Source: Pseudoalteromonas denitrificans DSM 6059 (GTDB lineage Bacteria; Pseudomonadota; Gammaproteobacteria; Enterobacterales; Alteromonadaceae). From it: a stretch of 64,000 nucleotides of DNA. Below the pieces are notes generated by a model that made no database searches, was not told where the DNA came from, and saw nothing but the letters and a program-made list of their open reading frames with translations. The stretch lies in NCBI RefSeq assembly GCF_900112265.1, contig NZ_FOLO01000001.1, forward strand, positions 269,963-333,962, written 5' to 3'. This document shows positions 1 through 64,000 of this stretch, in pieces. The position numbers and the translations under genes are program-made. Position 1 is the first letter of the stretch; every line of letters starts with the position of its first letter.

Positions 1-1
1 G

Positions 2-1723
2 AGAGAAGTCGCACAAGCATGTTGTTTATTATTAGATAAACCTAAAACTGAACTTGATGATGTTTTAGAGCTAGTTCAAGCGCCTGATTATCCTACTGAT
101 GCCGAAATTATAACTCCTAAAGCAGATCTCAGAAAAATTTACCAAACAGGTAAAGGTTCTGTGAAAATGCGCGCGGTTTATGAAGAAGAAGATGGCGATA
201 TTGTCATTACAGCTTTACCACATCAATGTTCTGGCGGTAAAGTTTTAGAGCAAATAGCAGCGCAAATGCTAGCTAAAAAGCTGCCTATGGTTGCAGACTT
301 ACGTGATGAGTCAGATCATGAAAATCCAACACGCATCGTGATCATGTTACGTTCAAACCGCGTTAAAGTTGAACCTTTAATGTCGCATTTGTTTGCTTCA
401 ACTGATTTAGAAAAAAGCTATCGTGTTAATTTAAACATGTTAGGTTTAAATGGTCGCCCACAAGTTAAAGATTTAAAAACGATTTTAGCTGAGTGGCTCG
501 TATTTAGACGTGAAACAGTGCGTAGAAAACTACAATACCGTTTAGATAAAGTATTAGCTCGCTTACATATTTTAGAAGCTTTATTAGTCGCATTTCTAAA
601 TATTGATGAAGTGATTGAAATCATTCGCACAGAAGATAAACCTAAGCCAGTATTAATGGCGCGTTTTGACCTGACGGATATTCAAGCTGAAGCGATTTTA
701 GAGTTAAAACTTCGCCACCTTGCTAAATTAGAAGAATTCAAAATTACCGGCGAGCAAGACGAGCTTGCTAAAGAGCGTGATAAATTAGAGCTGACATTAG
801 GCTCAGAGCGCCGCATGTCTACTTTAATCAAAAAAGAAATCATTGAAGCTGCTGAGCTTTATGGAGATGACAGACGTTCACCAGTTATTGAGCGTACTGA
901 AGCAAAAGCGATGAGCGAAAAAGATTTAATCCCTTCAGAAGCGGTTACTGTAGTGCTGTCAGATAAAGGTTGGGCGCGTTGTGCTAAAGGTCATGATATT
1001 GATGCACAAGGATTAAATTATCGCTCAGGTGATGAATACCGTGCTTGTGCAAAAGGGCGTAGTAATCAGCCTGCTATTTTCTTAGATTCAAGTGGCCGTG
1101 CATATACTTTAGATGCCCATGGATTACCATCAGCGAGAAGTCAGGGAGAACCTTTGACTGGGCGATTTAATTTAATTGCTGGTGTGAACTTTGAACATGT
1201 TTTAATGGCAGAAAATGAAAGTTTATTTTTAATGGCTTCTGATGGCGGTTATGGTTTTGTGACTTCTTTTTCTGATTTAATCAGTAAAAATAAGAGCGGT
1301 AAAGCCTTAGTTAGCGTACCTGAAGCTGCCTTGTTAATGACACCAAGTAAAGTCAATGATATTGCAACAGATATGTGTCTGGCCATTTCTAATGAAGGGC
1401 GAATGTTATTATTCCCATTACGTGATTTACCAAAGCTAGGTAAAGGTAAAGGCAATAAAATTATTTCAATACCCACAGCAAGAGTTAAAACGCGTGAAGA
1501 GTTTGTAAAAGTACTGGCTGTCGTGCCGTTAAATAGCCATGTCACTCTATTGGCTGGTAAGCGAAAACTGACTCTTAAACCTAGTGATTTAGAACATTAT
1601 TACGGGGATAGAGGTCGTAGAGGTAATAAGTTACCAAGAGGTCTGCAACGTGTTGATTCAGTTGAGGTTGAGCAGTTAAAAATACGAAGTAATGAAACGG
1701 ATGCATCTGACAATATTAGTTAA
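2..1723 (+). CDS. parC: DNA topoisomerase IV subunit A (partial, N-terminus cut)
   Basis: ParC breaks and rejoins DNA in the ParC2-ParE2 enzyme that unlinks daughter chromosomes. The frame is open from base 2 and gives 573 residues. The first lines ([20 protein letters not shown]) match the E. coli protein at about residue 180, so the winged-helix region with the active tyrosine lies outside the window. What remains is the tower (..[11 protein letters not shown]..), the coiled coil ([18 protein letters not shown] segment near bases 540-640) and the C-terminal beta-pinwheel, which ends in a short acidic tail. The pinwheel repeats look ParC-like, with no GyrA box. An ATG at 161 is internal and should not be taken as the start. 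A strong terminator follows directly. The call is secure. Confidence 0.97.
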
Positions 1724-1748
1724 ACATTTATTGTGAACTTAATATTAT

Positions 1749-1778
1749 AAAAACCCCGAAAGGGGTTTTTGTTTTTTT
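1749..1778 (+). terminator. Rho-independent terminator of parC
   Basis: Perfect 9-bp stem AAAAACCCC / GGGGTTTTT with a GAAA tetraloop (stem 1749-1757 and 1762-1770), followed by a T run to 1778. It lies 26 bp after the parC stop. Confidence 0.95.
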
Positions 1779-1899
1779 ATTAGTACATTTTAGTATTAAC
1801 ATTTAAAGCGTACACTTGTAAGCTAAAACATGCATTTTTTATCAAATGAGGTATACTGCTCGCGTTTATTATATTTGCCATTTTTATGGGGACTTTCAT

Positions 1900-2598
1900 T
1901 TGTTAGCTGTTATTCGTTTATTTCTAATTGCTTTATTCATATTAATGAGTGGTTTAGTAGGACTGTTAATGTGTATTCTTGTTCCATTTCATCCAAATCA
2001 TGTACATCGTTGTGCCACCTGGTACAGTCAAGTCGCAAAATTATTAGGCATTAAATTAGAAATAAATAACGCTCCTCGTTCTGATAGTCAATCCGTTGTT
2101 TATGTGGCTAATCATCAAAATAGTTACGATATTTTTACGATTACAGGCGCCGTTCCAAAACGCACAGTAAGCATAGGTAAAAAAAGTCTGAAATGGATTC
2201 CATTTTTTGGTCAGCTCTATTGGTTATCGGGTAATATTTTAATTGACCGTAAAAATAAAACTAAAGCCGTCGGAACAATAAGTAAAGCTGCAAATAAAAT
2301 TAAGCAAAAAAACTTATCGGTTTGGATGTTTGCTGAAGGTACTCGTAGTTATGGCCGAGGGTTATTACCGTTAAAAACAGGTGCATTTCATACTGCTTTA
2401 CAAGCTGATGTGCCCGTTGTGCCTGTCTGTATGAGTACAACACATAAGAAGATTAATTTAAATCGTTGGGATAATGGCACTATATATATAGAATTCCTTG
2501 ATCCCATTATTTTAAATAAAGACGCTAGTGTTCGTAAGCAAGCTAATGAAGTTCATGCTATTATGGACTCTAAGATCAAACAGCTAGATGCGCTGTAA
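1900..2598 (+). CDS. plsC: 1-acyl-sn-glycerol-3-phosphate acyltransferase
   Basis: PlsC transfers an acyl chain to lysophosphatidic acid to make phosphatidic acid at the inner membrane. The 232-residue protein has an N-terminal hydrophobic segment (LAVIRLFLIALFIL), the HX4D catalytic motif NHQNSYD (His72, Asp77) and the substrate motif EGTRS (Glu146). I chose the TTG at 1900 because GGGGA at 1888-1892 sits 7 nt before it and PlsC proteins usually begin M-LAVIRL. The frame stays open up to an ATG at 1846, but that would add 18 unusual residues. The parC-plsC neighbourhood is common in gammaproteobacteria. The family is certain; the start is likely. Confidence 0.93.
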   Translation: MLAVIRLFLIALFILMSGLVGLLMCILVPFHPNHVHRCATWYSQVAKLLGIKLEINNAPRSDSQSVVYVANHQNSYDIFTITGAVPKRTVSIGKKSLKWIPFFGQLYWLSGNILIDRKNKTKAVGTISKAANKIKQKNLSVWMFAEGTRSYGRGLLPLKTGAFHTALQADVPVVPVCMSTTHKKINLNRWDNGTIYIEFLDPIILNKDASVRKQANEVHAIMDSKIKQLDAL

Positions 2599-2627
2599 GT
2601 AAATTGAAAAAATAAGAGTAAAAGAAA

Positions 2628-2963
2628 ATGGAAAACTGGCGTGAAATAAGTGAAGACATAGTTGATTCATTATTAGAAGATGGCTCTGATCCTGAAGTAC
2701 TTTATGAAGTAGAACATCATTTTGTATGTGATGACTTTAAACGTTTAGAAAGTGCTGCTCTAGAGGCTTTTAAATTTGGTTATGATGTTGAAGATCCTGC
2801 TGAACTAGAGTTAGAAGATGGTGGTAAAGTCTGGGGTTTTGATATCGTTGTTGAAGCTGAACTAAATGTCGATGTTATTATGGAAGATGTTGATAAATTG
2901 GCTGCCTTAGCCAAAGAAATGGATGTTGAATATGATGGTTGGGGCACTTACTTCCAAGAATAA
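2628..2963 (+). CDS. rraB: Regulator of ribonuclease E activity B
   Basis: RraB is a small acidic protein that binds RNase E and inhibits or re-targets RNA decay. The 111 residues carry the family pattern: an acidic start (ENWREISEDIVDSLLEDGSD), the central YEVEHHF and the ending EYDGWGTYFQE. The gene begins 29 bp after plsC on the same strand, preceded by a purine-rich AAGAGTAAAAGAAA, so it may be co-transcribed with plsC. Length and sequence fit the family. No oddities seen. Confidence 0.93.
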   Translation: MENWREISEDIVDSLLEDGSDPEVLYEVEHHFVCDDFKRLESAALEAFKFGYDVEDPAELELEDGGKVWGFDIVVEAELNVDVIMEDVDKLAALAKEMDVEYDGWGTYFQE

Positions 2964-2976
2964 ACATTCTTTACAA

Positions 2977-3028
2977 TTCATATGCTATTTAAAACTATTC
3001 TTAAATAGTATATGAATATCGTATTTTT
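2977..3028 (+). terminator. AT-rich hairpin after rraB, probable terminator
   Basis: A 16-bp inverted repeat (2977-2992 and 3001-3016, one G-T wobble, 8-nt loop) starts 13 bp after the rraB stop. TATCGTATTTTTTA follows. The stem has very few GC pairs, so termination strength is uncertain. The remaining gap up to 3235 holds nothing else that I recognise. Confidence 0.5.
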
Positions 3029-3235
3029 TAATTTAATCTCTCTCTACCTTTGTCTGGCACTAAAGTATTAGCTTTGTTTTTGTAGGTGGACAAATACATT
3101 ATCTAGTGTTAATTTCTGGTAAATAACAATAGTGATGCTTTCGAACAATCATATTTCATATTAATATAAATAACTAAATTTATACTTTAAGTCTTTGGTA
3201 TTGCTTAGTTAAACATATAGAAGTTACTTTCATTT

Positions 3236-4477
3236 ATGCTTAAAACCTATTCTATTTCAGATTTACGCCCAGGAATGTTTGTAAAAAACGTTAGTAAGCA
3301 AAAGAAAAAGCTTAAAATTAAAACGCATGGTTGGGTGCGTAGTCAAAATTTAATAGAGCAACTGAAAAAAGAAGGTATACTTGAAGTTGTCGTGGATTTA
3401 GCCCAAAAAGATCCGACAATTGTATCTCAAAAACAAGAAACAATTGTAGAGAAAAAATTGCAAGAATCAGCCTCGAAAAATATAGAAAGTACAGAGAAAA
3501 TCAAAAAAACAAAAAAACAAATACTAGATGATATCTCACTAGAACAAGAATTTTCAAAAGCATGTATAACATACGATCAAAGCTTAAATAAAGTGAGAAC
3601 AGTACATCAAGATATCGCTTCAGGTATGAAAGTTGATATTAAAATACTGCAAAAAGTTGCTACAGAAATAATAGACTCTGTTTTTCGTAATGAAGATGCA
3701 ATGGCGGTATTAACACGTTTAAGAGATAAAAATGCTTATGCATGGCGTCATACTATTAATAGTGCAATTTTAATTTCTGTTTTTGCGCGTTACCTTAATT
3801 ACTCTAAAAAATCGGCTCATGAACTGACATTAGGGGCATTATTACATGATTTAGGGCAGGCTAGAGTTCCTCTAGGTATTATAAATAAGTTAAGTTCCTT
3901 ATCTGAGTTAGAAAACAAAGCGATGCAAAAACATGTCGCTCATGGTTTTAACTTAAGTAAAACTCAAAAGGGCGTGACACCTGTTATGCTAGACATGATT
4001 GTGAATCATCATGAAAGACTAGATGGTAGTGGCTACCCAAGGGGTATTACAGGCGAAAAGTTAAGTAAAGCGGCAAGAATGATGGCTATTGTAGATGCAT
4101 ATGATGCGATGACTGCAGATCGAGTTTTTAAACAAGGACTCGAGCCTATCAGCGTATTACGTCATTTATTAGGCCAAAAAGAAAAGTATGACTCAGTGCT
4201 AGTACAAAAATTCATAAAGTGCATGGGAGTGCATCCAGTCGGTTCTATTGTGAAACTGACAACGGATAGACTTGCTATTGTATTGGCTGGTAATAGACAT
4301 GACCCTATTAGACCTAAAGTTAAAGTTTTTTATAATGCTAAGCATAAACATTATATTACCAGCAAAGATATTCATTTAAGTGAACAAGATAGCACTTTAA
4401 AAATTATTTCAGGTGTTAGACCACAAGATCATCAAATAAATTTGAGTCGTCTTTTAAAAGAGCAGCTGATTGCTTAA
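3236..4477 (+). CDS. DUF3391 / HD-GYP domain protein (c-di-GMP phosphodiesterase family)
   Basis: HD-GYP proteins hydrolyse cyclic di-GMP to GMP. The 413-residue protein begins with a DUF3391 domain (about 1-100: YSISDLRPGMFVKNVS), has a Lys/Glu-rich linker, then an HD-GYP domain (about 150-340) with HD at 204-205, NHHERLDGSGYP (GYP at 266-268) and the helix RMMAIVDAYDAMTADR. The usual HDxGK motif is HDLGQ here, with Gln208 replacing the lysine. The other metal and GYP residues visible are present, so activity is likely but not certain. No membrane segment is seen; the protein should be cytoplasmic. Its last 62 bp overlap a gene on the other strand. Family assignment is firm. Confidence 0.9.
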   Translation: MLKTYSISDLRPGMFVKNVSKQKKKLKIKTHGWVRSQNLIEQLKKEGILEVVVDLAQKDPTIVSQKQETIVEKKLQESASKNIESTEKIKKTKKQILDDISLEQEFSKACITYDQSLNKVRTVHQDIASGMKVDIKILQKVATEIIDSVFRNEDAMAVLTRLRDKNAYAWRHTINSAILISVFARYLNYSKKSAHELTLGALLHDLGQARVPLGIINKLSSLSELENKAMQKHVAHGFNLSKTQKGVTPVMLDMIVNHHERLDGSGYPRGITGEKLSKAARMMAIVDAYDAMTADRVFKQGLEPISVLRHLLGQKEKYDSVLVQKFIKCMGVHPVGSIVKLTTDRLAIVLAGNRHDPIRPKVKVFYNAKHKHYITSKDIHLSEQDSTLKIISGVRPQDHQINLSRLLKEQLIA

Positions 4478-4757
4478 CTGGTTTTTTATGGGTAGAAAAT
4501 ATACTAGGTAATGAAAAAATAGCTGTAAGATGAGAACCTATTAATAATAACCAGCATAAAGTGCCTAAACCGCATCCTAAACTGATTGAAAACGTTGCTA
4601 AAGATAAGCAAGCACACGCAATACCTACAAACCAATATCTGGTCATAGCATTATTACGATCTAATAATTCCCTTGTTGCAAAATACATGCTTTTTTTAAA
4701 GGTATAGACAGCAATTAAACTGCTACTTATGGCAAAAAATAAAATGACAATATTCAT
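4416..4757 (-). CDS. Small membrane protein, possibly DUF3325-like, Fur-controlled
   Basis: This 113-residue protein has about three hydrophobic helices: an N-terminal one (NIVILFFAISSSLIAVYTF) and two in the middle around GIACACLSLATFSISLGCG and LCWLLLIGSHLTAIF. The arrangement resembles DUF3325 proteins, small membrane proteins found beside siderophore uptake genes, but I am not sure. The sequence does show a perfect Fur box 61 bp upstream, so an iron-related role is a reasonable inference. The gene converges with the HD-GYP gene and their 3' ends overlap by 62 bp. No neighbouring siderophore receptor is present. Confidence 0.7.
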   Translation of the reverse strand: MNIVILFFAISSSLIAVYTFKKSMYFATRELLDRNNAMTRYWFVGIACACLSLATFSISLGCGLGTLCWLLLIGSHLTAIFSLPSIFSTHKKPVKQSAALLKDDSNLFDDLVV

Positions 4758-4817
4758 GATATAGATTTCCTTTATCTTTAATTTGAAATCTAGTGTACCT
4801 TAAATAAATATAATGTA

Positions 4818-4836
4818 AATGATAATTATTATCATT
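4818..4836 (-). promoter_or_regulatory. Fur box
   Basis: AATGATAATTATTATCATT is a perfect 9-1-9 palindrome and contains the full 7-1-7 Fur consensus TGATAATnATTATCA without a mismatch. It lies 61 bp before the start of the small membrane protein on the minus strand. The mechanosensitive channel on the other side points toward the site with its 3' end, so the small gene is the only obvious target. Confidence 0.9.
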
Positions 4837-4927
4837 AAGTGTTTTTATTTTAACTTTTTTGTTATTTACTGATTCTAGGGGGTAATACATTTGAGTTTAA
4901 ATAAGGTACATTTATATTTTATGTATT

Positions 4928-4960
4928 AAAAGGTTTCAAGTTTATCGCTAGAAACCTTTT
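4928..4960 (-). terminator. Terminator of the MscS-type gene
   Basis: Perfect 10-bp inverted repeat AAAAGGTTTC (4928-4937) / GAAACCTTTT (4951-4960) with a 13-nt loop. It begins 4 bp after the stop of the minus-strand gene at 4964. On that strand the stem ends in a short TTTT run. Confidence 0.65.
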
Positions 4961-4963
4961 GAG

Positions 4964-5788
4964 TTATTCTTTATTAATTGTTATGACCCTTTGTGGAAAT
5001 GGAATTTCAATATTTTTATTTTTTAACGCTTCAAATATTGCTAAATTTACTTTTAATTTAGTAGAAACTAATGTTGTTGTTGGCACCCAGTAACGATAAC
5101 TAATCAAAATACTGCTATCTGCAAATGCTTCAATTCCAACCTGAATTTTAGGTTCTTGTGCTATATTTTCAATTTGATTTAAAGTTGTTGAAATGGTATC
5201 AATTGCAACATCAGGTGAATTATTATAGGCAATGCCTACTTCACCTGAAATCAATGAATAAGCAAAAGAGTTATGTAGTATTTCACCGACAATATGTTTA
5301 TTTGGAATCGTGATTTCTACATTATCTTCATTGCACAAAATAGTAACCCCCAGCTCTATTGATTTAACTTGGCCACATACACTATTTACTTGTATCGTAT
5401 CTCCAACTTTAAATGGACGTGTTGCAATAATAGCAAGGCCAGCACCATAGTTTGATAACATGCCTTGTAATGCTAAGCCTGCTCCTAAAGAGGCTGCACC
5501 AATTGCTGCAACAAAAGGAGTGACACTGATCCCTAGCTTACCGAGCGATATCACAACGACCATAGTAATAAACAATACTTTGATTACATTGCTAATAAAG
5601 GTGCTTAAAGTGATATCTATATTTTGTTTTTGCATCAATCTAAAAATAAATTTAGATACTTTTTGAGCTAACCAAATACCTAAAAGCAAAATAAATAATG
5701 CACCAATGACTTGAAAACTATAAGTAACTAAGTATTCAATTATTAAGGCGTAGAGTTGCTCAAATTGTTTTATTTCAGATTCAATCAT
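4964..5788 (-). CDS. MscS-family mechanosensitive ion channel
   Basis: The protein probably opens under membrane tension to release solutes during osmotic downshock. It has 274 residues, close to E. coli MscS (286). Visible parts: two N-terminal helices, the pore helix TM3 region with LGISVTPFVAAIGAASLGAG followed by LALQGMLSNYGAG, the beta-domain entry RPFKVGDTIQV, and a C-terminal alpha/beta domain. I chose the ATG at 5788 because GAGAG lies 7 nt before it; an in-frame TTG at 5800 would add four residues and would overlap this site. A terminator follows. The gene stands alone. Confidence 0.9.
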   Translation of the reverse strand: MIESEIKQFEQLYALIIEYLVTYSFQVIGALFILLLGIWLAQKVSKFIFRLMQKQNIDITLSTFISNVIKVLFITMVVVISLGKLGISVTPFVAAIGAASLGAGLALQGMLSNYGAGLAIIATRPFKVGDTIQVNSVCGQVKSIELGVTILCNEDNVEITIPNKHIVGEILHNSFAYSLISGEVGIAYNNSPDVAIDTISTTLNQIENIAQEPKIQVGIEAFADSSILISYRYWVPTTTLVSTKLKVNLAIFEALKNKNIEIPFPQRVITINKE

Positions 5789-5929
5789 TTTAGCTCTCAA
5801 TAAATGGGCAATATAAGTATAAATATATGCTTATATAGGTTTCGTTTTATTACTACAGAATATACACTGACAATAAATGAATACCAGATGTTTTGGTCCA
5901 AAATCATACTTTTAAATTAAGCGTCTCTC

Positions 5930-7732
5930 ATGAAAAATAAAACAATAATTGCTCTTGCCATTTGTAGTAGTTTACTTGGCTGTGTTGAATCTAGTGTTAA
6001 AAAAATTGAACCAGAACAACACATACTGATATCTGAAAATAAAAAAGTAGAAAATATCGTTGAAGCTTATTTTGACGAAGGGTTAGCGTTTAGTCCGGTT
6101 TCAGGCACTTTTGTTGGTCAATCTCAATATAATGATCAATTTACACCTGCTATTAGTGTAGAGAATCGTGAAAAAGAATTAGCTTTTATTAAAAAATACC
6201 AAAATAAAATAGATAAAATAGATATTACTAAATTGACAGGGCAAGCTTTATTAACGTATGAGATTTTCACACGTGATTTAGCGCTTTCAATAGAGGGCGA
6301 AAAATTCTTAGATCATTTATTGCCTATAGATCAAATGAGTGGAGAACATAATACTTTTGCTGGATTAGGTTCAGGACAAAGCGCTCAACCATTTAAAACT
6401 GCTCAAGACTTTAAAGACTTTACTTTACGCGCACAAGGGTTTGTTACTTGGCTTGAAAGTGTTCAGGTAGCTATGAGGCAAGGAGTAGAACAAGATATTG
6501 TTTTACCAAATGTATTAGCTATTAAGCTATTACCACAATTTAAAGCGCATGTTGTTTCTGATCATACAAAATCCGTATTTTGGATGCCAGTTGTTGCAAT
6601 GGATAAATCTTTAACGGGATCTGAACAAGCAAAAATTAAAATCGATTATAAGAATATGATTTTAAATAATCTAGTTCCGGCATATCAAAACATGGTGGAT
6701 TTTTTAGAACAAGAATACATACCAAAAACACGCGCTAGCGTAGGCTATAGTGAGCTACCAAATGGGAAAGCTTGGTATGAATATCAAATTAAAACTAATA
6801 CAACTTTAGATTTAAATGCTGACGAAATTCATAATATAGGTTTGAATGAGGTTTCACGTATTTTAGGTGAAATGAAAAAAGTGAAAGAACAGGTTAACTT
6901 TAAAGGCGACTTGGCTGAATTTTTTGTACATTTAAGGGAAAGTGATGAGTTTTATTATGATACCCCTGAAGCTTTGATCACAGCATATGAAGAAGTGAAA
7001 CAAAAAATTGATGCAAGCTTACCTCAGTTATTTGACATTGCGCCAAAAGCCGATTATATCGTTAAAGCCGTCGAGGAATTTAGAGCTGCATCAGCTGCTG
7101 GGGCTTCTTATCAAGGGCCTGCTCCAGATGGCTCTCGTCCAGGCATTTTTTATATCAATACACATAATTTGAAAGCTCAGCCTAAATTTTTATTAGAGAC
7201 GCTATCAATTCATGAAGCGGCTCCAGGGCATCACTTTCAAATTGCATTACAGCAAGAAGTAGATGCACTGCCCCGTATTCGTAAATTTGGTGGTTATACT
7301 GTTTTTGCCGAGGGTTGGGCATTATATGCAGAAAGTTTGGGTAAAGAGCTTGGTTTATTTACAGACCCATATATGTGGTATGGTCGTTTAGTTGATGAGC
7401 AACTCAGAGCTATGCGTTTAGTACTTGATACTGGGTTTCATGCGAAAGGGTGGACAAGAGAGCAAGGCATAGAATATATGAAAGCAAATTCATCTATGGC
7501 AGCCAGTGATATTGAGTCTGAGGTTGAGCGGTATATTGCATGGCCTGGTCAGGCTTTATCATACAAGCTTGGTCAATTTAAAATTCGTGAATTACGTGAG
7601 TATGGTGCAAAAGAACTTGGCGATAAATTTGATGTTAAGCAATTTCATACTCAAATACTGATAGATGGCGCATTACCTATGCCCATCCTAGAAGCAAAGA
7701 TAAAGCGTTGGGTAGCAAGTCAAAAAGTATAA
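5930..7732 (+). CDS. DUF885 lipoprotein, putative zinc metallopeptidase (copy 1)
   Basis: The protein is predicted to be a periplasmic or outer-membrane lipoprotein: a signal peptide ends in the lipobox LLGC, followed by a linker. The 600-residue body is a DUF885 domain. Key features are HEAAPGHH (428-435) and EGWALYAE (461-468), which look like a metal site of HExxxxHH...E type, and RYIAWPGQALSYKLG near the C-terminus. The biochemical role of this family is poorly known; peptidase activity is inferred. A second copy (628 residues) lies at 13388-15274 on the other strand. The gene is monocistronic and ends at a terminator. No strong ribosome site was seen before the ATG. Confidence 0.85.
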   Translation: MKNKTIIALAICSSLLGCVESSVKKIEPEQHILISENKKVENIVEAYFDEGLAFSPVSGTFVGQSQYNDQFTPAISVENREKELAFIKKYQNKIDKIDITKLTGQALLTYEIFTRDLALSIEGEKFLDHLLPIDQMSGEHNTFAGLGSGQSAQPFKTAQDFKDFTLRAQGFVTWLESVQVAMRQGVEQDIVLPNVLAIKLLPQFKAHVVSDHTKSVFWMPVVAMDKSLTGSEQAKIKIDYKNMILNNLVPAYQNMVDFLEQEYIPKTRASVGYSELPNGKAWYEYQIKTNTTLDLNADEIHNIGLNEVSRILGEMKKVKEQVNFKGDLAEFFVHLRESDEFYYDTPEALITAYEEVKQKIDASLPQLFDIAPKADYIVKAVEEFRAASAAGASYQGPAPDGSRPGIFYINTHNLKAQPKFLLETLSIHEAAPGHHFQIALQQEVDALPRIRKFGGYTVFAEGWALYAESLGKELGLFTDPYMWYGRLVDEQLRAMRLVLDTGFHAKGWTREQGIEYMKANSSMAASDIESEVERYIAWPGQALSYKLGQFKIRELREYGAKELGDKFDVKQFHTQILIDGALPMPILEAKIKRWVASQKV

Positions 7733-7747
7733 ATAAAAAGATTCAAT

Positions 7748-7774
7748 AAAGCCGCAATAGCGGCTTTTATTTTG
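7748..7774 (+). terminator. Terminator between the DUF885 gene and the LysE gene
   Basis: Perfect 8-bp stem AAAGCCGC / GCGGCTTT (7748-7755 and 7760-7767) with loop AATA, then TTATTTT. It sits between convergent genes and may serve both. Confidence 0.85.
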
Positions 7775-7789
7775 ATATTGAGTTTTGAT

Positions 7790-8407
7790 TTATCCTAAAG
7801 CCAGCCAGAAACCAACTAAAACCATTAAACTACCCGCAATTCGATTCATCCACTTTACGTTATCACCACGACTTAAAAATAACTTTAAACTTTTACCTCC
7901 TGAAGCGTATATCATCATGCATGTAAATTCAGTTACCATAATAACACTGATTAAAGTCATTAACTGTGGCGCTAAATCATGTTCAACATTAATAAAAGGG
8001 GGCAATAGGGAAATCATAAAAGCCCAGCCTTTTGGGTTCGCAATTGCAGTGATTAGCCCTTGAGAGAATAATGACTGTCGGCTGACACTATATTTCTGAT
8101 TGCCTTCCAAAAGTATTTTGGCTTGTGTGCGCCACATGTTTACTCCGATATACACTAAATAGCTCGCTCCTAGCCACTTTAAAACTTCAAAAACAGTAGG
8201 GTAGTTTAACATCATGTTAGCAACACCTAATACCGCTGCCATAGCAACAAGTGCGACACCTATTAATTCACCAAGCATCATCCATATAGTACGGCGTACA
8301 CCTATGCTCATTCCTAAGGTCATGGCTAAAGTCATACACATACCTGGTGTGATAGAAACAAAAAAGCATGTTGGAATAAATATCGCTAAAATAGCTAAAT
8401 CAAACAT
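7790..8407 (-). CDS. LysE/RhtB-family amino acid exporter
   Basis: Members of this family export amino acids such as homoserine, threonine or leucine through the inner membrane. The 205 residues form about six hydrophobic segments. The N-terminal family signature is visible as TCFFVSITPGMCMTLAM followed by GVRRTIWMMLGELIG, and the mid-protein LITAIANPKGWAFMISLLPPF is typical of RhtB-like members. Substrate cannot be told from the sequence. The gene is single and converges with the DUF885 gene. The N-terminal ATG has GAGTAATAACA upstream, which is a usable ribosome site. Confidence 0.88.
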   Translation of the reverse strand: MFDLAILAIFIPTCFFVSITPGMCMTLAMTLGMSIGVRRTIWMMLGELIGVALVAMAAVLGVANMMLNYPTVFEVLKWLGASYLVYIGVNMWRTQAKILLEGNQKYSVSRQSLFSQGLITAIANPKGWAFMISLLPPFINVEHDLAPQLMTLISVIMVTEFTCMMIYASGGKSLKLFLSRGDNVKWMNRIAGSLMVLVGFWLALG

Positions 8408-8633
8408 TGTTATTACTCTTAAAAATAAAGGTTTAAATAGATTGTTAAGTTAAATATTTAGATACTTTACGTGTCACATATAAAAAAACAACTCAGATTG
8501 GGTTTTAGCTCAACCTTCATTTCATTTTAAATCTGAAAATATGTCGTTTAAATAAATATGCATTATTTCAAAAGTGAACTTTTAATTATTTTAACTACAC
8601 TTTATAAATATCAAATAGCACTGGCTAAAAATA

Positions 8634-11015
8634 GTGACTGATACTTTTTTATTTGTAGATGAACCGGAAGAAGTCATTCTTGATGGTGAGCCTTGGAAGA
8701 TTCTTATTGTAGATGATGAGCCTGATATCCATGAGATGACTAAGCTTGCTTTAGGGGGAGTACAGTACAAAAACAGAAGCTTAACTTTCTTGCATTGTTA
8801 TTCTGGTGAACAAGCGAAAAAGATGTTAGCTGAAGTTGAAAATATTGCTGTTATTTTGTTAGATGTCGTAATGGAGACAAATCATGCAGGACTTGAAGTT
8901 GCAAAGTATTTAAGAGAAGAGCTTAATTTAAATATTGTTAGAATTATCTTACGTACTGGACAACCAGGTACAGCACCTGAAGCCGATGTGATCCAAAACT
9001 ACGATATTAATGATTATAAAAATAAAACAGAACTTACCTATAGTAAGCTGCAAACATCTATTATATCAGCATTGCGCTCATACAATGATTTATCCAACTC
9101 AGTTAGTATTCATCATGCGTTAGCTAAAATAAAACTGTGTATGGAAGCTTTATTATCAGTGGCTTCTAGCGAGGCTTTTTTTAATGTTTTAGCATTATCA
9201 TTACCGACAACACTGCCTTTATTTTCACTTCACCCTAAAGGTTCTGTTGAGTTTGGCATTATTGTTGTTAACTCCCATGAACATCACTTTATTGAACAAA
9301 GTGATGATTTTGAAATTAACTTTAATAAACATTTCTCTAGTTTTTTTAAGCAGGTTGATGAAAAACATAAAAATATTTTTATTGAAACCCGTTCCATTCA
9401 TTTTATTTATAAAAGTGATGAAGATGAAAGTATTTTATTACTGTTAAATTATAGTGATATTGCGGATATAGAAGAGCAAAACTTATTGATGAGCTTCTCT
9501 AATGATATCAGTATATTATGTAGTAATGTTTGCTTGAAAGAGTCACTGGCTGTAATAAATACAAATCTCGAATCAAAGGTTTCTGAGCGTACTTTTGAAT
9601 TAATGCAGGCAACTAAAAGAGCTGAACAGGCAAGCTTAGCTAAAAGTCAGTTTTTATCAAATATGAGTCATGAAATTCGCACACCCATGAATGCTATTTT
9701 AGGTTTCACACAATTAATGAAACTTGCTAATAATATCACTTCAGATCATTCTGATACATTAGATAAAATAATGAAAGCAGGCCAGCACTTACTTGAAATT
9801 ATTAATGATGTTTTGGAAATTTCAAAAATTGAAGCAGGGGCGATGACTCTTAAAAAAAGTACCTTTGAGCTAGTTTCTTTAGTGAATGATATAAACCAAA
9901 TGTTTTTAATGAGATGCAAAGAGCAAGGTTTAAGTTGGCATTTTGATAATCAACTGGAACATGCTGAATATGTGATTGGCGATCAAGGAAAAGTACGACA
10001 AATTTTAATTAATCTACTGAGTAATGCGGTTAAGTTTACCGATGAAGGCGAAGTAAGCTTAATACTGAGCGAGCCTGAAAATGGTGTATTTCAATTTGAA
10101 GTACTTGATACCGGGCCTGGGATCTCTGAGTCTGAACTCAGTACTCTTTTTACGATATTTACCCAAGGTAAAGCGGGTGAAGATAAAGGTGGTTCTGGTT
10201 TAGGTCTGGTTATTGCACTTAAACAAGCAAAAATGATGGGTGGTAACCTTGAGGTTAAATCTGTCCTTGGTAAAGGGTCTCAGTTTTGTTTTTCTACACC
10301 CCTAGCGCGCTCAGACGTTAAAACAATTCCTCAAATAGAAAAAAAACTAATGAGAATAAGATGTAAACCAAAGCGTAAACTCAGAGTGCTATCGGTTGAT
10401 GATAATCCTAATAATAGGGAAGTTTTAGCTAAGCTATTGCATTCTTGTAATATTGAAGTGGTAGAAGCTTGTAATGGCAAAGAAGCTATCGAAAGGTTAG
10501 AAAGCCAAGTATTTGATATTGCTTTTATTGATTTATTAATGCCAGTCATGAGAGGAGATGAAGCAATTGAAGTGATCCGTAAAGAATTAAAGTTAGATAA
10601 ATTAATTTGCATTGCTATATCAGCTTTTAGTTTAAGCCATGAAGTTAAACACTTTTATCAAATTGGCTTTAATCAATTCATCGCAAAGCCTTATCATTTC
10701 TCTGAAATTTTCAAATGCATATTACAATATTTCCCCGATGATTTTGATTCAACTTATGAGTCAAATGATGATTTATTATCAACTGAAACTACTAAAGAGT
10801 TTGTATTAACGGACTTTAACATTTCTGAATCTGTGATAAATCAATTAAGAACCTCAGCAGAAATAAATAGGTTATCTCATGTTAAAAGCATATTAGCAGA
10901 TCTTGAATTACAGGAACCGGAAAATAAACCTTTAGCTGAACATTTACTAAGATTTATAGATAATTATGATATGGATGGACTTATTTTAGCTATAAAGGAG
11001 ATAAGTTATGACTGA
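8634..11015 (+). CDS. Hybrid sensor histidine kinase: REC-DUF3369-HisKA-HATPase-REC
   Basis: The 793-residue cytoplasmic protein has an N-terminal receiver (about 20-150, phospho-acceptor Asp77 in ILLDVVM), a DUF3369 region (about 150-320), a coiled coil (LESKVSERTFELMQATKRAE), a HisKA domain with His346 in SHEIRTPMNA, an HATPase domain (NLLSNAVKF, DTGPGISE, GGSGLGL) and a second receiver with Asp633 in FIDLLMP. No membrane segment is visible, so it probably takes its input from another phosphoprotein or a cytosolic ligand. GTG at 8634 is the only start near the 5' end of the frame, since a TAG lies six codons upstream. The downstream kinase overlaps it by 8 bp, so the two are translationally coupled. 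Confidence 0.9.
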   Translation: MTDTFLFVDEPEEVILDGEPWKILIVDDEPDIHEMTKLALGGVQYKNRSLTFLHCYSGEQAKKMLAEVENIAVILLDVVMETNHAGLEVAKYLREELNLNIVRIILRTGQPGTAPEADVIQNYDINDYKNKTELTYSKLQTSIISALRSYNDLSNSVSIHHALAKIKLCMEALLSVASSEAFFNVLALSLPTTLPLFSLHPKGSVEFGIIVVNSHEHHFIEQSDDFEINFNKHFSSFFKQVDEKHKNIFIETRSIHFIYKSDEDESILLLLNYSDIADIEEQNLLMSFSNDISILCSNVCLKESLAVINTNLESKVSERTFELMQATKRAEQASLAKSQFLSNMSHEIRTPMNAILGFTQLMKLANNITSDHSDTLDKIMKAGQHLLEIINDVLEISKIEAGAMTLKKSTFELVSLVNDINQMFLMRCKEQGLSWHFDNQLEHAEYVIGDQGKVRQILINLLSNAVKFTDEGEVSLILSEPENGVFQFEVLDTGPGISESELSTLFTIFTQGKAGEDKGGSGLGLVIALKQAKMMGGNLEVKSVLGKGSQFCFSTPLARSDVKTIPQIEKKLMRIRCKPKRKLRVLSVDDNPNNREVLAKLLHSCNIEVVEACNGKEAIERLESQVFDIAFIDLLMPVMRGDEAIEVIRKELKLDKLICIAISAFSLSHEVKHFYQIGFNQFIAKPYHFSEIFKCILQYFPDDFDSTYESNDDLLSTETTKEFVLTDFNISESVINQLRTSAEINRLSHVKSILADLELQEPENKPLAEHLLRFIDNYDMDGLILAIKEISYD

Positions 11016-12237
11016 AACAGATATTGATGTTAGTGGTTCAAAAATTTTAATTGTTGATGATAAAAAAGAAAATTTAGAATTATTAACCGAAATATTAGAA
11101 GTGCAAGGTTATGATATTGCGTTTGCCCAAGATGGTTTAAAAGCCCTTGAAGTTGCTTCATTATTTTTACCCGATTTAATTTTACTTGATGTAATGATGC
11201 CGGGCATAGATGGTTTTGAAACGTGCAAACGTATGAAGTTAATTACTTCAATAAGAGATATTCCTATTATCTTTGTGACAGCAAGAACTGATATTAGTGA
11301 TGTTGTGGCGGGTTTTAAAATAGGGGCTATTGATTATGTTACAAAGCCAATAAGACATGAGGAAATCATTGCGCGTGTAGCAACGCATATTAAGTTACGC
11401 AGGCTATTTACCATTAGAGATGAGCTTATAAACCAGTTGCGAGAGAAGAATATAGAATTAGAAAACTTAGCAAAAGCAAAAGATAAAAAATTAGAAGAGT
11501 CTGAAAAGCTAAGCCATATAGGTGAATTAGTGGGAGAGTTAACCCATGAATTGTGTACACCTTTAGGTATCATCAATACCGCAGTAAGTACTGTGATAGA
11601 AAAAAATAAAGAATTAGAAAGTGATGTTGTAGCGCAAAAACTATCAAAATCAGCATTAGAAAATTATTTATATGTATCACGGGAAAGCTTTGATATATCC
11701 CTGTCTAATGTACGTTATGCTAACCAACTTGTTTCGAGTTTTAAAGAAATCGTTGTAGGTGAATTCAGTGAAATAAAAACTAAATTTGAGTTAAAGCATT
11801 TTTTAGAAGATATTTTCTTTTTAATGATGCCAAAAATAAAGCGCAGCCCACACAGCATTGAAATAAATTGCCCTCGTAATATTATTCTAAATGCTCAAGG
11901 AGGAGCGCTTTCTCAAGTCATAATTAATTTAATAAATAATTCGCTTAATCATGCGTTTAACGATGAGGTTAAGGGGGCTATTACAATTAATGTATCAATT
12001 AAACTTGAAAATGTGATCATAAAAGTGAGTGATAATGGCAAGGGCATTAATACTGAAGATGAAGGTAAAATATTTGATAAATACTTTTCAACGCGAATGG
12101 GTGAAGGTGGCAGTGGTTTAGGCTTATTTATCACACAAAAACTCATTGAGCAAAAACTGAATGGTGAAATTAGATATGAAACAAATAAACCTCAAGGCGC
12201 TTGTTTTTATATTTATTTACCTTATGAAAAATTATGA
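11008..12237 (+). CDS. Response regulator / histidine kinase fusion: REC-HisKA-HATPase
   Basis: The 409-residue protein joins an N-terminal receiver (residues 10-130, Asp61 in LLDVMMPG, and KPI near 113) to a coiled coil, an atypical H-box (GELTHELCTPLG, His180) and an HATPase domain with DNGKGINTEDEGKIFDKYF and GGSGLGLF. It has no DNA-binding or enzymatic output. Its ATG is inside the end of the preceding kinase gene (ATGACTGA at 11008-11015), so the two are made together and probably exchange phosphoryl groups. Where the signal leaves the pair is not visible here; a cytosolic phosphotransfer protein elsewhere is likely. The domain calls are firm, the pathway is unknown. Confidence 0.9.
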   Translation: MTETDIDVSGSKILIVDDKKENLELLTEILEVQGYDIAFAQDGLKALEVASLFLPDLILLDVMMPGIDGFETCKRMKLITSIRDIPIIFVTARTDISDVVAGFKIGAIDYVTKPIRHEEIIARVATHIKLRRLFTIRDELINQLREKNIELENLAKAKDKKLEESEKLSHIGELVGELTHELCTPLGIINTAVSTVIEKNKELESDVVAQKLSKSALENYLYVSRESFDISLSNVRYANQLVSSFKEIVVGEFSEIKTKFELKHFLEDIFFLMMPKIKRSPHSIEINCPRNIILNAQGGALSQVIINLINNSLNHAFNDEVKGAITINVSIKLENVIIKVSDNGKGINTEDEGKIFDKYFSTRMGEGGSGLGLFITQKLIEQKLNGEIRYETNKPQGACFYIYLPYEKL

Positions 12238-12258
12238 TTAAATTCATCTTTATATTTA

Positions 12259-12537
12259 TTATTTGCATTTTTTGAGGTAACGAACAGGAAAAATAAGTAA
12301 TAAAATATGGATAAATAAAACAATGAAAGAGATTACTCCTCCTTGATATTGTGTAATGTGTTCAGGCAATAAGTGAATACCATCCAGCAATAAAAATTTA
12401 TAAAGTAAAAGCCAAAGAAAGATTATAAATATTAACTTTCCCAATAATCTAGACTTTTTGTAACAGTATTTTTTACAATATTGTATATAAGTTTTATCTT
12501 TGTCTTTTAATTCAGAATAATGGTTATTAAAAAGCAC
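12259..12537 (-). CDS. Hypothetical small membrane protein
   Basis: I do not recognise this protein. It has 92 residues from a GTG at 12537 that follows AAGGAAA by a suitable distance; an in-frame TTG at 12582 would add 15 residues but has no visible ribosome site. The N-terminal third is charged and Tyr/Cys/Lys-rich (YIQYCKKYCYKKSR). Two hydrophobic helices follow (LIFIIFLWLLLYKFLLL and VISFIVLFIHILLLIF), and the tail is basic (RYLKKCK). This is the look of a two-pass inner-membrane protein. It converges with the kinase pair with only 21 bp between stops. Confidence 0.5.
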   Translation of the reverse strand: MLFNNHYSELKDKDKTYIQYCKKYCYKKSRLLGKLIFIIFLWLLLYKFLLLDGIHLLPEHITQYQGGVISFIVLFIHILLLIFPVRYLKKCK

Positions 12538-12654
12538 TGTATTTTCCTTAATATAATGTTTGAAAAAACGAAAATTTATCAAGTGAAATTATAATTTGCG
12601 CTATATCAATACTTCCTCATACTTTGAAAAGTAACTTTTTATTGGAGGAAGGCC

Positions 12655-13356
12655 ATGTCCATATTAAAAAGCTTTAATTTTAAAGTGTTACTTTTACTTT
12701 GTATTTTAAATAGTAGTACTTCTTTTGGTGCTGAAGATGATTTAAAAACTGTTAATATTCCTATTACCTCAGATTTAGATATTTTATCTATTTATAAAGC
12801 CATAATTTTGGAGGCTTATAATAGATTGGACTATAGGGTGATTTTTCATCAAATGGCACCTGGGCGCGCCCTTTTAGAGATAGAAGCTGGTCATGTAGAT
12901 GCGTTATTAGTGAAAGTTGCCAATAAAAAAGATGAAAAAAATAAAAGCATTATTAAAGTGCCTATTCTTTTAGCACAAGGTTATCTTATGCTTTACTGTC
13001 AAAAGGAGCTGTTATGTAATCAGTCTGTTTTTGATAATAAAAAAAATGTGATCGGTACGGTATCAGGAGTTACTTTTTCTTCTCATTTACTTAAAAATAA
13101 AAGAGCCAGTCGTTATCAGGTCAAAAATGGCTTTAAATTAGCCAAAATGTTTGAAAAGGGTCGCTTAAATTACATTATTAGTTTAGATGAGGCTGAGTTC
13201 GGTAATTATGTTTTTATAGATAAGTCAAAATATTTAAGTGTGCAGCTCAATGAAATTAAAGTTTATCATTATGTTCATGAAAAGTTAGCGTTTTTAGTTC
13301 CTAAGTTAACTGTAGAGCTGAGAAGAATAATGTTAAAAAGAAAAGCATCAAAATAA
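12655..13356 (+). CDS. Orphan periplasmic solute-binding-like protein (family 3 type)
   Basis: The 233-residue protein has a cleavable signal peptide (FKVLLLLCILNSSTSFGA) and a type-2 periplasmic binding fold pattern. Features seen: a first beta strand (VNIPITSDLD), the helix IYKAIILEAYNRLDYRV, the characteristic PGRALLEIEAGHVDALL segment and a central GTVSGVTF hinge. There is no ABC permease or ATPase nearby, so it may act as a sensor partner or scavenge an unknown ligand. It has a strong ribosome site (GGAGGAAGG). A weaker relative is at 54605-55315. Such orphan proteins are common in Alteromonadales and their ligands are mostly unknown. Confidence 0.75.
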   Translation: MSILKSFNFKVLLLLCILNSSTSFGAEDDLKTVNIPITSDLDILSIYKAIILEAYNRLDYRVIFHQMAPGRALLEIEAGHVDALLVKVANKKDEKNKSIIKVPILLAQGYLMLYCQKELLCNQSVFDNKKNVIGTVSGVTFSSHLLKNKRASRYQVKNGFKLAKMFEKGRLNYIISLDEAEFGNYVFIDKSKYLSVQLNEIKVYHYVHEKLAFLVPKLTVELRRIMLKRKASK

Positions 13357-13370
13357 CATTTAGATGCTTT
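13342..13370 (+). terminator. Weak hairpin at the end of the binding-protein gene
   Basis: Inverted repeat AAAGCATC (13342-13349) / GATGCTTT (13363-13370) spans the stop codon; a loose T-rich stretch follows. It may end transcription of the short + strand gene. Confidence 0.4.
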
Positions 13371-13387
13371 ATAGTGTTTTCGTTTTG

Positions 13388-15274
13388 TTATTTAGTTTTA
13401 GCGACCCATCGTTTTACGTCGGCTTCTAAAATAGTGAGTGGTCGAGCGCCAGGTAACAATACTAAGTCATGGAAAACTTTAATATCGAATTTTTTACCTA
13501 GTTGTTTTTTTGACCATTCTCTGAGTTCTAAAATTTTAAGCATGCCAAGTTTATAACCCAAAGCCTGACCTGGCCACGCCATATATCGATCTATAGCGCC
13601 TTCTACATCACTCATTGCTGTGCCCGTTGCATTATGGAAATATTCAATTGCTTGCTTGCGAGTCCAACGTTTGTGGTGTAAGCCCGTATCTACGACTAAA
13701 CGAGCAGCACGATAAACCTCTGCTTGTAAACGTCCTAAATTGCCCCAAGGATCATCTTTGTACATACCCATTTCAGAGGCTACCTGCTCTGAATAAAGTG
13801 CCCAACCTTCAACATAAGCATTAAATTGGCCATTTTGACGCATAATGCCAATATCTGTTTGTTCCATGTTTAAAGATATTTGAAAGTGATGTCCTGGTAC
13901 AGCTTCATGATAAGTTAAAGTTTTTAAACTAAAACGAGGTTGGGCTTTCATATCTTTTAAGTTAATTGCAAATTCACCTGGACGAGAACCATCTAGTGCC
14001 GGTGGCATATAAAAACCTCCCGCAGCACCATCTTGTGATACAACAGGAATACGCTTAACTAATACTTCATATTTAGGAATTGTATTAAATAAACTAGGTG
14101 CCTCGAGCATTATTTTGTCAATTTCAGTATTTAAATCAGCAAGTAATTTTGTGCGACCCTCGTCTGAATCCTCATATATAAATTCAGGCATTTCACCTAA
14201 TTTAACCATACGCTCGCCAATTGTGCCTGCATTCATGCCTTGGGATTTTAATATCTGATCCATTTCTTTTGAAATGCGATTAACTTCGGCTAAACCTATT
14301 TCATGTATTTTATCTGGGCTAAGATTTGAATCGGCTAAATATAAAATTTCGTGTTTATAAAATTCACTTCCGTTAGGTTGTGCCCAAATGCCATCTTCTG
14401 GTGGTGCTTTAGCTTCAAGTGAGATCATAGTCTCTTTTATATCTGAAAATGCAGGGTATAACTTTTCAGTTACTAGATTAATTGCAGTATTGGCATAAGT
14501 TTGCTTTTGTTCATCACTGAGGCTTTTAAGGGGGCGCATTTTATTGATTAAGCTTGTTACTAGACTGTGCTCGGTTGATGGCATTGCAACATAATTGTTT
14601 AAATAACCTAAAGTATTAGGAAATAAAGCTTTTGGTAAGATGATACCATTTGAAGCGTCAGTTAAAACTTTACTTTTAACAGCGGCAATTAAATCTACAA
14701 GCCCATTTAAACGTGTTAAATAATCTTCAACATCTTGTTTGTTTTCTATGTTGTGCTGATCTTGTAATAATTTTGGTATATCAATTAATGGGCCTGCAAT
14801 TTGATTAACAATATAAGGTAAATGTCCACCCCAAGTATCGATATAACCAGCTTTAAACTTTTGATCTCCTAAATAGTATTTAGCGATGACTTGATTAACT
14901 TTAAGGTGTAGTTGGTCTGCATCATTCAAAGTTTTTAAATCATAGGCTGTGAGTGCATTTAATGAGTTTTGCATTGAATTTTGCAGTGCTAACATGCCTT
15001 TAGGTGAATAATCTGGCCATTTATTTTTATAAGATCCAGCAATACTGGTAGATAGCTTTAATGATGTCGCTAAAGCGGGCTGAAGAGTCATAAAGTTTTG
15101 GGTATAAGTATTTATGGTTTTATCAAGCTCAGCGCGGGTAACGTGTTTATGAGACTCAGTGGTGCTTTGAGTTTTAGCAGGTTCATTTTCACCAAAAGGT
15201 TTATTATCACAAGCAACTAAAGTTGTGGCTATTGCTAAGGTTATTAAACTTTTTTTTAGACTTATTTTTGGCAT
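13388..15274 (-). CDS. DUF885 lipoprotein, putative zinc metallopeptidase (copy 2)
   Basis: A 628-residue relative of the gene at 5930. I chose the ATG at 15274, because TTGGAA lies just before it and the protein then starts with a lipoprotein signal (MPKISLKKSLITLAIATT, then LVAC). The frame is open up to 15316, but that would put 14 residues before the signal. The metal-like motif is HEAVPGHH at 456-463, with EGWALYSE downstream and RYMAWPGQALGYKLG near the C-terminus. It is a single gene between a binding protein and the RND operon. Function is inferred from the family only; the two copies differ enough to be old duplicates or separate acquisitions. Confidence 0.85.
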   Translation of the reverse strand: MPKISLKKSLITLAIATTLVACDNKPFGENEPAKTQSTTESHKHVTRAELDKTINTYTQNFMTLQPALATSLKLSTSIAGSYKNKWPDYSPKGMLALQNSMQNSLNALTAYDLKTLNDADQLHLKVNQVIAKYYLGDQKFKAGYIDTWGGHLPYIVNQIAGPLIDIPKLLQDQHNIENKQDVEDYLTRLNGLVDLIAAVKSKVLTDASNGIILPKALFPNTLGYLNNYVAMPSTEHSLVTSLINKMRPLKSLSDEQKQTYANTAINLVTEKLYPAFSDIKETMISLEAKAPPEDGIWAQPNGSEFYKHEILYLADSNLSPDKIHEIGLAEVNRISKEMDQILKSQGMNAGTIGERMVKLGEMPEFIYEDSDEGRTKLLADLNTEIDKIMLEAPSLFNTIPKYEVLVKRIPVVSQDGAAGGFYMPPALDGSRPGEFAINLKDMKAQPRFSLKTLTYHEAVPGHHFQISLNMEQTDIGIMRQNGQFNAYVEGWALYSEQVASEMGMYKDDPWGNLGRLQAEVYRAARLVVDTGLHHKRWTRKQAIEYFHNATGTAMSDVEGAIDRYMAWPGQALGYKLGMLKILELREWSKKQLGKKFDIKVFHDLVLLPGARPLTILEADVKRWVAKTK

Positions 15275-15331
15275 TTGAATTCCAAAGCTGTGGGAGTAGG
15301 TGACGATTGTATACAAAATTGAAGAGAAATA

Positions 15332-15357
15332 AAAATCCCAGCATAAGCTGGGATTTT
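15332..15357 (-). terminator. Terminator of the RND efflux operon
   Basis: Perfect 11-bp stem AAAATCCCAGC (15332-15342) / GCTGGGATTTT (15347-15357) with loop ATAA. On the minus strand the T run continues, and the hairpin is 50 bp after the permease stop at 15408. It probably ends the efflux operon before the DUF885 gene. Confidence 0.9.
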
Positions 15358-15407
15358 GTCAGTCATCAATTGAATTCCATATCTTACACATTTACTTCAC
15401 TACAAAG

Positions 15408-18400
15408 TTATGCGGCTTTCCCTAAAGATAGCTCATCAGGTTTGCGGTCCTGATCAGTTATCATAAAGCTTAATATGATTGGTACTAAAATCAAAGTAAA
15501 TACGGTAGATACCACTAAACCTCCGACGACTACCGCGCCTAGACCTCTATATAGCTCACTACCCGCACCTGGCATTAGAACTAGCGGTAACATACCGCCA
15601 ACAGAGGTTAAAGTTGACATCATAATAGGACGAACACGGCTTTCAACCGACTCTTTAATCGCTTGTCGTGGACTAATATTTTTTTGTTTCAAAATATTTA
15701 ATGTCTGATGCACAATCAATATTGCATTATTTACTACAACACCAGCTAAAATCACAAAACCTAAAAGTGTTAATACATCTAAGTTTTGAATGGGTGTATA
15801 TCTGTCCATTACGCTAACCCAATGTACGGCCGCTAACCCCATAAATCCACCGAGAGTTGCAAGCGGTACTGTTACCATAATAACGAGTGGATACTTCCAG
15901 TTTTGGAATAATACCACCATGACTAAATAAACCACTAGCATGGCCAAAAAGAAGCTAGAACCTAAGGTACTAGCAAGTGAGCCATCACCTAATAATGCAG
16001 TCTTAATATCATTTAGTTTACCCGCACTACCAGCTAAGTTGACCTCAACGATAGGTGAAATAGCACCAGCAGATCTAAGTTCGGCTACCATGCTATTAAT
16101 AGAAGCTATAGCTTGCTCTAACGGCATGCCTGCTGGTGGTGTGAACTGTAAAGTAATAGCACGTTGACGTGCTACATGTTTAATTTGATCTACACTTTGA
16201 CTACGCTCTAATAATGCTAAAGATTGTAAATCAACGACTTGACCCTCAGGCGTTGCTAATGGTGTTTGTAATAACTCATCTATTGGAAAGTTACCTTGCT
16301 GTGCATTACTTACAATTTTGATATCTTTCAGCTCACCACCAATTTCAAAACCATTCATTAAAATGATGCCATCACCATTTGCTTGAACAGCTAAACCTAA
16401 ATCGCGACGTGTCATGTCTAGCTCAGCTAAGCGTTCATCTAATGGTTTGATAGCCAGTTCTGGTGTTGGTAGTAAAAAGTTAGCCGGTTCAGGCATCGTT
16501 GCATAAGGGCCGTAACTTCCTATTAGCTTAAATAATAAAGCTGTTGCACTTTGTGTGATTTGTGATAAATCATCACCAACTAAATCAATTTGAATGGCAG
16601 ATCCAGTTGTTCCTCCAGTTGAAAATAAAGGGAATTGAAATGCAAAACCAATCACATCAGGTGCATTGACCCCCACAAGAGTTTGATTCAGAAAGTCAAC
16701 AGCATCGACTGTTTTTCCTGGTTCCATAGGAGACATACCATGAATTACATTGCCACCAACAGCCGCTAAGAAATAGTTGTCTAACTTAGGTGCTTTTATT
16801 GTTGACCCATCCATTAGATGAACATCAGGTCTATTATCTTCAGTTGAAGGAGGACCTCCGCGTTGGTTGGTTTCAGCAGCAAAGCGATCACCACTAATTT
16901 CCCATGATGAACGTATTTGAGATTCCATACGCTCACCAATCTCTGAAACTTGCTGTAGGTTATAGCCAGGCGGCGGCACCATAAAGCCAAATGCCAGATC
17001 TCTATTACCTTTTGGTAAGTAATCCATTGGTGGAATTAAAATGGCGATGCCAATTAAAGTCACAGTAGCAAAGCTGGCTATTATAGTAAGACGTTTTTTG
17101 GTACTTCCTGATATGTTATAAACAAAGTTACTTATTTGTTTTGGAACGGCACTGGCTTTATCTGATAGTTTATTGAGTAGAGGGTGATTAATATTTACCT
17201 GTTTACTCTCATTTCTTGCTCTTAATAGGTGAGCTCCGGCAACAGGAATAACTAACACAGATACAATGAAACTAATCATTACAGCTGCCATTATCGCTAA
17301 AGAAATATCTCTAAAAAGCTGACCTGCGCTGTCTTGAATTGTTAATATTGGAATAAATACGACTAGGGTTGTAAGTGTTGATGCAAATACAGCACCTGCA
17401 ACTTCTTGTGTGCCTTCAACACTTGCTTTTAATGGTTTTTTCCCCATTTCTAGATGGCGGAAAATATTTTCAATGACGACAATAGCATTATCAACCACCA
17501 TACCTACGGCAAACGCCATCCCAGCTAATGAAACAATATTTATTGAACGACCTAAGGCAACTAACACTACAATTGAACCGACCATAGAAATCGGGATCGC
17601 AATGGCTATAACACCTATGGTACGAATTGAACGTAAAAATAATAAAAGCGTTATAACGGCTAATAGCCCGCCAACAAAAATATTACTTTGTACTAAGGAA
17701 ATTGAGTTTTTAACATAGCTAGACGAATCAACGACCATAACCATTTCAAAAGTGCCCTCTAAACCTAATTTTTTGGCGTGTTGTTCTAATAGGCCACCTG
17801 GAGCACTCAGGGTTTTAATTTCAGCTTTAAGCTGAGTCATAGCTTGTATTAAATTGGCTCCATTGGCTAGTTGGAAGTTGAAAAATGGCATTTTCACACC
17901 ACGAGCACGGACCCAATCAGTCATTTCTTTATAAGTTTCGATTACTTCGGCTACGTCTCTTAAATATACTGGGCCATTGGAATCTCGGCGAATAACGGTA
18001 TTTTCAACCGTTTCTACGTCACTAAATCGACCCATAGCACGCACACGAATATCATTTTTACCGTCAGGTAATTTACCACCTGAATAGTTACTATTAGTAA
18101 GTTGAATGGCGCTCACAAGTTGACTGTAGCTAATGCCATAATTAGCAAGGCGAGTTGGATCAAAACGAATTTGCAGCTCTCGCTCTCTGGCACCTAAAAT
18201 GCCGACTTTTGAAATACCGTCAATGTTTTCCAAACGAGGACGTAAACGTCGCTCCATGAAATCATATAAGGTTGTATTATCAAAGTTTGGATCAGTAGCA
18301 GCAAAACCCACCCAAGAAATATAATCTACAGAATTAGGATCAACGCCTTCAACTGTAGGTTCAGATACACCTGAAGGGTATGCAGGGACTTCATTGAGTT

Positions 18401-18731
18401 TTTGTACAACTTCAGCTTGAGCTTTGGAAATATCAGTGCCTGTTTTAAATTCTAAGCGAATTTGGGCCGCAGATGTTTGACTAATACTGGTTATTGAAAT
18501 TAACCCAGTAACATCGCTGAGTACTTTTTCTTGTTCGGCAACAATATCCGATTCAATTTCTTCGGGTGAAGCATTCTCCCAAAAAGTACGTACACTCACA
18601 ACAACAGAGTCTACGGTAGGAGTCATTTGAACAGGTACTTGGCTAAATGCCAATATACCCGCAAGAATAGATAATATGACGCCAACTATGACGCTGATCG
18701 GCTGCTTTACAGCCGTTTCTACAATTTTCAT
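15408..18731 (-). CDS. RND-family efflux pump permease (inner-membrane subunit)
   Basis: The 1107-residue protein is a proton-driven efflux pump of the hydrophobe/amphiphile type. It has the short N-terminal helix then TM1 (QPISVIVGVILSILAGILAF), two large periplasmic loops, and the conserved TM4 motif GMVVDNAIVVIENIFRHLE with Asp in the proton relay. The second half repeats the pattern, ending with AGVVVNNAILIVHQ and GSELYRGLGAVVVGGL. It is about 60 residues longer than AcrB. The start codon overlaps the adaptor stop (TAATG). No outer-membrane channel gene is in the operon, so it must borrow a TolC-like protein. TetR control is likely. Substrates are not predictable. Confidence 0.93.
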   Translation of the reverse strand: MKIVETAVKQPISVIVGVILSILAGILAFSQVPVQMTPTVDSVVVSVRTFWENASPEEIESDIVAEQEKVLSDVTGLISITSISQTSAAQIRLEFKTGTDISKAQAEVVQKLNEVPAYPSGVSEPTVEGVDPNSVDYISWVGFAATDPNFDNTTLYDFMERRLRPRLENIDGISKVGILGARERELQIRFDPTRLANYGISYSQLVSAIQLTNSNYSGGKLPDGKNDIRVRAMGRFSDVETVENTVIRRDSNGPVYLRDVAEVIETYKEMTDWVRARGVKMPFFNFQLANGANLIQAMTQLKAEIKTLSAPGGLLEQHAKKLGLEGTFEMVMVVDSSSYVKNSISLVQSNIFVGGLLAVITLLLFLRSIRTIGVIAIAIPISMVGSIVVLVALGRSINIVSLAGMAFAVGMVVDNAIVVIENIFRHLEMGKKPLKASVEGTQEVAGAVFASTLTTLVVFIPILTIQDSAGQLFRDISLAIMAAVMISFIVSVLVIPVAGAHLLRARNESKQVNINHPLLNKLSDKASAVPKQISNFVYNISGSTKKRLTIIASFATVTLIGIAILIPPMDYLPKGNRDLAFGFMVPPPGYNLQQVSEIGERMESQIRSSWEISGDRFAAETNQRGGPPSTEDNRPDVHLMDGSTIKAPKLDNYFLAAVGGNVIHGMSPMEPGKTVDAVDFLNQTLVGVNAPDVIGFAFQFPLFSTGGTTGSAIQIDLVGDDLSQITQSATALLFKLIGSYGPYATMPEPANFLLPTPELAIKPLDERLAELDMTRRDLGLAVQANGDGIILMNGFEIGGELKDIKIVSNAQQGNFPIDELLQTPLATPEGQVVDLQSLALLERSQSVDQIKHVARQRAITLQFTPPAGMPLEQAIASINSMVAELRSAGAISPIVEVNLAGSAGKLNDIKTALLGDGSLASTLGSSFFLAMLVVYLVMVVLFQNWKYPLVIMVTVPLATLGGFMGLAAVHWVSVMDRYTPIQNLDVLTLLGFVILAGVVVNNAILIVHQTLNILKQKNISPRQAIKESVESRVRPIMMSTLTSVGGMLPLVLMPGAGSELYRGLGAVVVGGLVVSTVFTLILVPIILSFMITDQDRKPDELSLGKAA

Positions 18732-19876
18732 TACAGCGCCTTAATTTTATTATCGTCTGCAACAGCAAATACCGGGCCTGGCATTAATCTTTCGTTGCCT
18801 TCGGTGATCACTTTATCTTCAGGCTTTAACATATGGCTTGATATTGCAGCTATGTTACCTTGGTGAAATATAACTGAAACAGGGATCGCTTCTGCCATTT
18901 GTTTATCACCATTTGTATTGACTTTATAAACTAAGGTATTAGAGCCTCGTTGCACAATGGCATCTTTTGGCACTGTTAAATATTTTGATTTAGCACCTTC
19001 AGGTAACCAAGCTGTCACTGACATACCTGGCATTAAGCCTGAATTTTGAACTTGGCTAATGACTTTAAATGTACGAGCGCGTGCATCAACATTACGTAAT
19101 ACTTTTATGTTTACGCTATTAAGCATTTCATCACCGACATTTAAACCAATTTGTGTTGGAATAATATCTAAACTATGAGTAAGACGTTCAGGTACATCTA
19201 ACCAAGCTTCAAGCTTGCCTAAAGACGTTAAAGTAAATGATGTATCGCCCGCACCTAACCATTGGCCAGGTTCCGCTACTCTTTGAGTAATTTGACCATC
19301 AAAAGGTGCTTTAATTGACATATCGCCTAGGCGAACATCTATGATGCTTATTTGGGCTTGCAGGGCTTTAATTGCTTCATGAGCAGCAATTACATTTGCT
19401 TGACCGGATAAGGCTGCAGCTTTACTTTGACGTAATCTTTGCTCTGAAATCGCATTTTTATTAGCTGAATGCTTATAAGCGATATAATCATCTTCGGCTA
19501 AATTAAATTCAGCTTGAGCCAATGCATGTTTTGCTTTTGATAAAGCAAGTTCAGCTTCCAAGCGTGTCTTTTCTGCTGAGATCTTACGAGTATCAATTTC
19601 TAGCAAGATCTGACCAGCTTTCACTGAGTCGCCTTCATTTACAAAAACTGTGGTAATAACACCTGATTCAGCAGAAGCAATATGTGTTTGAGAGAGTGCT
19701 TTTAAGGTACCTGTTACACGCTTATGTGCCTGTAACTCTTGCTGTGCTACCGTAGAGAACCGTACAACTTGGTTTGCCGAAGCTGTGTTTGAGAAAGTGA
19801 GTGTAATCACACTCGATATGAAAAGAATGCCCAGTATAGATTCTTTTATTAAGCTTAAAAATGCATTTTGACGCAT
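18731..19876 (-). CDS. RND efflux pump periplasmic adaptor (membrane fusion protein)
   Basis: Adaptor subunits link the permease to an outer-membrane channel. The 381-residue protein has an N-terminal signal or anchor helix (ILGILFISSVITLTF), a lipoyl half (IASAESGVITTVFVNEGDSVKAGQ type region), a long alpha-helical hairpin (AELALSKAKHALAQAEFNLAEDD and on), the second lipoyl half (IKAPFDGQITQRVAEPGQ) and beta-barrel and membrane-proximal domains. It is first in the operon; the permease start overlaps its stop. The TetR-type operator at 19921-19935 is 45 bp upstream. Confidence 0.92.
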   Translation of the reverse strand: MRQNAFLSLIKESILGILFISSVITLTFSNTASANQVVRFSTVAQQELQAHKRVTGTLKALSQTHIASAESGVITTVFVNEGDSVKAGQILLEIDTRKISAEKTRLEAELALSKAKHALAQAEFNLAEDDYIAYKHSANKNAISEQRLRQSKAAALSGQANVIAAHEAIKALQAQISIIDVRLGDMSIKAPFDGQITQRVAEPGQWLGAGDTSFTLTSLGKLEAWLDVPERLTHSLDIIPTQIGLNVGDEMLNSVNIKVLRNVDARARTFKVISQVQNSGLMPGMSVTAWLPEGAKSKYLTVPKDAIVQRGSNTLVYKVNTNGDKQMAEAIPVSVIFHQGNIAAISSHMLKPEDKVITEGNERLMPGPVFAVADDNKIKAL

Positions 19877-19920
19877 ATCATCCCCCGATAATATTGATGT
19901 TACAAATCTTACGATGTTAT

Positions 19921-19935
19921 TAGACCAGTCGTCTA
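19921..19935 (-). promoter_or_regulatory. TetR-type operator before the efflux operon
   Basis: TAGACCAGTCGTCTA is an imperfect-centre palindrome (TAGAC / GTCTA arms). The same core GACCAGTCGTCT occurs at 20784-20795, before the tetR-type gene. Two copies, one before each transcription unit, are the pattern of a TetR repressor controlling itself and the pump. Confidence 0.85.
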
Positions 19936-20050
19936 GAGGTGTATTTTTGATTATTTTGCGATCAGATGCAAGTTGAAATTTATTTTTTTTGATCTATTTA
20001 ATATTAAAATGTATATAAGAATTTAGGGACTAAGAAGGCTTTTGAATGTT

Positions 20051-20110
20051 GAAATAACGTACTGCTTGTCATCTGGATATAAATTTTCAGCGTTATTTCT
20101 CAGATGACAA
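20051..20110 (-). repeat. Two interleaved perfect inverted repeats (pseudoknot topology)
   Basis: Arms in order on the + strand: A 20051-20059 (GAAATAACG), B 20066-20075 (TTGTCATCTG), A' 20091-20099 (CGTTATTTC), B' 20101-20110 (CAGATGACAA). A pairs with A' over 9 bp and B with B' over 10 bp, both perfect. The order A-B-A'-B' cannot form two nested hairpins; it is either an H-type pseudoknot or two alternative hairpins. It begins 32 bp after the tetR-type stop codon and lies upstream of the adaptor operator. No T run follows. Function is not known. Confidence 0.6.
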
Positions 20111-20141
20111 TGTAACTAAGATATTATTAATTATATGATTT

Positions 20142-20729
20142 TTAGTTATTGGTTAATATATGTTTAAAAATGATATCAACAAAGTCGTTATAAGGTTGCG
20201 CGCTCTTTTCTACTTGCATTTGAATGGATGCACCATGACTGGCGCTAAATAAAAAGCCTGACATTTTTTGAGGGTTTATATTACTTTGAAGTTCATTTTC
20301 AGCTTGCGCTTCATTAATCACTTGCGCAAGTTGTGCATTCATGGAGTCTTGAGAGCATTTTAAAGCGCCACGCATTGATTCACTTAATTTCGATTGCTCT
20401 AAAGCAAGTTTAGGGATCAAGCATTGGCAGTCTATACCCTCTTCGTCATGAAATTGCTGAATGCGAGCAAAGAAATTTTTAATTCTAGCTAGAGGTGTAA
20501 ATTTTCTATCGCGAAATATATCGCGCATAAATTCACTGTTTTCGTCTGAAGCACGCTCAATAAGCGCCATACCAAAATCTTCTTTAGATTTAAAGTAGTG
20601 ATAAAAAGAGCCTTTGGGTACGCCAGCAGCATCTAGTATTTCTTTAAGGCCACATCCGTTATAGCTCTTTTCAATTATAAGAGAGTGACCAGCAGTTAAT
20701 ATCATCTCTCGGGTATCTTGTTTTACCAT
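20142..20729 (-). CDS. TetR-family repressor, NemR-like
   Basis: The 195-residue protein begins with a TetR DNA-binding domain (TREMILTAGHSLIIEKSYNG, then GLKEILDAAGVPKGSFYHYF and KSKEDFG). This and the C-terminal domain (..DCQCLIPKLALEQSKLSESMRGALK..) resemble E. coli NemR, which senses electrophiles through cysteines; Cys residues are visible in CQC here. It is upstream of, and on the same strand as, the pump genes. Its own operator copy lies 53 bp before its start. The likely target is the RND operon. A reactive-electrophile sensor is a hypothesis only. Confidence 0.88.
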   Translation of the reverse strand: MVKQDTREMILTAGHSLIIEKSYNGCGLKEILDAAGVPKGSFYHYFKSKEDFGMALIERASDENSEFMRDIFRDRKFTPLARIKNFFARIQQFHDEEGIDCQCLIPKLALEQSKLSESMRGALKCSQDSMNAQLAQVINEAQAENELQSNINPQKMSGFLFSASHGASIQMQVEKSAQPYNDFVDIIFKHILTNN

Positions 20730-20781
20730 TTTGCTATCTCGGATAAATGTTAAAAAATAGTTGCTTTAATCCGAATATTAT

Positions 20782-20796
20782 TGGACCAGTCGTCTC
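20782..20796 (-). promoter_or_regulatory. TetR-type operator before the repressor gene
   Basis: TGGACCAGTCGTCTC matches the site at 19921-19935 in 13 of 15 positions, sharing GACCAGTCGTCT exactly. It lies 53 bp before the repressor start, so autoregulation is likely. Confidence 0.8.
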
Positions 20797-20822
20797 TAAT
20801 GTCAATTGCTAATATAAAACCA

Positions 20823-21728
20823 TTAAATATTAGATATATTTAATGCTTTAAACCCTGATTGTATTATGGCTTCAGATATTTGTTTATAAACACCTTTTAC
20901 TAAAACCCAGCGATGCCAATATAGATTTTGCGTTAATTTTACATTAGGCAGTATATTTATGATTTCACCTGAAGTCAGTTCTTTTGCTATTTGTAGTTCT
21001 GGGATCAATGAGTATGCAGCACCTTTTTTTGCTAATTCTACAAATGCTTCCGATGAACGTACGGTATGACATGGGTAGCTGCCACCTTTTAAGCCAAAAT
21101 GCTGTTCAATAAATTTAATATGCATGTCGTCTTTTTGATCAAATGCTGCGCCGGGAGCATGCTTTAAAGTGTCACTATTAATACCATTAGCAAAATACTT
21201 TTGTTTGAATTCTGGTGATGCCACTAATATATAATTCATCGTCCCAAGTTTTGTTACTTCACAACCAGATAATGGCGTATCTTGAATACTAATCGCACCA
21301 AAAACTTCACCATTTTTGAGTTTAGATAATGTACGAGACTCATCTGCCACAATTAAATTAAGTTCAATAAGATGTTTATTGATTAAAGGCGTTAATGCCC
21401 CTATTAGCCAGGTTGCTAAGCTATCGGCATTTGTTGCTAAGTTTATAGTCAAAGTAGACTGAGGTTGATCAGGCAAAATTTGAGGTAACAGTTCGGCTTC
21501 TAATTGTTGCACTTGTTGATAGTGGCTTAATAGCTTTTTGCCAAGTTCAGTCGCAACAATAGGGTGTGAACGAATAAGTACAGGTTGTGCAACCAGCTGT
21601 TCTAATTGTTTTATTCTTTGAGATACTGCGGGCTGAGTTATGCATAATTCATCGGCTGCTTTTTCAAAACTTTGCTGCTTTATTATTACGCTTAAAGCAT
21701 GTAGTAATTTGTAATCTAATTGATTCAT
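20823..21728 (-). CDS. argP: LysR-family regulator ArgP
   Basis: ArgP senses lysine and arginine and controls the exporter gene argO. The 301-residue protein has an N-terminal winged HTH (YKLLHALSVIIKQQSFEKAA, ITQPAVSQRIKQLE) and a LysR effector domain ending FKALNISNI. Length and motif order match E. coli ArgP. It is divergently placed from argO with 106 bp between the starts, the usual arrangement for a LysR regulator and its target, so one shared operator in that gap is likely. Nothing unusual was seen in the sequence. Confidence 0.9.
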   Translation of the reverse strand: MNQLDYKLLHALSVIIKQQSFEKAADELCITQPAVSQRIKQLEQLVAQPVLIRSHPIVATELGKKLLSHYQQVQQLEAELLPQILPDQPQSTLTINLATNADSLATWLIGALTPLINKHLIELNLIVADESRTLSKLKNGEVFGAISIQDTPLSGCEVTKLGTMNYILVASPEFKQKYFANGINSDTLKHAPGAAFDQKDDMHIKFIEQHFGLKGGSYPCHTVRSSEAFVELAKKGAAYSLIPELQIAKELTSGEIINILPNVKLTQNLYWHRWVLVKGVYKQISEAIIQSGFKALNISNI

Positions 21729-21834
21729 TTAGCCACTTTATAAGTAAAATTTATTAAGTATAAAAAACATTAATTTTATTTATTTTAGTTTAAGCATTAA
21801 ATTTACACCATCAATTTTAAGTGAGATTCTGTTA

Positions 21835-22449
21835 ATGGTTATTTCAGCAATGCTTCAAGGTTTGGTTTTAGGTGGGAGTATGATCATTCCTATAGGTGCA
21901 CAAAACTCTTATATTTTAGGGCAGGGAATAAAGCGAAACCATCATATTTTGGCTGCCACAATTTGTATGCTATGTGATGTGATTTTAATTGGCTTAGGCG
22001 TATTTGGCGGTAGCCAACTTATAGCCAGTAGTGATTGGATTTTACTCTTGGTTACTTGGGGAGGAATTTCCTTTTTACTTGTTTATGGTTTGATATCATT
22101 TAAAGCTGCATGGCAAAATAAGTATCAGGACTTTACGAGTGAAAAAGGGCTTAAAAGTAAGTCTGCTGTAGTTGCAACAACTTTTGCTGTGACCTTATTA
22201 AATCCGCATGTATATCTTGATACTGTGATGATTCTAGGGAGTGTAGGCGGGCAGTTTGTGGGTAATGAAAAACTCGCATTTGCGATTGGTACTATGCTAG
22301 CTGGATTAATATGGTTTTATAGCTTAGCTATGGGAGCTGCAAAAATGGCACCTTGGTTAGCGCAACCTAAAGTGCAAAGAGTTATAGATATACTGGTTGG
22401 GCTTATTATGTGGTTAGTCGCTTATTCACTATTTTCACATCAATTTTAG
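21835..22449 (+). CDS. argO: Arginine/lysine exporter ArgO (LysE family)
   Basis: The 204-residue inner-membrane protein has about six helices. LysE-family landmarks are GSMIIPIGAQNSYILGQGIKR near the N-terminus and VTLLNPHVYLDTVMILGSVG in the middle, both close to ArgO. It exports arginine and related basic amino acids and their toxic analogues, and ArgP switches it. The divergent argP next door supports this assignment. ATG at 21835 has GTGAG eight bases upstream. A terminator follows. Confidence 0.9.
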   Translation: MVISAMLQGLVLGGSMIIPIGAQNSYILGQGIKRNHHILAATICMLCDVILIGLGVFGGSQLIASSDWILLLVTWGGISFLLVYGLISFKAAWQNKYQDFTSEKGLKSKSAVVATTFAVTLLNPHVYLDTVMILGSVGGQFVGNEKLAFAIGTMLAGLIWFYSLAMGAAKMAPWLAQPKVQRVIDILVGLIMWLVAYSLFSHQF

Positions 22450-22454
22450 AAATA

Positions 22455-22493
22455 ACTTAAACACATATAACTCAATGTGTTTAAGTCATTTTT
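22455..22493 (+). terminator. Bidirectional terminator between argO and mutS
   Basis: Perfect 12-bp stem ACTTAAACACAT (22455-22466) / ATGTGTTTAAGT (22475-22486) with an 8-nt loop and then CATTTTTC. It lies between convergent argO and mutS, so it can serve both. Confidence 0.75.
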
Positions 22494-22514
22494 CAAATGG
22501 ACTGATACTTTAAA

Positions 22515-25097
22515 CTAAAGCATATCTTTTAGTTTATAAAGAGCCTGAAGCGCTTCCCTAGGTGTTAAATTATCAGGGTCTAACCTTGTTAATGTGTCCA
22601 TAGCAGGGTGTGGTGTTTCATTAAATGATAATTCAGTTTGTTGTGAATTTGTCACTGGAGATATTTCACTTACACTTTGATGATTTTCTAGCATATGTAA
22701 CTTTTGTTTTGCTTGTTTTATGACTGGTTTTGGAACACCAGCCAGTGAGGCAACTTGCAAACCAAAACTTTTACTTGCAGCACCATCTAAGACCTTATGC
22801 ATAAATGCGATAGTATCGTTATGTTCTACGGCATCTAAATGTACATTTGCTAATTGCGGTAATTGATCGGGAAGTTCTGTTAGTTCAAAATAATGAGTTG
22901 CAAATAAGGTTTTTGCGGAAATTTGATTGGCTAAATACTCAGCTGTTGCCCAAGCCAAAGATAAACCATCATAAGTACTGGTTCCCCTGCCTATTTCGTC
23001 CATTAATACAAGGGAGTGTTGCGTTGCATTATTTAAAATATTTGCAGTTTCAGTCATTTCAACCATAAAAGTTGAACGTCCGGATGCTAAATCGTCACTG
23101 GCTCCAATGCGGGTGAATATGCGATCAATGAGACCTATTTTTGCCGATGAAGCTGGCACAAAACTACCTATATGTGCCATAAGTACAATTAATGCTGTTT
23201 GACGCATATAGGTTGATTTACCGCCCATATTGGGACCCGTTATAATCAACATTTTTCGTTCTTGCGATAGTTTAATCGGGTTTGAAATAAATGGGTCTTT
23301 CATTACCTGTTCTACAACAGGATGACGACCTTGCTCTATATCAATTATTTGCCCATCAACCAACATAGGCCTTTGATAATTTAGTGCCTCAGCGCGTTCA
23401 GCAAAATTATTTAATACATCAAGTTCACTTAATGCTGCCGACATAATTTGCAATTGCTCTAAATTAGATTCAATTAAATCAAATAATTCTTCATAAAGTT
23501 TTTTCTCCAGTGCTAAGGCTTTACTTTGGCTGCCTAGCACTTTATCTTCATGCTCTTTTAGCTCTGGGATTATGTACCTTTCATTGTTTTTAAGGGTTTG
23601 CCTTCTTACATATTCCACCGGTACTTGATCTGAATAGGCACGACTGACTTCAATATAAAAACCATGTACTCGGTTATAACCAATTTTAAGGGTAGCTATT
23701 CCTGTACGTTCACGTTCTCTTTGTTCAAGTTTTTCAAGGGTATCAGTTGCACCTTGGCTGAGTGCGCGCCATTCATCTAATTCAGCATGGTAGCCTGGTG
23801 CTATTACGCCGCCATCACGAATAAGCACGGGTGGGTTATCAATAATGGCATTTTCAAGCAAACTTTGAAGTTGCGGTAAAATAGGTGAACTGCGTTTAAT
23901 TTTATCTAGGCGTTTAGTGCTTGTATGGGTTAATAAGTCTTGTAATGGATGCAATTCTTGCAGCGCATTTCTGAGGCGAGATAAATCTCTGGGTCTGGCT
24001 GAGCGTAAAGCGAGCCTAGCAACGATACGTTCAACATCACTTATATTACGCAGAGATTGATAAATATCAGGAATGAGCCCCGTATCTATCAACTCTGATA
24101 AAGCATCAAGACGACCATTGAGTGTTTTATGACAACGAGTAGGTGTATGGATCCAACGTTTTAAAAGTCGAGATCCCATTGCTGTTGCAGTTTTATCAAG
24201 GACTTGTGCTAAAGTATTTTCAAAACCACCAGATAAATTTAAGGTAAGCTCTAAATTTTTTCGCGTTGCAGCATCTAATATAACATTGAGATCATTTTGC
24301 TCTAACGTGATTGCACGAATATGCGGTAGTGAAATTCTTTGTGTATCTTTTACATATTGCATCAAACAACCTGCGGCGATTAACCCCGCTTTAGCTTGCG
24401 CGACTCCAAATCCAATTAAATCTTTAGTTTCAAATTGCTGGCATAATAATTTGGTTGCGGTATCTAAATCAAATTCCCAAAGAGGGCGCCTACGACACCC
24501 TTTAAAACCTTCAATTAAATGAAATGGCTTAAAATTTTCAGGATATAACAGTTCTGCGGGTTGAATACGCTGTAAACAAGAATTAAGGGCTTCTTCATCG
24601 GCTGCTTCAACGATATTAAACCGGCCTGAGTTGATATCTAAATATGCCAGGCCAAAATCGCCTTTATCTTGTTGCCATACTGCGCTAAGTAAATTATCTT
24701 GTCTTTCCTGTAATAATGCTTCATCAGAAATAGTACCAGGGGTAACAATACGAACAACTTTTCTATCGACTGGTCCCTTACTGGTGGCAGGATCGCCAAC
24801 TTGTTCACATATAGCAACAGACTCTCCCATTTGCACTAAACGCGCTAAGTAATTTTCAACAGCGTGGTAAGGTACACCAGCCATAGGGATAGGATCTCCA
24901 CCCGCCTTACCTCTATGGGTTTGTGATATATCTAGTAATTGAGCCGCTCTTTTTGCATCATCAAAAAATAACTCATAAAAATCACCCATGCGATAGAATA
25001 ATAAGATCTCACGATGATCTTTTTTTATTCGCAAATATTGCTGCATCATAGGGGTTTGTTGGCTTATAGTATGTTCAGAAAAAAGATCAATTGACAT
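22515..25097 (-). CDS. mutS: DNA mismatch repair protein MutS
   Basis: MutS binds mismatches and with MutL starts repair. The 860 residues follow the full-length architecture: mismatch-binding domain I with the [11 protein letters not shown] motif (Phe-x-Glu), connector, lever and clamp domains, then an ATPase with Walker [15 protein letters not shown], Walker [19 protein letters not shown] and the HYFELT region. The C-terminus ([17 protein letters not shown]) matches the tetramerisation tail. The start is likely at 25097, but MMQQYL is another candidate 17 residues in. It is head to head with pncC with 25 bp between starts. No deletions or stops seen. Confidence 0.96.
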
Positions 25098-25122
25098 AAA
25101 AATTATCTATTTAGGCTTAAAT

Positions 25123-25611
25123 ATGGAATTACAACAAGATATACAAGAACTCGCTGCTCAGTTAGGGCGTATTCTAACGGATAAAGCACTTTGGATCACT
25201 ACCGCTGAATCTTGTACTGGTGGCGGTATTAGTTATGCTTTAACAGATACACCTGGTAGTTCGGCTTATTTAGACCGTGCTTTTATTACTTATAGCAATA
25301 AAGCAAAACGAGAATTGTTAAATGTAAGTAATGAAACTTTATTAGAATATGGGGCGGTAAGTAAACAAACGGTAGATGAAATGGCCAAAGGGGCCTGTTT
25401 AGTGGCTAATGCCGATGTTGCTATTACTGTTTCTGGTATTGCTGGTCCAGGTGGTGCAACAGAAACTAAACCTGTGGGTACTGTATGGTTTTGTATCCGA
25501 TATTTAAATGAAAGCCATACTTATGGTGAAGTTTTTATAGGTGGAAGAGCGGAAATTAGGTTGCAAGCAATTGTTTTTGCTTTGAAAAAATTAATAGTTC
25601 ATATTAATTAA
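25123..25611 (+). CDS. pncC: Nicotinamide-nucleotide amidohydrolase (CinA C-terminal type)
   Basis: PncC converts nicotinamide mononucleotide to nicotinate mononucleotide and recycles pyridine nucleotides. The 162 residues are the CinA C-terminal domain without the N-terminal MoCF-like part. Family signature: TAESCTGGGISYALTDTPG, ITYSNKAKRELLNV, GAVSKQTVDEMA and VSGIAGPGGATETKPVGTVW. The mutS-pncC-recA neighbourhood occurs in many gammaproteobacteria. Its start is only 25 bp from the mutS start, so the promoter must lie in or overlap mutS. It is followed by recA, which has its own promoter. Confidence 0.93.
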   Translation: MELQQDIQELAAQLGRILTDKALWITTAESCTGGGISYALTDTPGSSAYLDRAFITYSNKAKRELLNVSNETLLEYGAVSKQTVDEMAKGACLVANADVAITVSGIAGPGGATETKPVGTVWFCIRYLNESHTYGEVFIGGRAEIRLQAIVFALKKLIVHIN

Positions 25612-25621
25612 TAAAATACGC

Positions 25622-25649
25622 TTGATACTGTGATTCTATACAGTATACT
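25622..25649 (+). promoter_or_regulatory. recA promoter with LexA (SOS) box in the spacer
   Basis: A -35 TTGATA (25622-25627), a 16-bp spacer and a -10 TATACT (25644-25649) surround the LexA box TACTGTGATTCTATACAGTA (25626-25645), an exact CTGT-N8-ACAG. LexA bound there would block RNA polymerase, as in other SOS genes. Confidence 0.95.
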
Positions 25650-25692
25650 TGAGCGCAATTAAGAGTTTCCCAGTTAGATCCCGGAGAGTTAA

Positions 25693-26730
25693 ATGAACGA
25701 TAACAAGCAAAAAGCACTTAGTGCAGCAATGAGTCAAATAGAGCGCCAATTTGGTAAAGGTTCTATTATGAAACTTGGCGATAGCAAAAGCATGGATGTT
25801 GAAACTATATCTACAGGCTCTCTTGCATTAGATGTTGCTTTAGGTGTAGGTGGTTTACCTATGGGCCGTGTTATCGAAATTTATGGACCTGAATCTAGTG
25901 GTAAAACGACATTAACGCTTGAAGTTATCGCACAGGCGCAAAAATCAGGGAAAACATGTGCTTTTGTAGATGCTGAGCATGCACTTGATCCAATTTACGC
26001 TCAAGCTTTAGGTGTAGATATTAAAGAGTTACTCATTTCTCAACCAGATACGGGTGAGCAAGCATTAGAAATCTGTGACATGTTAACGCGTTCAGGTGCA
26101 GTAGACCTTATTGTCGTTGATTCTGTAGCGGCTTTAACACCTAAAGCTGAAATTGAAGGCGATATGGGCGATCACCATGTTGGCTTACAAGCACGTTTAA
26201 TGTCACAGGCACTGCGTAAAATTACGGGTAATTTAAAGCAATCAAATACTATGATGATCTTTATCAACCAAATTCGTATGAAAATAGGTGTAATGTTTGG
26301 TAACCCTGAAACAACGACCGGTGGTAATGCACTTAAATTTTATAGCTCTGTAAGGTTAGATATTAGACGCATAGGTGCTGTAAAAGAAGGTGATGAGGTT
26401 GTTGGTAATGAAACGAGAGTAAAAGTTGTTAAAAATAAAGTTGCATCACCATTTAAACAGGCTGAATTTCAAATTGTCTATGGACAAGGTATTTCTAGAG
26501 AAGGTGAGTTAATAGATCTTGGTGTTAAACACAGTTTAGTACAAAAAGCAGGGTCTTGGTATAGCTATGGCACAGAACGTATTGGCCAAGGTAAAGCTAA
26601 CGCAATGAAATTTATGGTGGACAACCCTGAATTAGCACTTGAATTAGATACTAACTTAAGAAACCTTTTACTGAAAAAAGAAGAAGAAACGCCTGATTCA
26701 GAAAAAGATGATGTGAGTGAAGAAGTATAA
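25693..26730 (+). CDS. recA: Recombinase RecA
   Basis: RecA polymerises on single-stranded DNA, exchanges strands and triggers LexA autocleavage. The 345 residues contain the N-terminal helix ([17 protein letters not shown]), Walker [10 protein letters not shown], Walker B ([10 protein letters not shown]), the loop 1 and 2 areas ([31 protein letters not shown]) and an acidic tail ([16 protein letters not shown]). Only the tail differs strongly from E. coli. The gene has a LexA box and a GGAGAG ribosome site. No recX follows; a minus-strand porin gene lies downstream instead. recX is either elsewhere or missing. Confidence 0.98.
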
Positions 26731-26756
26731 AATACTTTATAAAATTTTGAATATAT

Positions 26757-26786
26757 AAACGCAGCTTGAGCTGCGTTTTTTATTTT
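26757..26786 (+). terminator. recA terminator
   Basis: Perfect 9-bp stem AAACGCAGC (26757-26765) / GCTGCGTTT (26770-26778) with loop TTGA and then a T-rich run to 26786. Confidence 0.92.
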
Positions 26787-26855
26787 TAGAATCAAGTATA
26801 ATAAGATCTATGGGAATTTAGCTATCTTGCTTTTGAAATATATAGATTACTAAGA

Positions 26856-28028
26856 TTAAAATGAATATTTAGCAGAAAACTGTAAGCGATTCAAATCACC
26901 TTCTAGTCCACTTTCAACTTCACGATTGGCATGTTTAAACTCAATACCAAAAGTGAGTTTTTTTTCTGGTGAGTATAGAAGGTTAGCACTGTAACTTATG
27001 CTAGATTGTGTGGGATCGCCCGTTAAATTCAATAAATTTATATCATTTTCTATTTCTATGAATGAATATAAAAAAGTAGACCTTATTTGAGTACTCCAGT
27101 TATGTTGGTAAGCTAGAAATCCGGATGTTGAATCTATTGCTTCAATATTATTGTTACTCGTTAATACGCCGCCATGAGCGATATTTAATCCGACATAACG
27201 CCCTAAGCCAGAACCTTGATTTAACATAAATTTAAAGTTATTTTTTCCGACGTTAATACGTCCTGACAAACTAACTCCATAAGCAGTTTCATCAGTATCA
27301 ATACCTTGTGCTTTATATGTCAGTTGACGGATTAAGCCTGCAACGGCAATATGCCCCCATTCAGATTTATGAGTATATTTAGCATTAAAATCAGGGAGGC
27401 TAGCATCATCAGTTTCAATTCGGGATTTATTAACAGTGACTGTGCTTTCTGGGTTTTCAATAGAGAGTGAAATTCCTCCAGTGGTATATCTAATTTGTGA
27501 TTGGCGTACAAATATAGTTCCTTCTGCCGGACCAACAAAATCTAAGGTTTCCGGTAGCACACTTACATTTTGAAAATTAGACCAAGCTTGACCAAATAGC
27601 CAACCGTCATAAGTGATAAAAGCTTGACGGATTCTTGGTGCGTGAGAGTTTGATACGCGCTCATTGCCTCCTGGTGAAACAATAAAATCTAATTCAATTT
27701 TGGTTTTAATACTTTTACCACTATCAAGTTTAGATAAAGTTGAAAAGTTGAAACGAGATTGACGTGCATGCATATCAAAAACAGCATCAGGGTTATTAAC
27801 GCCACTTCCTACAGGCGTGGTGCTCGGTACGTAAAAATCACGCCCTAAACCATCATATACACTCCCATCTTCAGATGAATCTGAATAATCACTCCAGATA
27901 GTATCTAACTTTATATAGCCTCCATATTTAACCTGGGTATTTTCAAGGTAAGTTGCATTAGCTGATGAACTGATTGCAGCTAAAATTGTTGTAATAGTAA
28001 GCTTTTTAATTAGTTTTATGTTTGTCAT
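26856..28028 (-). CDS. DcaP-like trimeric outer-membrane porin
   Basis: The 390-residue protein has a signal peptide (KLTITTILAAISSSANA) and a beta-barrel pattern of alternating hydrophobic strands. It begins with an N-terminal stretch typical of DcaP-like porins (YGGYIKLDTIWSDY) and ends in the outer-membrane C-terminal signature with final Phe (LQFSAKYSF). The ATG at 28028 is preceded by GGGAT; the open frame continues to 28130, but that would add 34 residues before the signal. DcaP-like porins pass dicarboxylates and other small anions. It is divergent from acs, with 393 bp between the starts, so a role in carboxylate uptake is plausible but unproven. Confidence 0.8.
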   Translation of the reverse strand: MTNIKLIKKLTITTILAAISSSANATYLENTQVKYGGYIKLDTIWSDYSDSSEDGSVYDGLGRDFYVPSTTPVGSGVNNPDAVFDMHARQSRFNFSTLSKLDSGKSIKTKIELDFIVSPGGNERVSNSHAPRIRQAFITYDGWLFGQAWSNFQNVSVLPETLDFVGPAEGTIFVRQSQIRYTTGGISLSIENPESTVTVNKSRIETDDASLPDFNAKYTHKSEWGHIAVAGLIRQLTYKAQGIDTDETAYGVSLSGRINVGKNNFKFMLNQGSGLGRYVGLNIAHGGVLTSNNNIEAIDSTSGFLAYQHNWSTQIRSTFLYSFIEIENDINLLNLTGDPTQSSISYSANLLYSPEKKLTFGIEFKHANREVESGLEGDLNRLQFSAKYSF

Positions 28029-28421
28029 CGTTGTATCCCATTTAAACGAAAGCACTTTGTTGTTAACATTAGATTCATTTATGAGTGGAAATTGCTCAAT
28101 TACCTTTTGGTCTATAAGACTAAGGTGCAATAAAGCTAAAATTTACTCTGATTGTATGAAATCGCGATGCTACTTTATTTCAAATAGAGATAAAAACTTT
28201 GGTTGAAACAATAATGAAATTTAACGATAAGTTTATAATAAGTTTAATCTAATAGGTTATTTTTCAATAACTTTGGTAAATCAGGAAAAAAAAATTTTAA
28301 AGTGAAATTTGTATTTGAATAGCCATTAGGTACAACCTTATACTAAAGTCTAATATTTTAACTTTGATAGCTGAGTAATTCTTGCTAATAAGCAAGCAGC
28401 AAATTAATTAGGGAAACAGTT
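28029..28421. other. Divergent promoter region between the porin gene and acs
   Basis: 393 bp without a gene. On the + strand, a candidate acs promoter is TTGATA (28364-28369), 16 bp, TAATAA (28386-28391). A 6-bp inverted repeat CTTGCT-AATA-AGCAAG (28381-28396) straddles this -10 region. A further interrupted dyad, TTAGGTA...TACTAA (28326-28346), lies upstream and could be an activator site. I see no clear CRP site. Nothing else supported. Confidence 0.45.
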
Positions 28422-30362
28422 ATGTCACAAAGTATTTACCCAATTCCATCTTCAATAAAAGAAGCCGCAATAATTAATGAGGCAAAATATCAAGAACTTT
28501 ATAAATGGTCTATTGAAGATCCTGATGCTTTTTGGCAGGAGCAAGGCCAAAGACTTGATTGGTTTCGCCCTTATACTAAAGCAAAAAATACTTCTTTTGA
28601 TAAAGGCCATATTGATATTAAATGGTATGAAGATGGTCAGTTAAATGCTTCTTATAACTGTATAGACCGCCATTTAAAAAATAAGGCTGATAAAGTGGCA
28701 CTTATTTGGGAGGGAGATAACCCTGAGAGTGTAGAGCATATTACATACCAAAAATTACATGATGAGGTCTGTAAACTTGCGAATGGTTTGAGAAAACTTG
28801 GAGTCAAAAAAGGTGACTGTGTTGCTATTTATATGCCTATGACACCACAAGCAATTTATGCAATGCAAGCATGTGCACGTATTGGAGCTGTTCATTCTGT
28901 TGTTTTTGGCGGTTTTTCACCATCCGCAATTGCTGATCGCATTAAAAATTCAAACGCAAAAGTTGTGCTCACTTCCGATCAAGGCCGTCGAGCGGGCAAT
29001 GTTGTGCCGCTTAAAGCAAATGTAGATGAAGCGGTTTCACAGGATTCAGTCACTTCAATTGAACATGTTGTTGTCCATCAATTGACGGGCGGTGAAGTTG
29101 ATTGGAATGAAAAAGATATTTGGTGGCATGACTTAGTTGCCGATGAAGCAACAAGTTGTGAACCTGAGTTAATGGATGCAGAAGATCCATTATTTATTTT
29201 ATATACCTCAGGTTCAACTGGTCAGCCAAAAGGTGTTGTGCATACAACGGGGGGGTATTTAGTCTATACATCTCTGACACATGAGTATGTTTTTGATTTA
29301 AAAGAAGGTGATGTTTTTTGGTGTAGTGCTGATGTGGGTTGGATCACTGGACATAGTTATATCGCATACGGACCACTCGCCAATGGTTGCACGCAAGTAT
29401 TGTTTGAGGGGGTTCCTACTTACCCTTCAGCAGGACGTATGGGTGAAATAGTTGATAAACATAATGTTTCTATTTTATATACTGCACCGACAGCAATTCG
29501 TGCCTTAATGGCTAAAGGTGATGAACCTACAGCTAGTTCAAATCGTGAGAGTCTACGTATTTTAGGATCTGTTGGTGAGCCAATAAATCCAGAAGCCTGG
29601 TCTTGGTATTATGAAAAAATTGGTAATGGAAAATGTCCAATTGTTGATACTTGGTGGCAAACAGAAACTGGAGGTATGATGATCACGCCATTACCCGGTG
29701 CAACCCAAATGAAACCCGGTTCAGCAACACGTCCATTTTTTGGCATTGCACCAGCTTTGTTTGATGCACAAGGAAATGCGCTTGAAGGAGAGGCTGAAGG
29801 TAACTTAGTTATTTTAGATAGTTGGCCTGCGCAGGCTCGCACCGTTTATGGCGATCATGAAAGGTTTGAACAAACTTATTTTTCTGCTTATCCGGGTGTT
29901 TATTTTACGGGTGATGGCTGTCGTCGCGATGAAGACGGTTATTACTGGATCACAGGTCGTGTTGATGATGTGTTGAATGTTTCAGGTCATCGTTTAGGAA
30001 CTGCTGAAATTGAAAGTGCGTTGGTTGCGCATACAGCTGTAGCTGAAGCTGCTGTGGTTGGTTATCCTCATGAAATAAAAGGACAGGGAATTTATGTTTA
30101 TCTTACACCGAATGATGGCATTACTATTACGGATGAACTAACAAAAGAAGTTCGAAATCATGTACGTAAAGAACTTAGTCCGATAGCATCTCCTGATATG
30201 ATTCAATGGTCGCCGGGTTTACCTAAAACGCGATCGGGTAAAATTATGCGACGAATTTTACGAAAAATAGCTGCAAATGAACATCAACAGCTAGGAGATA
30301 CTTCTACGCTTGCTGATCCAACGGTAGTTGAAGAGTTAATCGAAAACCGCCTTAACTGTTAG
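28422..30362 (+). CDS. acs: Acetyl-CoA synthetase (AMP-forming)
   Basis: Acs activates acetate to acetyl-CoA through acetyl-AMP. The 646-residue length fits the family. Visible: the A3-type P-loop [16 protein letters not shown], the WWQTETGG motif, the hinge-region [26 protein letters not shown], and the C-terminal [11 protein letters not shown] with the catalytic lysine at residue 607. That lysine is the usual target of Pat-type acetyltransferases, and one such gene lies 1.8 kb downstream. GGGAAAC precedes the ATG. A hairpin separates it from the CrbR-like regulator. Confidence 0.97.
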
Positions 30363-30391
30363 TTGCTTGGAATTATTGTCATCATTAATGT

Positions 30392-30421
30392 AATGGCTGT
30401 TATAAGATAACAGTCATTTTT
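30392..30421 (+). terminator. Hairpin between acs and the CrbR-like gene
   Basis: 12-bp stem (30392-30403 and 30407-30418, one G-T wobble) with a 3-nt AAG loop, followed by TTTT and directly by the AGGAG ribosome site of the next gene. It may terminate or partly attenuate acs transcription before crbR. Confidence 0.7.
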
Positions 30422-30432
30422 AGGAGTAGAGT

Positions 30433-31083
30433 ATGAACAAATTTTTGATAGCAGATGATCATCCTTTGTTTCGTGAGGCTTTAAAAAGCTCGCTACAAAA
30501 TACTTTTAGTGAGTTAACTGTATTTGAGTCTGATAATTTCAAATCGACACTTAAATTATTAGACAAAGAAGATGAACTGGATTTATTGTTATTAGATTTA
30601 CATATGCCAGGTAATGATGATTTATATGGTTTAATCAAAATCAGAGAAGAGTACCCTGAGTTACCTATCGCAGTTGTTTCCGGTAGTGAAGAGCTAACAA
30701 TTGTATCAAAAGTAATGGGGTATGGTGCTTTAGGGTATATTCCTAAGTCCTCATCAGCTACAGAAATTGCTGCTGCAATTAGAGAGATATTAGAAGGTGA
30801 AACTTGGCTACCTGAGACAATGAAAGATAAGGTAAACCAGTTATCAGGTGACGAAGTTGAAGTTGCGACACAAGTTGCATCCTTAACGCCTCAGCAGTAT
30901 AAAGTATTAAGCTATTTACATGAGGGCTTACTCAATAAACAAATCGCATATGAATTGAATATTTCAGAGGCAACGGTAAAGGCCCATATAACCGCAATTT
31001 TTAGAAAATTAGGCGTTTATAATCGTACACAAGCGGTTTTAATTGCTTCAAAATTACAATTAGAATCACCAGTGGAAGGATAA
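30433..31083 (+). CDS. crbR: LuxR-type response regulator, CrbR/ErdR-like
   Basis: The 216-residue protein has a receiver domain (Asp55 in LLLLDLHMPG) and a C-terminal LuxR HTH (LTPQQYKVLSYLHEGLLNKQ, then LNISEATVKAHITAIFRKLG). In Vibrio and Shewanella, CrbR activates acs and is phosphorylated by the transporter-like kinase CrbS. Position right after acs and the presence of a CrbS-like kinase at 61724 support this reading; sequence identity to known CrbR could not be measured. If correct, it would control the gene upstream of it. Strong ribosome site (AGGAG). Nothing else follows for 190 bp. Confidence 0.75.
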   Translation: MNKFLIADDHPLFREALKSSLQNTFSELTVFESDNFKSTLKLLDKEDELDLLLLDLHMPGNDDLYGLIKIREEYPELPIAVVSGSEELTIVSKVMGYGALGYIPKSSSATEIAAAIREILEGETWLPETMKDKVNQLSGDEVEVATQVASLTPQQYKVLSYLHEGLLNKQIAYELNISEATVKAHITAIFRKLGVYNRTQAVLIASKLQLESPVEG

Positions 31084-31273
31084 AAAGATCATTACTGACA
31101 GTTACTAAAACCCGGTTAACTATCAATATTTTTTAGAGGGATTTATTGCAACATCCATGTGGCAACTGTTTTACTTTTAGAGATAACAATATAGTGTATT
31201 CATATTTAAGCTGCGGTCATTACTTTTAAGCAGGTTATGCCTATAAGTGCTTAGTTGTGAATTTATAGCTGTG

Positions 31274-32107
31274 CTATTTAAATACAACCGTTTTATTTCC
31301 ATTGACAAAAAGCCTGTGTTCACTGGCAAGTTGTAAAGCTTTACAAAATACTGTTTTTTCTACATCACGGCCTAACCTAGCAAGCGACTCAGCATCATCA
31401 TCATGTGTTACATGAATAACATCTTGTAAAATAATAGGACCTTCGTCTAGTTCATCGGTAACATAGTGCGCGGTTGCACCAATCATTTTTACACCGCGTT
31501 CGTAGGCTTGTTGATAGGGCTTAGCACCTATGAATGCAGGTAAAAAGGAGTGGTGAATGTTAATTATTTTGCCACTAAAACGTTTTACAAAATCACTACT
31601 TAAGATACGCATATATTTAGCTAAACCTATAATATCAGGTTTATAAGCTTCTATTTGCTTTGCAACGGCTTCGTCATGTTGTTCACGTGTTAAACCTTGA
31701 TGACTTATAAAATGATAAGGAACATTAAAGCCCTTAGCTAAAGGTTCAAGAGTTTGATAATTAGAGATTACAGCTACAATTTCTATATTTAATGCATTTT
31801 CAAAATACTTAAGTAAAACGCCACCTAAACAATGTGCTTCTTTGGTAGCAAGTAAAACAATACGCATTTTTTCTTGACCAATTAAACCTAGGTTACAATC
31901 TTTAGGTAGTTGTGCTTTCAACTCTTCAAGAAAATTGACTTTGGTAAAGTCACCTTGAAGTTCAGTACGCATAAAAAAGCGTTCATTGATGTTATCTACA
32001 AACTCATCGTTTTTAATAATATTGAGTTTATGTTCATAACAAAGCCCTGTGATTTTAGCTATTAAGCCTTTTTCATCCGGACAATCTGTAAGTAGTACTT
32101 TTTTCAC
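31274..32107 (-). CDS. purU: Formyltetrahydrofolate deformylase
   Basis: PurU hydrolyses 10-formyl-THF to formate and THF, feeding formate to purine synthesis and balancing one-carbon pools. The 277 residues contain an ACT-type N-terminal domain (LTDCPDEKGLIAKITGLCYE) and a formyl transferase domain with the catalytic-area segment INIHHSFLPAF and the substrate loop GATAHYVTDELDEGPII. Length fits E. coli PurU (280). It lies downstream of the pat gene on the same strand with a 98-bp gap that holds a possible terminator. Confidence 0.95.
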   Translation of the reverse strand: MKKVLLTDCPDEKGLIAKITGLCYEHKLNIIKNDEFVDNINERFFMRTELQGDFTKVNFLEELKAQLPKDCNLGLIGQEKMRIVLLATKEAHCLGGVLLKYFENALNIEIVAVISNYQTLEPLAKGFNVPYHFISHQGLTREQHDEAVAKQIEAYKPDIIGLAKYMRILSSDFVKRFSGKIINIHHSFLPAFIGAKPYQQAYERGVKMIGATAHYVTDELDEGPIILQDVIHVTHDDDAESLARLGRDVEKTVFCKALQLASEHRLFVNGNKTVVFK

Positions 32108-32123
32108 TTCATTCCCCTTTATA

Positions 32124-32160
32124 AATTCAAATAACTTTACTGGGTTTTGTTATCTGAATT
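32124..32160 (-). terminator. Possible terminator after the pat gene
   Basis: A 12-bp inverted repeat with one mismatch (32124-32135 and 32149-32160), 13-nt loop, between the pat gene and purU. The T run on the minus strand is weak, so this is only a candidate. Confidence 0.4.
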
Positions 32161-32205
32161 AAACAGTTTGACATTATTTGATAAAGAGAAAACGAATGGA
32201 AGTGT

Positions 32206-34878
32206 TTATTTCATAATTTTTAAATTCATTGTAACAGTGCCTTCTTCGAAGTCTCTAGCGACTTTAAATCCAAGTTTTCTAGCAAGTTCTATCATGCCAT
32301 TGTTTTCAGGTAAGGTAATACCTGTTACTAAACCAACACCTTGTTGTTTGCAATGATCTATTGCGCTTTGTAATAAAATTTGACCCAAACCTAATCCTTG
32401 TTGGTCTGAGCGAATCACTATGGCAAATTCAGCCTCTAAATTATCAGGATCCATGAGCACTCGTGATACGCCTAAGGTGTACGCTTTACCTGCTATGTGT
32501 TTTGATACAATAAACGCCATCTCTCGGTCATAATCAATTTGAGTCATTTTTGCTAATTGGTCATGGCTAAATTCTGGGAGTTCACCAAAAAAACGTTTAT
32601 ATCTATCTTCTTTATCAAGTGCTAAATCAAAATCTCTATGAGATGATTCATCTTCAGGTTTTATTGGTCTAAGTAAGGCTTGAGATCCATCTTTGAGAGT
32701 GATTTGTTTTTCTAAGTCTTTAGGATAAGGGCGAACAGATAATCGCTTTACACCTACTTTTTGTTGATATTTTGTGAGTTGTATAACAGCATCAAGCACT
32801 AAAAACTTACCACCGCTGGCAAGTACAGGGTTTAATTCAATGCTTTGAATATCGCTTTGGTCAACGATGAGCTGTGATACACGGGTGAGTAAGGCACATA
32901 AAGTATATTTATCAATTTTATCTGGTAAATGTTTTTCTTTTATTAGACCTTTGTCTTGTGCTGATGCAATGAGGTATTTGGCTAAGTTCATATTTAATGG
33001 AGGTAATGCAACAGCAGCCTGAGCGTAGTTTAATCCTGTGCCTGATTCTCCAAGTAAAATGACAGGGCCAAAATTAGGGTCTGTTTTTACTGCTATTCGT
33101 AATTCTTGAGCGCCAGCCCTTGGCGCCATTTTTTGCAGTGAAAAACCTTCAATACAGGCATTCGGATAAGTTTTTTTGATTCTTAATAGCATTGCAAATG
33201 CGGTTTGCTCTACTTCATCTGGATCGTTTAGGTTAAGTACGACACCGCCAACATCTGATTTTGATGAAATGCTGGGACTTATTAATTTTAAAGCAATTGG
33301 AAACCCCATTGTTATAGCTTGTTCTTTTGCATCTGTTGGTGTTAAAGCCGATTTTGTATCTATGGTATTAATACAGTAATGCTCTAATATATCTCGGGAT
33401 TGATGTGTTGATAAATAACGTTCTTTTTTTAATAAATGTGCATCAATTATGTTTTGTACTATTTTTGGTTCATTATTGAGTGATTCTAATAATGATTCTG
33501 GGGTTTGTGTCAAATGCTTTTGATTTCGTCTGTACTGAATAAGGTGCATAAAAGCACCGACAGCACCTTCAGGTGTTCTATAAGTTGGTATACTGCCTTG
33601 ACTACAAATTTTTCTGGCGCCGAAAGCGGCTTTTTCCCCCATAAAATTAGTTAATACATATGGCCTTTGCATTTTTGGAATTTTATTAACAGTATCAACA
33701 ATAATATTTGCATAATCCTCACCGGGAGCCAATGCCGATGGACTGTGTAATATGAGTAGGTTTTCAACTTCAGGAGCTTTAAGTAATACTTCTAAAGCTT
33801 GTTGATAGCGTTCGGGGTCTGAATCGCCACATATATCAACAGGGTTGCTAGCCATATCTTCTTGTGGCACCACTTTGTTTAATAATGTAATTGTATCGTC
33901 AGTTAGTTGGGCTAATTTACCAGAAGCGAGTGTTAAGCTGTCAACCGCCATGACACCAGGACCTGTGCCATTTGTTAAAATTGTTAGTTGTTCACGTTTT
34001 AATAATTTAGGATGTAATGCTAATGTTTGTGTCGCGGTGAATAATTCACGTAAATCATTTACTCGCAAGATCCCTGCTCTTTGGAACATAGCATCATATA
34101 CGGTATCAGAGCTGTTATTATCTCCTGTTATATGTTGAGTTACTAAAGCCCCTACTTGTGTTTTCCCAGTTTTTATAGCTATAACTGGTTTATTAATAGC
34201 AGCAGCTCTTGCGGCTGAAATAAATTTACGAGAATCTTTGATATTATCTATATAAAGCAAAATAGCCTGAGTTTTGGCATCTCGACCTAAAAAATCAATT
34301 AGTTGGGTAAAGCCTATATTGATGCAATCCCCAACAGAAATAAAATATGAAAATCCAATATCTTTATTTTGCGCCCAGTCTAAAATAGTTGAACACACTG
34401 ATGCGGATTGGGAAATAAAAGCAATGTTTCCTTTTGAAGCTGTAGTATGAGAAAGGCTTGCATTTAAACCTATACTTGGAACGAGTAAACCCAAACTATT
34501 TGCGCCTAAAATGCTCACACCAGCTTCTTTTGCGACTGACTTTAATTGATGTTTATCTTCTGTTTTGAAACCTGAGGCTATTAAAATTGCATATTTACAG
34601 CCTTTCTCCCCCAACTCTTTTATTAGCTTAAATGATAAAGATTTATTGGTGCATAAAATAGCAAGATCAGGTATTTGTGGTAAAGATTCGATTGTAGGGT
34701 AGGCTAATACACCATGCACTGCTTTATATTTAAGTGAAACTGGCATAATTGGGCCACTAAAACCACCTTGTAATAGATTTCTAATAACAACAAAACCAGA
34801 ACGATTAGCTTTATTTGAAGCGCCAATAACAGCAACAGATTTAGGGTTAAAAAATTGGCTGATGCGTTTTATGGTCAT
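32206..34878 (-). CDS. patZ: Protein lysine acetyltransferase, acyl-CoA synthetase/GNAT type (Pat)
   Basis: Pat-type enzymes acetylate the catalytic lysine of Acs and switch it off. The 890-residue protein has the same build as E. coli YfiQ (886): CoA-binding domain (KSVAVIGASNKANRSGF), an NDP-forming synthetase-like middle, and a C-terminal GNAT domain (MTQIDYDREMAF, then RSDQQGLGLGQILLQ). Family landmarks RTPEGAVGAFMHLIQYRRNQ and ELRIAVKTDPNFGPVILLGE are clear. A histidine in TQHITGDNNSSD sits where phosphohistidine synthetases have SHTGALAGSD. The gene lies about 1.8 kb from acs. A 16-bp hairpin is upstream of its start. I am confident of the family; the Acs target is an inference. Confidence 0.9.
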   Translation of the reverse strand: MTIKRISQFFNPKSVAVIGASNKANRSGFVVIRNLLQGGFSGPIMPVSLKYKAVHGVLAYPTIESLPQIPDLAILCTNKSLSFKLIKELGEKGCKYAILIASGFKTEDKHQLKSVAKEAGVSILGANSLGLLVPSIGLNASLSHTTASKGNIAFISQSASVCSTILDWAQNKDIGFSYFISVGDCINIGFTQLIDFLGRDAKTQAILLYIDNIKDSRKFISAARAAAINKPVIAIKTGKTQVGALVTQHITGDNNSSDTVYDAMFQRAGILRVNDLRELFTATQTLALHPKLLKREQLTILTNGTGPGVMAVDSLTLASGKLAQLTDDTITLLNKVVPQEDMASNPVDICGDSDPERYQQALEVLLKAPEVENLLILHSPSALAPGEDYANIIVDTVNKIPKMQRPYVLTNFMGEKAAFGARKICSQGSIPTYRTPEGAVGAFMHLIQYRRNQKHLTQTPESLLESLNNEPKIVQNIIDAHLLKKERYLSTHQSRDILEHYCINTIDTKSALTPTDAKEQAITMGFPIALKLISPSISSKSDVGGVVLNLNDPDEVEQTAFAMLLRIKKTYPNACIEGFSLQKMAPRAGAQELRIAVKTDPNFGPVILLGESGTGLNYAQAAVALPPLNMNLAKYLIASAQDKGLIKEKHLPDKIDKYTLCALLTRVSQLIVDQSDIQSIELNPVLASGGKFLVLDAVIQLTKYQQKVGVKRLSVRPYPKDLEKQITLKDGSQALLRPIKPEDESSHRDFDLALDKEDRYKRFFGELPEFSHDQLAKMTQIDYDREMAFIVSKHIAGKAYTLGVSRVLMDPDNLEAEFAIVIRSDQQGLGLGQILLQSAIDHCKQQGVGLVTGITLPENNGMIELARKLGFKVARDFEEGTVTMNLKIMK

Positions 34879-34947
34879 ATTTATTTTGCCTTATCAGGAG
34901 ATTAGCACTTTGTTTGTACTTTACTGTGATTGGGATAAATTTGCGAT

Positions 34948-34983
34948 ATTATGAGATATATACTTTGGTATATATCTCATAAT
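34948..34983. repeat. Perfect 16-bp hairpin in a divergent promoter region
   Basis: ATTATGAGATATATAC (34948-34963) / GTATATATCTCATAAT (34968-34983), loop TTTG. It is 70 bp before the pat start and 135 bp before the cupin start, so it is not in a normal terminator position. It may be an operator or a structured 5' leader; no known site was recognised. Confidence 0.6.
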
Positions 34984-35117
34984 TTAAAATCCGTACCTTA
35001 TCGAGTAAAGTTCTACATTCATTTTAGTTTATTTCATTCAATAGTTGATTTGATTTAGAGCAATACTTAGGTATGCTAACGAATAATTTTTGATTAAGTA
35101 AAAGGTTTGAGGAAAGC

Positions 35118-35492
35118 ATGACGTTAATGTTTATATGTGCTGCAATGGGCGCTTCAATTATGAACCTAGAGACAATTGTTTCTCAAAGTGATAAAGATAA
35201 GTTATCTATCACACCATTAGGGAGTGATATTCATGCCAGTGAATATTTAATTTCCATTGCTGAACAAGTCCCTTTACATATTCATAAATATCACACTGAA
35301 ATTATTTATGTGATTGATGGGGAAGGTGATATGACTATAAATGATAAAGTAAAGAAAGTTAAAAAAGGGGATTACATTCGAGTACCTGAAAATACAATTC
35401 ATGGTGTAAAAGTGACTTCTCTTAAACCATTAAAAGTTTTATCGGTGCAAACGCCAGAATATAAAGGTCAAGATAAACATTTAGTGGAATAA
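35118..35492 (+). CDS. Cupin-domain protein
   Basis: The 124-residue protein has a short hydrophobic N-terminus (MTLMFICAAMGASIM) and a single cupin domain. The metal-type motif is visible as PLHIHKYHTEIIYVIDGEGD, followed by GDYIRVPENTIHGV. Such domains bind a metal and a small ligand or act as sugar isomerases; the function here is unknown. The ATG at 35118 follows GAGGAAAG. It shares an operon with the SIMPL protein 4 bp downstream. Secretion is possible but the signal is weak. Confidence 0.75.
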   Translation: MTLMFICAAMGASIMNLETIVSQSDKDKLSITPLGSDIHASEYLISIAEQVPLHIHKYHTEIIYVIDGEGDMTINDKVKKVKKGDYIRVPENTIHGVKVTSLKPLKVLSVQTPEYKGQDKHLVE

Positions 35493-35496
35493 AATT

Positions 35497-36216
35497 ATGA
35501 TTCAAACTTCACGTTTAAACAGTATTGTTATAGGTATTTCTTTGGTTATAGGCTTAATTGGTTTAGGTCTATCAATCAAAAGTGGCTTATTAGCATTTAA
35601 ATCACTTGAGCGTTCTGTAATAGTTAAAGGATTAGCGGAACAAGTTGTTGATGCTGACACCGTTATTTGGCCAATCAAGTTTTCTGATGCAGGCAATGAT
35701 CTTGCAAGTTTAATAACCTCTGTACAAGAAAAAAATACTAGCGTGATTGCATTTCTAAAACTCCACGGTTTTGATGATGATGAAATTACAATCGGGACGC
35801 AAACGGTACATGATAAACTTGCGACTGAATATTCAAACAACCAAGGTTTTAAATTTCGTTATACGGTTGAGTCTTCCTTATCTGTTTACTCTCATTCGAC
35901 AGCAAAGGTTTTGAATGCCAGCTCAAAAATGAGCGAATTGGCAAAGCAAAATATCGTCATGTTAAGACAAGATTATAATAATAGATTAGAGTTTTTATTT
36001 ACTAAACTTAACGATATCAAACCACAAATGGTTCAAACAGCGACACAAAAAGCGCGAGAAGTTGCACAAAAATTTGCATCTGATTCAAAGTCTAAATTAG
36101 GAAAAATAAAGTCTGCAAAGCAGGGGCAGTTCACAATTTCAGACAGAGATTCTAATACGCCTCATATTAAAAAAGTGCGAGTTGTATCAACAATTGAATA
36201 CTACTTATCAGATTAA
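35497..36216 (+). CDS. SIMPL (DUF541) domain periplasmic protein
   Basis: The 239-residue protein has an uncleaved or cleaved N-terminal helix (IVIGISLVIGLIGLGLSI) and then a SIMPL domain (..VIVKGLAEQVVDADTVIWPI.., TAKVLNASSKM..AKQNIVM, KAREVAQKFASDSKSKLGKI). SIMPL proteins form oligomeric assemblies in the cell envelope; their role is poorly known. It is directly coupled to the upstream cupin gene. Its ribosome site GGAATAA overlaps the end of that gene. No other domain is visible. Confidence 0.8.
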   Translation: MIQTSRLNSIVIGISLVIGLIGLGLSIKSGLLAFKSLERSVIVKGLAEQVVDADTVIWPIKFSDAGNDLASLITSVQEKNTSVIAFLKLHGFDDDEITIGTQTVHDKLATEYSNNQGFKFRYTVESSLSVYSHSTAKVLNASSKMSELAKQNIVMLRQDYNNRLEFLFTKLNDIKPQMVQTATQKAREVAQKFASDSKSKLGKIKSAKQGQFTISDRDSNTPHIKKVRVVSTIEYYLSD

Positions 36217-36414
36217 GAGTATTAATTTTAGCTTTAAGATTAAATTATAAATACATTTTTTGAGTAATTTCTTAAAAACTGTCATTTTTGTTAGGTTTTT
36301 AACTCTAATTTGACATGTAGCAATAATTACGCTTTCTTTTAGTGTCGCTATCGTTAAAATACATGGCTTAGCCAAAATAAATGGCACTCGTTTTTTTCCC
36401 TATGGAGCTCTCAA

Positions 36415-36975
36415 ATGTCTGATAAACGATTTATTACAGCACAGCAGCTGTTAGAAGATTCGTTCCGTGTTGCTGCACAAGTTTATGATGATGGATTTCG
36501 TCCTGATTTTATCATTGGTATTTGGCGAGGTGGTGCTCCAATTGGTATTGCTGTACAAGAGTATTATGATTTTAAAGGTGTTGAAACAGACCACATTGCT
36601 GTGCGTACCTCTTCTTATTATGGTATCGGAAAACAATCAAAAAATATAAAAGTACATGGCTTACATTATATCGTTGAAAATGCGAATGCGGGCGATAAAT
36701 TGTTAATTGTTGATGATGTTTTTGACTCTGGGCGTAGTATTGTTGCTTTAAAAGCCGAGCTTAAAAAATTAATGCGCTTAAATATGCCTACCGATGTACG
36801 CATTGCTTGTCCATATTACAAGCCTAAAAATTCAAAAGTAGATATTGTGCCAGATTATTTTATTCATGACTCTGAAGAGTGGCTTGTTTTTCCTCATGAA
36901 TTATCAGGTTTAACTCCGGATGAAATTCTTGAAGGAAAAACTGATTTAACCAATATTAAAGATCTATTGGTATAA
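36415..36975 (+). CDS. Phosphoribosyltransferase (type I PRTase)
   Basis: The 186-residue protein has the PRPP-binding motif LLIVDDVFDSGRS and the N-terminal RPDFIIGIWRGGAPIG, typical of purine salvage PRTases (hypoxanthine or xanthine-guanine type). Which base it uses is not clear; the C-terminal part (PDYFIHDSEEWLVFPHE) resembles the Xpt/Gpt-like group. The ribosome site GGAGC precedes the ATG. The 198-bp upstream gap probably holds its promoter (TTGACA at 36310-36315, no good -10 found). It stands alone and ends at a hairpin. Confidence 0.85.
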   Translation: MSDKRFITAQQLLEDSFRVAAQVYDDGFRPDFIIGIWRGGAPIGIAVQEYYDFKGVETDHIAVRTSSYYGIGKQSKNIKVHGLHYIVENANAGDKLLIVDDVFDSGRSIVALKAELKKLMRLNMPTDVRIACPYYKPKNSKVDIVPDYFIHDSEEWLVFPHELSGLTPDEILEGKTDLTNIKDLLV

Positions 36976-36985
36976 TCTCAGTTTT

Positions 36986-37032
36986 AATCACTAATTTAGA
37001 ATGTTTTAACCTTTTAAATTAGTGATTTATTT
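36986..37032. terminator. Bidirectional terminator
   Basis: A 13-bp perfect stem (AATCACTAATTTA 36986-36998 / TAAATTAGTGATT 37015-37027), loop of 16 nt, then TATTTTTG. It sits at the meeting point of the convergent phosphoribosyltransferase and Crp/Fnr genes and overlaps the stop of the latter. Confidence 0.65.
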
Positions 37033-37683
37033 TTGATGAAAGTGCTCAATAAATTCACTTAACTTGATTTCATCTAAAGGCTTTAGCCCTTTGTCTGTAC
37101 GCTCTATCAGCTTTTGTTCTACAAGTTCCGTTACAACTCTTCTATAAGCACGCTCGGTTGTCGCAAAACGTTCTGCTTCTGCACTCACCGTCGGGTAAGG
37201 GCGTAAAACTATGGGACTGGTATTTTGGTGACGTGATAAACAATCTTTTGCTATATTGTAACTCAAAGGAAGTAACAGCTTATCGAGATTAATTTGATGG
37301 TTTTCTAAAAATTTTGCAGCGACAGTTTGTGCCGTATATAAACATAGTTCTGGCTTTTGTAAAAGAATAGTTTGCCAGTGTTTAAAGTCAATTAAGTGAT
37401 AATGAACATCAGTTTGACAAGTAACTGTATAAATACAAGGTTTCGCATTAAGAGCCTCAATTTCGCCAATTAAAGTATAATTGCAATCAAGTTGCCCTAA
37501 TAATAAACGCCTACCATTGCCTACATCATAACTAAAAGAGACTGTACCAGATTTTACTAATAATAATTTAGTTAATGGTTGGTCTTGATTTAGTAGGCTA
37601 GCCCCTTTTTCTTGATGATACTCTTTGTCAGCAAAGGTCAGTAATTGCTCTATCAAATTAGCGGAAAAATGGTATTGAAACAT
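37027..37683 (-). CDS. Crp/Fnr-family transcriptional regulator
   Basis: The 218-residue protein has a cyclic-nucleotide-binding-like domain (LTKLLLVKSGTVSFSYDVGN, then LIGEIEALNAKPCIYTVTC) and a C-terminal HTH (ATTERAYRRVVTELVEQKLI). The position that contacts cAMP in Crp (an RxS or RT motif) is not present, and no Fnr-type N-terminal cysteine cluster is seen. It resembles E. coli YeiL in size and in NGRRLLLGQLDCNYTLIGEI. Ligand and targets are unknown. It converges with the phosphoribosyltransferase gene. Confidence 0.85.
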   Translation of the reverse strand: MFQYHFSANLIEQLLTFADKEYHQEKGASLLNQDQPLTKLLLVKSGTVSFSYDVGNGRRLLLGQLDCNYTLIGEIEALNAKPCIYTVTCQTDVHYHLIDFKHWQTILLQKPELCLYTAQTVAAKFLENHQINLDKLLLPLSYNIAKDCLSRHQNTSPIVLRPYPTVSAEAERFATTERAYRRVVTELVEQKLIERTDKGLKPLDEIKLSEFIEHFHQK

Positions 37684-37797
37684 AGCTTAGCCTGAGTGTA
37701 TTTTTATAATTATGGCTTCGGACAAATGTCCTTCAAGATAAAAGCCTAAAGATTTTAATATATTTTATCGATTATACGCGTTTAATTGGGGATTCAT

Positions 37798-38034
37798 ATG
37801 TCTTGGGATTATTTAGGTTATTTAGCTTCTGTTTTTTTAGTGATGTCCCTTATGATGACTGATGTTATTAAACTACGTTGGTTTAATTTAGTTGGGTGCT
37901 TAACCTTTGCTATATACGGTGTTGTAATTATGGCCTGGCCTGTTGCATTAACAAATGCTGTATTATCACTTGTTAATGCGTATCAGATAGTTAAATTAAA
38001 TCGTGCTAATACTGAGTTAGCAGCTAGTTGCTAA
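37798..38034 (+). CDS. Small YgjV-like inner-membrane protein
   Basis: The 78-residue protein has three hydrophobic segments (LGYLASVFLVMSLMM, LVGCLTFAIYGVVIMAW, LTNAVLSLVNAYQIV) and resembles the short Imp-YgjV-like proteins. I chose the ATG at 37798 because GGGGA lies just before it, rather than the in-frame TTG at 37786. Function is unknown. Its last 11 bp overlap the convergent amidohydrolase gene. Confidence 0.6.
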   Translation: MSWDYLGYLASVFLVMSLMMTDVIKLRWFNLVGCLTFAIYGVVIMAWPVALTNAVLSLVNAYQIVKLNRANTELAASC

Positions 38035-39682
38035 TGCGTTTTTGATATTTTTTTTCACCCGCTATCCAGGTTTCTAAAACTTGCGTTTTATATATCTGTG
38101 ACACTGGTGCTTTAAATATATCTTGATCAACTAAGATGAAATCGGCCCATTTTCCGCGCTCTAAAGAGCCAATTTTAAACTCTTGATGGGCTGCATATGC
38201 GCCATCTAAAGTGAAAGCTTTAAACGCCTGTTTTCGGGATAATGCTTGTTCGTAAAACCATCCTTTTTCAGGTTGTTGGTTTTGATCCATTCTTGATACT
38301 GCTGAATAAAATCCATGAAATACATTGGCAAGCTCTACTGGAAAATCAGAACCTGCGGCTAAATGTGAACCTTGTTTAATAAAGGTTTGCCAAGCATAAG
38401 CGCCTACAAGACGTTTATCATCTAACCTTATTGGTGCCATATGCATATCTGAAGTGGCATGCACAGGCTGCATTGATGGAATAATATTTAGTTTTTTAAA
38501 GCGGGGAATATCATCGATATGAACAATTTGAGCATGCTCAATTCTATTGCGTAGCAATCGACCACCGGTTTTTTTAAATACACTTTCATATGCATCTAAT
38601 ACAGTTTTATTAGCGCGATCACCTATTGCATGCGTATTGGCGGTAAAACCGTGTTTAAAACTTTGAGTATATAATTTTTCAAGCTGATTTTGTGATTCAA
38701 GCATAAGTCCTTTATGTTGCGGTCTGTCTGCATAATCTTCTAAAAGCGCAGCTCCTCGACTACCTAAGGCTCCGTCAGCATAAACCTTAATACTACGAAT
38801 AGATAAAAAATCATTTTGTTCTTGGTAAGTTCCGGCGTTAAGCATTTTTTCTAAACTTGGGTCACTTGCAGATAACATGGCATAAATTCTAAAAGGTAAT
38901 GATTTATTTTTTGATCTTTGTTTATAAACTTGCCATGTTGTTAAGTCTATTCCTGCATCGTGAACTGAGGTAATGCCTAAAGATAACAAGTGTTCTCCGG
39001 CTAAGTTTAACGCATGGTTAATTTCATTTTTAGTTGATTTTGGAATGTGTTCATTAATTAAGTTTTCAGCTTTATCAATGAATACGCCACTGGGGTTATT
39101 ATTATCTAAACGCATGATCTCACCGCCATTAGGAGCGAGTGTTGAAGATGATATACTCGCAAGTGACATGGCTTTAGTATTTGCCCATATAGCATGGCCA
39201 TCAACTCGGGTTAAAACCACAGGCATATCTTTAATATATATATCTAAATCACTTGCAGTAGGAAATTGCTGAACAGGCCAGTTTTCTTGATCCCAACCTC
39301 GACCAATAATCCAACCAGTCTTGTCTTTAGCAAAAACTTTAAGCTTTTCTCCTATTTCTTGTTTTGATTTGGTATTACGTAAATCTAGTCGAGATAAGTT
39401 TTGACCTAAGCCAATAACATGGCCATGCGCATCTATGAGTCCTGGTAGGAGGTATTTATTGTTCCCATTAATTTTATGTGCTTTAGGGTAGTTTTTTAAA
39501 AGTGATTTATCACCTGTTTTAACAATTTTTCCATCTTTAAATACGAGAGTTGAAAATTGCTTAAGATTTCCTGTTCGTTCAAGTGTGTAGCCCGTAACAT
39601 TATGAATAAGCGTAAATTTAGCAGAAACAACCGGTGGTATTATTAAAGTTAAACAGAAAATGATCTTTATGGATAAATGCAT
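38024..39682 (-). CDS. YtcJ-like amidohydrolase, secreted
   Basis: The 552-residue protein belongs to the amidohydrolase-3 group with a signal peptide (IIFCLTLIIPPVVSAKF). Metal-binding landmarks are GLIDAHGHVIGLG near the N-terminus, the middle SIKVYADGALGSRGA, HAIGDRANKTVL, RIEHAQIVHIDD and AAGSDFPVE. Together these are the standard TIM-barrel metal site. Such proteins hydrolyse imides or amides; the substrate is unknown. It probably works in the periplasm. No partner gene is obvious. Confidence 0.88.
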   Translation of the reverse strand: MHLSIKIIFCLTLIIPPVVSAKFTLIHNVTGYTLERTGNLKQFSTLVFKDGKIVKTGDKSLLKNYPKAHKINGNNKYLLPGLIDAHGHVIGLGQNLSRLDLRNTKSKQEIGEKLKVFAKDKTGWIIGRGWDQENWPVQQFPTASDLDIYIKDMPVVLTRVDGHAIWANTKAMSLASISSSTLAPNGGEIMRLDNNNPSGVFIDKAENLINEHIPKSTKNEINHALNLAGEHLLSLGITSVHDAGIDLTTWQVYKQRSKNKSLPFRIYAMLSASDPSLEKMLNAGTYQEQNDFLSIRSIKVYADGALGSRGAALLEDYADRPQHKGLMLESQNQLEKLYTQSFKHGFTANTHAIGDRANKTVLDAYESVFKKTGGRLLRNRIEHAQIVHIDDIPRFKKLNIIPSMQPVHATSDMHMAPIRLDDKRLVGAYAWQTFIKQGSHLAAGSDFPVELANVFHGFYSAVSRMDQNQQPEKGWFYEQALSRKQAFKAFTLDGAYAAHQEFKIGSLERGKWADFILVDQDIFKAPVSQIYKTQVLETWIAGEKKYQKRISN

Positions 39683-39755
39683 ATGAATTTTTTTGTTAGC
39701 TATTTATTAAATAACTTTATTATTTATAGGAACAATTTGAAAGGTATTTCTAATT

Positions 39756-40688
39756 TTAAATAACTTCGTAAAAAAAACCTTTTGCATCAATGTAACCTGT
39801 TGAGCTATCTGCTATTTCAGATAGTGGTAATTTAGCCGGACCTACAGGTTCAGCTAAAATATAATGAAGACCATCTATCGTCGTAAATTTATCAGATTTG
39901 AGGGTTGGTAATTGAAACCCAATCAATGCATGTTTTGGTAAATAAATAAGTGACACGCTAAGCCTAGGGTATATTTTTTTAATAATAGCGGCCATCAGTG
40001 TCATTTTACTATCACAATCACCAATATTCTGTGCAATCACTTTAATTGGTGGGTAATAGCCCGTGCCACTAGACTCAGTTCTACTTTCTAGCGTGGAATA
40101 AGGTATTGACTGTATCCAGGATAGTACAAAATTAATTAATATTCTGGGTTTTTTTACAGATATGGAGTCTCTGATAGCTTGAGTAATAGGCTGTAAGTAA
40201 TCAACGCCTTCTTTAACAAACTTAAGATGATTAGGCTTTACTTTTGTGCCACCCCAAGGGCTGTAAAATTGAATGTAATGATGTTGTTCTAGAAATTCGA
40301 AATATGAATTTTGTTCTAAACGTGTTAATTCTTGCTCAACATTTTCCAGCAATTTTTCGTTTTTACTTTTAATAACATAACTTAGCTGTGAAAATTGTTG
40401 CTTAAATTGTACTCTCACTTTTCGAGGGTTATAGGTGCTAACTTGTTCTAATAAGGTTTTGTAAATATAGTTCATTGCCTTATTTTTATCATAACGTTTA
40501 AAGCGTCGATATCTATTGTTTATTAATTTTTTTGGTAAGGTAAAGCTGAGTGTTTGCATTTTATGCTCATGATCTTGCCAAGCATAGTCAAATTGAATGC
40601 TATCTTTTAAGTTTGTTTTTTGTAAGGTTTTGGCTTGTACTTGCAGTATTATTAATTCAAAGAACAAAAATAAAATAATCAGACGCAT
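39756..40688 (-). CDS. Secreted transglutaminase-like protein, unknown
   Basis: I do not recognise the full protein. It has 310 residues, a signal peptide (IILFLFFELIILQVQA) and a region that looks like a papain/transglutaminase-type cysteine site: a candidate Cys in IGDCDSKMTLMAAI, His in YLPKHALIGFQLP and an acid in YILAEPVGPAKLP. The first half (FDYAWQDHEHKMQTLSFTLP, then long Lys/Arg-rich helices) has no known match to me. It is a single gene 118 bp downstream of the GAF-HD-GYP gene, with a heptanucleotide repeat in that gap. Confidence 0.6.
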   Translation of the reverse strand: MRLIILFLFFELIILQVQAKTLQKTNLKDSIQFDYAWQDHEHKMQTLSFTLPKKLINNRYRRFKRYDKNKAMNYIYKTLLEQVSTYNPRKVRVQFKQQFSQLSYVIKSKNEKLLENVEQELTRLEQNSYFEFLEQHHYIQFYSPWGGTKVKPNHLKFVKEGVDYLQPITQAIRDSISVKKPRILINFVLSWIQSIPYSTLESRTESSGTGYYPPIKVIAQNIGDCDSKMTLMAAIIKKIYPRLSVSLIYLPKHALIGFQLPTLKSDKFTTIDGLHYILAEPVGPAKLPLSEIADSSTGYIDAKGFFYEVI

Positions 40689-40740
40689 ATAGTTTTCCTT
40701 TATTCCTTATAAAACTAGTATACATCTGTAAGTGTTGAAT

Positions 40741-40789
40741 TATTAATTATTAATTATTAATTATTAATTATTAATTTTTAATTTTTAAT
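40741..40789. repeat. Heptanucleotide tandem repeat
   Basis: Five perfect copies of TATTAAT (40741-40775) followed by two of TTTTAAT (40776-40789) and a partial copy. It starts 52 bp before the start of the transglutaminase-like gene (minus strand) and so may lie in its promoter or leader. Short tandem repeats of this sort can change copy number by slippage. Confidence 0.85.
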
Positions 40790-40806
40790 TTTTATGATAT
40801 TTATCA

Positions 40807-42387
40807 TTATATTAATGATGTAAATCCTGGGATATTTGATTCATCAACAGCATCAATTTGAGTGTCTGTCATAAATTTATTGGCATATTCCACATAAACT
40901 TTCTCATGAATAAAAACATTGAATAAATCGTTATCTATATGTTTATCTAATGACATAAAACCCATTATTTTGATACATTCACTCAGTTTTTTTGCTTTTT
41001 TATAAGGTCTGTCACCTGCTGAAAGAGCTTCAAAAATATCAGCTATTGCCATCATTCTGGCCGGGAGTGACATTTGCTCTTTGGTTAACCCTCTAGGATA
41101 ACCTGTACCATCCATTTTTTCATGGTGGCCTCCAGCATACTCAGGCACATTTTGTAAATGTTTTGGAAAAGGAAGAGACTCTAACAAAAGAATTGTAATA
41201 TCAATATGGTGATTAATTATATTTCTTTCTTCGTCACTTAATGTGCCTTTTTGTATTTGTAAATAACTCATTTCAGTTTCATTAAGTACAGGTTCTAATT
41301 GCCCATTCATTTCAATATTATATTTTTTTGCTATGTGAGCTACTCGCTCAACATCTGGTTGAGGTAGGTATTCACCACCAATATTAATATGCTTAATAAA
41401 TTGACGGTCTTCAACTAATTGTTGTTGTTTATCTTTTATAGCATCTTTTTTTTCAGGAAATTTTAATTCTTCTATTTCAAATTGTTTTTTGACTATTTCA
41501 AACTTTGCATCAACAAATTCAATTCGATCAAATACGGTTTCCAACTTGGTCGATTTATCCATAACATACTCAGGCGTTGCGATTTTTCCACAGTCGTGTA
41601 ACCACCCTGCGACACTTAAAGTATGTTTTTCATCCGCGTTTAAGGTAAAGTCAGCTAATGGCCCTAAATTTATATTATTTACGGCATCGGCCAACATTAA
41701 AGTGAGCTCTGGAACCCTGCGGCAATGTCCTCCGGTATAAGGGGATTTTTCATCAATGGCTCTAGCAATTAATTTTGCAAGAGATTGAAATAGAATCTCC
41801 ATGTCAGTGATCAGCTGCTTATTCGTTAAGGCGACAGCGGCCAACGAAGATAAAGATAAAACGAGATCTGTTTTTTGTTGACTAAATGGTACAACTTTAC
41901 TTTTATCTTGTGCATTGATCAGTTGTAAAACACCATTAATATCACCTTCATGATTCTCTAATGGGACTGTTAATACTGATTGTGTTCTGTAACCTGTTTT
42001 TTGATCCATAGCGCGAGCTGCACTGGTATTGTGTTCTTTAACTTGATAAGCATCTTCAATATTTATTGTTTCATGGTTTGCTGCAGCAAGAGCAACTAAA
42101 GCATCTTTATTGGCTTCACCGTCAATTAAGATAGGAATGCAATCAAAGTTAATAGGTGTATCTGATGTTCCTCCCATATGAAGTTTAAGAGAATCATTAA
42201 CTAAAGTTTCAAACTTGAGAGCATGGTTATTCGTCACTGAATAAATTGTACCGCCGTCGGCATGGGTGAGTGCTTTAGCACTCATTAGGATATCTTCTAA
42301 AAGTTTTGTGGTATTTTTTTCAGTTGATAGGCGGTAGCTAAGAGCCAATAGTTGTTTGAGTGCATCGGCATTGTTTAGTTCAGACAT
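40807..42387 (-). CDS. GAF / HD-GYP protein (c-di-GMP phosphodiesterase family)
   Basis: The 526-residue protein has an N-terminal GAF domain (about 20-190: TKLLEDILMSAKALTHADGG to LSLSSLAAVALTNKQ) and a C-terminal HD-GYP domain (HDCGK in LHDCGKIATPE, and HHEKMDGTGYPRG later). The two halves of the HD-GYP domain are separated by an insertion of about 100 residues, rich in Glu and Lys. The lysine in HDxGK is present here, unlike in the protein at 3236. No membrane segment; input probably is a small ligand bound by GAF. A metallo-beta-lactamase-fold gene starts just upstream on the same strand, 53 bp away. Confidence 0.9.
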   Translation of the reverse strand: MSELNNADALKQLLALSYRLSTEKNTTKLLEDILMSAKALTHADGGTIYSVTNNHALKFETLVNDSLKLHMGGTSDTPINFDCIPILIDGEANKDALVALAAANHETINIEDAYQVKEHNTSAARAMDQKTGYRTQSVLTVPLENHEGDINGVLQLINAQDKSKVVPFSQQKTDLVLSLSSLAAVALTNKQLITDMEILFQSLAKLIARAIDEKSPYTGGHCRRVPELTLMLADAVNNINLGPLADFTLNADEKHTLSVAGWLHDCGKIATPEYVMDKSTKLETVFDRIEFVDAKFEIVKKQFEIEELKFPEKKDAIKDKQQQLVEDRQFIKHINIGGEYLPQPDVERVAHIAKKYNIEMNGQLEPVLNETEMSYLQIQKGTLSDEERNIINHHIDITILLLESLPFPKHLQNVPEYAGGHHEKMDGTGYPRGLTKEQMSLPARMMAIADIFEALSAGDRPYKKAKKLSECIKIMGFMSLDKHIDNDLFNVFIHEKVYVEYANKFMTDTQIDAVDESNIPGFTSLI

Positions 42388-42440
42388 AAGCCTATACTCT
42401 TAATAAATTGATTTAAATAAAATTAAGGAATGAAATTGCA

Positions 42441-43259
42441 TTATATTTCATGCGTCACTCCCTCCTGAGATGCAATAATTTGTAAGTTATTCAATTGTAT
42501 TTTGTTGATGATCTTATCTAACGCTTCATCGGTTCGTTCGGGTGCATGACTATATAAAGCGAGCTTATTGATCTTGGCAGCAAGGGCTAATTCAATTGCT
42601 TGATCAATTGATGAGTGGCCCCAACCTAGCTTTAAAGGCATCTCTGAATCTGTGTATTGTGCATCATGTATTAAAAAGTCAACATCACTTAAAAACTCAA
42701 CCCAGGCAGAGAAACTGGTATTTAAATTGTCACTTGAATAAATTTCGTTATCGGTAACATAAGCAACTACTTTATTTTTATATTGTATCTTGTAGGCTAA
42801 ACCATCATTAGGGTGGTTTATTTTAATTGATGAAATATTAAAACCATTAATTGGCATATTTTTGAATTCATTTTTTAGTGGAATAATGTTGATTTTGGCG
42901 GCTAAACTTTTTGCAGGTACTGGAAATGTGCTCATATCCATTTGTTCTAAAATGGCTTGGTGTTGAACTGGGTTTGTTGGTGCACTATAGATGTTGATTT
43001 TTCTATCTTTTTGATATGCAGGAATAAAAAATGGAAACCCTTGAATGTGATCCCAATGATTATGACTTAATAAAATAGTGACGGGATCATTATTCGATGC
43101 CAATTTCTCCCCTACAAGCTTTAAACCCGTACCGGCATCAATTATAAGTTTATGACCTTCGGCTTCAAGTAAAATACATGCGGTATTGCCACCGTATTTA
43201 ACCGTGTTTTTCCCTGGGGTTGGTATTGAACCTCGGGTGCCATAAAAGGTTAATTTCAC
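42441..43259 (-). CDS. Metallo-beta-lactamase-fold hydrolase
   Basis: The 272-residue protein has the di-metal motif LLSHNHWDHIQGFP (HxHxDH), a middle Asp in LIHDAQYTD, and a GWGHSSIDQAIELA segment typical of phosphodiesterase-like MBL proteins. It has no signal peptide and probably acts in the cytoplasm. It is 53 bp upstream of the GAF-HD-GYP gene on the same strand, so both may form an operon. An enzyme that cleaves a cyclic nucleotide is a sensible guess, but the substrate cannot be told. Confidence 0.85.
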   Translation of the reverse strand: MKLTFYGTRGSIPTPGKNTVKYGGNTACILLEAEGHKLIIDAGTGLKLVGEKLASNNDPVTILLSHNHWDHIQGFPFFIPAYQKDRKINIYSAPTNPVQHQAILEQMDMSTFPVPAKSLAAKINIIPLKNEFKNMPINGFNISSIKINHPNDGLAYKIQYKNKVVAYVTDNEIYSSDNLNTSFSAWVEFLSDVDFLIHDAQYTDSEMPLKLGWGHSSIDQAIELALAAKINKLALYSHAPERTDEALDKIINKIQLNNLQIIASQEGVTHEI

Positions 43260-43285
43260 GTATTTTACTCGCTAAAATTTATTTT

Positions 43286-43313
43286 AAAAAAGGAAGTAAA
43301 TGCTTTCTTTTTT
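43286..43313 (-). terminator. Terminator of the 2-hydroxyacid dehydrogenase
   Basis: Imperfect hairpin AAAAAAGGAAG (43286-43296) / CTTTCTTTTTT (43303-43313) with a TAAATG loop, read on the minus strand downstream of the stop at 43399. One mismatch in the stem and a T-rich 3' side. Confidence 0.5.
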
Positions 43314-43398
43314 ATAGTGGTAAAAGTCTTACTTGTCCATTAATCCTTTGATATATTTAATGTGATAACTATAAAAATAAACCTCAATAAATAATGCT

Positions 43399-44370
43399 TT
43401 ATTCAACGCGATTGCGGTTTTCATCATTATAAAAAGCTTTAATATTTAAACTAATTTCATTAACTAATCGATTAATCGACTCCTTTGAAGCCCAAGCGAT
43501 ATGTGGCGTGATAATTAAGTTATTGCCTGAGTATCGTATTAGAGGGTTATCATCATCGGCTGGCTCCTTAGTTAATACATCGGTTGCAGCAGCTTGAATA
43601 GTTTTACTTTCTAGAGCGTTAACAAGGGCTTTTTCATCAACGATCCCGCCTCTGGCTGTATTGATTAACACCGCTGATGGCTTCATTAGGTTCAATTCTG
43701 TATCAGATATAAGGTTGTGTGTTTCTGCGGTTAATGGACAATGAATTGATATTATATCGGCTTGTGTAAGTGCAGAGTTAAAGTCTGTTCTACCTTCTCT
43801 GGGTTGAGAACCTTTTCTTTCACAAATGAGCACATGCATGCCAAATGCTTGTGCTATGTCTGCAACCCCTTTGCCTAAATCTCCATAGCCAATAATGGCC
43901 AATGTTTTATTTTGAACTTCATTCATAGAATGCTTTAAAGAGCAAAACATACTACTTTTTTGCCAAACGCCATTTTGACAATCTTGAATATATTTGTGGC
44001 TACTATTCATTAAAGTCAGTAATAACGTAAACGTATGTTGTACAACAGAGGCGGTAGAATAACCTGCCACATTTGTTACTGCTATGCCTAATTTTTTGGC
44101 CGAGATTAAATTGATATTATTAGTGCCAGTTGCAGCTATGCAAATAAGTTTAAGCTTTGGTAATTGAGCTAAATCATGATGCGCTAAATGTACTTTATTT
44201 GTGATAATAATATCGGCATTATGACAGCGTTCAAAAATTTGTGTTTTGCTGGTGGTTTCATAGAATTCAATTTGTGTCATTATTTTGGCATTTATTTTAT
44301 TTAAAACTGATAAGTCTGTATTGTTTAGAGTTGCGGCATCTAAAATGACAATATTAATTGTTGAAGGCAT
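43399..44370 (-). CDS. D-2-hydroxyacid dehydrogenase (NAD-dependent)
   Basis: The 323-residue protein belongs to the D-isomer 2-hydroxyacid dehydrogenase family (glycerate/hydroxypyruvate-type). Seen: the Rossmann motif GYGDLGKGVADIAQAFGM, the catalytic Arg in NTARGGIVDE, the Glu in TKEPADDDNPL and the His in ITPHIAWAS. The N-terminal substrate region (IIITNKVHLAHHDLAQLPKL) is intact. Substrate is uncertain; hydroxypyruvate or glyoxylate are likely. It is a single gene, divergent from zntR. Confidence 0.88.
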   Translation of the reverse strand: MPSTINIVILDAATLNNTDLSVLNKINAKIMTQIEFYETTSKTQIFERCHNADIIITNKVHLAHHDLAQLPKLKLICIAATGTNNINLISAKKLGIAVTNVAGYSTASVVQHTFTLLLTLMNSSHKYIQDCQNGVWQKSSMFCSLKHSMNEVQNKTLAIIGYGDLGKGVADIAQAFGMHVLICERKGSQPREGRTDFNSALTQADIISIHCPLTAETHNLISDTELNLMKPSAVLINTARGGIVDEKALVNALESKTIQAAATDVLTKEPADDDNPLIRYSGNNLIITPHIAWASKESINRLVNEISLNIKAFYNDENRNRVE

Positions 44371-44456
44371 GAATTCTATCTTTTTAATGATTATACATTT
44401 GTGAAGTTTACCCTTTAATTATTTTTTGTGTTGTAAATATAATATAAAATCACCTC

Positions 44457-44488
44457 TTGACCTTGGAGTTTACTCTAAGCTTTATCAT
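44457..44488 (+). promoter_or_regulatory. MerR-type promoter/operator for zntR
   Basis: -35 TTGACC (44457-44462) and -10 TATCAT (44483-44488) are 20 bp apart, longer than the usual 17 bp, as in MerR-controlled promoters. The spacer holds the dyad CTTGGAGT-TT-ACTCTAAG (44462-44479, one mismatch). It lies 32 bp before the zntR ATG, so autoregulation is likely. Confidence 0.85.
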
Positions 44489-44520
44489 GTTCGTCATTGT
44501 TAGTAAAAAAGAGAGTTATC

Positions 44521-44949
44521 ATGTATAGAATAGGTGAATTAGCAAAGCTGTTATCTGTTTCTACAGATACATTAAGGTATTATGAAAAGCATGGTTTATT
44601 AATGCCATCGGGTCGAAGTCATTCTGGTTATCGCTTATACAATGAAGCTTGTTTACAATGTATGCAGTTTATTGTCAGCGCTAAAAGTGTTGGTTTTAGC
44701 TTAAACGAAATAAAAGAATTATTATCAATTAAAGTTGATAAAAATAGTCATAGTTGTGGTGAGGTTAAGTCATTTACGTTACAAAAAAAACAGCAAGTTG
44801 AAGTCAAAATAGCTGAATTAACCCGGTTTAAAGATTCGTTACAGTTATTATCGGATGCCTGTTGTGGTGGTGATGAAGTGGCTGTTCATTGCTCAATTTT
44901 ATCTGCTTTGGAGAATATAGATGATACAGATAGTCGAATTATCCAATAA
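44521..44949 (+). CDS. zntR: MerR-family metal regulator, ZntR-like
   Basis: The 142-residue protein starts MYRIGELAKLLSVSTDTLRY and ends with the ZntR-like metal region DACCGGDEVAVHCSILSALE. A cysteine in SHSCGEVKS is also conserved in ZntR. These match zinc-type MerR sensors, which twist the elongated promoter when bound to zinc. An in-frame start at 44497 would add eight residues, but GAGAG lies just before 44521. The downstream efflux gene overlaps the last 29 bp. Metal preference (zinc or copper) cannot be settled from the sequence. Confidence 0.9.
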   Translation: MYRIGELAKLLSVSTDTLRYYEKHGLLMPSGRSHSGYRLYNEACLQCMQFIVSAKSVGFSLNEIKELLSIKVDKNSHSCGEVKSFTLQKKQQVEVKIAELTRFKDSLQLLSDACCGGDEVAVHCSILSALENIDDTDSRIIQ

Positions 44950-46009
44950 TTTTTGGCAATTATTTTTAATATCTGCACCTTGGTTATTATTAGGTTTGTT
45001 TGTTGCTGGATTGATCAAAGTTTATTTACCAAAAGATTTTTTAATTAGACATTTAGGTGAAGAAGGTTTTGTTTCTACTCTTAAAGCTGCATTAATAGGG
45101 GCACCTATGCCATTGTGTTCTTGTGGGGTAATTCCTGCGGCTTTGGGACTTAGGAGAGCGGGTGCCTCAAAAAGTGCAACTACGGCATTTTTAGTTTCAA
45201 CGCCTGAAACTGGCGTTGACTCTATTTCTGTTTCTTATGTTTTACTAGGACCTTTTATGGCTATTGTTAGACCGATTGCAGCTGTTACAAGTGCAATTGT
45301 GTCAGGATTTCTAGTGGGGCGAGATAAAGAAAAATCAACCGCCGATAATACAGTGTCACACATACAAAAAAAGTCATGCTGTAGCACTAAAGAAGAGAAA
45401 AAAATAACTGATAAATTATCTTGCTGTAGTGATACAAAGCAAACTTTAAAACCATCCAATTTTGATCGTTTAATTGAAGCTTTACGTTTTAGTTGCACTA
45501 AATTATTACAAGATACAGCAAAGTGGCTATTGATTGGATTATTTTTTGCTGCATTGATACAAACATATGTCCCTGCAGACTTTTTCACTTTGTGGGGGAA
45601 TGGCATATTTGCGATGATAGTCGTTATCTTAATTAGTATTCCTATGTATATATGTGCGACAGCTTCAACACCTATTGCAGCAGGGTTATTATTATCAGGC
45701 GTATCCCCTGGTGCTGTTTTGGTCTTTATGTTAGCGGGACCGGCCACAAATATCGCGACTTTAGGTGTAGTATTTAATGAGCTTGGTAAACGCGCAGTAA
45801 TGGCTTATTTAACCGGTGTAATAGGTGTTGCTATTTTATTTGGTCTATTAACTGATTATTTGGTTAATAGATTTTCAATTCAAGTTGCACCTATGTTGCG
45901 TGAAGAAAGTCATATTTTACCTCATTGGTTTATGCAATTTACGGCTTTATTACTGATTGTTCTGTTGGTGCGATTAGTTGTATTGAAGTTTAAAAATAAA
46001 AAAAGTTAA
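44921..46009 (+). CDS. SO_0444-type Cu/Zn efflux permease (DUF318/ArsP-like)
   Basis: The 362-residue inner-membrane protein has about eight helices in two halves. The first half carries APMPLCSCGVIPAALGLRRA, the second MYICATASTPIAAGLLLSG. A hydrophilic loop of about 60 residues between them holds two double-cysteine motifs (KKSCCSTKEEK and KLSCCSDTKQ), which could bind metal. This matches the SO_0444 group of Cu/Zn exporters. The overlap with zntR (29 bp) and the MerR-type promoter support metal export. It ends at a clear hairpin. Confidence 0.88.
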   Translation: MIQIVELSNNFWQLFLISAPWLLLGLFVAGLIKVYLPKDFLIRHLGEEGFVSTLKAALIGAPMPLCSCGVIPAALGLRRAGASKSATTAFLVSTPETGVDSISVSYVLLGPFMAIVRPIAAVTSAIVSGFLVGRDKEKSTADNTVSHIQKKSCCSTKEEKKITDKLSCCSDTKQTLKPSNFDRLIEALRFSCTKLLQDTAKWLLIGLFFAALIQTYVPADFFTLWGNGIFAMIVVILISIPMYICATASTPIAAGLLLSGVSPGAVLVFMLAGPATNIATLGVVFNELGKRAVMAYLTGVIGVAILFGLLTDYLVNRFSIQVAPMLREESHILPHWFMQFTALLLIVLLVRLVVLKFKNKKS

Positions 46010-46035
46010 TATTTAAATAACCTGTTAGCATAATA

Positions 46036-46074
46036 CAAAAAAGGTACAAGCATATATGTTTGTGCCTTTTTTTT
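46036..46074 (+). terminator. Terminator of the zntR-efflux operon
   Basis: Imperfect hairpin: AAAAAGG / CCTTTTT ends with a long T run to 46074, the middle being ACAAG-CATATATG-TTTGT-like pairing. It begins 27 bp after the efflux gene stop. Confidence 0.7.
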
Positions 46075-46089
46075 GTTAAATAATGTAAA

Positions 46090-46104
46090 TGAAAGTGATT
46101 ATCG
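46090..46104 (+). promoter_or_regulatory. Fur-like site 1 before the imelysin operon
   Basis: TGAAAGTGATTATCG matches the 15-bp Fur consensus TGATAATnATTATCA in 11 of 14 specified positions. It is 79 bp before the imelysin start. Confidence 0.6.
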
Positions 46105-46146
46105 TTATTGATCTTGTTTTTATAAGTATATAGAATGCCGTGCAAA

Positions 46147-46161
46147 TAATATTAATTATCA
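46147..46161 (+). promoter_or_regulatory. Fur-like site 2 before the imelysin operon
   Basis: TAATATTAATTATCA matches the Fur consensus in 12 of 14 specified positions, with a perfect right half. It is 22 bp before the imelysin ATG. Confidence 0.65.
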
Positions 46162-46182
46162 TTTACATTTTAAGGGAACGTA

Positions 46183-47610
46183 ATGAAATTTTCTAAAAGT
46201 TTTGCATTGTCATTAGTTTGTGCTGCTATTTTATCTGGCTGTGGTGGAGACGATGGTAAAGACGGTACTAATGGCGCACAAGGTGATGCCGGTAAAGATG
46301 GTGTTAGTGTTTTTGTAACCACATCTGATGTCGTTAATACTAATGCACAACATGCTTATGCTGTTTATAGTGACTCACTTCTTGCTGCTAAAGCTTTAAA
46401 AGCGCAATTAGAAGTATTTGTTGCTGCACCTACTAATGAAAATTTCACTAAAGCGAAAGAAGCTTGGCTTGATGCTCGCGAACCGTATGGTGAGTCTGAA
46501 GTTTATCGTTTTCGCGAAGGTCCAATTGATAATTTAACAAAAAATGATGCGGGTGACTGGATCTTAGAACCAGAAGCTGGACCTGAAGGAGCGATTAATG
46601 CGTGGCCATTAGCAGAAGCCTTTATCGATTACACTATTGATATGGATGGCGCACAAAACCCTGAAAGCATAGCTTCAATTTCAGTCGGCGGAAATATAAT
46701 CTCTAATTTGGAAGAGTTTCCAGTAATCAATAAAGAAGTACTCAAATCTTCTTTTGGTGGTTTAAATGAGGCACAAGATGAAGCGAATGTTACTTCAGGG
46801 TACCATGCAATTGAATTCTTATTGTGGGGACAAGATTTAAACGAAGATGGCACATATACGGCAAATCGTGATTATTCAGCCGGATACCGTAAAGCATCTG
46901 ATTATTATACAGTCGAGAATGATTTTGAAGGTAAAGTGGGTACGTGTACTTCAGGTGAAGCAGGTTCTGACAATGCTTTATGTATTCGTCGTGGCCAATA
47001 CTTGATTGCAGCCGCAGATTTACTAATTGATGATTTACAAGCGGTTACAAATGCTTGGGCACCAGGTTCTGGTTTTCATTACAATGAATTTACAAAAGCT
47101 GAAAATGCAAAAACATCTCTTGCTAAAATATTAGAAGGAATGGGCCGCTTAAGTTATGGTGAATTAGCGGGTGAGCGCATGAGTATTGCACTTCGTACGG
47201 ATTCACAAGAAGATGAGCATTCATGTTTTTCTGATAATACCCATCGTGATATTTACTTGGATGCTAAAGGTATACAAAATGCATTTTTAGGGAGTTATAC
47301 TCGTGATACAGGTGAAAACTTACAAGGTGCAAGTATTTATGATTTATTAGTTGTTGAAGGTCATCCTGAACTTGCTAATAAATTACGTTCGGCACTTGAG
47401 TTAACTATGGCCAAAGCTGCTGTTATTGATACAAATGCAAAAATGGGAACTTCATTTGATTTACAAATCCAGTTAAATGAATTTAAACCTGCAGTAACAG
47501 AAACGATTAAAGCTTTACAGTTTCAAACTGATGTCATCAATGAAGCGATCACTGCTCTTGAAGTTACAACAAGTGACTTAAAGCAAGATACCGAGGAATT
47601 TGGCGGTTAG
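46183..47610 (+). CDS. Imelysin-family lipoprotein (iron-regulated, first copy)
   Basis: The 475-residue protein has a lipoprotein signal ending in LSGCGG, then a collagen-like linker (KDGTNGAQGDAGKDG). The imelysin domain follows with the GxHxxE motif GYHAIE (206-211, His208). Imelysins bind iron or act as insulin-cleaving peptidases (IcmP); in most species they are Fur-regulated. Two Fur-like sites lie before this gene. It is the first gene of a run whose other members are two di-heme proteins, a second imelysin and a DUF1513 protein. A terminator follows, so the rest may be expressed less. Confidence 0.85.
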   Translation: MKFSKSFALSLVCAAILSGCGGDDGKDGTNGAQGDAGKDGVSVFVTTSDVVNTNAQHAYAVYSDSLLAAKALKAQLEVFVAAPTNENFTKAKEAWLDAREPYGESEVYRFREGPIDNLTKNDAGDWILEPEAGPEGAINAWPLAEAFIDYTIDMDGAQNPESIASISVGGNIISNLEEFPVINKEVLKSSFGGLNEAQDEANVTSGYHAIEFLLWGQDLNEDGTYTANRDYSAGYRKASDYYTVENDFEGKVGTCTSGEAGSDNALCIRRGQYLIAAADLLIDDLQAVTNAWAPGSGFHYNEFTKAENAKTSLAKILEGMGRLSYGELAGERMSIALRTDSQEDEHSCFSDNTHRDIYLDAKGIQNAFLGSYTRDTGENLQGASIYDLLVVEGHPELANKLRSALELTMAKAAVIDTNAKMGTSFDLQIQLNEFKPAVTETIKALQFQTDVINEAITALEVTTSDLKQDTEEFGG

Positions 47611-47626
47611 TTATTATATTTAGTTT

Positions 47627-47659
47627 AAAACCCATCAAATAACTTTGATGGGTTTTTTT
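47627..47659 (+). terminator. Terminator or attenuator inside the imelysin operon
   Basis: 13-bp perfect stem AAAACCCATCAAA (47627-47639) / TTTGATGGGTTTT (47644-47656), loop TAAC, then a T run. It sits between the first imelysin and the first di-heme gene. Confidence 0.9.
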
Positions 47660-47688
47660 GTTATTAGCTTTTTATTTATGGGCGTAAA

Positions 47689-49377
47689 ATGAAAAAGCAT
47701 ATTGTTACACTTTGCATACTGTCTAGTGTTTTTATTAGCGCATGTGGCGGTTCAGGTTCTTCTTCAGATAATTCTGACAATTCAAATAACAATGGTAATA
47801 CAGATACTAACGGTGGTGGCACTACTGTTGTTTTACCTGGACAACCAAAAGATGGTTTAGCACCTATTTCAGCACACACTCCAGATAAAAATGAGCATTT
47901 ATCTGGTGGAGAAGTCAGTACAAATGTATTTAATCAAGATGCATTTAGCCAATCAGCCAAGGTAATTCAAAGTGATTTTGAATTAGAAGGTGTATTTAAA
48001 GCAGGCGACCAATTATTTAGAACTCTGCACGATGGTCAAGGTCCTTTATTTAATAATGCAACTTGTCAGGGGTGCCATATCAAAGATGGTCGGGGTGAAG
48101 TCCCTAGAAATCCAAGTATGCCTATGACAAGCATGTTTTTAAGAATAAGTGATGATAAAGGTACTCCTGATATTATTTATGGTGATCAAATTCAAACCTT
48201 TGGCACTGTTGCTGATCATAATGAAGGGGCGTTACCAAAATATAATGGCGCTTTAAATGAAGGTTTAGCATATGGGGAAGCTTATGCCTTTGTGGAATAT
48301 GAAGTGATAAATGGCCAATTTAATGACGGTGAAGCCTACCAGCTTAGAAAACCAATTTATAAAGTAAAAGATTTATCATATGGTGATTTTAATGACTCTG
48401 TTCGTTTATCTCCTAGGGTTTCTCCATCTGTATTTGGTTCCGGTTTATTACATGCGATACCCGAAGATTACATTACTTCGTATGCTGACCCTGATGATAT
48501 AAATAATGATGGCATTTCAGGTCGTGCTGTTTATGTTGATGAGCCAATATCAAATGAAAATAAACTAGCGCGCTTTGGCTATAAAGCTGTAACAGCATCT
48601 GTATTACAACAAATATCAGGTGCATATCGTGGTGATATGGGGGTGACAAATATAGTTGCACAAGAGGAGCCCTGCACGTCAATGCAAGCAGCTTGCATCA
48701 ATAAAGCTGAACAAGAGAAAGATGATAGAGAAAACGGCTTGGATTTAAGCAAGCTATCATTGGCTCAAGTTGAGTTTTATAATCGACTATTAGCTGTGCC
48801 CCAGCGTAGAGGTTACAATGCTCAAACAAATACTTGGAATGCGGATGTACTTACAGGTCGTGAGTTATTCCATCAGGCACAGTGTATTTCATGCCATGTA
48901 CCACGCCATAAAACAGGCCAAGCTGAAGGGAGTTTATTAGGTGATGCTGGTTTATTAGATATTTCAGATACATCTACACCTATAGCGGCCTTAAGTGAGC
49001 AGGTTATTTATCCTTATACCGACTTACTCTTGCATGATATGGGAGGACACTGTCCTGAAATAACACGAGAAGATGATGAAGGAAATTCGTGTCTTTCGGG
49101 TTCACAGTGTTATTGGGTGCAAAAGTGTGAAGGCTTAGCGGATGATCGCCCTGAAGGAAGTGCAACTGGCACAGAATGGAAAACACCTGCGCTTTGGGGT
49201 TTAGGTTTAGTTCAAACTGTTAATCCAAATGCTACGTTTTTACATGATGGTCGTGCCCGTACTATTACCGAAGCAATTCTTTGGCATGATGGTGAAGCTA
49301 AAGCGGCAAAACAAAATTTTGTGGCTCTATCCAAAGCTGAGCGTACGCAATTGCTGACCTTTTTAGAGTCTCTTTAA
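47689..49377 (+). CDS. Di-heme oxidoreductase-like lipoprotein (DHOR, copy 1)
   Basis: The 562-residue protein has a lipoprotein signal (VFISACGG), an Asn/Ser/Asp-rich linker and two CxxCH haem sites: C126-x-x-C129-H130 (TCQGCHIKDGRG) and C399-x-x-C402-H403 (QCISCHVPRHK). Family landmarks FLHDGRARTITEAILWHDGE and LAFGRFGFKA-like segments are present. DHOR proteins are periplasmic and may reduce or oxidise iron or thiols. The next gene starts at its stop (TAATG at 49375-49379). Extra Cys residues sit near the C-terminus (HCPEI, NSCLSGSQC, QKCEGL). Confidence 0.9.
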   Translation: MKKHIVTLCILSSVFISACGGSGSSSDNSDNSNNNGNTDTNGGGTTVVLPGQPKDGLAPISAHTPDKNEHLSGGEVSTNVFNQDAFSQSAKVIQSDFELEGVFKAGDQLFRTLHDGQGPLFNNATCQGCHIKDGRGEVPRNPSMPMTSMFLRISDDKGTPDIIYGDQIQTFGTVADHNEGALPKYNGALNEGLAYGEAYAFVEYEVINGQFNDGEAYQLRKPIYKVKDLSYGDFNDSVRLSPRVSPSVFGSGLLHAIPEDYITSYADPDDINNDGISGRAVYVDEPISNENKLARFGYKAVTASVLQQISGAYRGDMGVTNIVAQEEPCTSMQAACINKAEQEKDDRENGLDLSKLSLAQVEFYNRLLAVPQRRGYNAQTNTWNADVLTGRELFHQAQCISCHVPRHKTGQAEGSLLGDAGLLDISDTSTPIAALSEQVIYPYTDLLLHDMGGHCPEITREDDEGNSCLSGSQCYWVQKCEGLADDRPEGSATGTEWKTPALWGLGLVQTVNPNATFLHDGRARTITEAILWHDGEAKAAKQNFVALSKAERTQLLTFLESL

Positions 49378-50798
49378 TGCGGCTCTTATATTTCATATTG
49401 ATAATGTTTTTATTGGCTGCATGTCAGCCAATAAAAAGTAATGATATTAATGTGCCTGAATTTGATATTAGTGAGTTTAAACCCGGTGGTGAGGCGACTT
49501 TAAAGCGCCTTAATACTCGGACTTTCATCCATCCATCTGGAAATTTATCCCTTGAAGATGAATTAGATTTTTGGGACGGTTTTTCATTTTTCAGAGATCC
49601 TTGGGTTGCAGCTCCAGCTGCTACAAAAGATAGGGATGGACTTGGGCCATTATTTAATGCGCGCTCTTGTAAGGCATGCCATTCCAGAGGTGGTCGTGGA
49701 AAGCTTCCTAATGTAGGAATAAGCAAACCTATGGCCTTGCTTATTCGTTTGGGTAATGAAAATAATGGTGCTGCTATTGATGAGAATTATGGTGGTCAGC
49801 TACAGCCATTTTCTATCACTTTGTCTCATCAGTCACTTTCAACTCCTATTAAAGGAGAGGCGGATGTTAAATTGCAATATCAAATGCTTGATGGTCAATA
49901 TTCAGATGGCACGCGTTATCAATTAAGAAAACCACACTATGATTTGGTGAATTTAAACTATGGTGAGCTAGCAGAGCATACAGTGCTATCTCCTCGTTAT
50001 GCGCCAGCAATTTATGGCATGGGTTTATTAGATGCAATAAAAGAGTCTGATTTATTAGCGTTGCAAGATATTACAGATGAAAATGCTGATGGTATTAGTG
50101 CTAAATATAATAAAGTACCTGATGTTTTAAATAATAAAATTGCCTTAGGACGCTTTGGTTTTAAAGCTTTACATCCGTCACTTGCGCAGCAAATTGCAGG
50201 TGCATTTGTAAATGATATTGGCATTACAAATCCTTTTTTTCAAACCGATACCTGTACTTATATACAAGTTGGTTGTCGTCAGAGATCAAAAATAGGGGGT
50301 CATGATAGTCAATTAGAAATCCCCGCTAAATTACATCAACTCACTGAGTACATGGGCCAACATGTAGCTGTTCAGCCTACACGTTCATTAAAAAATAAAA
50401 AAGCACAGCAAGGTCGCTCACTTTTTTATCAACTTAAATGCGATTCTTGTCATCAACCTAGTTTTAAAACTGATGATAATTATCCGGTAAAAGAATTAGC
50501 TGGGCAGAAAATTTGGCCTTATACAGATTTAGCTTTGCATGATATGGGTCCTGGTTTATCCGATGGGAAAGCTGAGTTTGAAGCGAATAAAAATGAATGG
50601 CGAACAGCACCGCTTTGGGGAATTGGTTTGCAAAACCGTATTCAAGGTTATCAAGCCTTTTTACATGATGGCAGAGCAAGGACATTAGAAGAGGCCATTT
50701 TATGGCATGGCGGCGAAGCAAAAGCCGCACAACAAAAATTTATAGCACTAGATAAACCTCAAAGAGAGGCACTTATCTTTTTCTTAAAACAGATATAG
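49377..50798 (+). CDS. Di-heme oxidoreductase-like lipoprotein (DHOR, copy 2)
   Basis: The 473-residue protein resembles the one before it, with a lipoprotein signal (FLLAACQ) and two CxxCH sites: C98-x-x-C101-H102 (SCKACHSRGGRG) and C355-x-x-C358-H359 (KCDSCHQPSFK). It lacks the extra C-terminal cysteines of copy 1. Start overlaps the previous stop, so translation is coupled. In Pseudomonas a similar imelysin cluster carries one DHOR gene, so two copies here are notable. Confidence 0.9.
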   Translation: MRLLYFILIMFLLAACQPIKSNDINVPEFDISEFKPGGEATLKRLNTRTFIHPSGNLSLEDELDFWDGFSFFRDPWVAAPAATKDRDGLGPLFNARSCKACHSRGGRGKLPNVGISKPMALLIRLGNENNGAAIDENYGGQLQPFSITLSHQSLSTPIKGEADVKLQYQMLDGQYSDGTRYQLRKPHYDLVNLNYGELAEHTVLSPRYAPAIYGMGLLDAIKESDLLALQDITDENADGISAKYNKVPDVLNNKIALGRFGFKALHPSLAQQIAGAFVNDIGITNPFFQTDTCTYIQVGCRQRSKIGGHDSQLEIPAKLHQLTEYMGQHVAVQPTRSLKNKKAQQGRSLFYQLKCDSCHQPSFKTDDNYPVKELAGQKIWPYTDLALHDMGPGLSDGKAEFEANKNEWRTAPLWGIGLQNRIQGYQAFLHDGRARTLEEAILWHGGEAKAAQQKFIALDKPQREALIFFLKQI

Positions 50799-50808
50799 AG
50801 AAGATAAA

Positions 50809-51945
50809 ATGAAAAAATTAGCATTAATGATTGCAATGAGCTTCGCACTAGTTGCATGTGGTGGCGGATCATCAAACTCAACAGAGGCTGTTGATACTAA
50901 CACCGGAAATGGGGGAACAGATACTGTTGAACCAGTAAAAACGAAAGAAGAAGCAATGATAGCTGTATTAACATCATTAGCTGATAATTATATTCTGCCT
51001 TCTTACAGCGATTTGGCTAATAAAGCTGATGAGTTTGAATCTGCAAGTATTGATTTTTGCTCGAATTCTAAAGCTGGAACTGCTGAGTTAACAAAATTAC
51101 GACAGAGTTGGCTAAGTTTGAGTTTAAGTTGGCAGCATACAAAGCCTGTAAAGGAAGGTATGGCTGACAATACTTTTGTGAATTCAAGAATGCAAACATG
51201 GCCAGAAAAAACGGCTATTTTAAGAGGAGTTGAAACGTTACTTGCAGCAGAGCCTCTAAATGAAATGGTCGTCTCTCAAACGCAAGATGGCGCGCAAGGC
51301 TTACCAGCTTTAGAGTATCTATTATATCCTGAGCTAGAAGCACAAAGTCTACTAATCGCCACTGATAAAGAAAAGCGCTGTCTTGCAGTCATGTCTATTG
51401 CAGCAAATGTTAAAGCCATAGTGCTTGAAATTAATACGTTATGGTTGCAAACAGGCGGTAATGAAAGGGCGCAATATATTAGTGGCTCAGAAGAGCAGAT
51501 AGAAAAACAGTTAACAAGTTGGTTTGTAGTACTTGAAGCTATTGTGGATGATAAAATAAATAAAGTATTAGCAGAGGGGATTCCTGGAATCGTTAAAAAT
51601 GCAGAGCAATATCGCAGTAAAACTTCTTTTGAAAGTATAAAGAAAAACGTAAAAGCACTTGAAGTTGTGTATTTAGGTGGCGATGGTTATGGTTTTGATG
51701 ATTACTTATTAGAAATTCATAAAAAAGCGGAGTTAGACAAAGTGATTAAAGCTGCTTTTATACAAGTGTATGCAGCTCTAAATAAATTGGATATATCATT
51801 AGAGCAAGCTGTTACCGATAATGTAACACGACAAGTTTTAGAAGAAATTACAACTAAGTTAACAGCACTTCGTACCATAATGACAACCGATTTTGTGCAA
51901 ACAACAGATTTTTATCCGCTAATAAATACAACTGATGGCGATTAA
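50809..51945 (+). CDS. Imelysin-family lipoprotein (second copy)
   Basis: The 378-residue protein has a lipoprotein signal (FALVACGG) and an imelysin domain. The usual GxHxxE motif reads GLPALE (164-169), so the histidine is replaced by proline (Pro166). This is typical of the second imelysin in known clusters and suggests a different metal site. It starts 10 bp after the second DHOR gene, and the DUF1513 gene begins just after its stop (TAAT-ATG). Confidence 0.85.
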   Translation: MKKLALMIAMSFALVACGGGSSNSTEAVDTNTGNGGTDTVEPVKTKEEAMIAVLTSLADNYILPSYSDLANKADEFESASIDFCSNSKAGTAELTKLRQSWLSLSLSWQHTKPVKEGMADNTFVNSRMQTWPEKTAILRGVETLLAAEPLNEMVVSQTQDGAQGLPALEYLLYPELEAQSLLIATDKEKRCLAVMSIAANVKAIVLEINTLWLQTGGNERAQYISGSEEQIEKQLTSWFVVLEAIVDDKINKVLAEGIPGIVKNAEQYRSKTSFESIKKNVKALEVVYLGGDGYGFDDYLLEIHKKAELDKVIKAAFIQVYAALNKLDISLEQAVTDNVTRQVLEEITTKLTALRTIMTTDFVQTTDFYPLINTTDGD

Positions 51946-51946
51946 T

Positions 51947-53032
51947 ATGAATCGTCGTGGTTTTTGTAAATCCATGCTGGCTTTTGCCGGCATAACCAAT
52001 TTACCTGCTTGTAATCTTTTAAAAGATAAACAATTTGCCAGTGCTTTTAATACTTTTGGCAATAAACATTTTATTGCCAAGTTAGATGAAAATGGCGCAA
52101 TTGTGACTCAGGTTGAAATCCCCTATAGAGGTCATGATTTGGCTCAAGTACCAAATCAAAAAAATCGTGTATTTGCATTTGCACGACGCCCTGGAAATAT
52201 GATTTTTGATATTAACTTAGAAGAGGGTACGTTAACTAATACGATAGAATCTCAAAAAGGTCGTCATTTTTATGGTCATGGCGTTTTTTCTTTAGATGGA
52301 CAGTTTTTATTTACACCTGAAAATGATTTTGAAAATCAAGTGGGAAAAATTGTTGTAAGGAATGTGAATGACTCTTCTGTTTTAGCTGAATATGATTCTG
52401 GTGGCGTTGGGCCACACCAATGTGCACTATTAAGTGACGGTATTACTTTAGTCATTGCAAATGGTGGTATCGCGACACATCCAAATCAGCCCCGTAAAAA
52501 GCTTAATATAGCCTCGATGAAACCAAATTTAACTTATTTAAATACACAAACGGGTGAAGTAAAAGCTCAGATCCTACCGCCTCATGATCAATTAAGTATT
52601 CGCCATTTAGATGTTAGTAAGCAAGATAAAGTTGTTGTAGGTATGCAATATCAAGGCAATAAACAAGATAAAGTACCTCTTATTTTTACACAGCAAGGTG
52701 ATAATGCTTTACAGGCTTGTGAAGTAGAGCAGGAGGTTTGGCAGCAAATGAATCAATATACGGCAAGTGTCTGTATTGATAATGCGTTAAATATTGCAGC
52801 TGTGAGTGCACCCAGAGGAAACTTAGTCAGTTATTGGGATTTGAATAACAATAAATATTTAGGTCAGTATCACAGTGCTGATTGTGCGGGGGTTGCTTTG
52901 GCTGATGATGGTTTTGTATTATCAAATGGTACAGGGGTGATCGAGCGCATTGTTGCTTTATCTAAAACACCTTTAAAACAAAAGCGTAGTGCGGGAATTA
53001 AATGGGATAATCATATGCTAGCACTTGTTTAA
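51947..53032 (+). CDS. DUF1513 family protein
   Basis: The 361-residue protein starts with an arginine-rich signal of twin-arginine or lipoprotein look (NRRGFCKSMLAFAGITNLPAC) and continues with a seven-bladed propeller-type sequence (RGHDLAQVPNQKNRVFAFAR, KGRHFYGHGVFSLDGQFLFT, GGVGPHQCALLSDG). DUF1513 proteins occur at the end of imelysin clusters and are probably periplasmic. I chose the ATG at 51947, one base after the preceding stop; an ATG at 51935 would overlap it. Function unknown. The operon's last gene. Confidence 0.8.
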   Translation: MNRRGFCKSMLAFAGITNLPACNLLKDKQFASAFNTFGNKHFIAKLDENGAIVTQVEIPYRGHDLAQVPNQKNRVFAFARRPGNMIFDINLEEGTLTNTIESQKGRHFYGHGVFSLDGQFLFTPENDFENQVGKIVVRNVNDSSVLAEYDSGGVGPHQCALLSDGITLVIANGGIATHPNQPRKKLNIASMKPNLTYLNTQTGEVKAQILPPHDQLSIRHLDVSKQDKVVVGMQYQGNKQDKVPLIFTQQGDNALQACEVEQEVWQQMNQYTASVCIDNALNIAAVSAPRGNLVSYWDLNNNKYLGQYHSADCAGVALADDGFVLSNGTGVIERIVALSKTPLKQKRSAGIKWDNHMLALV

Positions 53033-53067
53033 AATATAAGAGCTATATTGAACTGGTAAGAGATGTT

Positions 53068-53097
53068 TACCTTGGCTAAGAGTACTAAGTCAAGGTA
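53068..53097 (+). terminator. Possible terminator after the imelysin operon
   Basis: 10-bp stem with one G-T wobble (TACCTTGGCT 53068-53077 / AGTCAAGGTA 53088-53097), 10-nt loop; the following sequence is only moderately T-rich. Confidence 0.45.
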
Positions 53098-53127
53098 GAC
53101 TATGGTCCATTTTATTTTATTAATGCA

Positions 53128-54258
53128 TTGAGTCAAACTGACGTGAGCCAAAAAGAAGATAAATTTGTAGATATTCGTCCTTATAATGATAGTGAAGTGC
53201 CCGCGGCATTAGAGCGCTTGATTAATGATGATGATTTTATTAACTTAATTGCAAAACATAACATTCCTAAATGGTTATCGCCTTTTTCATTTATTACTAA
53301 GCCTTTATTAAAAAAACAATTAGCTAAAAAATGGCTGAAATTAAATACAGTCAAAAAATTACAAGCTGAAGTTTATAAATACTTAGGTTTAGTCATAAAA
53401 AAAACGACATCTCAGGTTACTTTTTCGGGGCTTGATAAGCTAGATAAGTCAAAATCTTACCTTTTTATTTCTAACCATAGAGATATTGCGCTTGACCCTG
53501 CGCTTTTAAATTGGGGCATGTTTTCTCATGGAATGGATACTGTGCGCATCGCTATTGGTGATAACTTATTGCAAGTACCATATATTACTGAACTAATGCG
53601 ATTAAATAAGAGTTTTATTGTAAAGCGCTCAATAAAAGCACCAAAAGAAATGTTTAAAGCATTATCGCACCTCTCAGCTTATATTTTTGATTCAGTCAAT
53701 ACAGGTAATTCTGTCTGGATTGCACAAAAAGAAGGAAGGGCTAAAGATGGTGATGACTATACAGATCCTGCCTTACTCAAAATGATTCAGTTGCAAGGTC
53801 GCAAGCAAAAACTGAGTTTTGAAGAGTATGTTCGAAAGTTAAATATTGTGCCTGTTTCTATTTCTTATCAATTTGAACCATGTGATATTGCAAAGGCAAA
53901 TGAGCGTTTTCATAAAGATAAATATGGTGAATATCAAAAGCAGGAAGGTGAAGATATGGATAGTATAATGGAGGGCTTTAGAGCAAATAAAGGTCACGTA
54001 CATATGGCTTTTGGGCAACCTATTGTTGATGGGTGCAGTTCTGCTGAAGCATTAGCACAAACCATCGACCAGCAAATATTATCATCTTTTTATTTACATC
54101 CTGGAAACTATATAGCGGCTAATCATAATGTGCTTGATGTAAGCGATATTGATAAAAAACAGTTTGAACAGCGTATGATACAAGTGCCAGATGAGTTAAA
54201 GGAAATTGTATTAGGCATATATGCTAAACCTTTAGAGAAACAGCTCAAACAGTTATAA
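53128..54258 (+). CDS. PlsC-like lysophospholipid acyltransferase
   Basis: The 376-residue protein has the acyltransferase domain (about 90-310) with the start of the catalytic block written NHRDIALD, so the spacing is HX5D and not HX4D. Other motifs: RSIKAPKEMFKALSHL, QKEGRAKDGDD (EGRA substrate motif). No clear membrane helix. The start is uncertain: TTG at 53128 was kept because no better site is visible, and GTG at 53143 is an alternative. The acceptor lipid is unknown. It is a single gene ending at a terminator. Confidence 0.8.
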   Translation: MSQTDVSQKEDKFVDIRPYNDSEVPAALERLINDDDFINLIAKHNIPKWLSPFSFITKPLLKKQLAKKWLKLNTVKKLQAEVYKYLGLVIKKTTSQVTFSGLDKLDKSKSYLFISNHRDIALDPALLNWGMFSHGMDTVRIAIGDNLLQVPYITELMRLNKSFIVKRSIKAPKEMFKALSHLSAYIFDSVNTGNSVWIAQKEGRAKDGDDYTDPALLKMIQLQGRKQKLSFEEYVRKLNIVPVSISYQFEPCDIAKANERFHKDKYGEYQKQEGEDMDSIMEGFRANKGHVHMAFGQPIVDGCSSAEALAQTIDQQILSSFYLHPGNYIAANHNVLDVSDIDKKQFEQRMIQVPDELKEIVLGIYAKPLEKQLKQL

Positions 54259-54279
54259 AAATTATAAATATTAGTTTTT

Positions 54280-54303
54280 AAAAACCGCGTTAGCGGTTTT
54301 TTT
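54280..54303 (+). terminator. Terminator after the acyltransferase gene
   Basis: 9-bp perfect stem AAAAACCGC (54280-54288) / GCGGTTTTT (54293-54301) with loop GTTA, then T's to 54303. Confidence 0.92.
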
Positions 54304-54353
54304 GTGTCTAAAATTCAGGCTATACTTAAGTCATTATTATCTAAGGGGGAGGT

Positions 54354-54608
54354 ATGATGCAACAAATTGAAATATTTGAAATTCCTAGCCCTTGTATTGA
54401 TGTTTGCCAAACGAATAGTCGAGGATATTGCTTAGGCTGTTACCGCAGTAGAGAAGAGAGGTTTCAATGGCTAAAAATGGATGTTTCTCAGAAAAAAAAA
54501 GTACTTATTTTATGTCAGCAAAGGAGGAAACGTCATCAGCAAAAAATAGCGGCAAATAAAAATACGAGTGAGCATAATATTTGTGAGCAAAAAGATTTTG
54601 GTTTTTAA
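54354..54608 (+). CDS. DUF1289 protein
   Basis: The 84-residue protein has the DUF1289 cysteine pattern (SPCIDVCQTNSRGYCLGCYRS, Cys at about 14, 18, 26, 29). This may hold an iron-sulphur or zinc centre. The C-terminal third is basic. AAGGGGGAGGT is a strong ribosome site. Function unknown. It overlaps the end of the convergent binding-protein gene by 4 bp. Confidence 0.85.
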   Translation: MMQQIEIFEIPSPCIDVCQTNSRGYCLGCYRSREERFQWLKMDVSQKKKVLILCQQRRKRHQQKIAANKNTSEHNICEQKDFGF

Positions 54609-55315
54609 TAATGCGCTATGCCATGTTTATTTTTAAGAGTGTCTACGATACCTTGTTTTTTTAATTGGTTTAGTGCTTGAGTTAAAGGTATCACCAATTT
54701 TTTGTGTTTTTCATGTAAAAAATGATATGAATTGAGTAGTTCAACTTCTTGTACTTTATATTTTATTTTTTCAAAATGTGGTAAATCATGGGAAAGTTGG
54801 AAGTCTAATAATAATACAGCATCAACTTTTTTTTGTGTTAATAATGACAATTGTGTTTTTATATTCTGTACTGGAATTCTTGTGCCTAAAAAGTTGGCTG
54901 TATTTAAATATTTATTTGCAACAGGGTAACCAGCTCTATAGCTAATAGAAGAAAACTCTGAAATATTACATGGTAAGCATTTTGTTTTATTATGAACTAA
55001 TAGCAGTTTGAAATTAAATAATGCAAAAGGAACTCTGATTAAGTTAGGGTATTGCTGACTAATATTTGCAATACGACCTAGCTGGCCATCAAAAAAACCT
55101 AAATTTGCTGCTTTGAGGGCATTTTCATAAGAGTAGGGTTTAAGTGACATTTCATAGTCAATAGATTTATAAGCAAGCTTCATTAATTCAATGACATATT
55201 GTGATTGTGCGGTTTCAGTTGGCAGGTTAAAAGTTAATTTTTGCTCAGCATAACTTTTACAGCTAAAAGTAAAAATAAAAGTAGTTATACAAAAAATAAT
55301 GAATGGCTGAAGCAT
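54605..55315 (-). CDS. Orphan periplasmic solute-binding-like protein
   Basis: The 236-residue protein has a signal peptide (PFIIFCITTFIFTFSCKSYA) and a family 3-type binding-protein pattern (LPTETAQSQYVIELMKLAYK, YENALKAANLGFFDGQLGRI, VPFALFNFKLLLV). Like the protein at 12655, it lacks a transporter partner nearby. The ligand is unknown. It converges with the DUF1289 gene. Confidence 0.7.
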   Translation of the reverse strand: MLQPFIIFCITTFIFTFSCKSYAEQKLTFNLPTETAQSQYVIELMKLAYKSIDYEMSLKPYSYENALKAANLGFFDGQLGRIANISQQYPNLIRVPFALFNFKLLLVHNKTKCLPCNISEFSSISYRAGYPVANKYLNTANFLGTRIPVQNIKTQLSLLTQKKVDAVLLLDFQLSHDLPHFEKIKYKVQEVELLNSYHFLHEKHKKLVIPLTQALNQLKKQGIVDTLKNKHGIAHY

Positions 55316-55394
55316 CGATATATTTTCACCGTTAGTTTTTTAATTTAAAATCGATTATACTATGCTGTGCTTTTAAAAGTTAGAATAACAATTC

Positions 55395-55592
55395 ATGAAT
55401 TATAACCTTTGTCTTTTATCCAGAAATGAAAAATATCAAATCCAGTTAGATTATGAAGCATCTTATTGGGCCTATCAAATTAAAAAAGGTAAAAGTAGCC
55501 GAGATGTTATTTATGGCAACATTTTAGCTCGTCCAAGTTCAGAGCAGGATTATTTAAAACAACAGTTTGAAAAATACCTCGCTGCTATGTAA
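55395..55592 (+). CDS. DUF3283 small protein
   Basis: The 65-residue protein (MNYNLCLLSRNEKYQIQLDY...) resembles DUF3283, short cytoplasmic proteins conserved in Vibrio and Alteromonas relatives. No signal or membrane helix. It starts 2 bp before the GNAT gene ends the gap (stop 55592, next ATG 55595), so both form an operon. Function unknown. Confidence 0.75.
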   Translation: MNYNLCLLSRNEKYQIQLDYEASYWAYQIKKGKSSRDVIYGNILARPSSEQDYLKQQFEKYLAAM

Positions 55593-55594
55593 AC

Positions 55595-56023
55595 ATGCGA
55601 TATGCTCAGTTTGAAATAGAATTATTGGTTAAAATAAAAACCCCCTTAGTAAATAAATTTTATGATTTAAATCGGGTTAAAGGCCGTGCTAATAAACAAG
55701 ATGATGTCTGGGTTGTAAGGAATCATTCTGAAATTATTGCTGCATGTCGGGTTCAAACAATTGCCAGTCACTTATTTTTATCGACTTTATTTGTATTGCC
55801 TCAAATGCGAAATGAAGGTGTTGCAAGAGATTTGTTACTATATTTAATTGAATATTATAGAAATAAATCATTATTACCAATATTTACTTTTGCTTATTCC
55901 ACTTTAGATTCATTTTATAATTCACTTGGTTTTAACGCATGCCAGAATTTACCAATTGAATTAAAATGCATGTTTGAAAGTTACCAATTGCAAGGTCGAA
56001 AAATTATACCTATGTATACATAA
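55595..56023 (+). CDS. GNAT-family N-acetyltransferase
   Basis: The 142-residue protein has the GNAT core: LSTLFVLPQMRNEGVARDLL with the acetyl-CoA loop (RNEGVA), and FAYSTLDSFYNSLGF at the C-terminal beta strand. Substrate unknown. It follows the DUF3283 gene with a 2-bp gap, no own ribosome site visible, so it is probably coupled to it. Confidence 0.85.
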   Translation: MRYAQFEIELLVKIKTPLVNKFYDLNRVKGRANKQDDVWVVRNHSEIIAACRVQTIASHLFLSTLFVLPQMRNEGVARDLLLYLIEYYRNKSLLPIFTFAYSTLDSFYNSLGFNACQNLPIELKCMFESYQLQGRKIIPMYT

Positions 56024-56161
56024 GGTAAGTTAATTTTTTGTGCTATTTTAATCCTCCCTTTTAATGTCTTAATGCTAAATTAAAGAATTATTATCAAATT
56101 TATTACAATAATGATGCAATCAGTTCATAATTGAATAATAGCTATTTTTTGTGAGTTGCCT

Positions 56162-59100
56162 TTGTTATATCGATTAATCTCAAACTTCATCTTTTTATTT
56201 TGTGTTAATTTTATTACAACAAATGCAATTGCAAAAGTTGAAAGGCTTTCTCCTAACGAAGGGTTAGCACAAAGCTACGTAAGTAATTTACTAGTAGATA
56301 AAAAAGGTTACCTTTGGTTGGCTACACAGGGGGGACTAAACAAATATGATGGCTACCAGGTTGAGGCTGTAGTCGGCCCTAATGATGTTTTAACTGATGC
56401 AATAATTGATGTCATATATCAGGATTATCAAGGCTATATTTGGATCACATCTTATTTAAATGGTGTATTTAGATATGATCCAGATACAGGTAAATTTAAA
56501 CAATTTGTTTTTGCGCCAAAAACAGAAGAACAATTGTCGTTTCAAGCCGTTTATAGCATTGTTGATACTGGAGATAAGGATTCTATTTGGCTTGGTCGAG
56601 GTAAAGATTTAGCTAAACTTAATATAAATACAGGAAAAATAGAGCCTGTTTTTTTACTGCCAAATGCAACAAAACAAAGTTTTGTTCGTCGATTATTTTA
56701 TCATCGAGGGTTTATTTATATAGGCACTACGGAAGGAGCTTATATTTTGGAGGTTGCCACAGGGCGTTGGCGATTATTAAATCATTTACAAGGTGATGCA
56801 AAACATGTTGATCAAAATAATGTGAAATCCTTTGCTTTAAAAGATCGAAATACACTCTGGGTTGGAACTGTACAAGGTCTTTATCAGGTTGATATTAGTA
56901 ATGCCAAGCAACTGTTTGAAACACCAAATACTGCTTTTAATTCAAAAATGTATATTTCAGATTTAAATATTTGGAAAATTCATCCTAAAAATAATAAAGT
57001 TAAACTTGCAACGGATAAAGGCATATTTGATTATTATCCAGAAGATAACCATTTAGATAAGAGTAATCGCCTTGCCAATAGTCGTTATACCTTATCTGAT
57101 AACAGCATCATAGATATGATTGAAGATCAGCACGGTTCTATGTGGCTAGCAACTAAAAATGATGGTGCTTTTTTTGTACCAAATAAAGCGTACTTTTTTT
57201 ATAATTATCATAATGAAAATGTGAAAGGTGAAAAACTAACACACCATAATATATGGTCCATTGCACAGCTGAATAACCAAGTTTGGTTAGGAACTGCAAA
57301 TGGTTTAACACAACTTGATTTACACAGCTATCAAACAAAAACTTATTTAAAAGACTATATCCGAGATGCTTATAATAGAGAGTTTAGTATTTTTAAACTG
57401 ATTCCTTATAAACATTATTTATGGATGATAACAAGTCGAGGGTTATTTCGATTTGACACTACTTCAAAAGAAATAATAAGGGCTAAGGCAAAAAATAGTG
57501 AATTAGATAAGTTTATTACTGGTTTTGTTCGTGGCGCCTACGCAGATCCTTCTGGAATTTTATATTTAGTTCATCCTGAGCAAGGGATATTTTCTTATCA
57601 ACTTGATACTTTTGAAGTAAAACCCTTAAAAGGTGATTTTCAAAATATAGACCCATTTTTAGCGCTGGGTTTCTTTCCGCCATTACCAGATAAGCCAATT
57701 TCTCCTTTATTCTATTCATCGGGTACGTTATATCGTTTTAACCAAGTAAAACACTCATTAGAAGTGATTTATCAGCTACATAAAAAAAATACAGCTGATA
57801 TTTCGTTGTCTTCCTATCTTGTCGATAAAAATAATGTTTTATGGCTATCATTTAATAATTTAGGGTTAATAGGCTTAGATGCAACAAGCTTTAAAGAATT
57901 ATATCGTATTGGAAAAGAACATAAACATATAGGCTCCTTACTTTATGATATGTTTACTGATGATAAAGGGATGATCTGGATGAGTAGTCATAAAGGTATC
58001 TGGCGCTTTGATCCTGACAATCTGCATTTCCAGCAATATACAGTTGAAGATGGGCTTGATACTAACGAGTTTAATTCTATGTCAGGAACCCAGCTTAGTG
58101 ATGGGCGACTTGCGTATGGTTCGGTGAAGGGCATAACCGTATTTTCTCCAGCTGATAATCGGCCTAAACAAGCGTTATTAAATCAAGTTAATATTACTTC
58201 AATACAGTTAATGTCCCGTAAATTAGATTTTCCCGCAACAGCACCTGTTGAAACAATTGAATTAAAATATGATGATATTGGTTTAGATATTGCGTTCTCT
58301 GCAATGGCATTTAAATATCAGGAGCGTATTGAATTTGAATATCAATTATCAGATGGGAAAAAAGTTACAACACGCAATACAAATCGTATTATGTTTCCAA
58401 AATTAAATGCGGGAAACTATACATTATCTATCAGAGCAAAAGATCCGCTAACAGGTGTTTATACTAAGGCTTCAAACTTAAAAATAAATGTTGCTTATGC
58501 ACCGTGGAAATCTCCGTATGCATTGCTTATCTACGCTTTGGTAATATTTTGTTTAACCTTTACGTGGATCTCTCGACGACATAAAATCCAACGGCAATTA
58601 TTGACCGCGCATAAAGATACCCAGCAAAGTGAAGCAAGGCTTAAGTTGGCCCTTGAGGGGAGTCGATCTGGAGTGTGGGACTGGCAGAATAGCTCCCCCA
58701 TAATTTATCAACCTAGATTGGTAACAGAGTTGGGCTATGAAATAGAAAAAGTAACTCTAGATGAGTATCTTAAAAAAATTCACCCTGAAGATCGTGCAAA
58801 ATTTAGAATTGAATGGTTAGAGTTTTTATCTACTGACAAGGGCTATTTTGATTGTACTTATCGTGTACGGCATATTGCGGGACATTGGCGTTGGTATAAA
58901 GACTTAGGAAAAGTAATGGCTTGGGATAATTCACAAGCTATAAATGTGGCTGGTACCTATACCAATATCACTAGAGAATTAGTATTTGAAGAAAATGCGC
59001 GTTTATTTGGTGCTGCTTTTGAGCATACACGTGATTGGGTATTTATTTTAGATAAAAAATTTCGTATCAGAGCAACAAATCAAGCTGTGAGAGATGATTT

Positions 59101-60691
59101 TCATATTTCTAAAAAATTAAACTCAAGTCGAAAAATTAATTTAGGATTAAGTAAAAATACGCAATTAAATTATTTAAGAATATTATCTAAATTAAAACCA
59201 TCAGAGCACTTTCAGTTTAATGAGGTGATAATAACAGCCGATAAAGTTGAACATCCGGTCATTATTAAAGTGAATGCGATTGCTGATGCAAATGAAAATA
59301 ATGCAGGTACTCATGGAGGCGAATTAGAGAACTATATTGTTGTGATAACCGATATTAGTGAACAAAAAGAAGCTGAAAATGAACTAAGAGTATTGGCTAA
59401 TTATGATGCGCTTACTAAATTACCAAACAGATCATTATTATTAGATAGAATCGATCATGCTCTAGAGATATGCAAACGTCAAAAAAGCAAACTGGCATTA
59501 TTATTTATAGATTTAGATAAGTTCAAACAAGTTAATGATTCTTTAGGTCATAATCAAGGAGATAAACTACTAGTTGAAATTACACAGAGGCTTAGAGGTG
59601 CGTTAAGGAAACAAGATACAGTTGCCAGGTTGGGTGGAGATGAGTTTGTTGTTTTACTAGAAGATATCAAGCATATAGATGAAGTGTTAGTGGTCTGTAA
59701 TAAGTTGGCTGACAATATTTCGAAACCTGTGTTATTAGGGCAAAATAAAGTAAGTGTGAACTCTAGTATCGGTATTGCCGTATGCCCTGAGGATGCTGAT
59801 AATACTACTGATTTATTAAAATCTGCTGATATCGCTATGTTTCATGCAAAAAAGCAGGGCAGCGATAGCTATCAGTTTTTCCATCAAGAAATGAATCATA
59901 AGATACAAAAGAAGTTACAACTAGAAAGTGATTTGATGTTAGCATTTGAGGAGAATAAATTTGTTAATTATTATCAGCCTATTATTTGTGGCGTCACAAA
60001 AGCGACTTTAGGCTTTGAAGTTTTATTAAGGTGGTCACACAATGGTAAAATGATCCTTCCAAACGAATTTATTCCTGCAGCTGAAAGCACTGGATTAATC
60101 AAAAAAATGACATTAGCCACATTGAAACGGGCTCTAAATGATTTAGTTAAATGGTTAGAGTTCTCAAGTGAATGCTATTTGTCGGTTAATTTATCGGCAA
60201 AAGATTTTGAAAATGAAATGTTATTCGACAACATTACGCAGCTTATAAAAAGCTCAAAAATAAAACCTCAGCACTTAGTTTTTGAAATAACCGAAACAGT
60301 ACTGATGTCTGACGCAAAAAAAGCTTTAAAGTGTATGCAAGATTTAAAAAGTCTGGGTTGTTTATTGTATTTAGATGATTTTGGCACCGGGTATTCGTCA
60401 TTAACTTATTTAAAAAACTTCCCTATAGATGTACTTAAGATAGATCGCAGCTTTGTTCAAGACATAGGTGTTGAACAAAGCAATGAAGCGATTATTAAGT
60501 CAACATTAGCACTGGCAAACAGTTTAGGTAAAGAATGCGTTGCTGAAGGAGTCGAAACATTTGAGCAAGTGAGTTTTTTGCAAATGTTAGGTTGCTCTTA
60601 TATGCAAGGGTTTTTATTTTCAAAACCTGTGCCGGCAGAGGACGTTATCACCTTATTGAATAAAGACTGGCAGAATAAATTTAAGCCATAA
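56162..60691 (+). CDS. Sensor: propeller / Y_Y_Y / PAS / GGDEF / EAL
   Basis: The 1509-residue protein begins with a signal peptide (LISNFIFLFCVNFITTNAIA) and two-component-type propeller repeats in the periplasm (about 30-680; LVDKKGYLWLATQGGLNKYD-like units), a Y_Y_Y domain, one membrane helix (ALLIYALVIFCLTFTWIS), two PAS domains, GGDEF (intact motif, 1158-1162 in RLGGDEFVVL) and EAL (written EVL at 1286). Other EAL residues (VNLSAKDF, FEITET, YLDDFGTG, LKIDRSF, AEGVET, QGF) are visible, so both enzyme activities may remain. I took the TTG at 56162 because GTGAG ends 6 nt before it; TTG 56156 is too close. Confidence 0.85.
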   Translation: MLYRLISNFIFLFCVNFITTNAIAKVERLSPNEGLAQSYVSNLLVDKKGYLWLATQGGLNKYDGYQVEAVVGPNDVLTDAIIDVIYQDYQGYIWITSYLNGVFRYDPDTGKFKQFVFAPKTEEQLSFQAVYSIVDTGDKDSIWLGRGKDLAKLNINTGKIEPVFLLPNATKQSFVRRLFYHRGFIYIGTTEGAYILEVATGRWRLLNHLQGDAKHVDQNNVKSFALKDRNTLWVGTVQGLYQVDISNAKQLFETPNTAFNSKMYISDLNIWKIHPKNNKVKLATDKGIFDYYPEDNHLDKSNRLANSRYTLSDNSIIDMIEDQHGSMWLATKNDGAFFVPNKAYFFYNYHNENVKGEKLTHHNIWSIAQLNNQVWLGTANGLTQLDLHSYQTKTYLKDYIRDAYNREFSIFKLIPYKHYLWMITSRGLFRFDTTSKEIIRAKAKNSELDKFITGFVRGAYADPSGILYLVHPEQGIFSYQLDTFEVKPLKGDFQNIDPFLALGFFPPLPDKPISPLFYSSGTLYRFNQVKHSLEVIYQLHKKNTADISLSSYLVDKNNVLWLSFNNLGLIGLDATSFKELYRIGKEHKHIGSLLYDMFTDDKGMIWMSSHKGIWRFDPDNLHFQQYTVEDGLDTNEFNSMSGTQLSDGRLAYGSVKGITVFSPADNRPKQALLNQVNITSIQLMSRKLDFPATAPVETIELKYDDIGLDIAFSAMAFKYQERIEFEYQLSDGKKVTTRNTNRIMFPKLNAGNYTLSIRAKDPLTGVYTKASNLKINVAYAPWKSPYALLIYALVIFCLTFTWISRRHKIQRQLLTAHKDTQQSEARLKLALEGSRSGVWDWQNSSPIIYQPRLVTELGYEIEKVTLDEYLKKIHPEDRAKFRIEWLEFLSTDKGYFDCTYRVRHIAGHWRWYKDLGKVMAWDNSQAINVAGTYTNITRELVFEENARLFGAAFEHTRDWVFILDKKFRIRATNQAVRDDFHISKKLNSSRKINLGLSKNTQLNYLRILSKLKPSEHFQFNEVIITADKVEHPVIIKVNAIADANENNAGTHGGELENYIVVITDISEQKEAENELRVLANYDALTKLPNRSLLLDRIDHALEICKRQKSKLALLFIDLDKFKQVNDSLGHNQGDKLLVEITQRLRGALRKQDTVARLGGDEFVVLLEDIKHIDEVLVVCNKLADNISKPVLLGQNKVSVNSSIGIAVCPEDADNTTDLLKSADIAMFHAKKQGSDSYQFFHQEMNHKIQKKLQLESDLMLAFEENKFVNYYQPIICGVTKATLGFEVLLRWSHNGKMILPNEFIPAAESTGLIKKMTLATLKRALNDLVKWLEFSSECYLSVNLSAKDFENEMLFDNITQLIKSSKIKPQHLVFEITETVLMSDAKKALKCMQDLKSLGCLLYLDDFGTGYSSLTYLKNFPIDVLKIDRSFVQDIGVEQSNEAIIKSTLALANSLGKECVAEGVETFEQVSFLQMLGCSYMQGFLFSKPVPAEDVITLLNKDWQNKFKP

Positions 60692-60720
60692 TTGACTCTG
60701 TTTTATCAGAATCAATTATG
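60688..60720. terminator. Hairpin at the convergent 3' ends
   Basis: Inverted repeat CATAATTGAcTCTG (from 60688) / CAGAaTCAATTATG (to 60720) covers the stops of the sensor and the potassium channel gene. No long T run, so a bidirectional stop is only suggested. Confidence 0.5.
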
Positions 60721-61662
60721 GGTGTTTTTACCACAATGGGGGCAGTATTGTTTTTGGTAAAGGCTACTTTGCTGTTTTTTTATGGCCGACTTTGCTTCTT
60801 GTTTACTTAGCCCGAGTTCTAACCTTAACCTTTCAAGCTTATTTTTTTCATCTAATGTTAATTTGCCATCTTCTAGGCAAGCATGCACTTCATCTTCAAA
60901 CTGGGTGCGACGTTTTCTTAATTGTTCTGAAAAACTAGAAGCTAACAAACCTGTAGGGATTGCAACCATTCCCATACTTAATACTGTGATAACACCACCA
61001 AAAAAGCGTCCTAACGGTGTGATAGGTACAACATCGCCATACCCTACAGTTGTGAGTGTTGCCATTGCCCACCACATAGACTCAGGAATAGAACCAAACT
61101 TATCAGGCTGAATATCATGTTCAATTAAATAAATGCCACAGGAAGCGAGTATAAGCACGATTGCCATAATAAAAAAAGCGGCACCTAAGGAGCTTGCTTC
61201 TTCTTTAAATGATTGCAATAAGAGTTGCATTGCTCGAGAATAACGAGTGAGTTTAAAAACACGCATTAAGCGAATGACGCGTAAAAATCGCAAGTCAAAT
61301 GACATGAAAAGCATTAAATAAGAAGGCAAAATAGCGAGTAAATCAATCAAGGCTAAAGGACTGGTGATATATTTAAATCGCATTTTTAAATGGCTATCAC
61401 CACTGTTTTTGTATTTTTCTTTATCAACACAAGCCCATAATCGGGCTAAATACTCTAAAGTGAATAGGCCCACAGAGATAATTTCAATCCAGATGAAATA
61501 GTGTTTGTATTCAATGGCAATACTTTGAACAGACTCAATAACAATTGCAATAACATTGGTTAAAATAAGTAATACTAAAAAAAAATCAAGCCAGCGGCCT
61601 TTATTGATATGCTTACCCGAACTTTCTAAAACCTGAGCAAGAAAATGTCTGAATGAGTGCAC
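60712..61662 (-). CDS. Voltage-gated potassium channel-like protein
   Basis: The 316-residue protein has six transmembrane segments. The S4 helix is Arg-rich (FLRVIRLMRVFKLTRYSRA) and the selectivity filter TTVGYGDVVP lies in the pore loop. The C-terminal cytoplasmic part has an EDGKLTLDEKNKLERLRLE helix and ends with YCPHCGKNTHN, which could bind metal. Single gene upstream of which lies a hairpin from the neighbouring kinase gene. Confidence 0.9.
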   Translation of the reverse strand: MHSFRHFLAQVLESSGKHINKGRWLDFFLVLLILTNVIAIVIESVQSIAIEYKHYFIWIEIISVGLFTLEYLARLWACVDKEKYKNSGDSHLKMRFKYITSPLALIDLLAILPSYLMLFMSFDLRFLRVIRLMRVFKLTRYSRAMQLLLQSFKEEASSLGAAFFIMAIVLILASCGIYLIEHDIQPDKFGSIPESMWWAMATLTTVGYGDVVPITPLGRFFGGVITVLSMGMVAIPTGLLASSFSEQLRKRRTQFEDEVHACLEDGKLTLDEKNKLERLRLELGLSKQEAKSAIKKQQSSLYQKQYCPHCGKNTHN

Positions 61663-61678
61663 TTAAATATCCATGAAA

Positions 61679-61714
61679 TTAAGTTATGCTATTGTTATTA
61701 ATAGCATAACTTAA
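61679..61714 (-). terminator. Terminator of the CrbS-like gene
   Basis: Perfect 15-bp stem TTAAGTTATGCTATT (61679-61693) / AATAGCATAACTTAA (61700-61714), loop GTTATT, 10 bp after the kinase stop codon. AT-rich, weak T run. Confidence 0.6.
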
Positions 61715-61723
61715 AAAGGTTAT

Positions 61724-64000
61724 TTAACCATGCCTTTTATGATTCAAAAGCGCTTTTAATTTGGCAGGTTTGATAGGTTTACTTAAGTAGTGAATATCAT
61801 TGATTTTTGTTTCTGCTTTAAGGGCTTCATCTCGCATGGCTGTGATAAGTATTGCTGGAAGCTTTTTTTGCCAGATATCACGTAAATTCAGGACTAATGT
61901 TATGCCATTAGATTCATTATCGAGCTGGTAATCCATTAAAATAATATCGGGAGCAGGATTATTTTTAGCAAAATTGATTGCTGTAGCAAAACTCTTAAAG
62001 CTATTGTGCTTACAATCCCATTTATTAAGTAAACTTGCCATCGCATCTAGGTTTTCCTGAGCATCATCAACCATCATCACATTAAATGACTGTTTATTGT
62101 CAAATTGAATTTGATTAACACTTTTTTGTTGTACAAGCTCTTTTATCCCGACAGGCACTTTGATACTAAAACAGCTACCTTTGTTTAATATAGATTTGAC
62201 TTCAAGTGTTAGACTTAATAAATCAGCCATACGTTTTACAACACCCAGACCAAGGCCTATGCCATTATTATCTGAATTATCTATTCTATAAAAATCACTG
62301 AATATTTTACCTTGTTGATATTTTGAAATTCCAGGGCCTGTATCCCAAATTTCAACTTTGATATAAGCGTGTTCAATAGAAGTTGCTTTGATATGTCGAC
62401 AGCCAATTAAAACTTTGCCATGTTTTGTATATTTAACAGCATTAGATACTAAATTTTGTAAAATACGTCTTAAATAAGTGGTATCACATTGGACTATTGC
62501 ATTAGATTTTTTCACTTTAAGTTGTAGCCCTTTTTCTTTGCATAATATGGCATATTCACTACTTAAAGGCGTTAAAATATCATTAATGCAAAAATGCCTA
62601 TTTTGTGGGGTCAGTGCACCTTGGTCAAGTTTCGCTATTTCTAACAATGCAGACATTAAATGGACGGTTGAATCTAAACTATGGCCTAGTTTTTCAAAAC
62701 TATTTTGATTGTTAACGCTAAGGTCTTTGTCTTCTATCGATGCTAAATATAAACGCGCAGCATTGAGCGGCTGTAAAATATCGTGGCTTGCTAACGCTAA
62801 AAATTTTGTTTTACTATCATTTGCATTTTCAGCTTCATGCTTTGCCTGAGTGAGTGCTTGTTCTGTGTGTTTTCTGCGACCAATTTCAGCTTCAAGCTCT
62901 TTATTAATTGTGCTTATTTCTTGAGTACGCGCTTCAATACGGTTTTCTAGTGAAATATTGATTTCTTCTAATAGGTTTTGTGTTTCGATATGGCTGGTAA
63001 TATCGGAGTAGCTAGTAACAAACCCACCATCAGGTAAAGGGTTTCCTGTCATTTCAAACACCTGTCCATTTTTTCTTCGACGAATAAAATGATGCGGTGT
63101 GCCATTTTTTAAATGCTGTACACGTTTATTTATTTGTATTTCAAGTTCTCCTGGTCCGCACTCACCCTTACTGGCATTAAAACGGATCACTTCTTCGATA
63201 GGCTGTCCAACCTCTAAAAAACCTTCTGGATATTCAAACATTTCCATATAACCTTTGTTCCATGCAACCAGCTTTAAATCTTTATTAACAACAGAAATAC
63301 CATGGCTTAGGTTTTCTAAGGCAGTAAATAATAAGTTTTGATTAAATTGAAGCGCTTGAGTGGTTTCATCAAAGAAGTTCACAACTTCTTCAAAAGCCAT
63401 TTGTTTACCTGTCAAGACAGTGCTAATAAGTGCTTGGGCTGATGATGCACCCAATACACCAGCTAAAGAACGTTCACAATAATCAATAAACTCAGAGTTA
63501 GGGAATTCATTGTCATCAGCAAGTTCACTATTCATCATATAATAATTAAATAATTGCTTGCTGCGCTGTATGCCTAAAAAGGTTTGTAGTAAAACTTTTA
63601 AATCATAAATTGTGGCTTTGACATCTTTATTTTGGCGTTTTTCTATTGATAATTGCTCTCTCGGGTTAACAAAAGCAGTTGCTTGAATTTTATCTATTAA
63701 GTGTTCTTGTGCTCCTAGTGAAAAGGCGATGTAACAGGCAATGTTAGCAATTAATGCAATGAAAGTACCTTGAGTGATCACTGTTTGCTGTATGATATTG
63801 CTGTCTATAGATGCATTTTGAAGTAATGGAAACATTAAAAAAAGCATCCAAAAAATAAAACCTGCAATTAAACCTGCGTATACGCCATAGGCATGACCTT
63901 TTCGCCAATATAAACCACCCACAATTGCCGGTAAAAGTTGCGTTACTAATGAAAAAGCAATTAAGCCCATGCTTGCAAGTGCTGAGTTGTTAGCCAGCCT
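61724..64000 (-). CDS. crbS: CrbS-like hybrid sensor kinase (partial, N-terminus cut)
   Basis: The 758 visible residues begin inside a sodium/solute symporter domain (QLLPAIVGGLYWRKGHAYGV, further hydrophobic helices), then a STAC-type linker (LLQTFLGIQRSKQLFNYYMM, ERSLAGVLGASSAQALIS), a PAS domain, HisKA (ASHDILQPLNAARLYLASIE), HATPase (GIGLGLGVVKRMADLLSL) and a C-terminal receiver (Asp in ILMDYQLDNESNG). This is the CrbS build: a transporter-like sensor for acetate control. The open frame runs past the window edge; the Met at 63970 is internal. CrbR-like partner at 30433. Confidence 0.8.
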   Translation of the reverse strand, partial: RLANNSALASMGLIAFSLVTQLLPAIVGGLYWRKGHAYGVYAGLIAGFIFWMLFLMFPLLQNASIDSNIIQQTVITQGTFIALIANIACYIAFSLGAQEHLIDKIQATAFVNPREQLSIEKRQNKDVKATIYDLKVLLQTFLGIQRSKQLFNYYMMNSELADDNEFPNSEFIDYCERSLAGVLGASSAQALISTVLTGKQMAFEEVVNFFDETTQALQFNQNLLFTALENLSHGISVVNKDLKLVAWNKGYMEMFEYPEGFLEVGQPIEEVIRFNASKGECGPGELEIQINKRVQHLKNGTPHHFIRRRKNGQVFEMTGNPLPDGGFVTSYSDITSHIETQNLLEEINISLENRIEARTQEISTINKELEAEIGRRKHTEQALTQAKHEAENANDSKTKFLALASHDILQPLNAARLYLASIEDKDLSVNNQNSFEKLGHSLDSTVHLMSALLEIAKLDQGALTPQNRHFCINDILTPLSSEYAILCKEKGLQLKVKKSNAIVQCDTTYLRRILQNLVSNAVKYTKHGKVLIGCRHIKATSIEHAYIKVEIWDTGPGISKYQQGKIFSDFYRIDNSDNNGIGLGLGVVKRMADLLSLTLEVKSILNKGSCFSIKVPVGIKELVQQKSVNQIQFDNKQSFNVMMVDDAQENLDAMASLLNKWDCKHNSFKSFATAINFAKNNPAPDIILMDYQLDNESNGITLVLNLRDIWQKKLPAILITAMRDEALKAETKINDIHYLSKPIKPAKLKALLNHKRHG

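Follow-up and report, generated by a model that had tools for sequence, protein, structure and literature searches.

The genome of the marine bacterium Pseudoalteromonas denitrificans carries an operon of the known IrpA/ICMP type (PA4370-PA4373, VC1264-VC1266) in a variant form. The operon, in which imelysins accompany a DHOR di-haem protein and a DUF1513 protein, recurs across Gammaproteobacteria and is iron-regulated where studied. The set itself is ordinary; what is distinctive is the presence of two old, distinct haem enzymes (DHOR1 and DHOR2) where most relatives have one. On balance we favor a reading of the locus as a Fur-repressed, envelope iron-acquisition module of the IrpA/ICMP type, in which the DHORs would perform one-electron chemistry on iron held by the imelysins. 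The natural split into two fixed, different DHORs provides a handle for separating functions that are merged in the single-enzyme form. The sequence predicts bis-His haem ligation, replacement of the inter-haem Trp, either a metal site or disulfides in DHOR1, and an excess of imelysin-1.

Gene order, upstream region and intergenic hairpin

Within the window (the whole stretch of 64,000 nucleotides that was analyzed) five genes follow one another on the + strand: imelysin-1 (46183..47610), DHOR1 (47689..49377), DHOR2 (49377..50798), imelysin-2 (50809..51945) and DUF1513 (51935..53032). All have Pfam matches well over the curated cut-offs, to Peptidase_M75/imelysin (PF09375; 223 bits for imelysin-1 and 122 bits for imelysin-2), DHOR (PF06537; 287 and 315 bits for DHOR1 and DHOR2, respectively) and DUF1513 (PF07433; 326 bits). 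Genes 2–5 are closely packed: DHOR1 and DHOR2 have one base in common, 10 bases separate DHOR2 from imelysin-2, and the last 11 bases of imelysin-2 also belong to the DUF1513 frame as listed. An alternative DUF1513 Met, four codons downstream, would leave no overlap. Imelysin-1 and DHOR1 are 78 bases apart.

Strand, coordinates and Pfam families all agree with the gene order given in a preliminary description of this DNA, and the kinship it proposed with the icmP-type operon holds: a GxHxxE imelysin, DUF1111/DHOR, a GxxxxE imelysin and DUF1513 are all present in order. The Pseudomonas loci fetched end in DUF1513, which we take PA4373 to be. That all five products are exported, four of them as lipoproteins, is likewise correct as a prediction: imelysin-1, DHOR1, DHOR2 and imelysin-2 of the window satisfy a simple lipobox pattern, and a twin arginine lies close to the DUF1513 start. 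Across loci of the tandem type the pattern is found in 20/25 DHOR1 sequences and only 9/25 DHOR2 sequences. Pfam profiles gave no match to EfeU/FTR1-type, Feo or TonB-receptor families among the eight ORFs at 44497-54258, where the sole permease is ArsP-like; none of these ORFs is thus an Efe-type permease.

Upstream of imelysin-1, a Fur-like site (site 1; 46091..46109, + strand) agrees with the consensus at 15/19 positions, a score equalled in 2/300 dinucleotide shuffles of the region. It overlaps by two bases the -35 hexamer of a promoter-like site (TTGATC-17-TAGAAT; 46108..46136, + strand), which was recognized from the consensus only (9/12 matches) and is of a kind not enriched over shuffles (20 in the region versus a shuffle mean of 26.0). 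By eye, a box resembling site 1 occupies the same position in many orthologues. Downstream of the -10 hexamer is a weaker match (site 2; 46142..46166, + strand, 14/19), to which a similar stretch can be seen by eye in loci L037, L041, L042, L043 and L065; because the window has many matches as good as this one (20 entries with up to 5 mismatches), site 2 is not significant alone. Of the two Fur-like sites previously placed in front of the operon, the first is a good match and the second is too weak to count by itself. The operon itself contains no Fur-like site with three or fewer mismatches. Among orthologous upstream regions, a Fur-like box is significant at the 5% level in 11/25 and not in 14/25, a count weakened because the assumed start codon lies too far upstream in some orthologues (e.g., L046, L047, L049, L060 and L072); in one of the 11 (L075) the best site sits elsewhere. 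Fur would control the operon on this reading, and the five-gene set is probably induced under iron scarcity.

The gap between imelysin-1 and DHOR1 contains a terminator-like hairpin of 13 pairs followed by a T run (47627..47656, + strand). An equivalent exists in 23/25 tandem loci, compared to 33/500 shuffles, and in 41/74 single-DHOR loci, compared to 146/1480 shuffles, although many of these single loci are closely related Pseudomonas, so the 74 are not independent cases; by the threshold used it is missing from 2/25 and 33/74 loci, respectively. The counts concern imelysin-1 and DHOR neighbors in the same orientation and up to 700 bases apart, scanned at all lengths, after omission of 12 duplicate loci plus L076 and L154. 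Partial termination at the hairpin may be a feature of the operon. The window has no Rfam match at the gathering threshold, and the idea of a named RNA element in the gap was dropped. Neither the conserved hairpin nor the differences between DHOR1 and DHOR2 figured in the preliminary description.

Folds, haem motifs and conserved residues

The structural model of DHOR1 (pLDDT 86.1) gives the protein a bCCP/MauG fold. A Foldseek search returned one match at E 0.001, to 5c2v_C, with which the model aligns at Z 14.5 in the VIA comparison; 48 chains in that comparison reach Z >= 8, and the 34 listed entries are di-haem peroxidases, MauG or MauG-like proteins, YhjA or hydrazine synthase gamma. Profile searches gave weak matches to bCCP and hydrazine synthase; single-sequence search yielded no useful solved relatives of the DHORs or DUF1513, and the DHORs have no match to PF03150 (CCP_MauG) at E 0.001.

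Each DHOR contains exactly two CXXCH motifs, all on the + strand: CQGCH (48064..48078) and CISCH (48883..48897) in DHOR1, CKACH (49668..49682) and CDSCH (50439..50453) in DHOR2. DHOR1 alone carries an insert (49051..49128, + strand) with four cysteines (C455, C468, C474 and C480), adjoining in sequence a conserved motif, LHDMG, which lies between the second haem and HDG. All four are present in the 24/24 DHOR1 sequences compared, while none of the 23 DHOR2 and 75 single DHORs in the comparison has these columns; L076_DH1, left out of this comparison together with L076_DH2 and L041_DH2, has the insert by eye. The two copies also depart from single DHORs at a putative inter-haem Trp, which single DHORs keep and which is replaced in 24/25 DHOR1 and 25/25 DHOR2 sequences, in the latter by Phe in 24/25, that of the window included.

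Other residues are common to the whole family. D316 and Q308 are present in 125/125 DHOR rows, and a His stands at HDG+14 in all 124 of the 124 rows with a residue there, where bCCP/MauG enzymes have Met or Tyr. HHalign pairs this His with the Tyr for DHOR1 only, and places a gap there for DHOR2 and the single DHORs. With respect to the distal Gln-Pro-Glu triad, the DHORs retain the Gln, lack the Pro and have as acid an Asp two residues nearer. The comparison of these residues used 14 of 30 CCP/MauG loci, with the segment from L171 outside it; at HDG+14, L166 has Tyr and L176 has Thr instead. The C-terminal haem of both DHORs is predicted to be bis-His ligated, rather than Met/His or Tyr/His.

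The imelysin-1 motif (GYHAIE; 46798..46815, + strand) is conserved, with H208 and E211 in 25/25 tandem-type rows. W95, Y102, W141, W215 and W292 are also present in 25/25 tandem rows, and in 99–100% of 87 single rows (these counts and those of H208 and E211 leave out 13 loci). Imelysin-1 is of the ICMP type, and its nearest solved chain is 7xrx, an 'insulin-cleaving metalloproteinase outer membrane protein' (3.8e-63). Imelysin-2 is of the IPPA/PA4372 type; its motif, GLPALE (GxPxxE), has the GxxxxE form without His, and its nearest solved chain is 3pf0 (8.3e-12). In the portions of the sources available, specific iron or haem binding was absent by thermofluor for the imelysins PIBO (GxHxxE) and IPPA (GxxxxE) (PMC3143127), and EfeM, an M75 protein, kept ~1.5 Fe per molecule (PMC9174327). 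The DUF1513 model (pLDDT 92.5) matches propellers, and on this model the protein is a seven-bladed beta-propeller; the matches are generic, 977/977 aligned chains lying at Z >= 8. No function for DUF1513 was found in open-licence PMC literature.

The bCCP fold of the DHOR1 model, and the Gln and acid kept near the distal pocket, would suit plain periplasmic peroxidases that guard against Fenton chemistry while iron is taken up, with the imelysins as iron buffers. Passages of one study describe a DUF1111 protein of Dinoroseobacter shibae that is peroxide-induced in a RirA-dependent manner (PMC8007024), which points the same way. The acid, however, is an Asp closer by two residues than the CCP/MauG-type Glu, the Pro is missing, the predicted bis-His haem is unlike that of bCCP and PF03150 is unmatched; we regard this explanation as improbable.

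It is rather less probable that the DHORs act in maturation, as MauG or MbnH do, using peroxide or O2 to oxidize a Trp or Tyr of an operon partner (imelysin or propeller) and so build a metal or redox site, with the pair serving two partners. MbnP is modified by MbnH, and methylamine dehydrogenase includes a propeller. The DHOR1 model matches MauG chains from methylamine dehydrogenase complexes (Z 11.5-12.2) and 6e1c, a MauG-like protein of copper homeostasis (Z 12.4); DUF1513 is a predicted propeller, imelysin-1 has its five invariant or nearly invariant aromatic residues, and the DHORs keep D316 and Q308 throughout. Yet plain peroxidases in the same fold class reach equal or better Z, the distal triad lacks its Pro, both tandem copies have replaced the putative inter-haem Trp, and the propeller matches are of the generic kind. 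Nor is one enzyme per imelysin required, because single-DHOR loci also carry two imelysins. A more specific version, in which the twin DHORs would be iron-regulated bis-His variants of the MauG/MbnH type, each oxidizing a residue of one imelysin or of DUF1513 and building an iron site post-translationally only at iron scarcity, with the four cysteines of DHOR1 tuning or gating the reaction, is a conjecture that we hold more doubtful still.

Lineages and distribution of the DHOR pair

In a tree of 125 of 144 DHOR rows (>300 bits, identical cores removed, class-draw rows not included), DHOR1, DHOR2 and the single DHORs each fall on one side of a branch, with SH-aLRT values of 100, 98 and 88. Because the three are separate branches, the DHOR1/DHOR2 pair is old. 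For imelysin-1 and DUF1513, the trees rest on thinned sets of 70 (of 112) and 86 (of 117) rows, respectively. That the tandem is a recent, near-redundant duplication of no functional meaning, as two neighboring genes from one family might suggest, is contradicted by this tree and very improbable also given the fixed differences in the insert and haem-neighborhood residues and the loss of either copy in 0/18 same-genus DUF1513 loci, though one DHOR1 (L049) has an internal stop codon.

An adjacent DHOR pair is the only layout in Pseudoalteromonas (18/18 loci typed, the window included), and most loci outside the genus have a single DHOR. The earlier remark that a single DHOR is usual in similar clusters is accordingly true overall, with two being the rule within the genus. 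The alternative raised with it, that the tandem is the usual arrangement and has a known function, holds insofar as the tandem is the sole form in Pseudoalteromonas, but a function was not found; in the portions of the open-licence PMC literature searched the tandem-DHOR operon is neither named nor experimentally studied, and the genomic-context figure of PMC3143127 may show one. The named loci are the best 80 of 179 matching the DHOR1 query, and 11 share genomes with typed DUF1513 loci. DUF1513 was above the cut-off in 22/369 genomes drawn from Gammaproteobacteria, with five weak matches left unfetched. A tblastn search of plasmids with DHOR1 gave 77 records, every one below 60% identity.

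Proposed mechanism and known relatives

If the operon is an iron-acquisition module, then iron limitation would release the promoter at ~46108-46136, and transcription would halt in part at the hairpin behind the first gene, so that imelysin-1 would be in excess over the other four products. Imelysin-1 would bind iron, or an iron complex, at the envelope through its GxHxxE motif; DHOR1 and DHOR2 would carry out one-electron chemistry on the captured iron, or on the imelysins, and imelysin-2 and the DUF1513 propeller could be docking or transfer partners. Iron is the putative substrate of the DHORs, which may either oxidize or reduce it. In the tandem form a single ancestral step may have been divided between two specialized DHORs, the marks of specialization being the four-Cys insert of DHOR1 and the replaced Trp in both copies. 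Of the interpretation offered previously, the icmP kinship, predicted export, one good Fur-like site and the mostly single DHOR of relatives stand; that haem proteins pass electrons to metal held by the imelysins is a proposal.

Among known systems, the bCCP/MauG enzymes (hydrazine synthase gamma, YhjA, MauG) share with the DHORs two c-type haem motifs, the fold of the DHOR1 model (Z 14.5 to 9.4), and an HDG motif and Gln at comparable spacing. The DHORs differ in lacking a PF03150 match, in the His that replaces Met/Tyr at HDG+14 and in having Asp in a shortened distal loop with no Pro, and the tandem copies differ also in the replaced Trp. EfeUOB/EfeM likewise pairs an imelysin domain with a haem enzyme, whereas here the eight ORFs include no EfeU-type permease, and a c-type di-haem protein takes the place of DyP.

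The closest likeness in gene content is to two operons described, in the passages available, as Fur-regulated: PA4370-4373 of P. aeruginosa and VC1264/VC1266 of V. cholerae (PMC3143127). In the former, as here, imelysins (PA4370/ICMP and PA4372, the latter GxxxxE) flank a DUF1111/DHOR protein (PA4371) (PMC3143127), which is single, in contrast to the two old paralogues, the first with a Cys-rich insert, of P. denitrificans. For V. cholerae, excerpts of an iron-regulation study tabulate VC1264, VC1265 and VC1266-7, with VC1265 a 'probable thiol oxidoreductase with 2 cytochrome c heme-binding sites' (PMC7600106); a partial view of a second source has VC1264 and VC1266 as iron regulon members (PMC5816637), and of a third, VSAL_I1786/VC1264 and VSAL_I1785/VC1265 as transcripts common to the iron-limitation responses compared (PMC4324432). 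V. cholerae VC1264-VC1267 and A. salmonicida VSAL_I1786-I1785 thus resemble our operon, as far as those extracts go, in irpA, a two-haem 'thiol oxidoreductase', a second imelysin-like protein and iron-responsiveness, and V. cholerae differs in that VC1265 is the sole DHOR named in the table rows available.

Organization and setting of the operon

Five genes on the plus strand (46183-53032) encode, in order, imelysin-1 (475 aa), the di-haem proteins DHOR1 (562 aa) and DHOR2 (473 aa), imelysin-2 (378 aa) and a DUF1513 protein (365 aa). This is the order given in the preliminary description; Pfam scores of all five products are far over their cut-offs, each DHOR contains exactly two CXXCH motifs, and genes 2-5 abut or overlap. 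Imelysin-1 is ICMP-type (motif GYHAIE; solved chain 7xrx matched at 3.8e-63) and imelysin-2 is IPPA-type (motif GLPALE; match to 3pf0). The DUF1513 product is predicted with high confidence to form a seven-bladed propeller (pLDDT 92.5), the structural matches to which are generic and indicate no function; they include the hydrazine synthase beta subunit (5c2v_B, Z 30.6). On the basis of gene content and order, membership of the IrpA/ICMP-type operon, as a tandem-DHOR variant, is well supported.

Directly upstream (44497-46009), Pfam identifies overlapping genes for a MerR-type regulator and an ArsP-type permease, which probably form a metal or metalloid resistance unit of their own; an acyltransferase gene (Pfam) lies downstream. 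A Pfam search of the operon and neighboring ORFs found no iron transporter gene. The genome holds a third imelysin on contig C66 (L064:7035-16208), with a DUF4856 lipoprotein on one side and two TonB-dependent receptors on the other, at a locus that also contains a fatty-acid-hydroxylase-family gene and is likely a second metal-uptake locus. No DHOR is present there; a DHOR search of the genome matched only the contig carrying the window (C51).

Distribution and divergence of the DHOR pair

Among named relatives, those that match DHOR1 best come from Pseudoalteromonas, the genus to which the source genome belongs. DUF1513 was present in 31 of 147 genomes searched (the source genome included), 18 of them Pseudoalteromonas. 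Apart from the window, 30 loci were fetched: two adjacent DHORs occur in all 17 same-genus loci and in three loci of one other family (f16), and the other ten, spread over five further families, have a single DHOR. When 99 Pseudoalteromonas genomes were searched for DHORs, an adjacent pair appeared in 21 (18 DUF1513 loci and three counted on DHOR genes alone), the remainder having other kinds of DHOR protein, or none. The best 80 of 179 named loci, in part from the same genomes as the 30-locus survey, comprise 68 with one DHOR and 12 in tandem, of which 11 are from Pseudoalteromonas and one is from a Cellvibrionaceae MAG. A class-wide draw matched DUF1513 in 26 of 369 genomes, 22 over the cut-off (the source genome included); the 20 loci fetched from it include 15 with one DHOR, one tandem (L155, from another genus of the same family), one with two separated DHORs (L154) and three with no DHOR within the stretch fetched. 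From these counts we conclude that one DHOR is the common form, as the preliminary description had proposed, and that two are the fixed form in Pseudoalteromonas and a few others. The converse, that the tandem layout is the common form, holds within the genus but not across the wider surveys. The operon is a real, conserved variant of the known one, ordinary within Pseudoalteromonas.

In one Pseudoalteromonas relative (L049, G038:C6:307999-308248) a TAG interrupts DHOR1 in its C-terminal haem domain; the DHOR2 frame is open. In 11 Pseudoalteromonas genomes the DHOR C-terminal part lies inside very long frames of 843 to 1806 aa (for example, G049:C1:1049784-1050620); these encode a DHOR protein of another, multi-domain kind.

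In a tree of 125 DHORs, built by a quick method and with the Cellvibrionaceae pair on long branches, DHOR1 (25), DHOR2 (25) and single DHORs (75) each occupy one side of a branch (SH-aLRT 100, 98 and 88, respectively). Judged from these sequences, the pair is old and differentiated. Imelysin-1 of tandem loci also groups together, though weakly (78/61), and DUF1513 of tandem loci does so with a support of 95 (quick tree), which suggests that the operon has been inherited as a unit. All 24 DHOR1 sequences compared carry a four-cysteine insert (C455, C468, C474 and C480) right after the LHDMG motif, its columns being absent from the DHOR2 and single DHORs compared; conversely, an RDPW..AP stretch before the first haem is present in DHOR2 and singles and missing from DHOR1.

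Signals in the promoter region and behind imelysin-1

The preliminary description placed two Fur-like sites before the operon. The first (46091-46109) stands: it matches at 15 of 19 positions, a score equaled in 2 of 300 shuffles, and overlaps the -35 of a promoter-like pair, TTGATC-17-TAGAAT. The second, downstream of the -10, matches at 14 of 19, a quality common in the window. By eye, many orthologues have a similar box, but by shuffling 11 of 25 upstream regions are significant at the 5% level. Because the same operon is reported to be Fur-controlled in P. aeruginosa and V. cholerae (available part of PMC3143127), Fur control is likely here by analogy. Over the whole window, the Fur consensus is matched best at 4815-4839 (three mismatches, overlapping sites on both strands), a stretch flanked, from translations read by eye, by an HD-GYP-like gene and a small mechanosensitive channel-like gene, with no obvious iron gene adjoining.

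The gap between imelysin-1 and DHOR1 contains a 13-pair hairpin followed by a T run. Within 100 bases 3' of the imelysin-1 stop codon, such a hairpin of -8 kcal/mol or lower occurs in 23 of 25 tandem loci compared to 33 of 500 shuffles, and in 41 of 74 single-DHOR loci compared to 146 of 1,480; between clades the hairpin is retained and the stem sequences differ. The simplest reading is a partial terminator, by which imelysin-1 would exceed the other products.

Haem sites and possible function

The best structural alignment of the DHOR1 model (pLDDT 86.1, pTM 0.87) is to hydrazine synthase gamma (Z 14.5, 3.7 A over 235 residues), followed by YhjA, bacterial cytochrome c peroxidases (bCCP), MacA, a MauG-like copper-homeostasis protein and MauG. 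The readings that DHORs are plain peroxidases, or that they modify partner proteins in the manner of MauG, are less favored than one in which they would perform one-electron chemistry on imelysin-held iron, the two copies being specialized. Counted against this iron chemistry are the absence of an iron transporter from the cluster, a Fur-like box that is statistically unclear in more than half of orthologues, and the report, in the available part of PMC3143127, that two imelysins bound neither iron nor haem by thermofluor. The same part of that source calls EfeB a DUF1111 di-haem peroxidase, and the available part of PMC3577903 a DyP-family protein; two haem enzymes seem to have been conflated in print. 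The tandem variant is of value in that it divides the haem step between two enzymes that can be told apart, and it gives concrete predictions.

Haem residues were compared with those of 14 CCP/MauG-type proteins from the same bacterial family, with the solved Shewanella bCCP, and by HHalign. Fourteen residues after the HDG histidine, the CCP/MauG-type proteins have Tyr in 11 of 12 relevant segments (Thr in that from L176), the Shewanella segment has Met, and DHORs have His in all 124 rows that carry a residue at this position. In HHalign the DHOR1 His pairs with Tyr, whereas the alignment of DHOR2 has a gap of two residues here and that of singles a gap of one. Bis-His ligation is therefore only predicted, and M451 of LHDMG is also a candidate ligand. 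The distal Gln is kept in all 125 DHOR rows, the Pro of the Gln-Pro-Glu triad is absent from them, and an Asp, likewise present in all 125, sits closer by two residues than Glu usually does. At the putative inter-haem Trp position (Q ten residues on), 72 of 75 singles have W. Of the 25 DHOR2 sequences, 24 have F and one has Y; of the 25 DHOR1 sequences, 14 have Y, 10 have Q and one has W. Here HHalign covers DHOR2 only, DHOR1 and singles being placed through the DHOR alignment and the Shewanella bCCP profile match. Roles for the Met/Tyr ligand, triad and Trp are described for bCCP, MauG and BthA in the available part of PMC6405878, and may carry over to DHORs.

Compared with known systems, imelysin-2 is like PA4372 of P. 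aeruginosa and VC1266 of V. cholerae, likewise IPPA-type (PMC3143127, available part). The DHORs differ from bCCP/MauG-type proteins in having Asp for Glu and no Pro, and probably His for Met/Tyr, the Gln being common to both.
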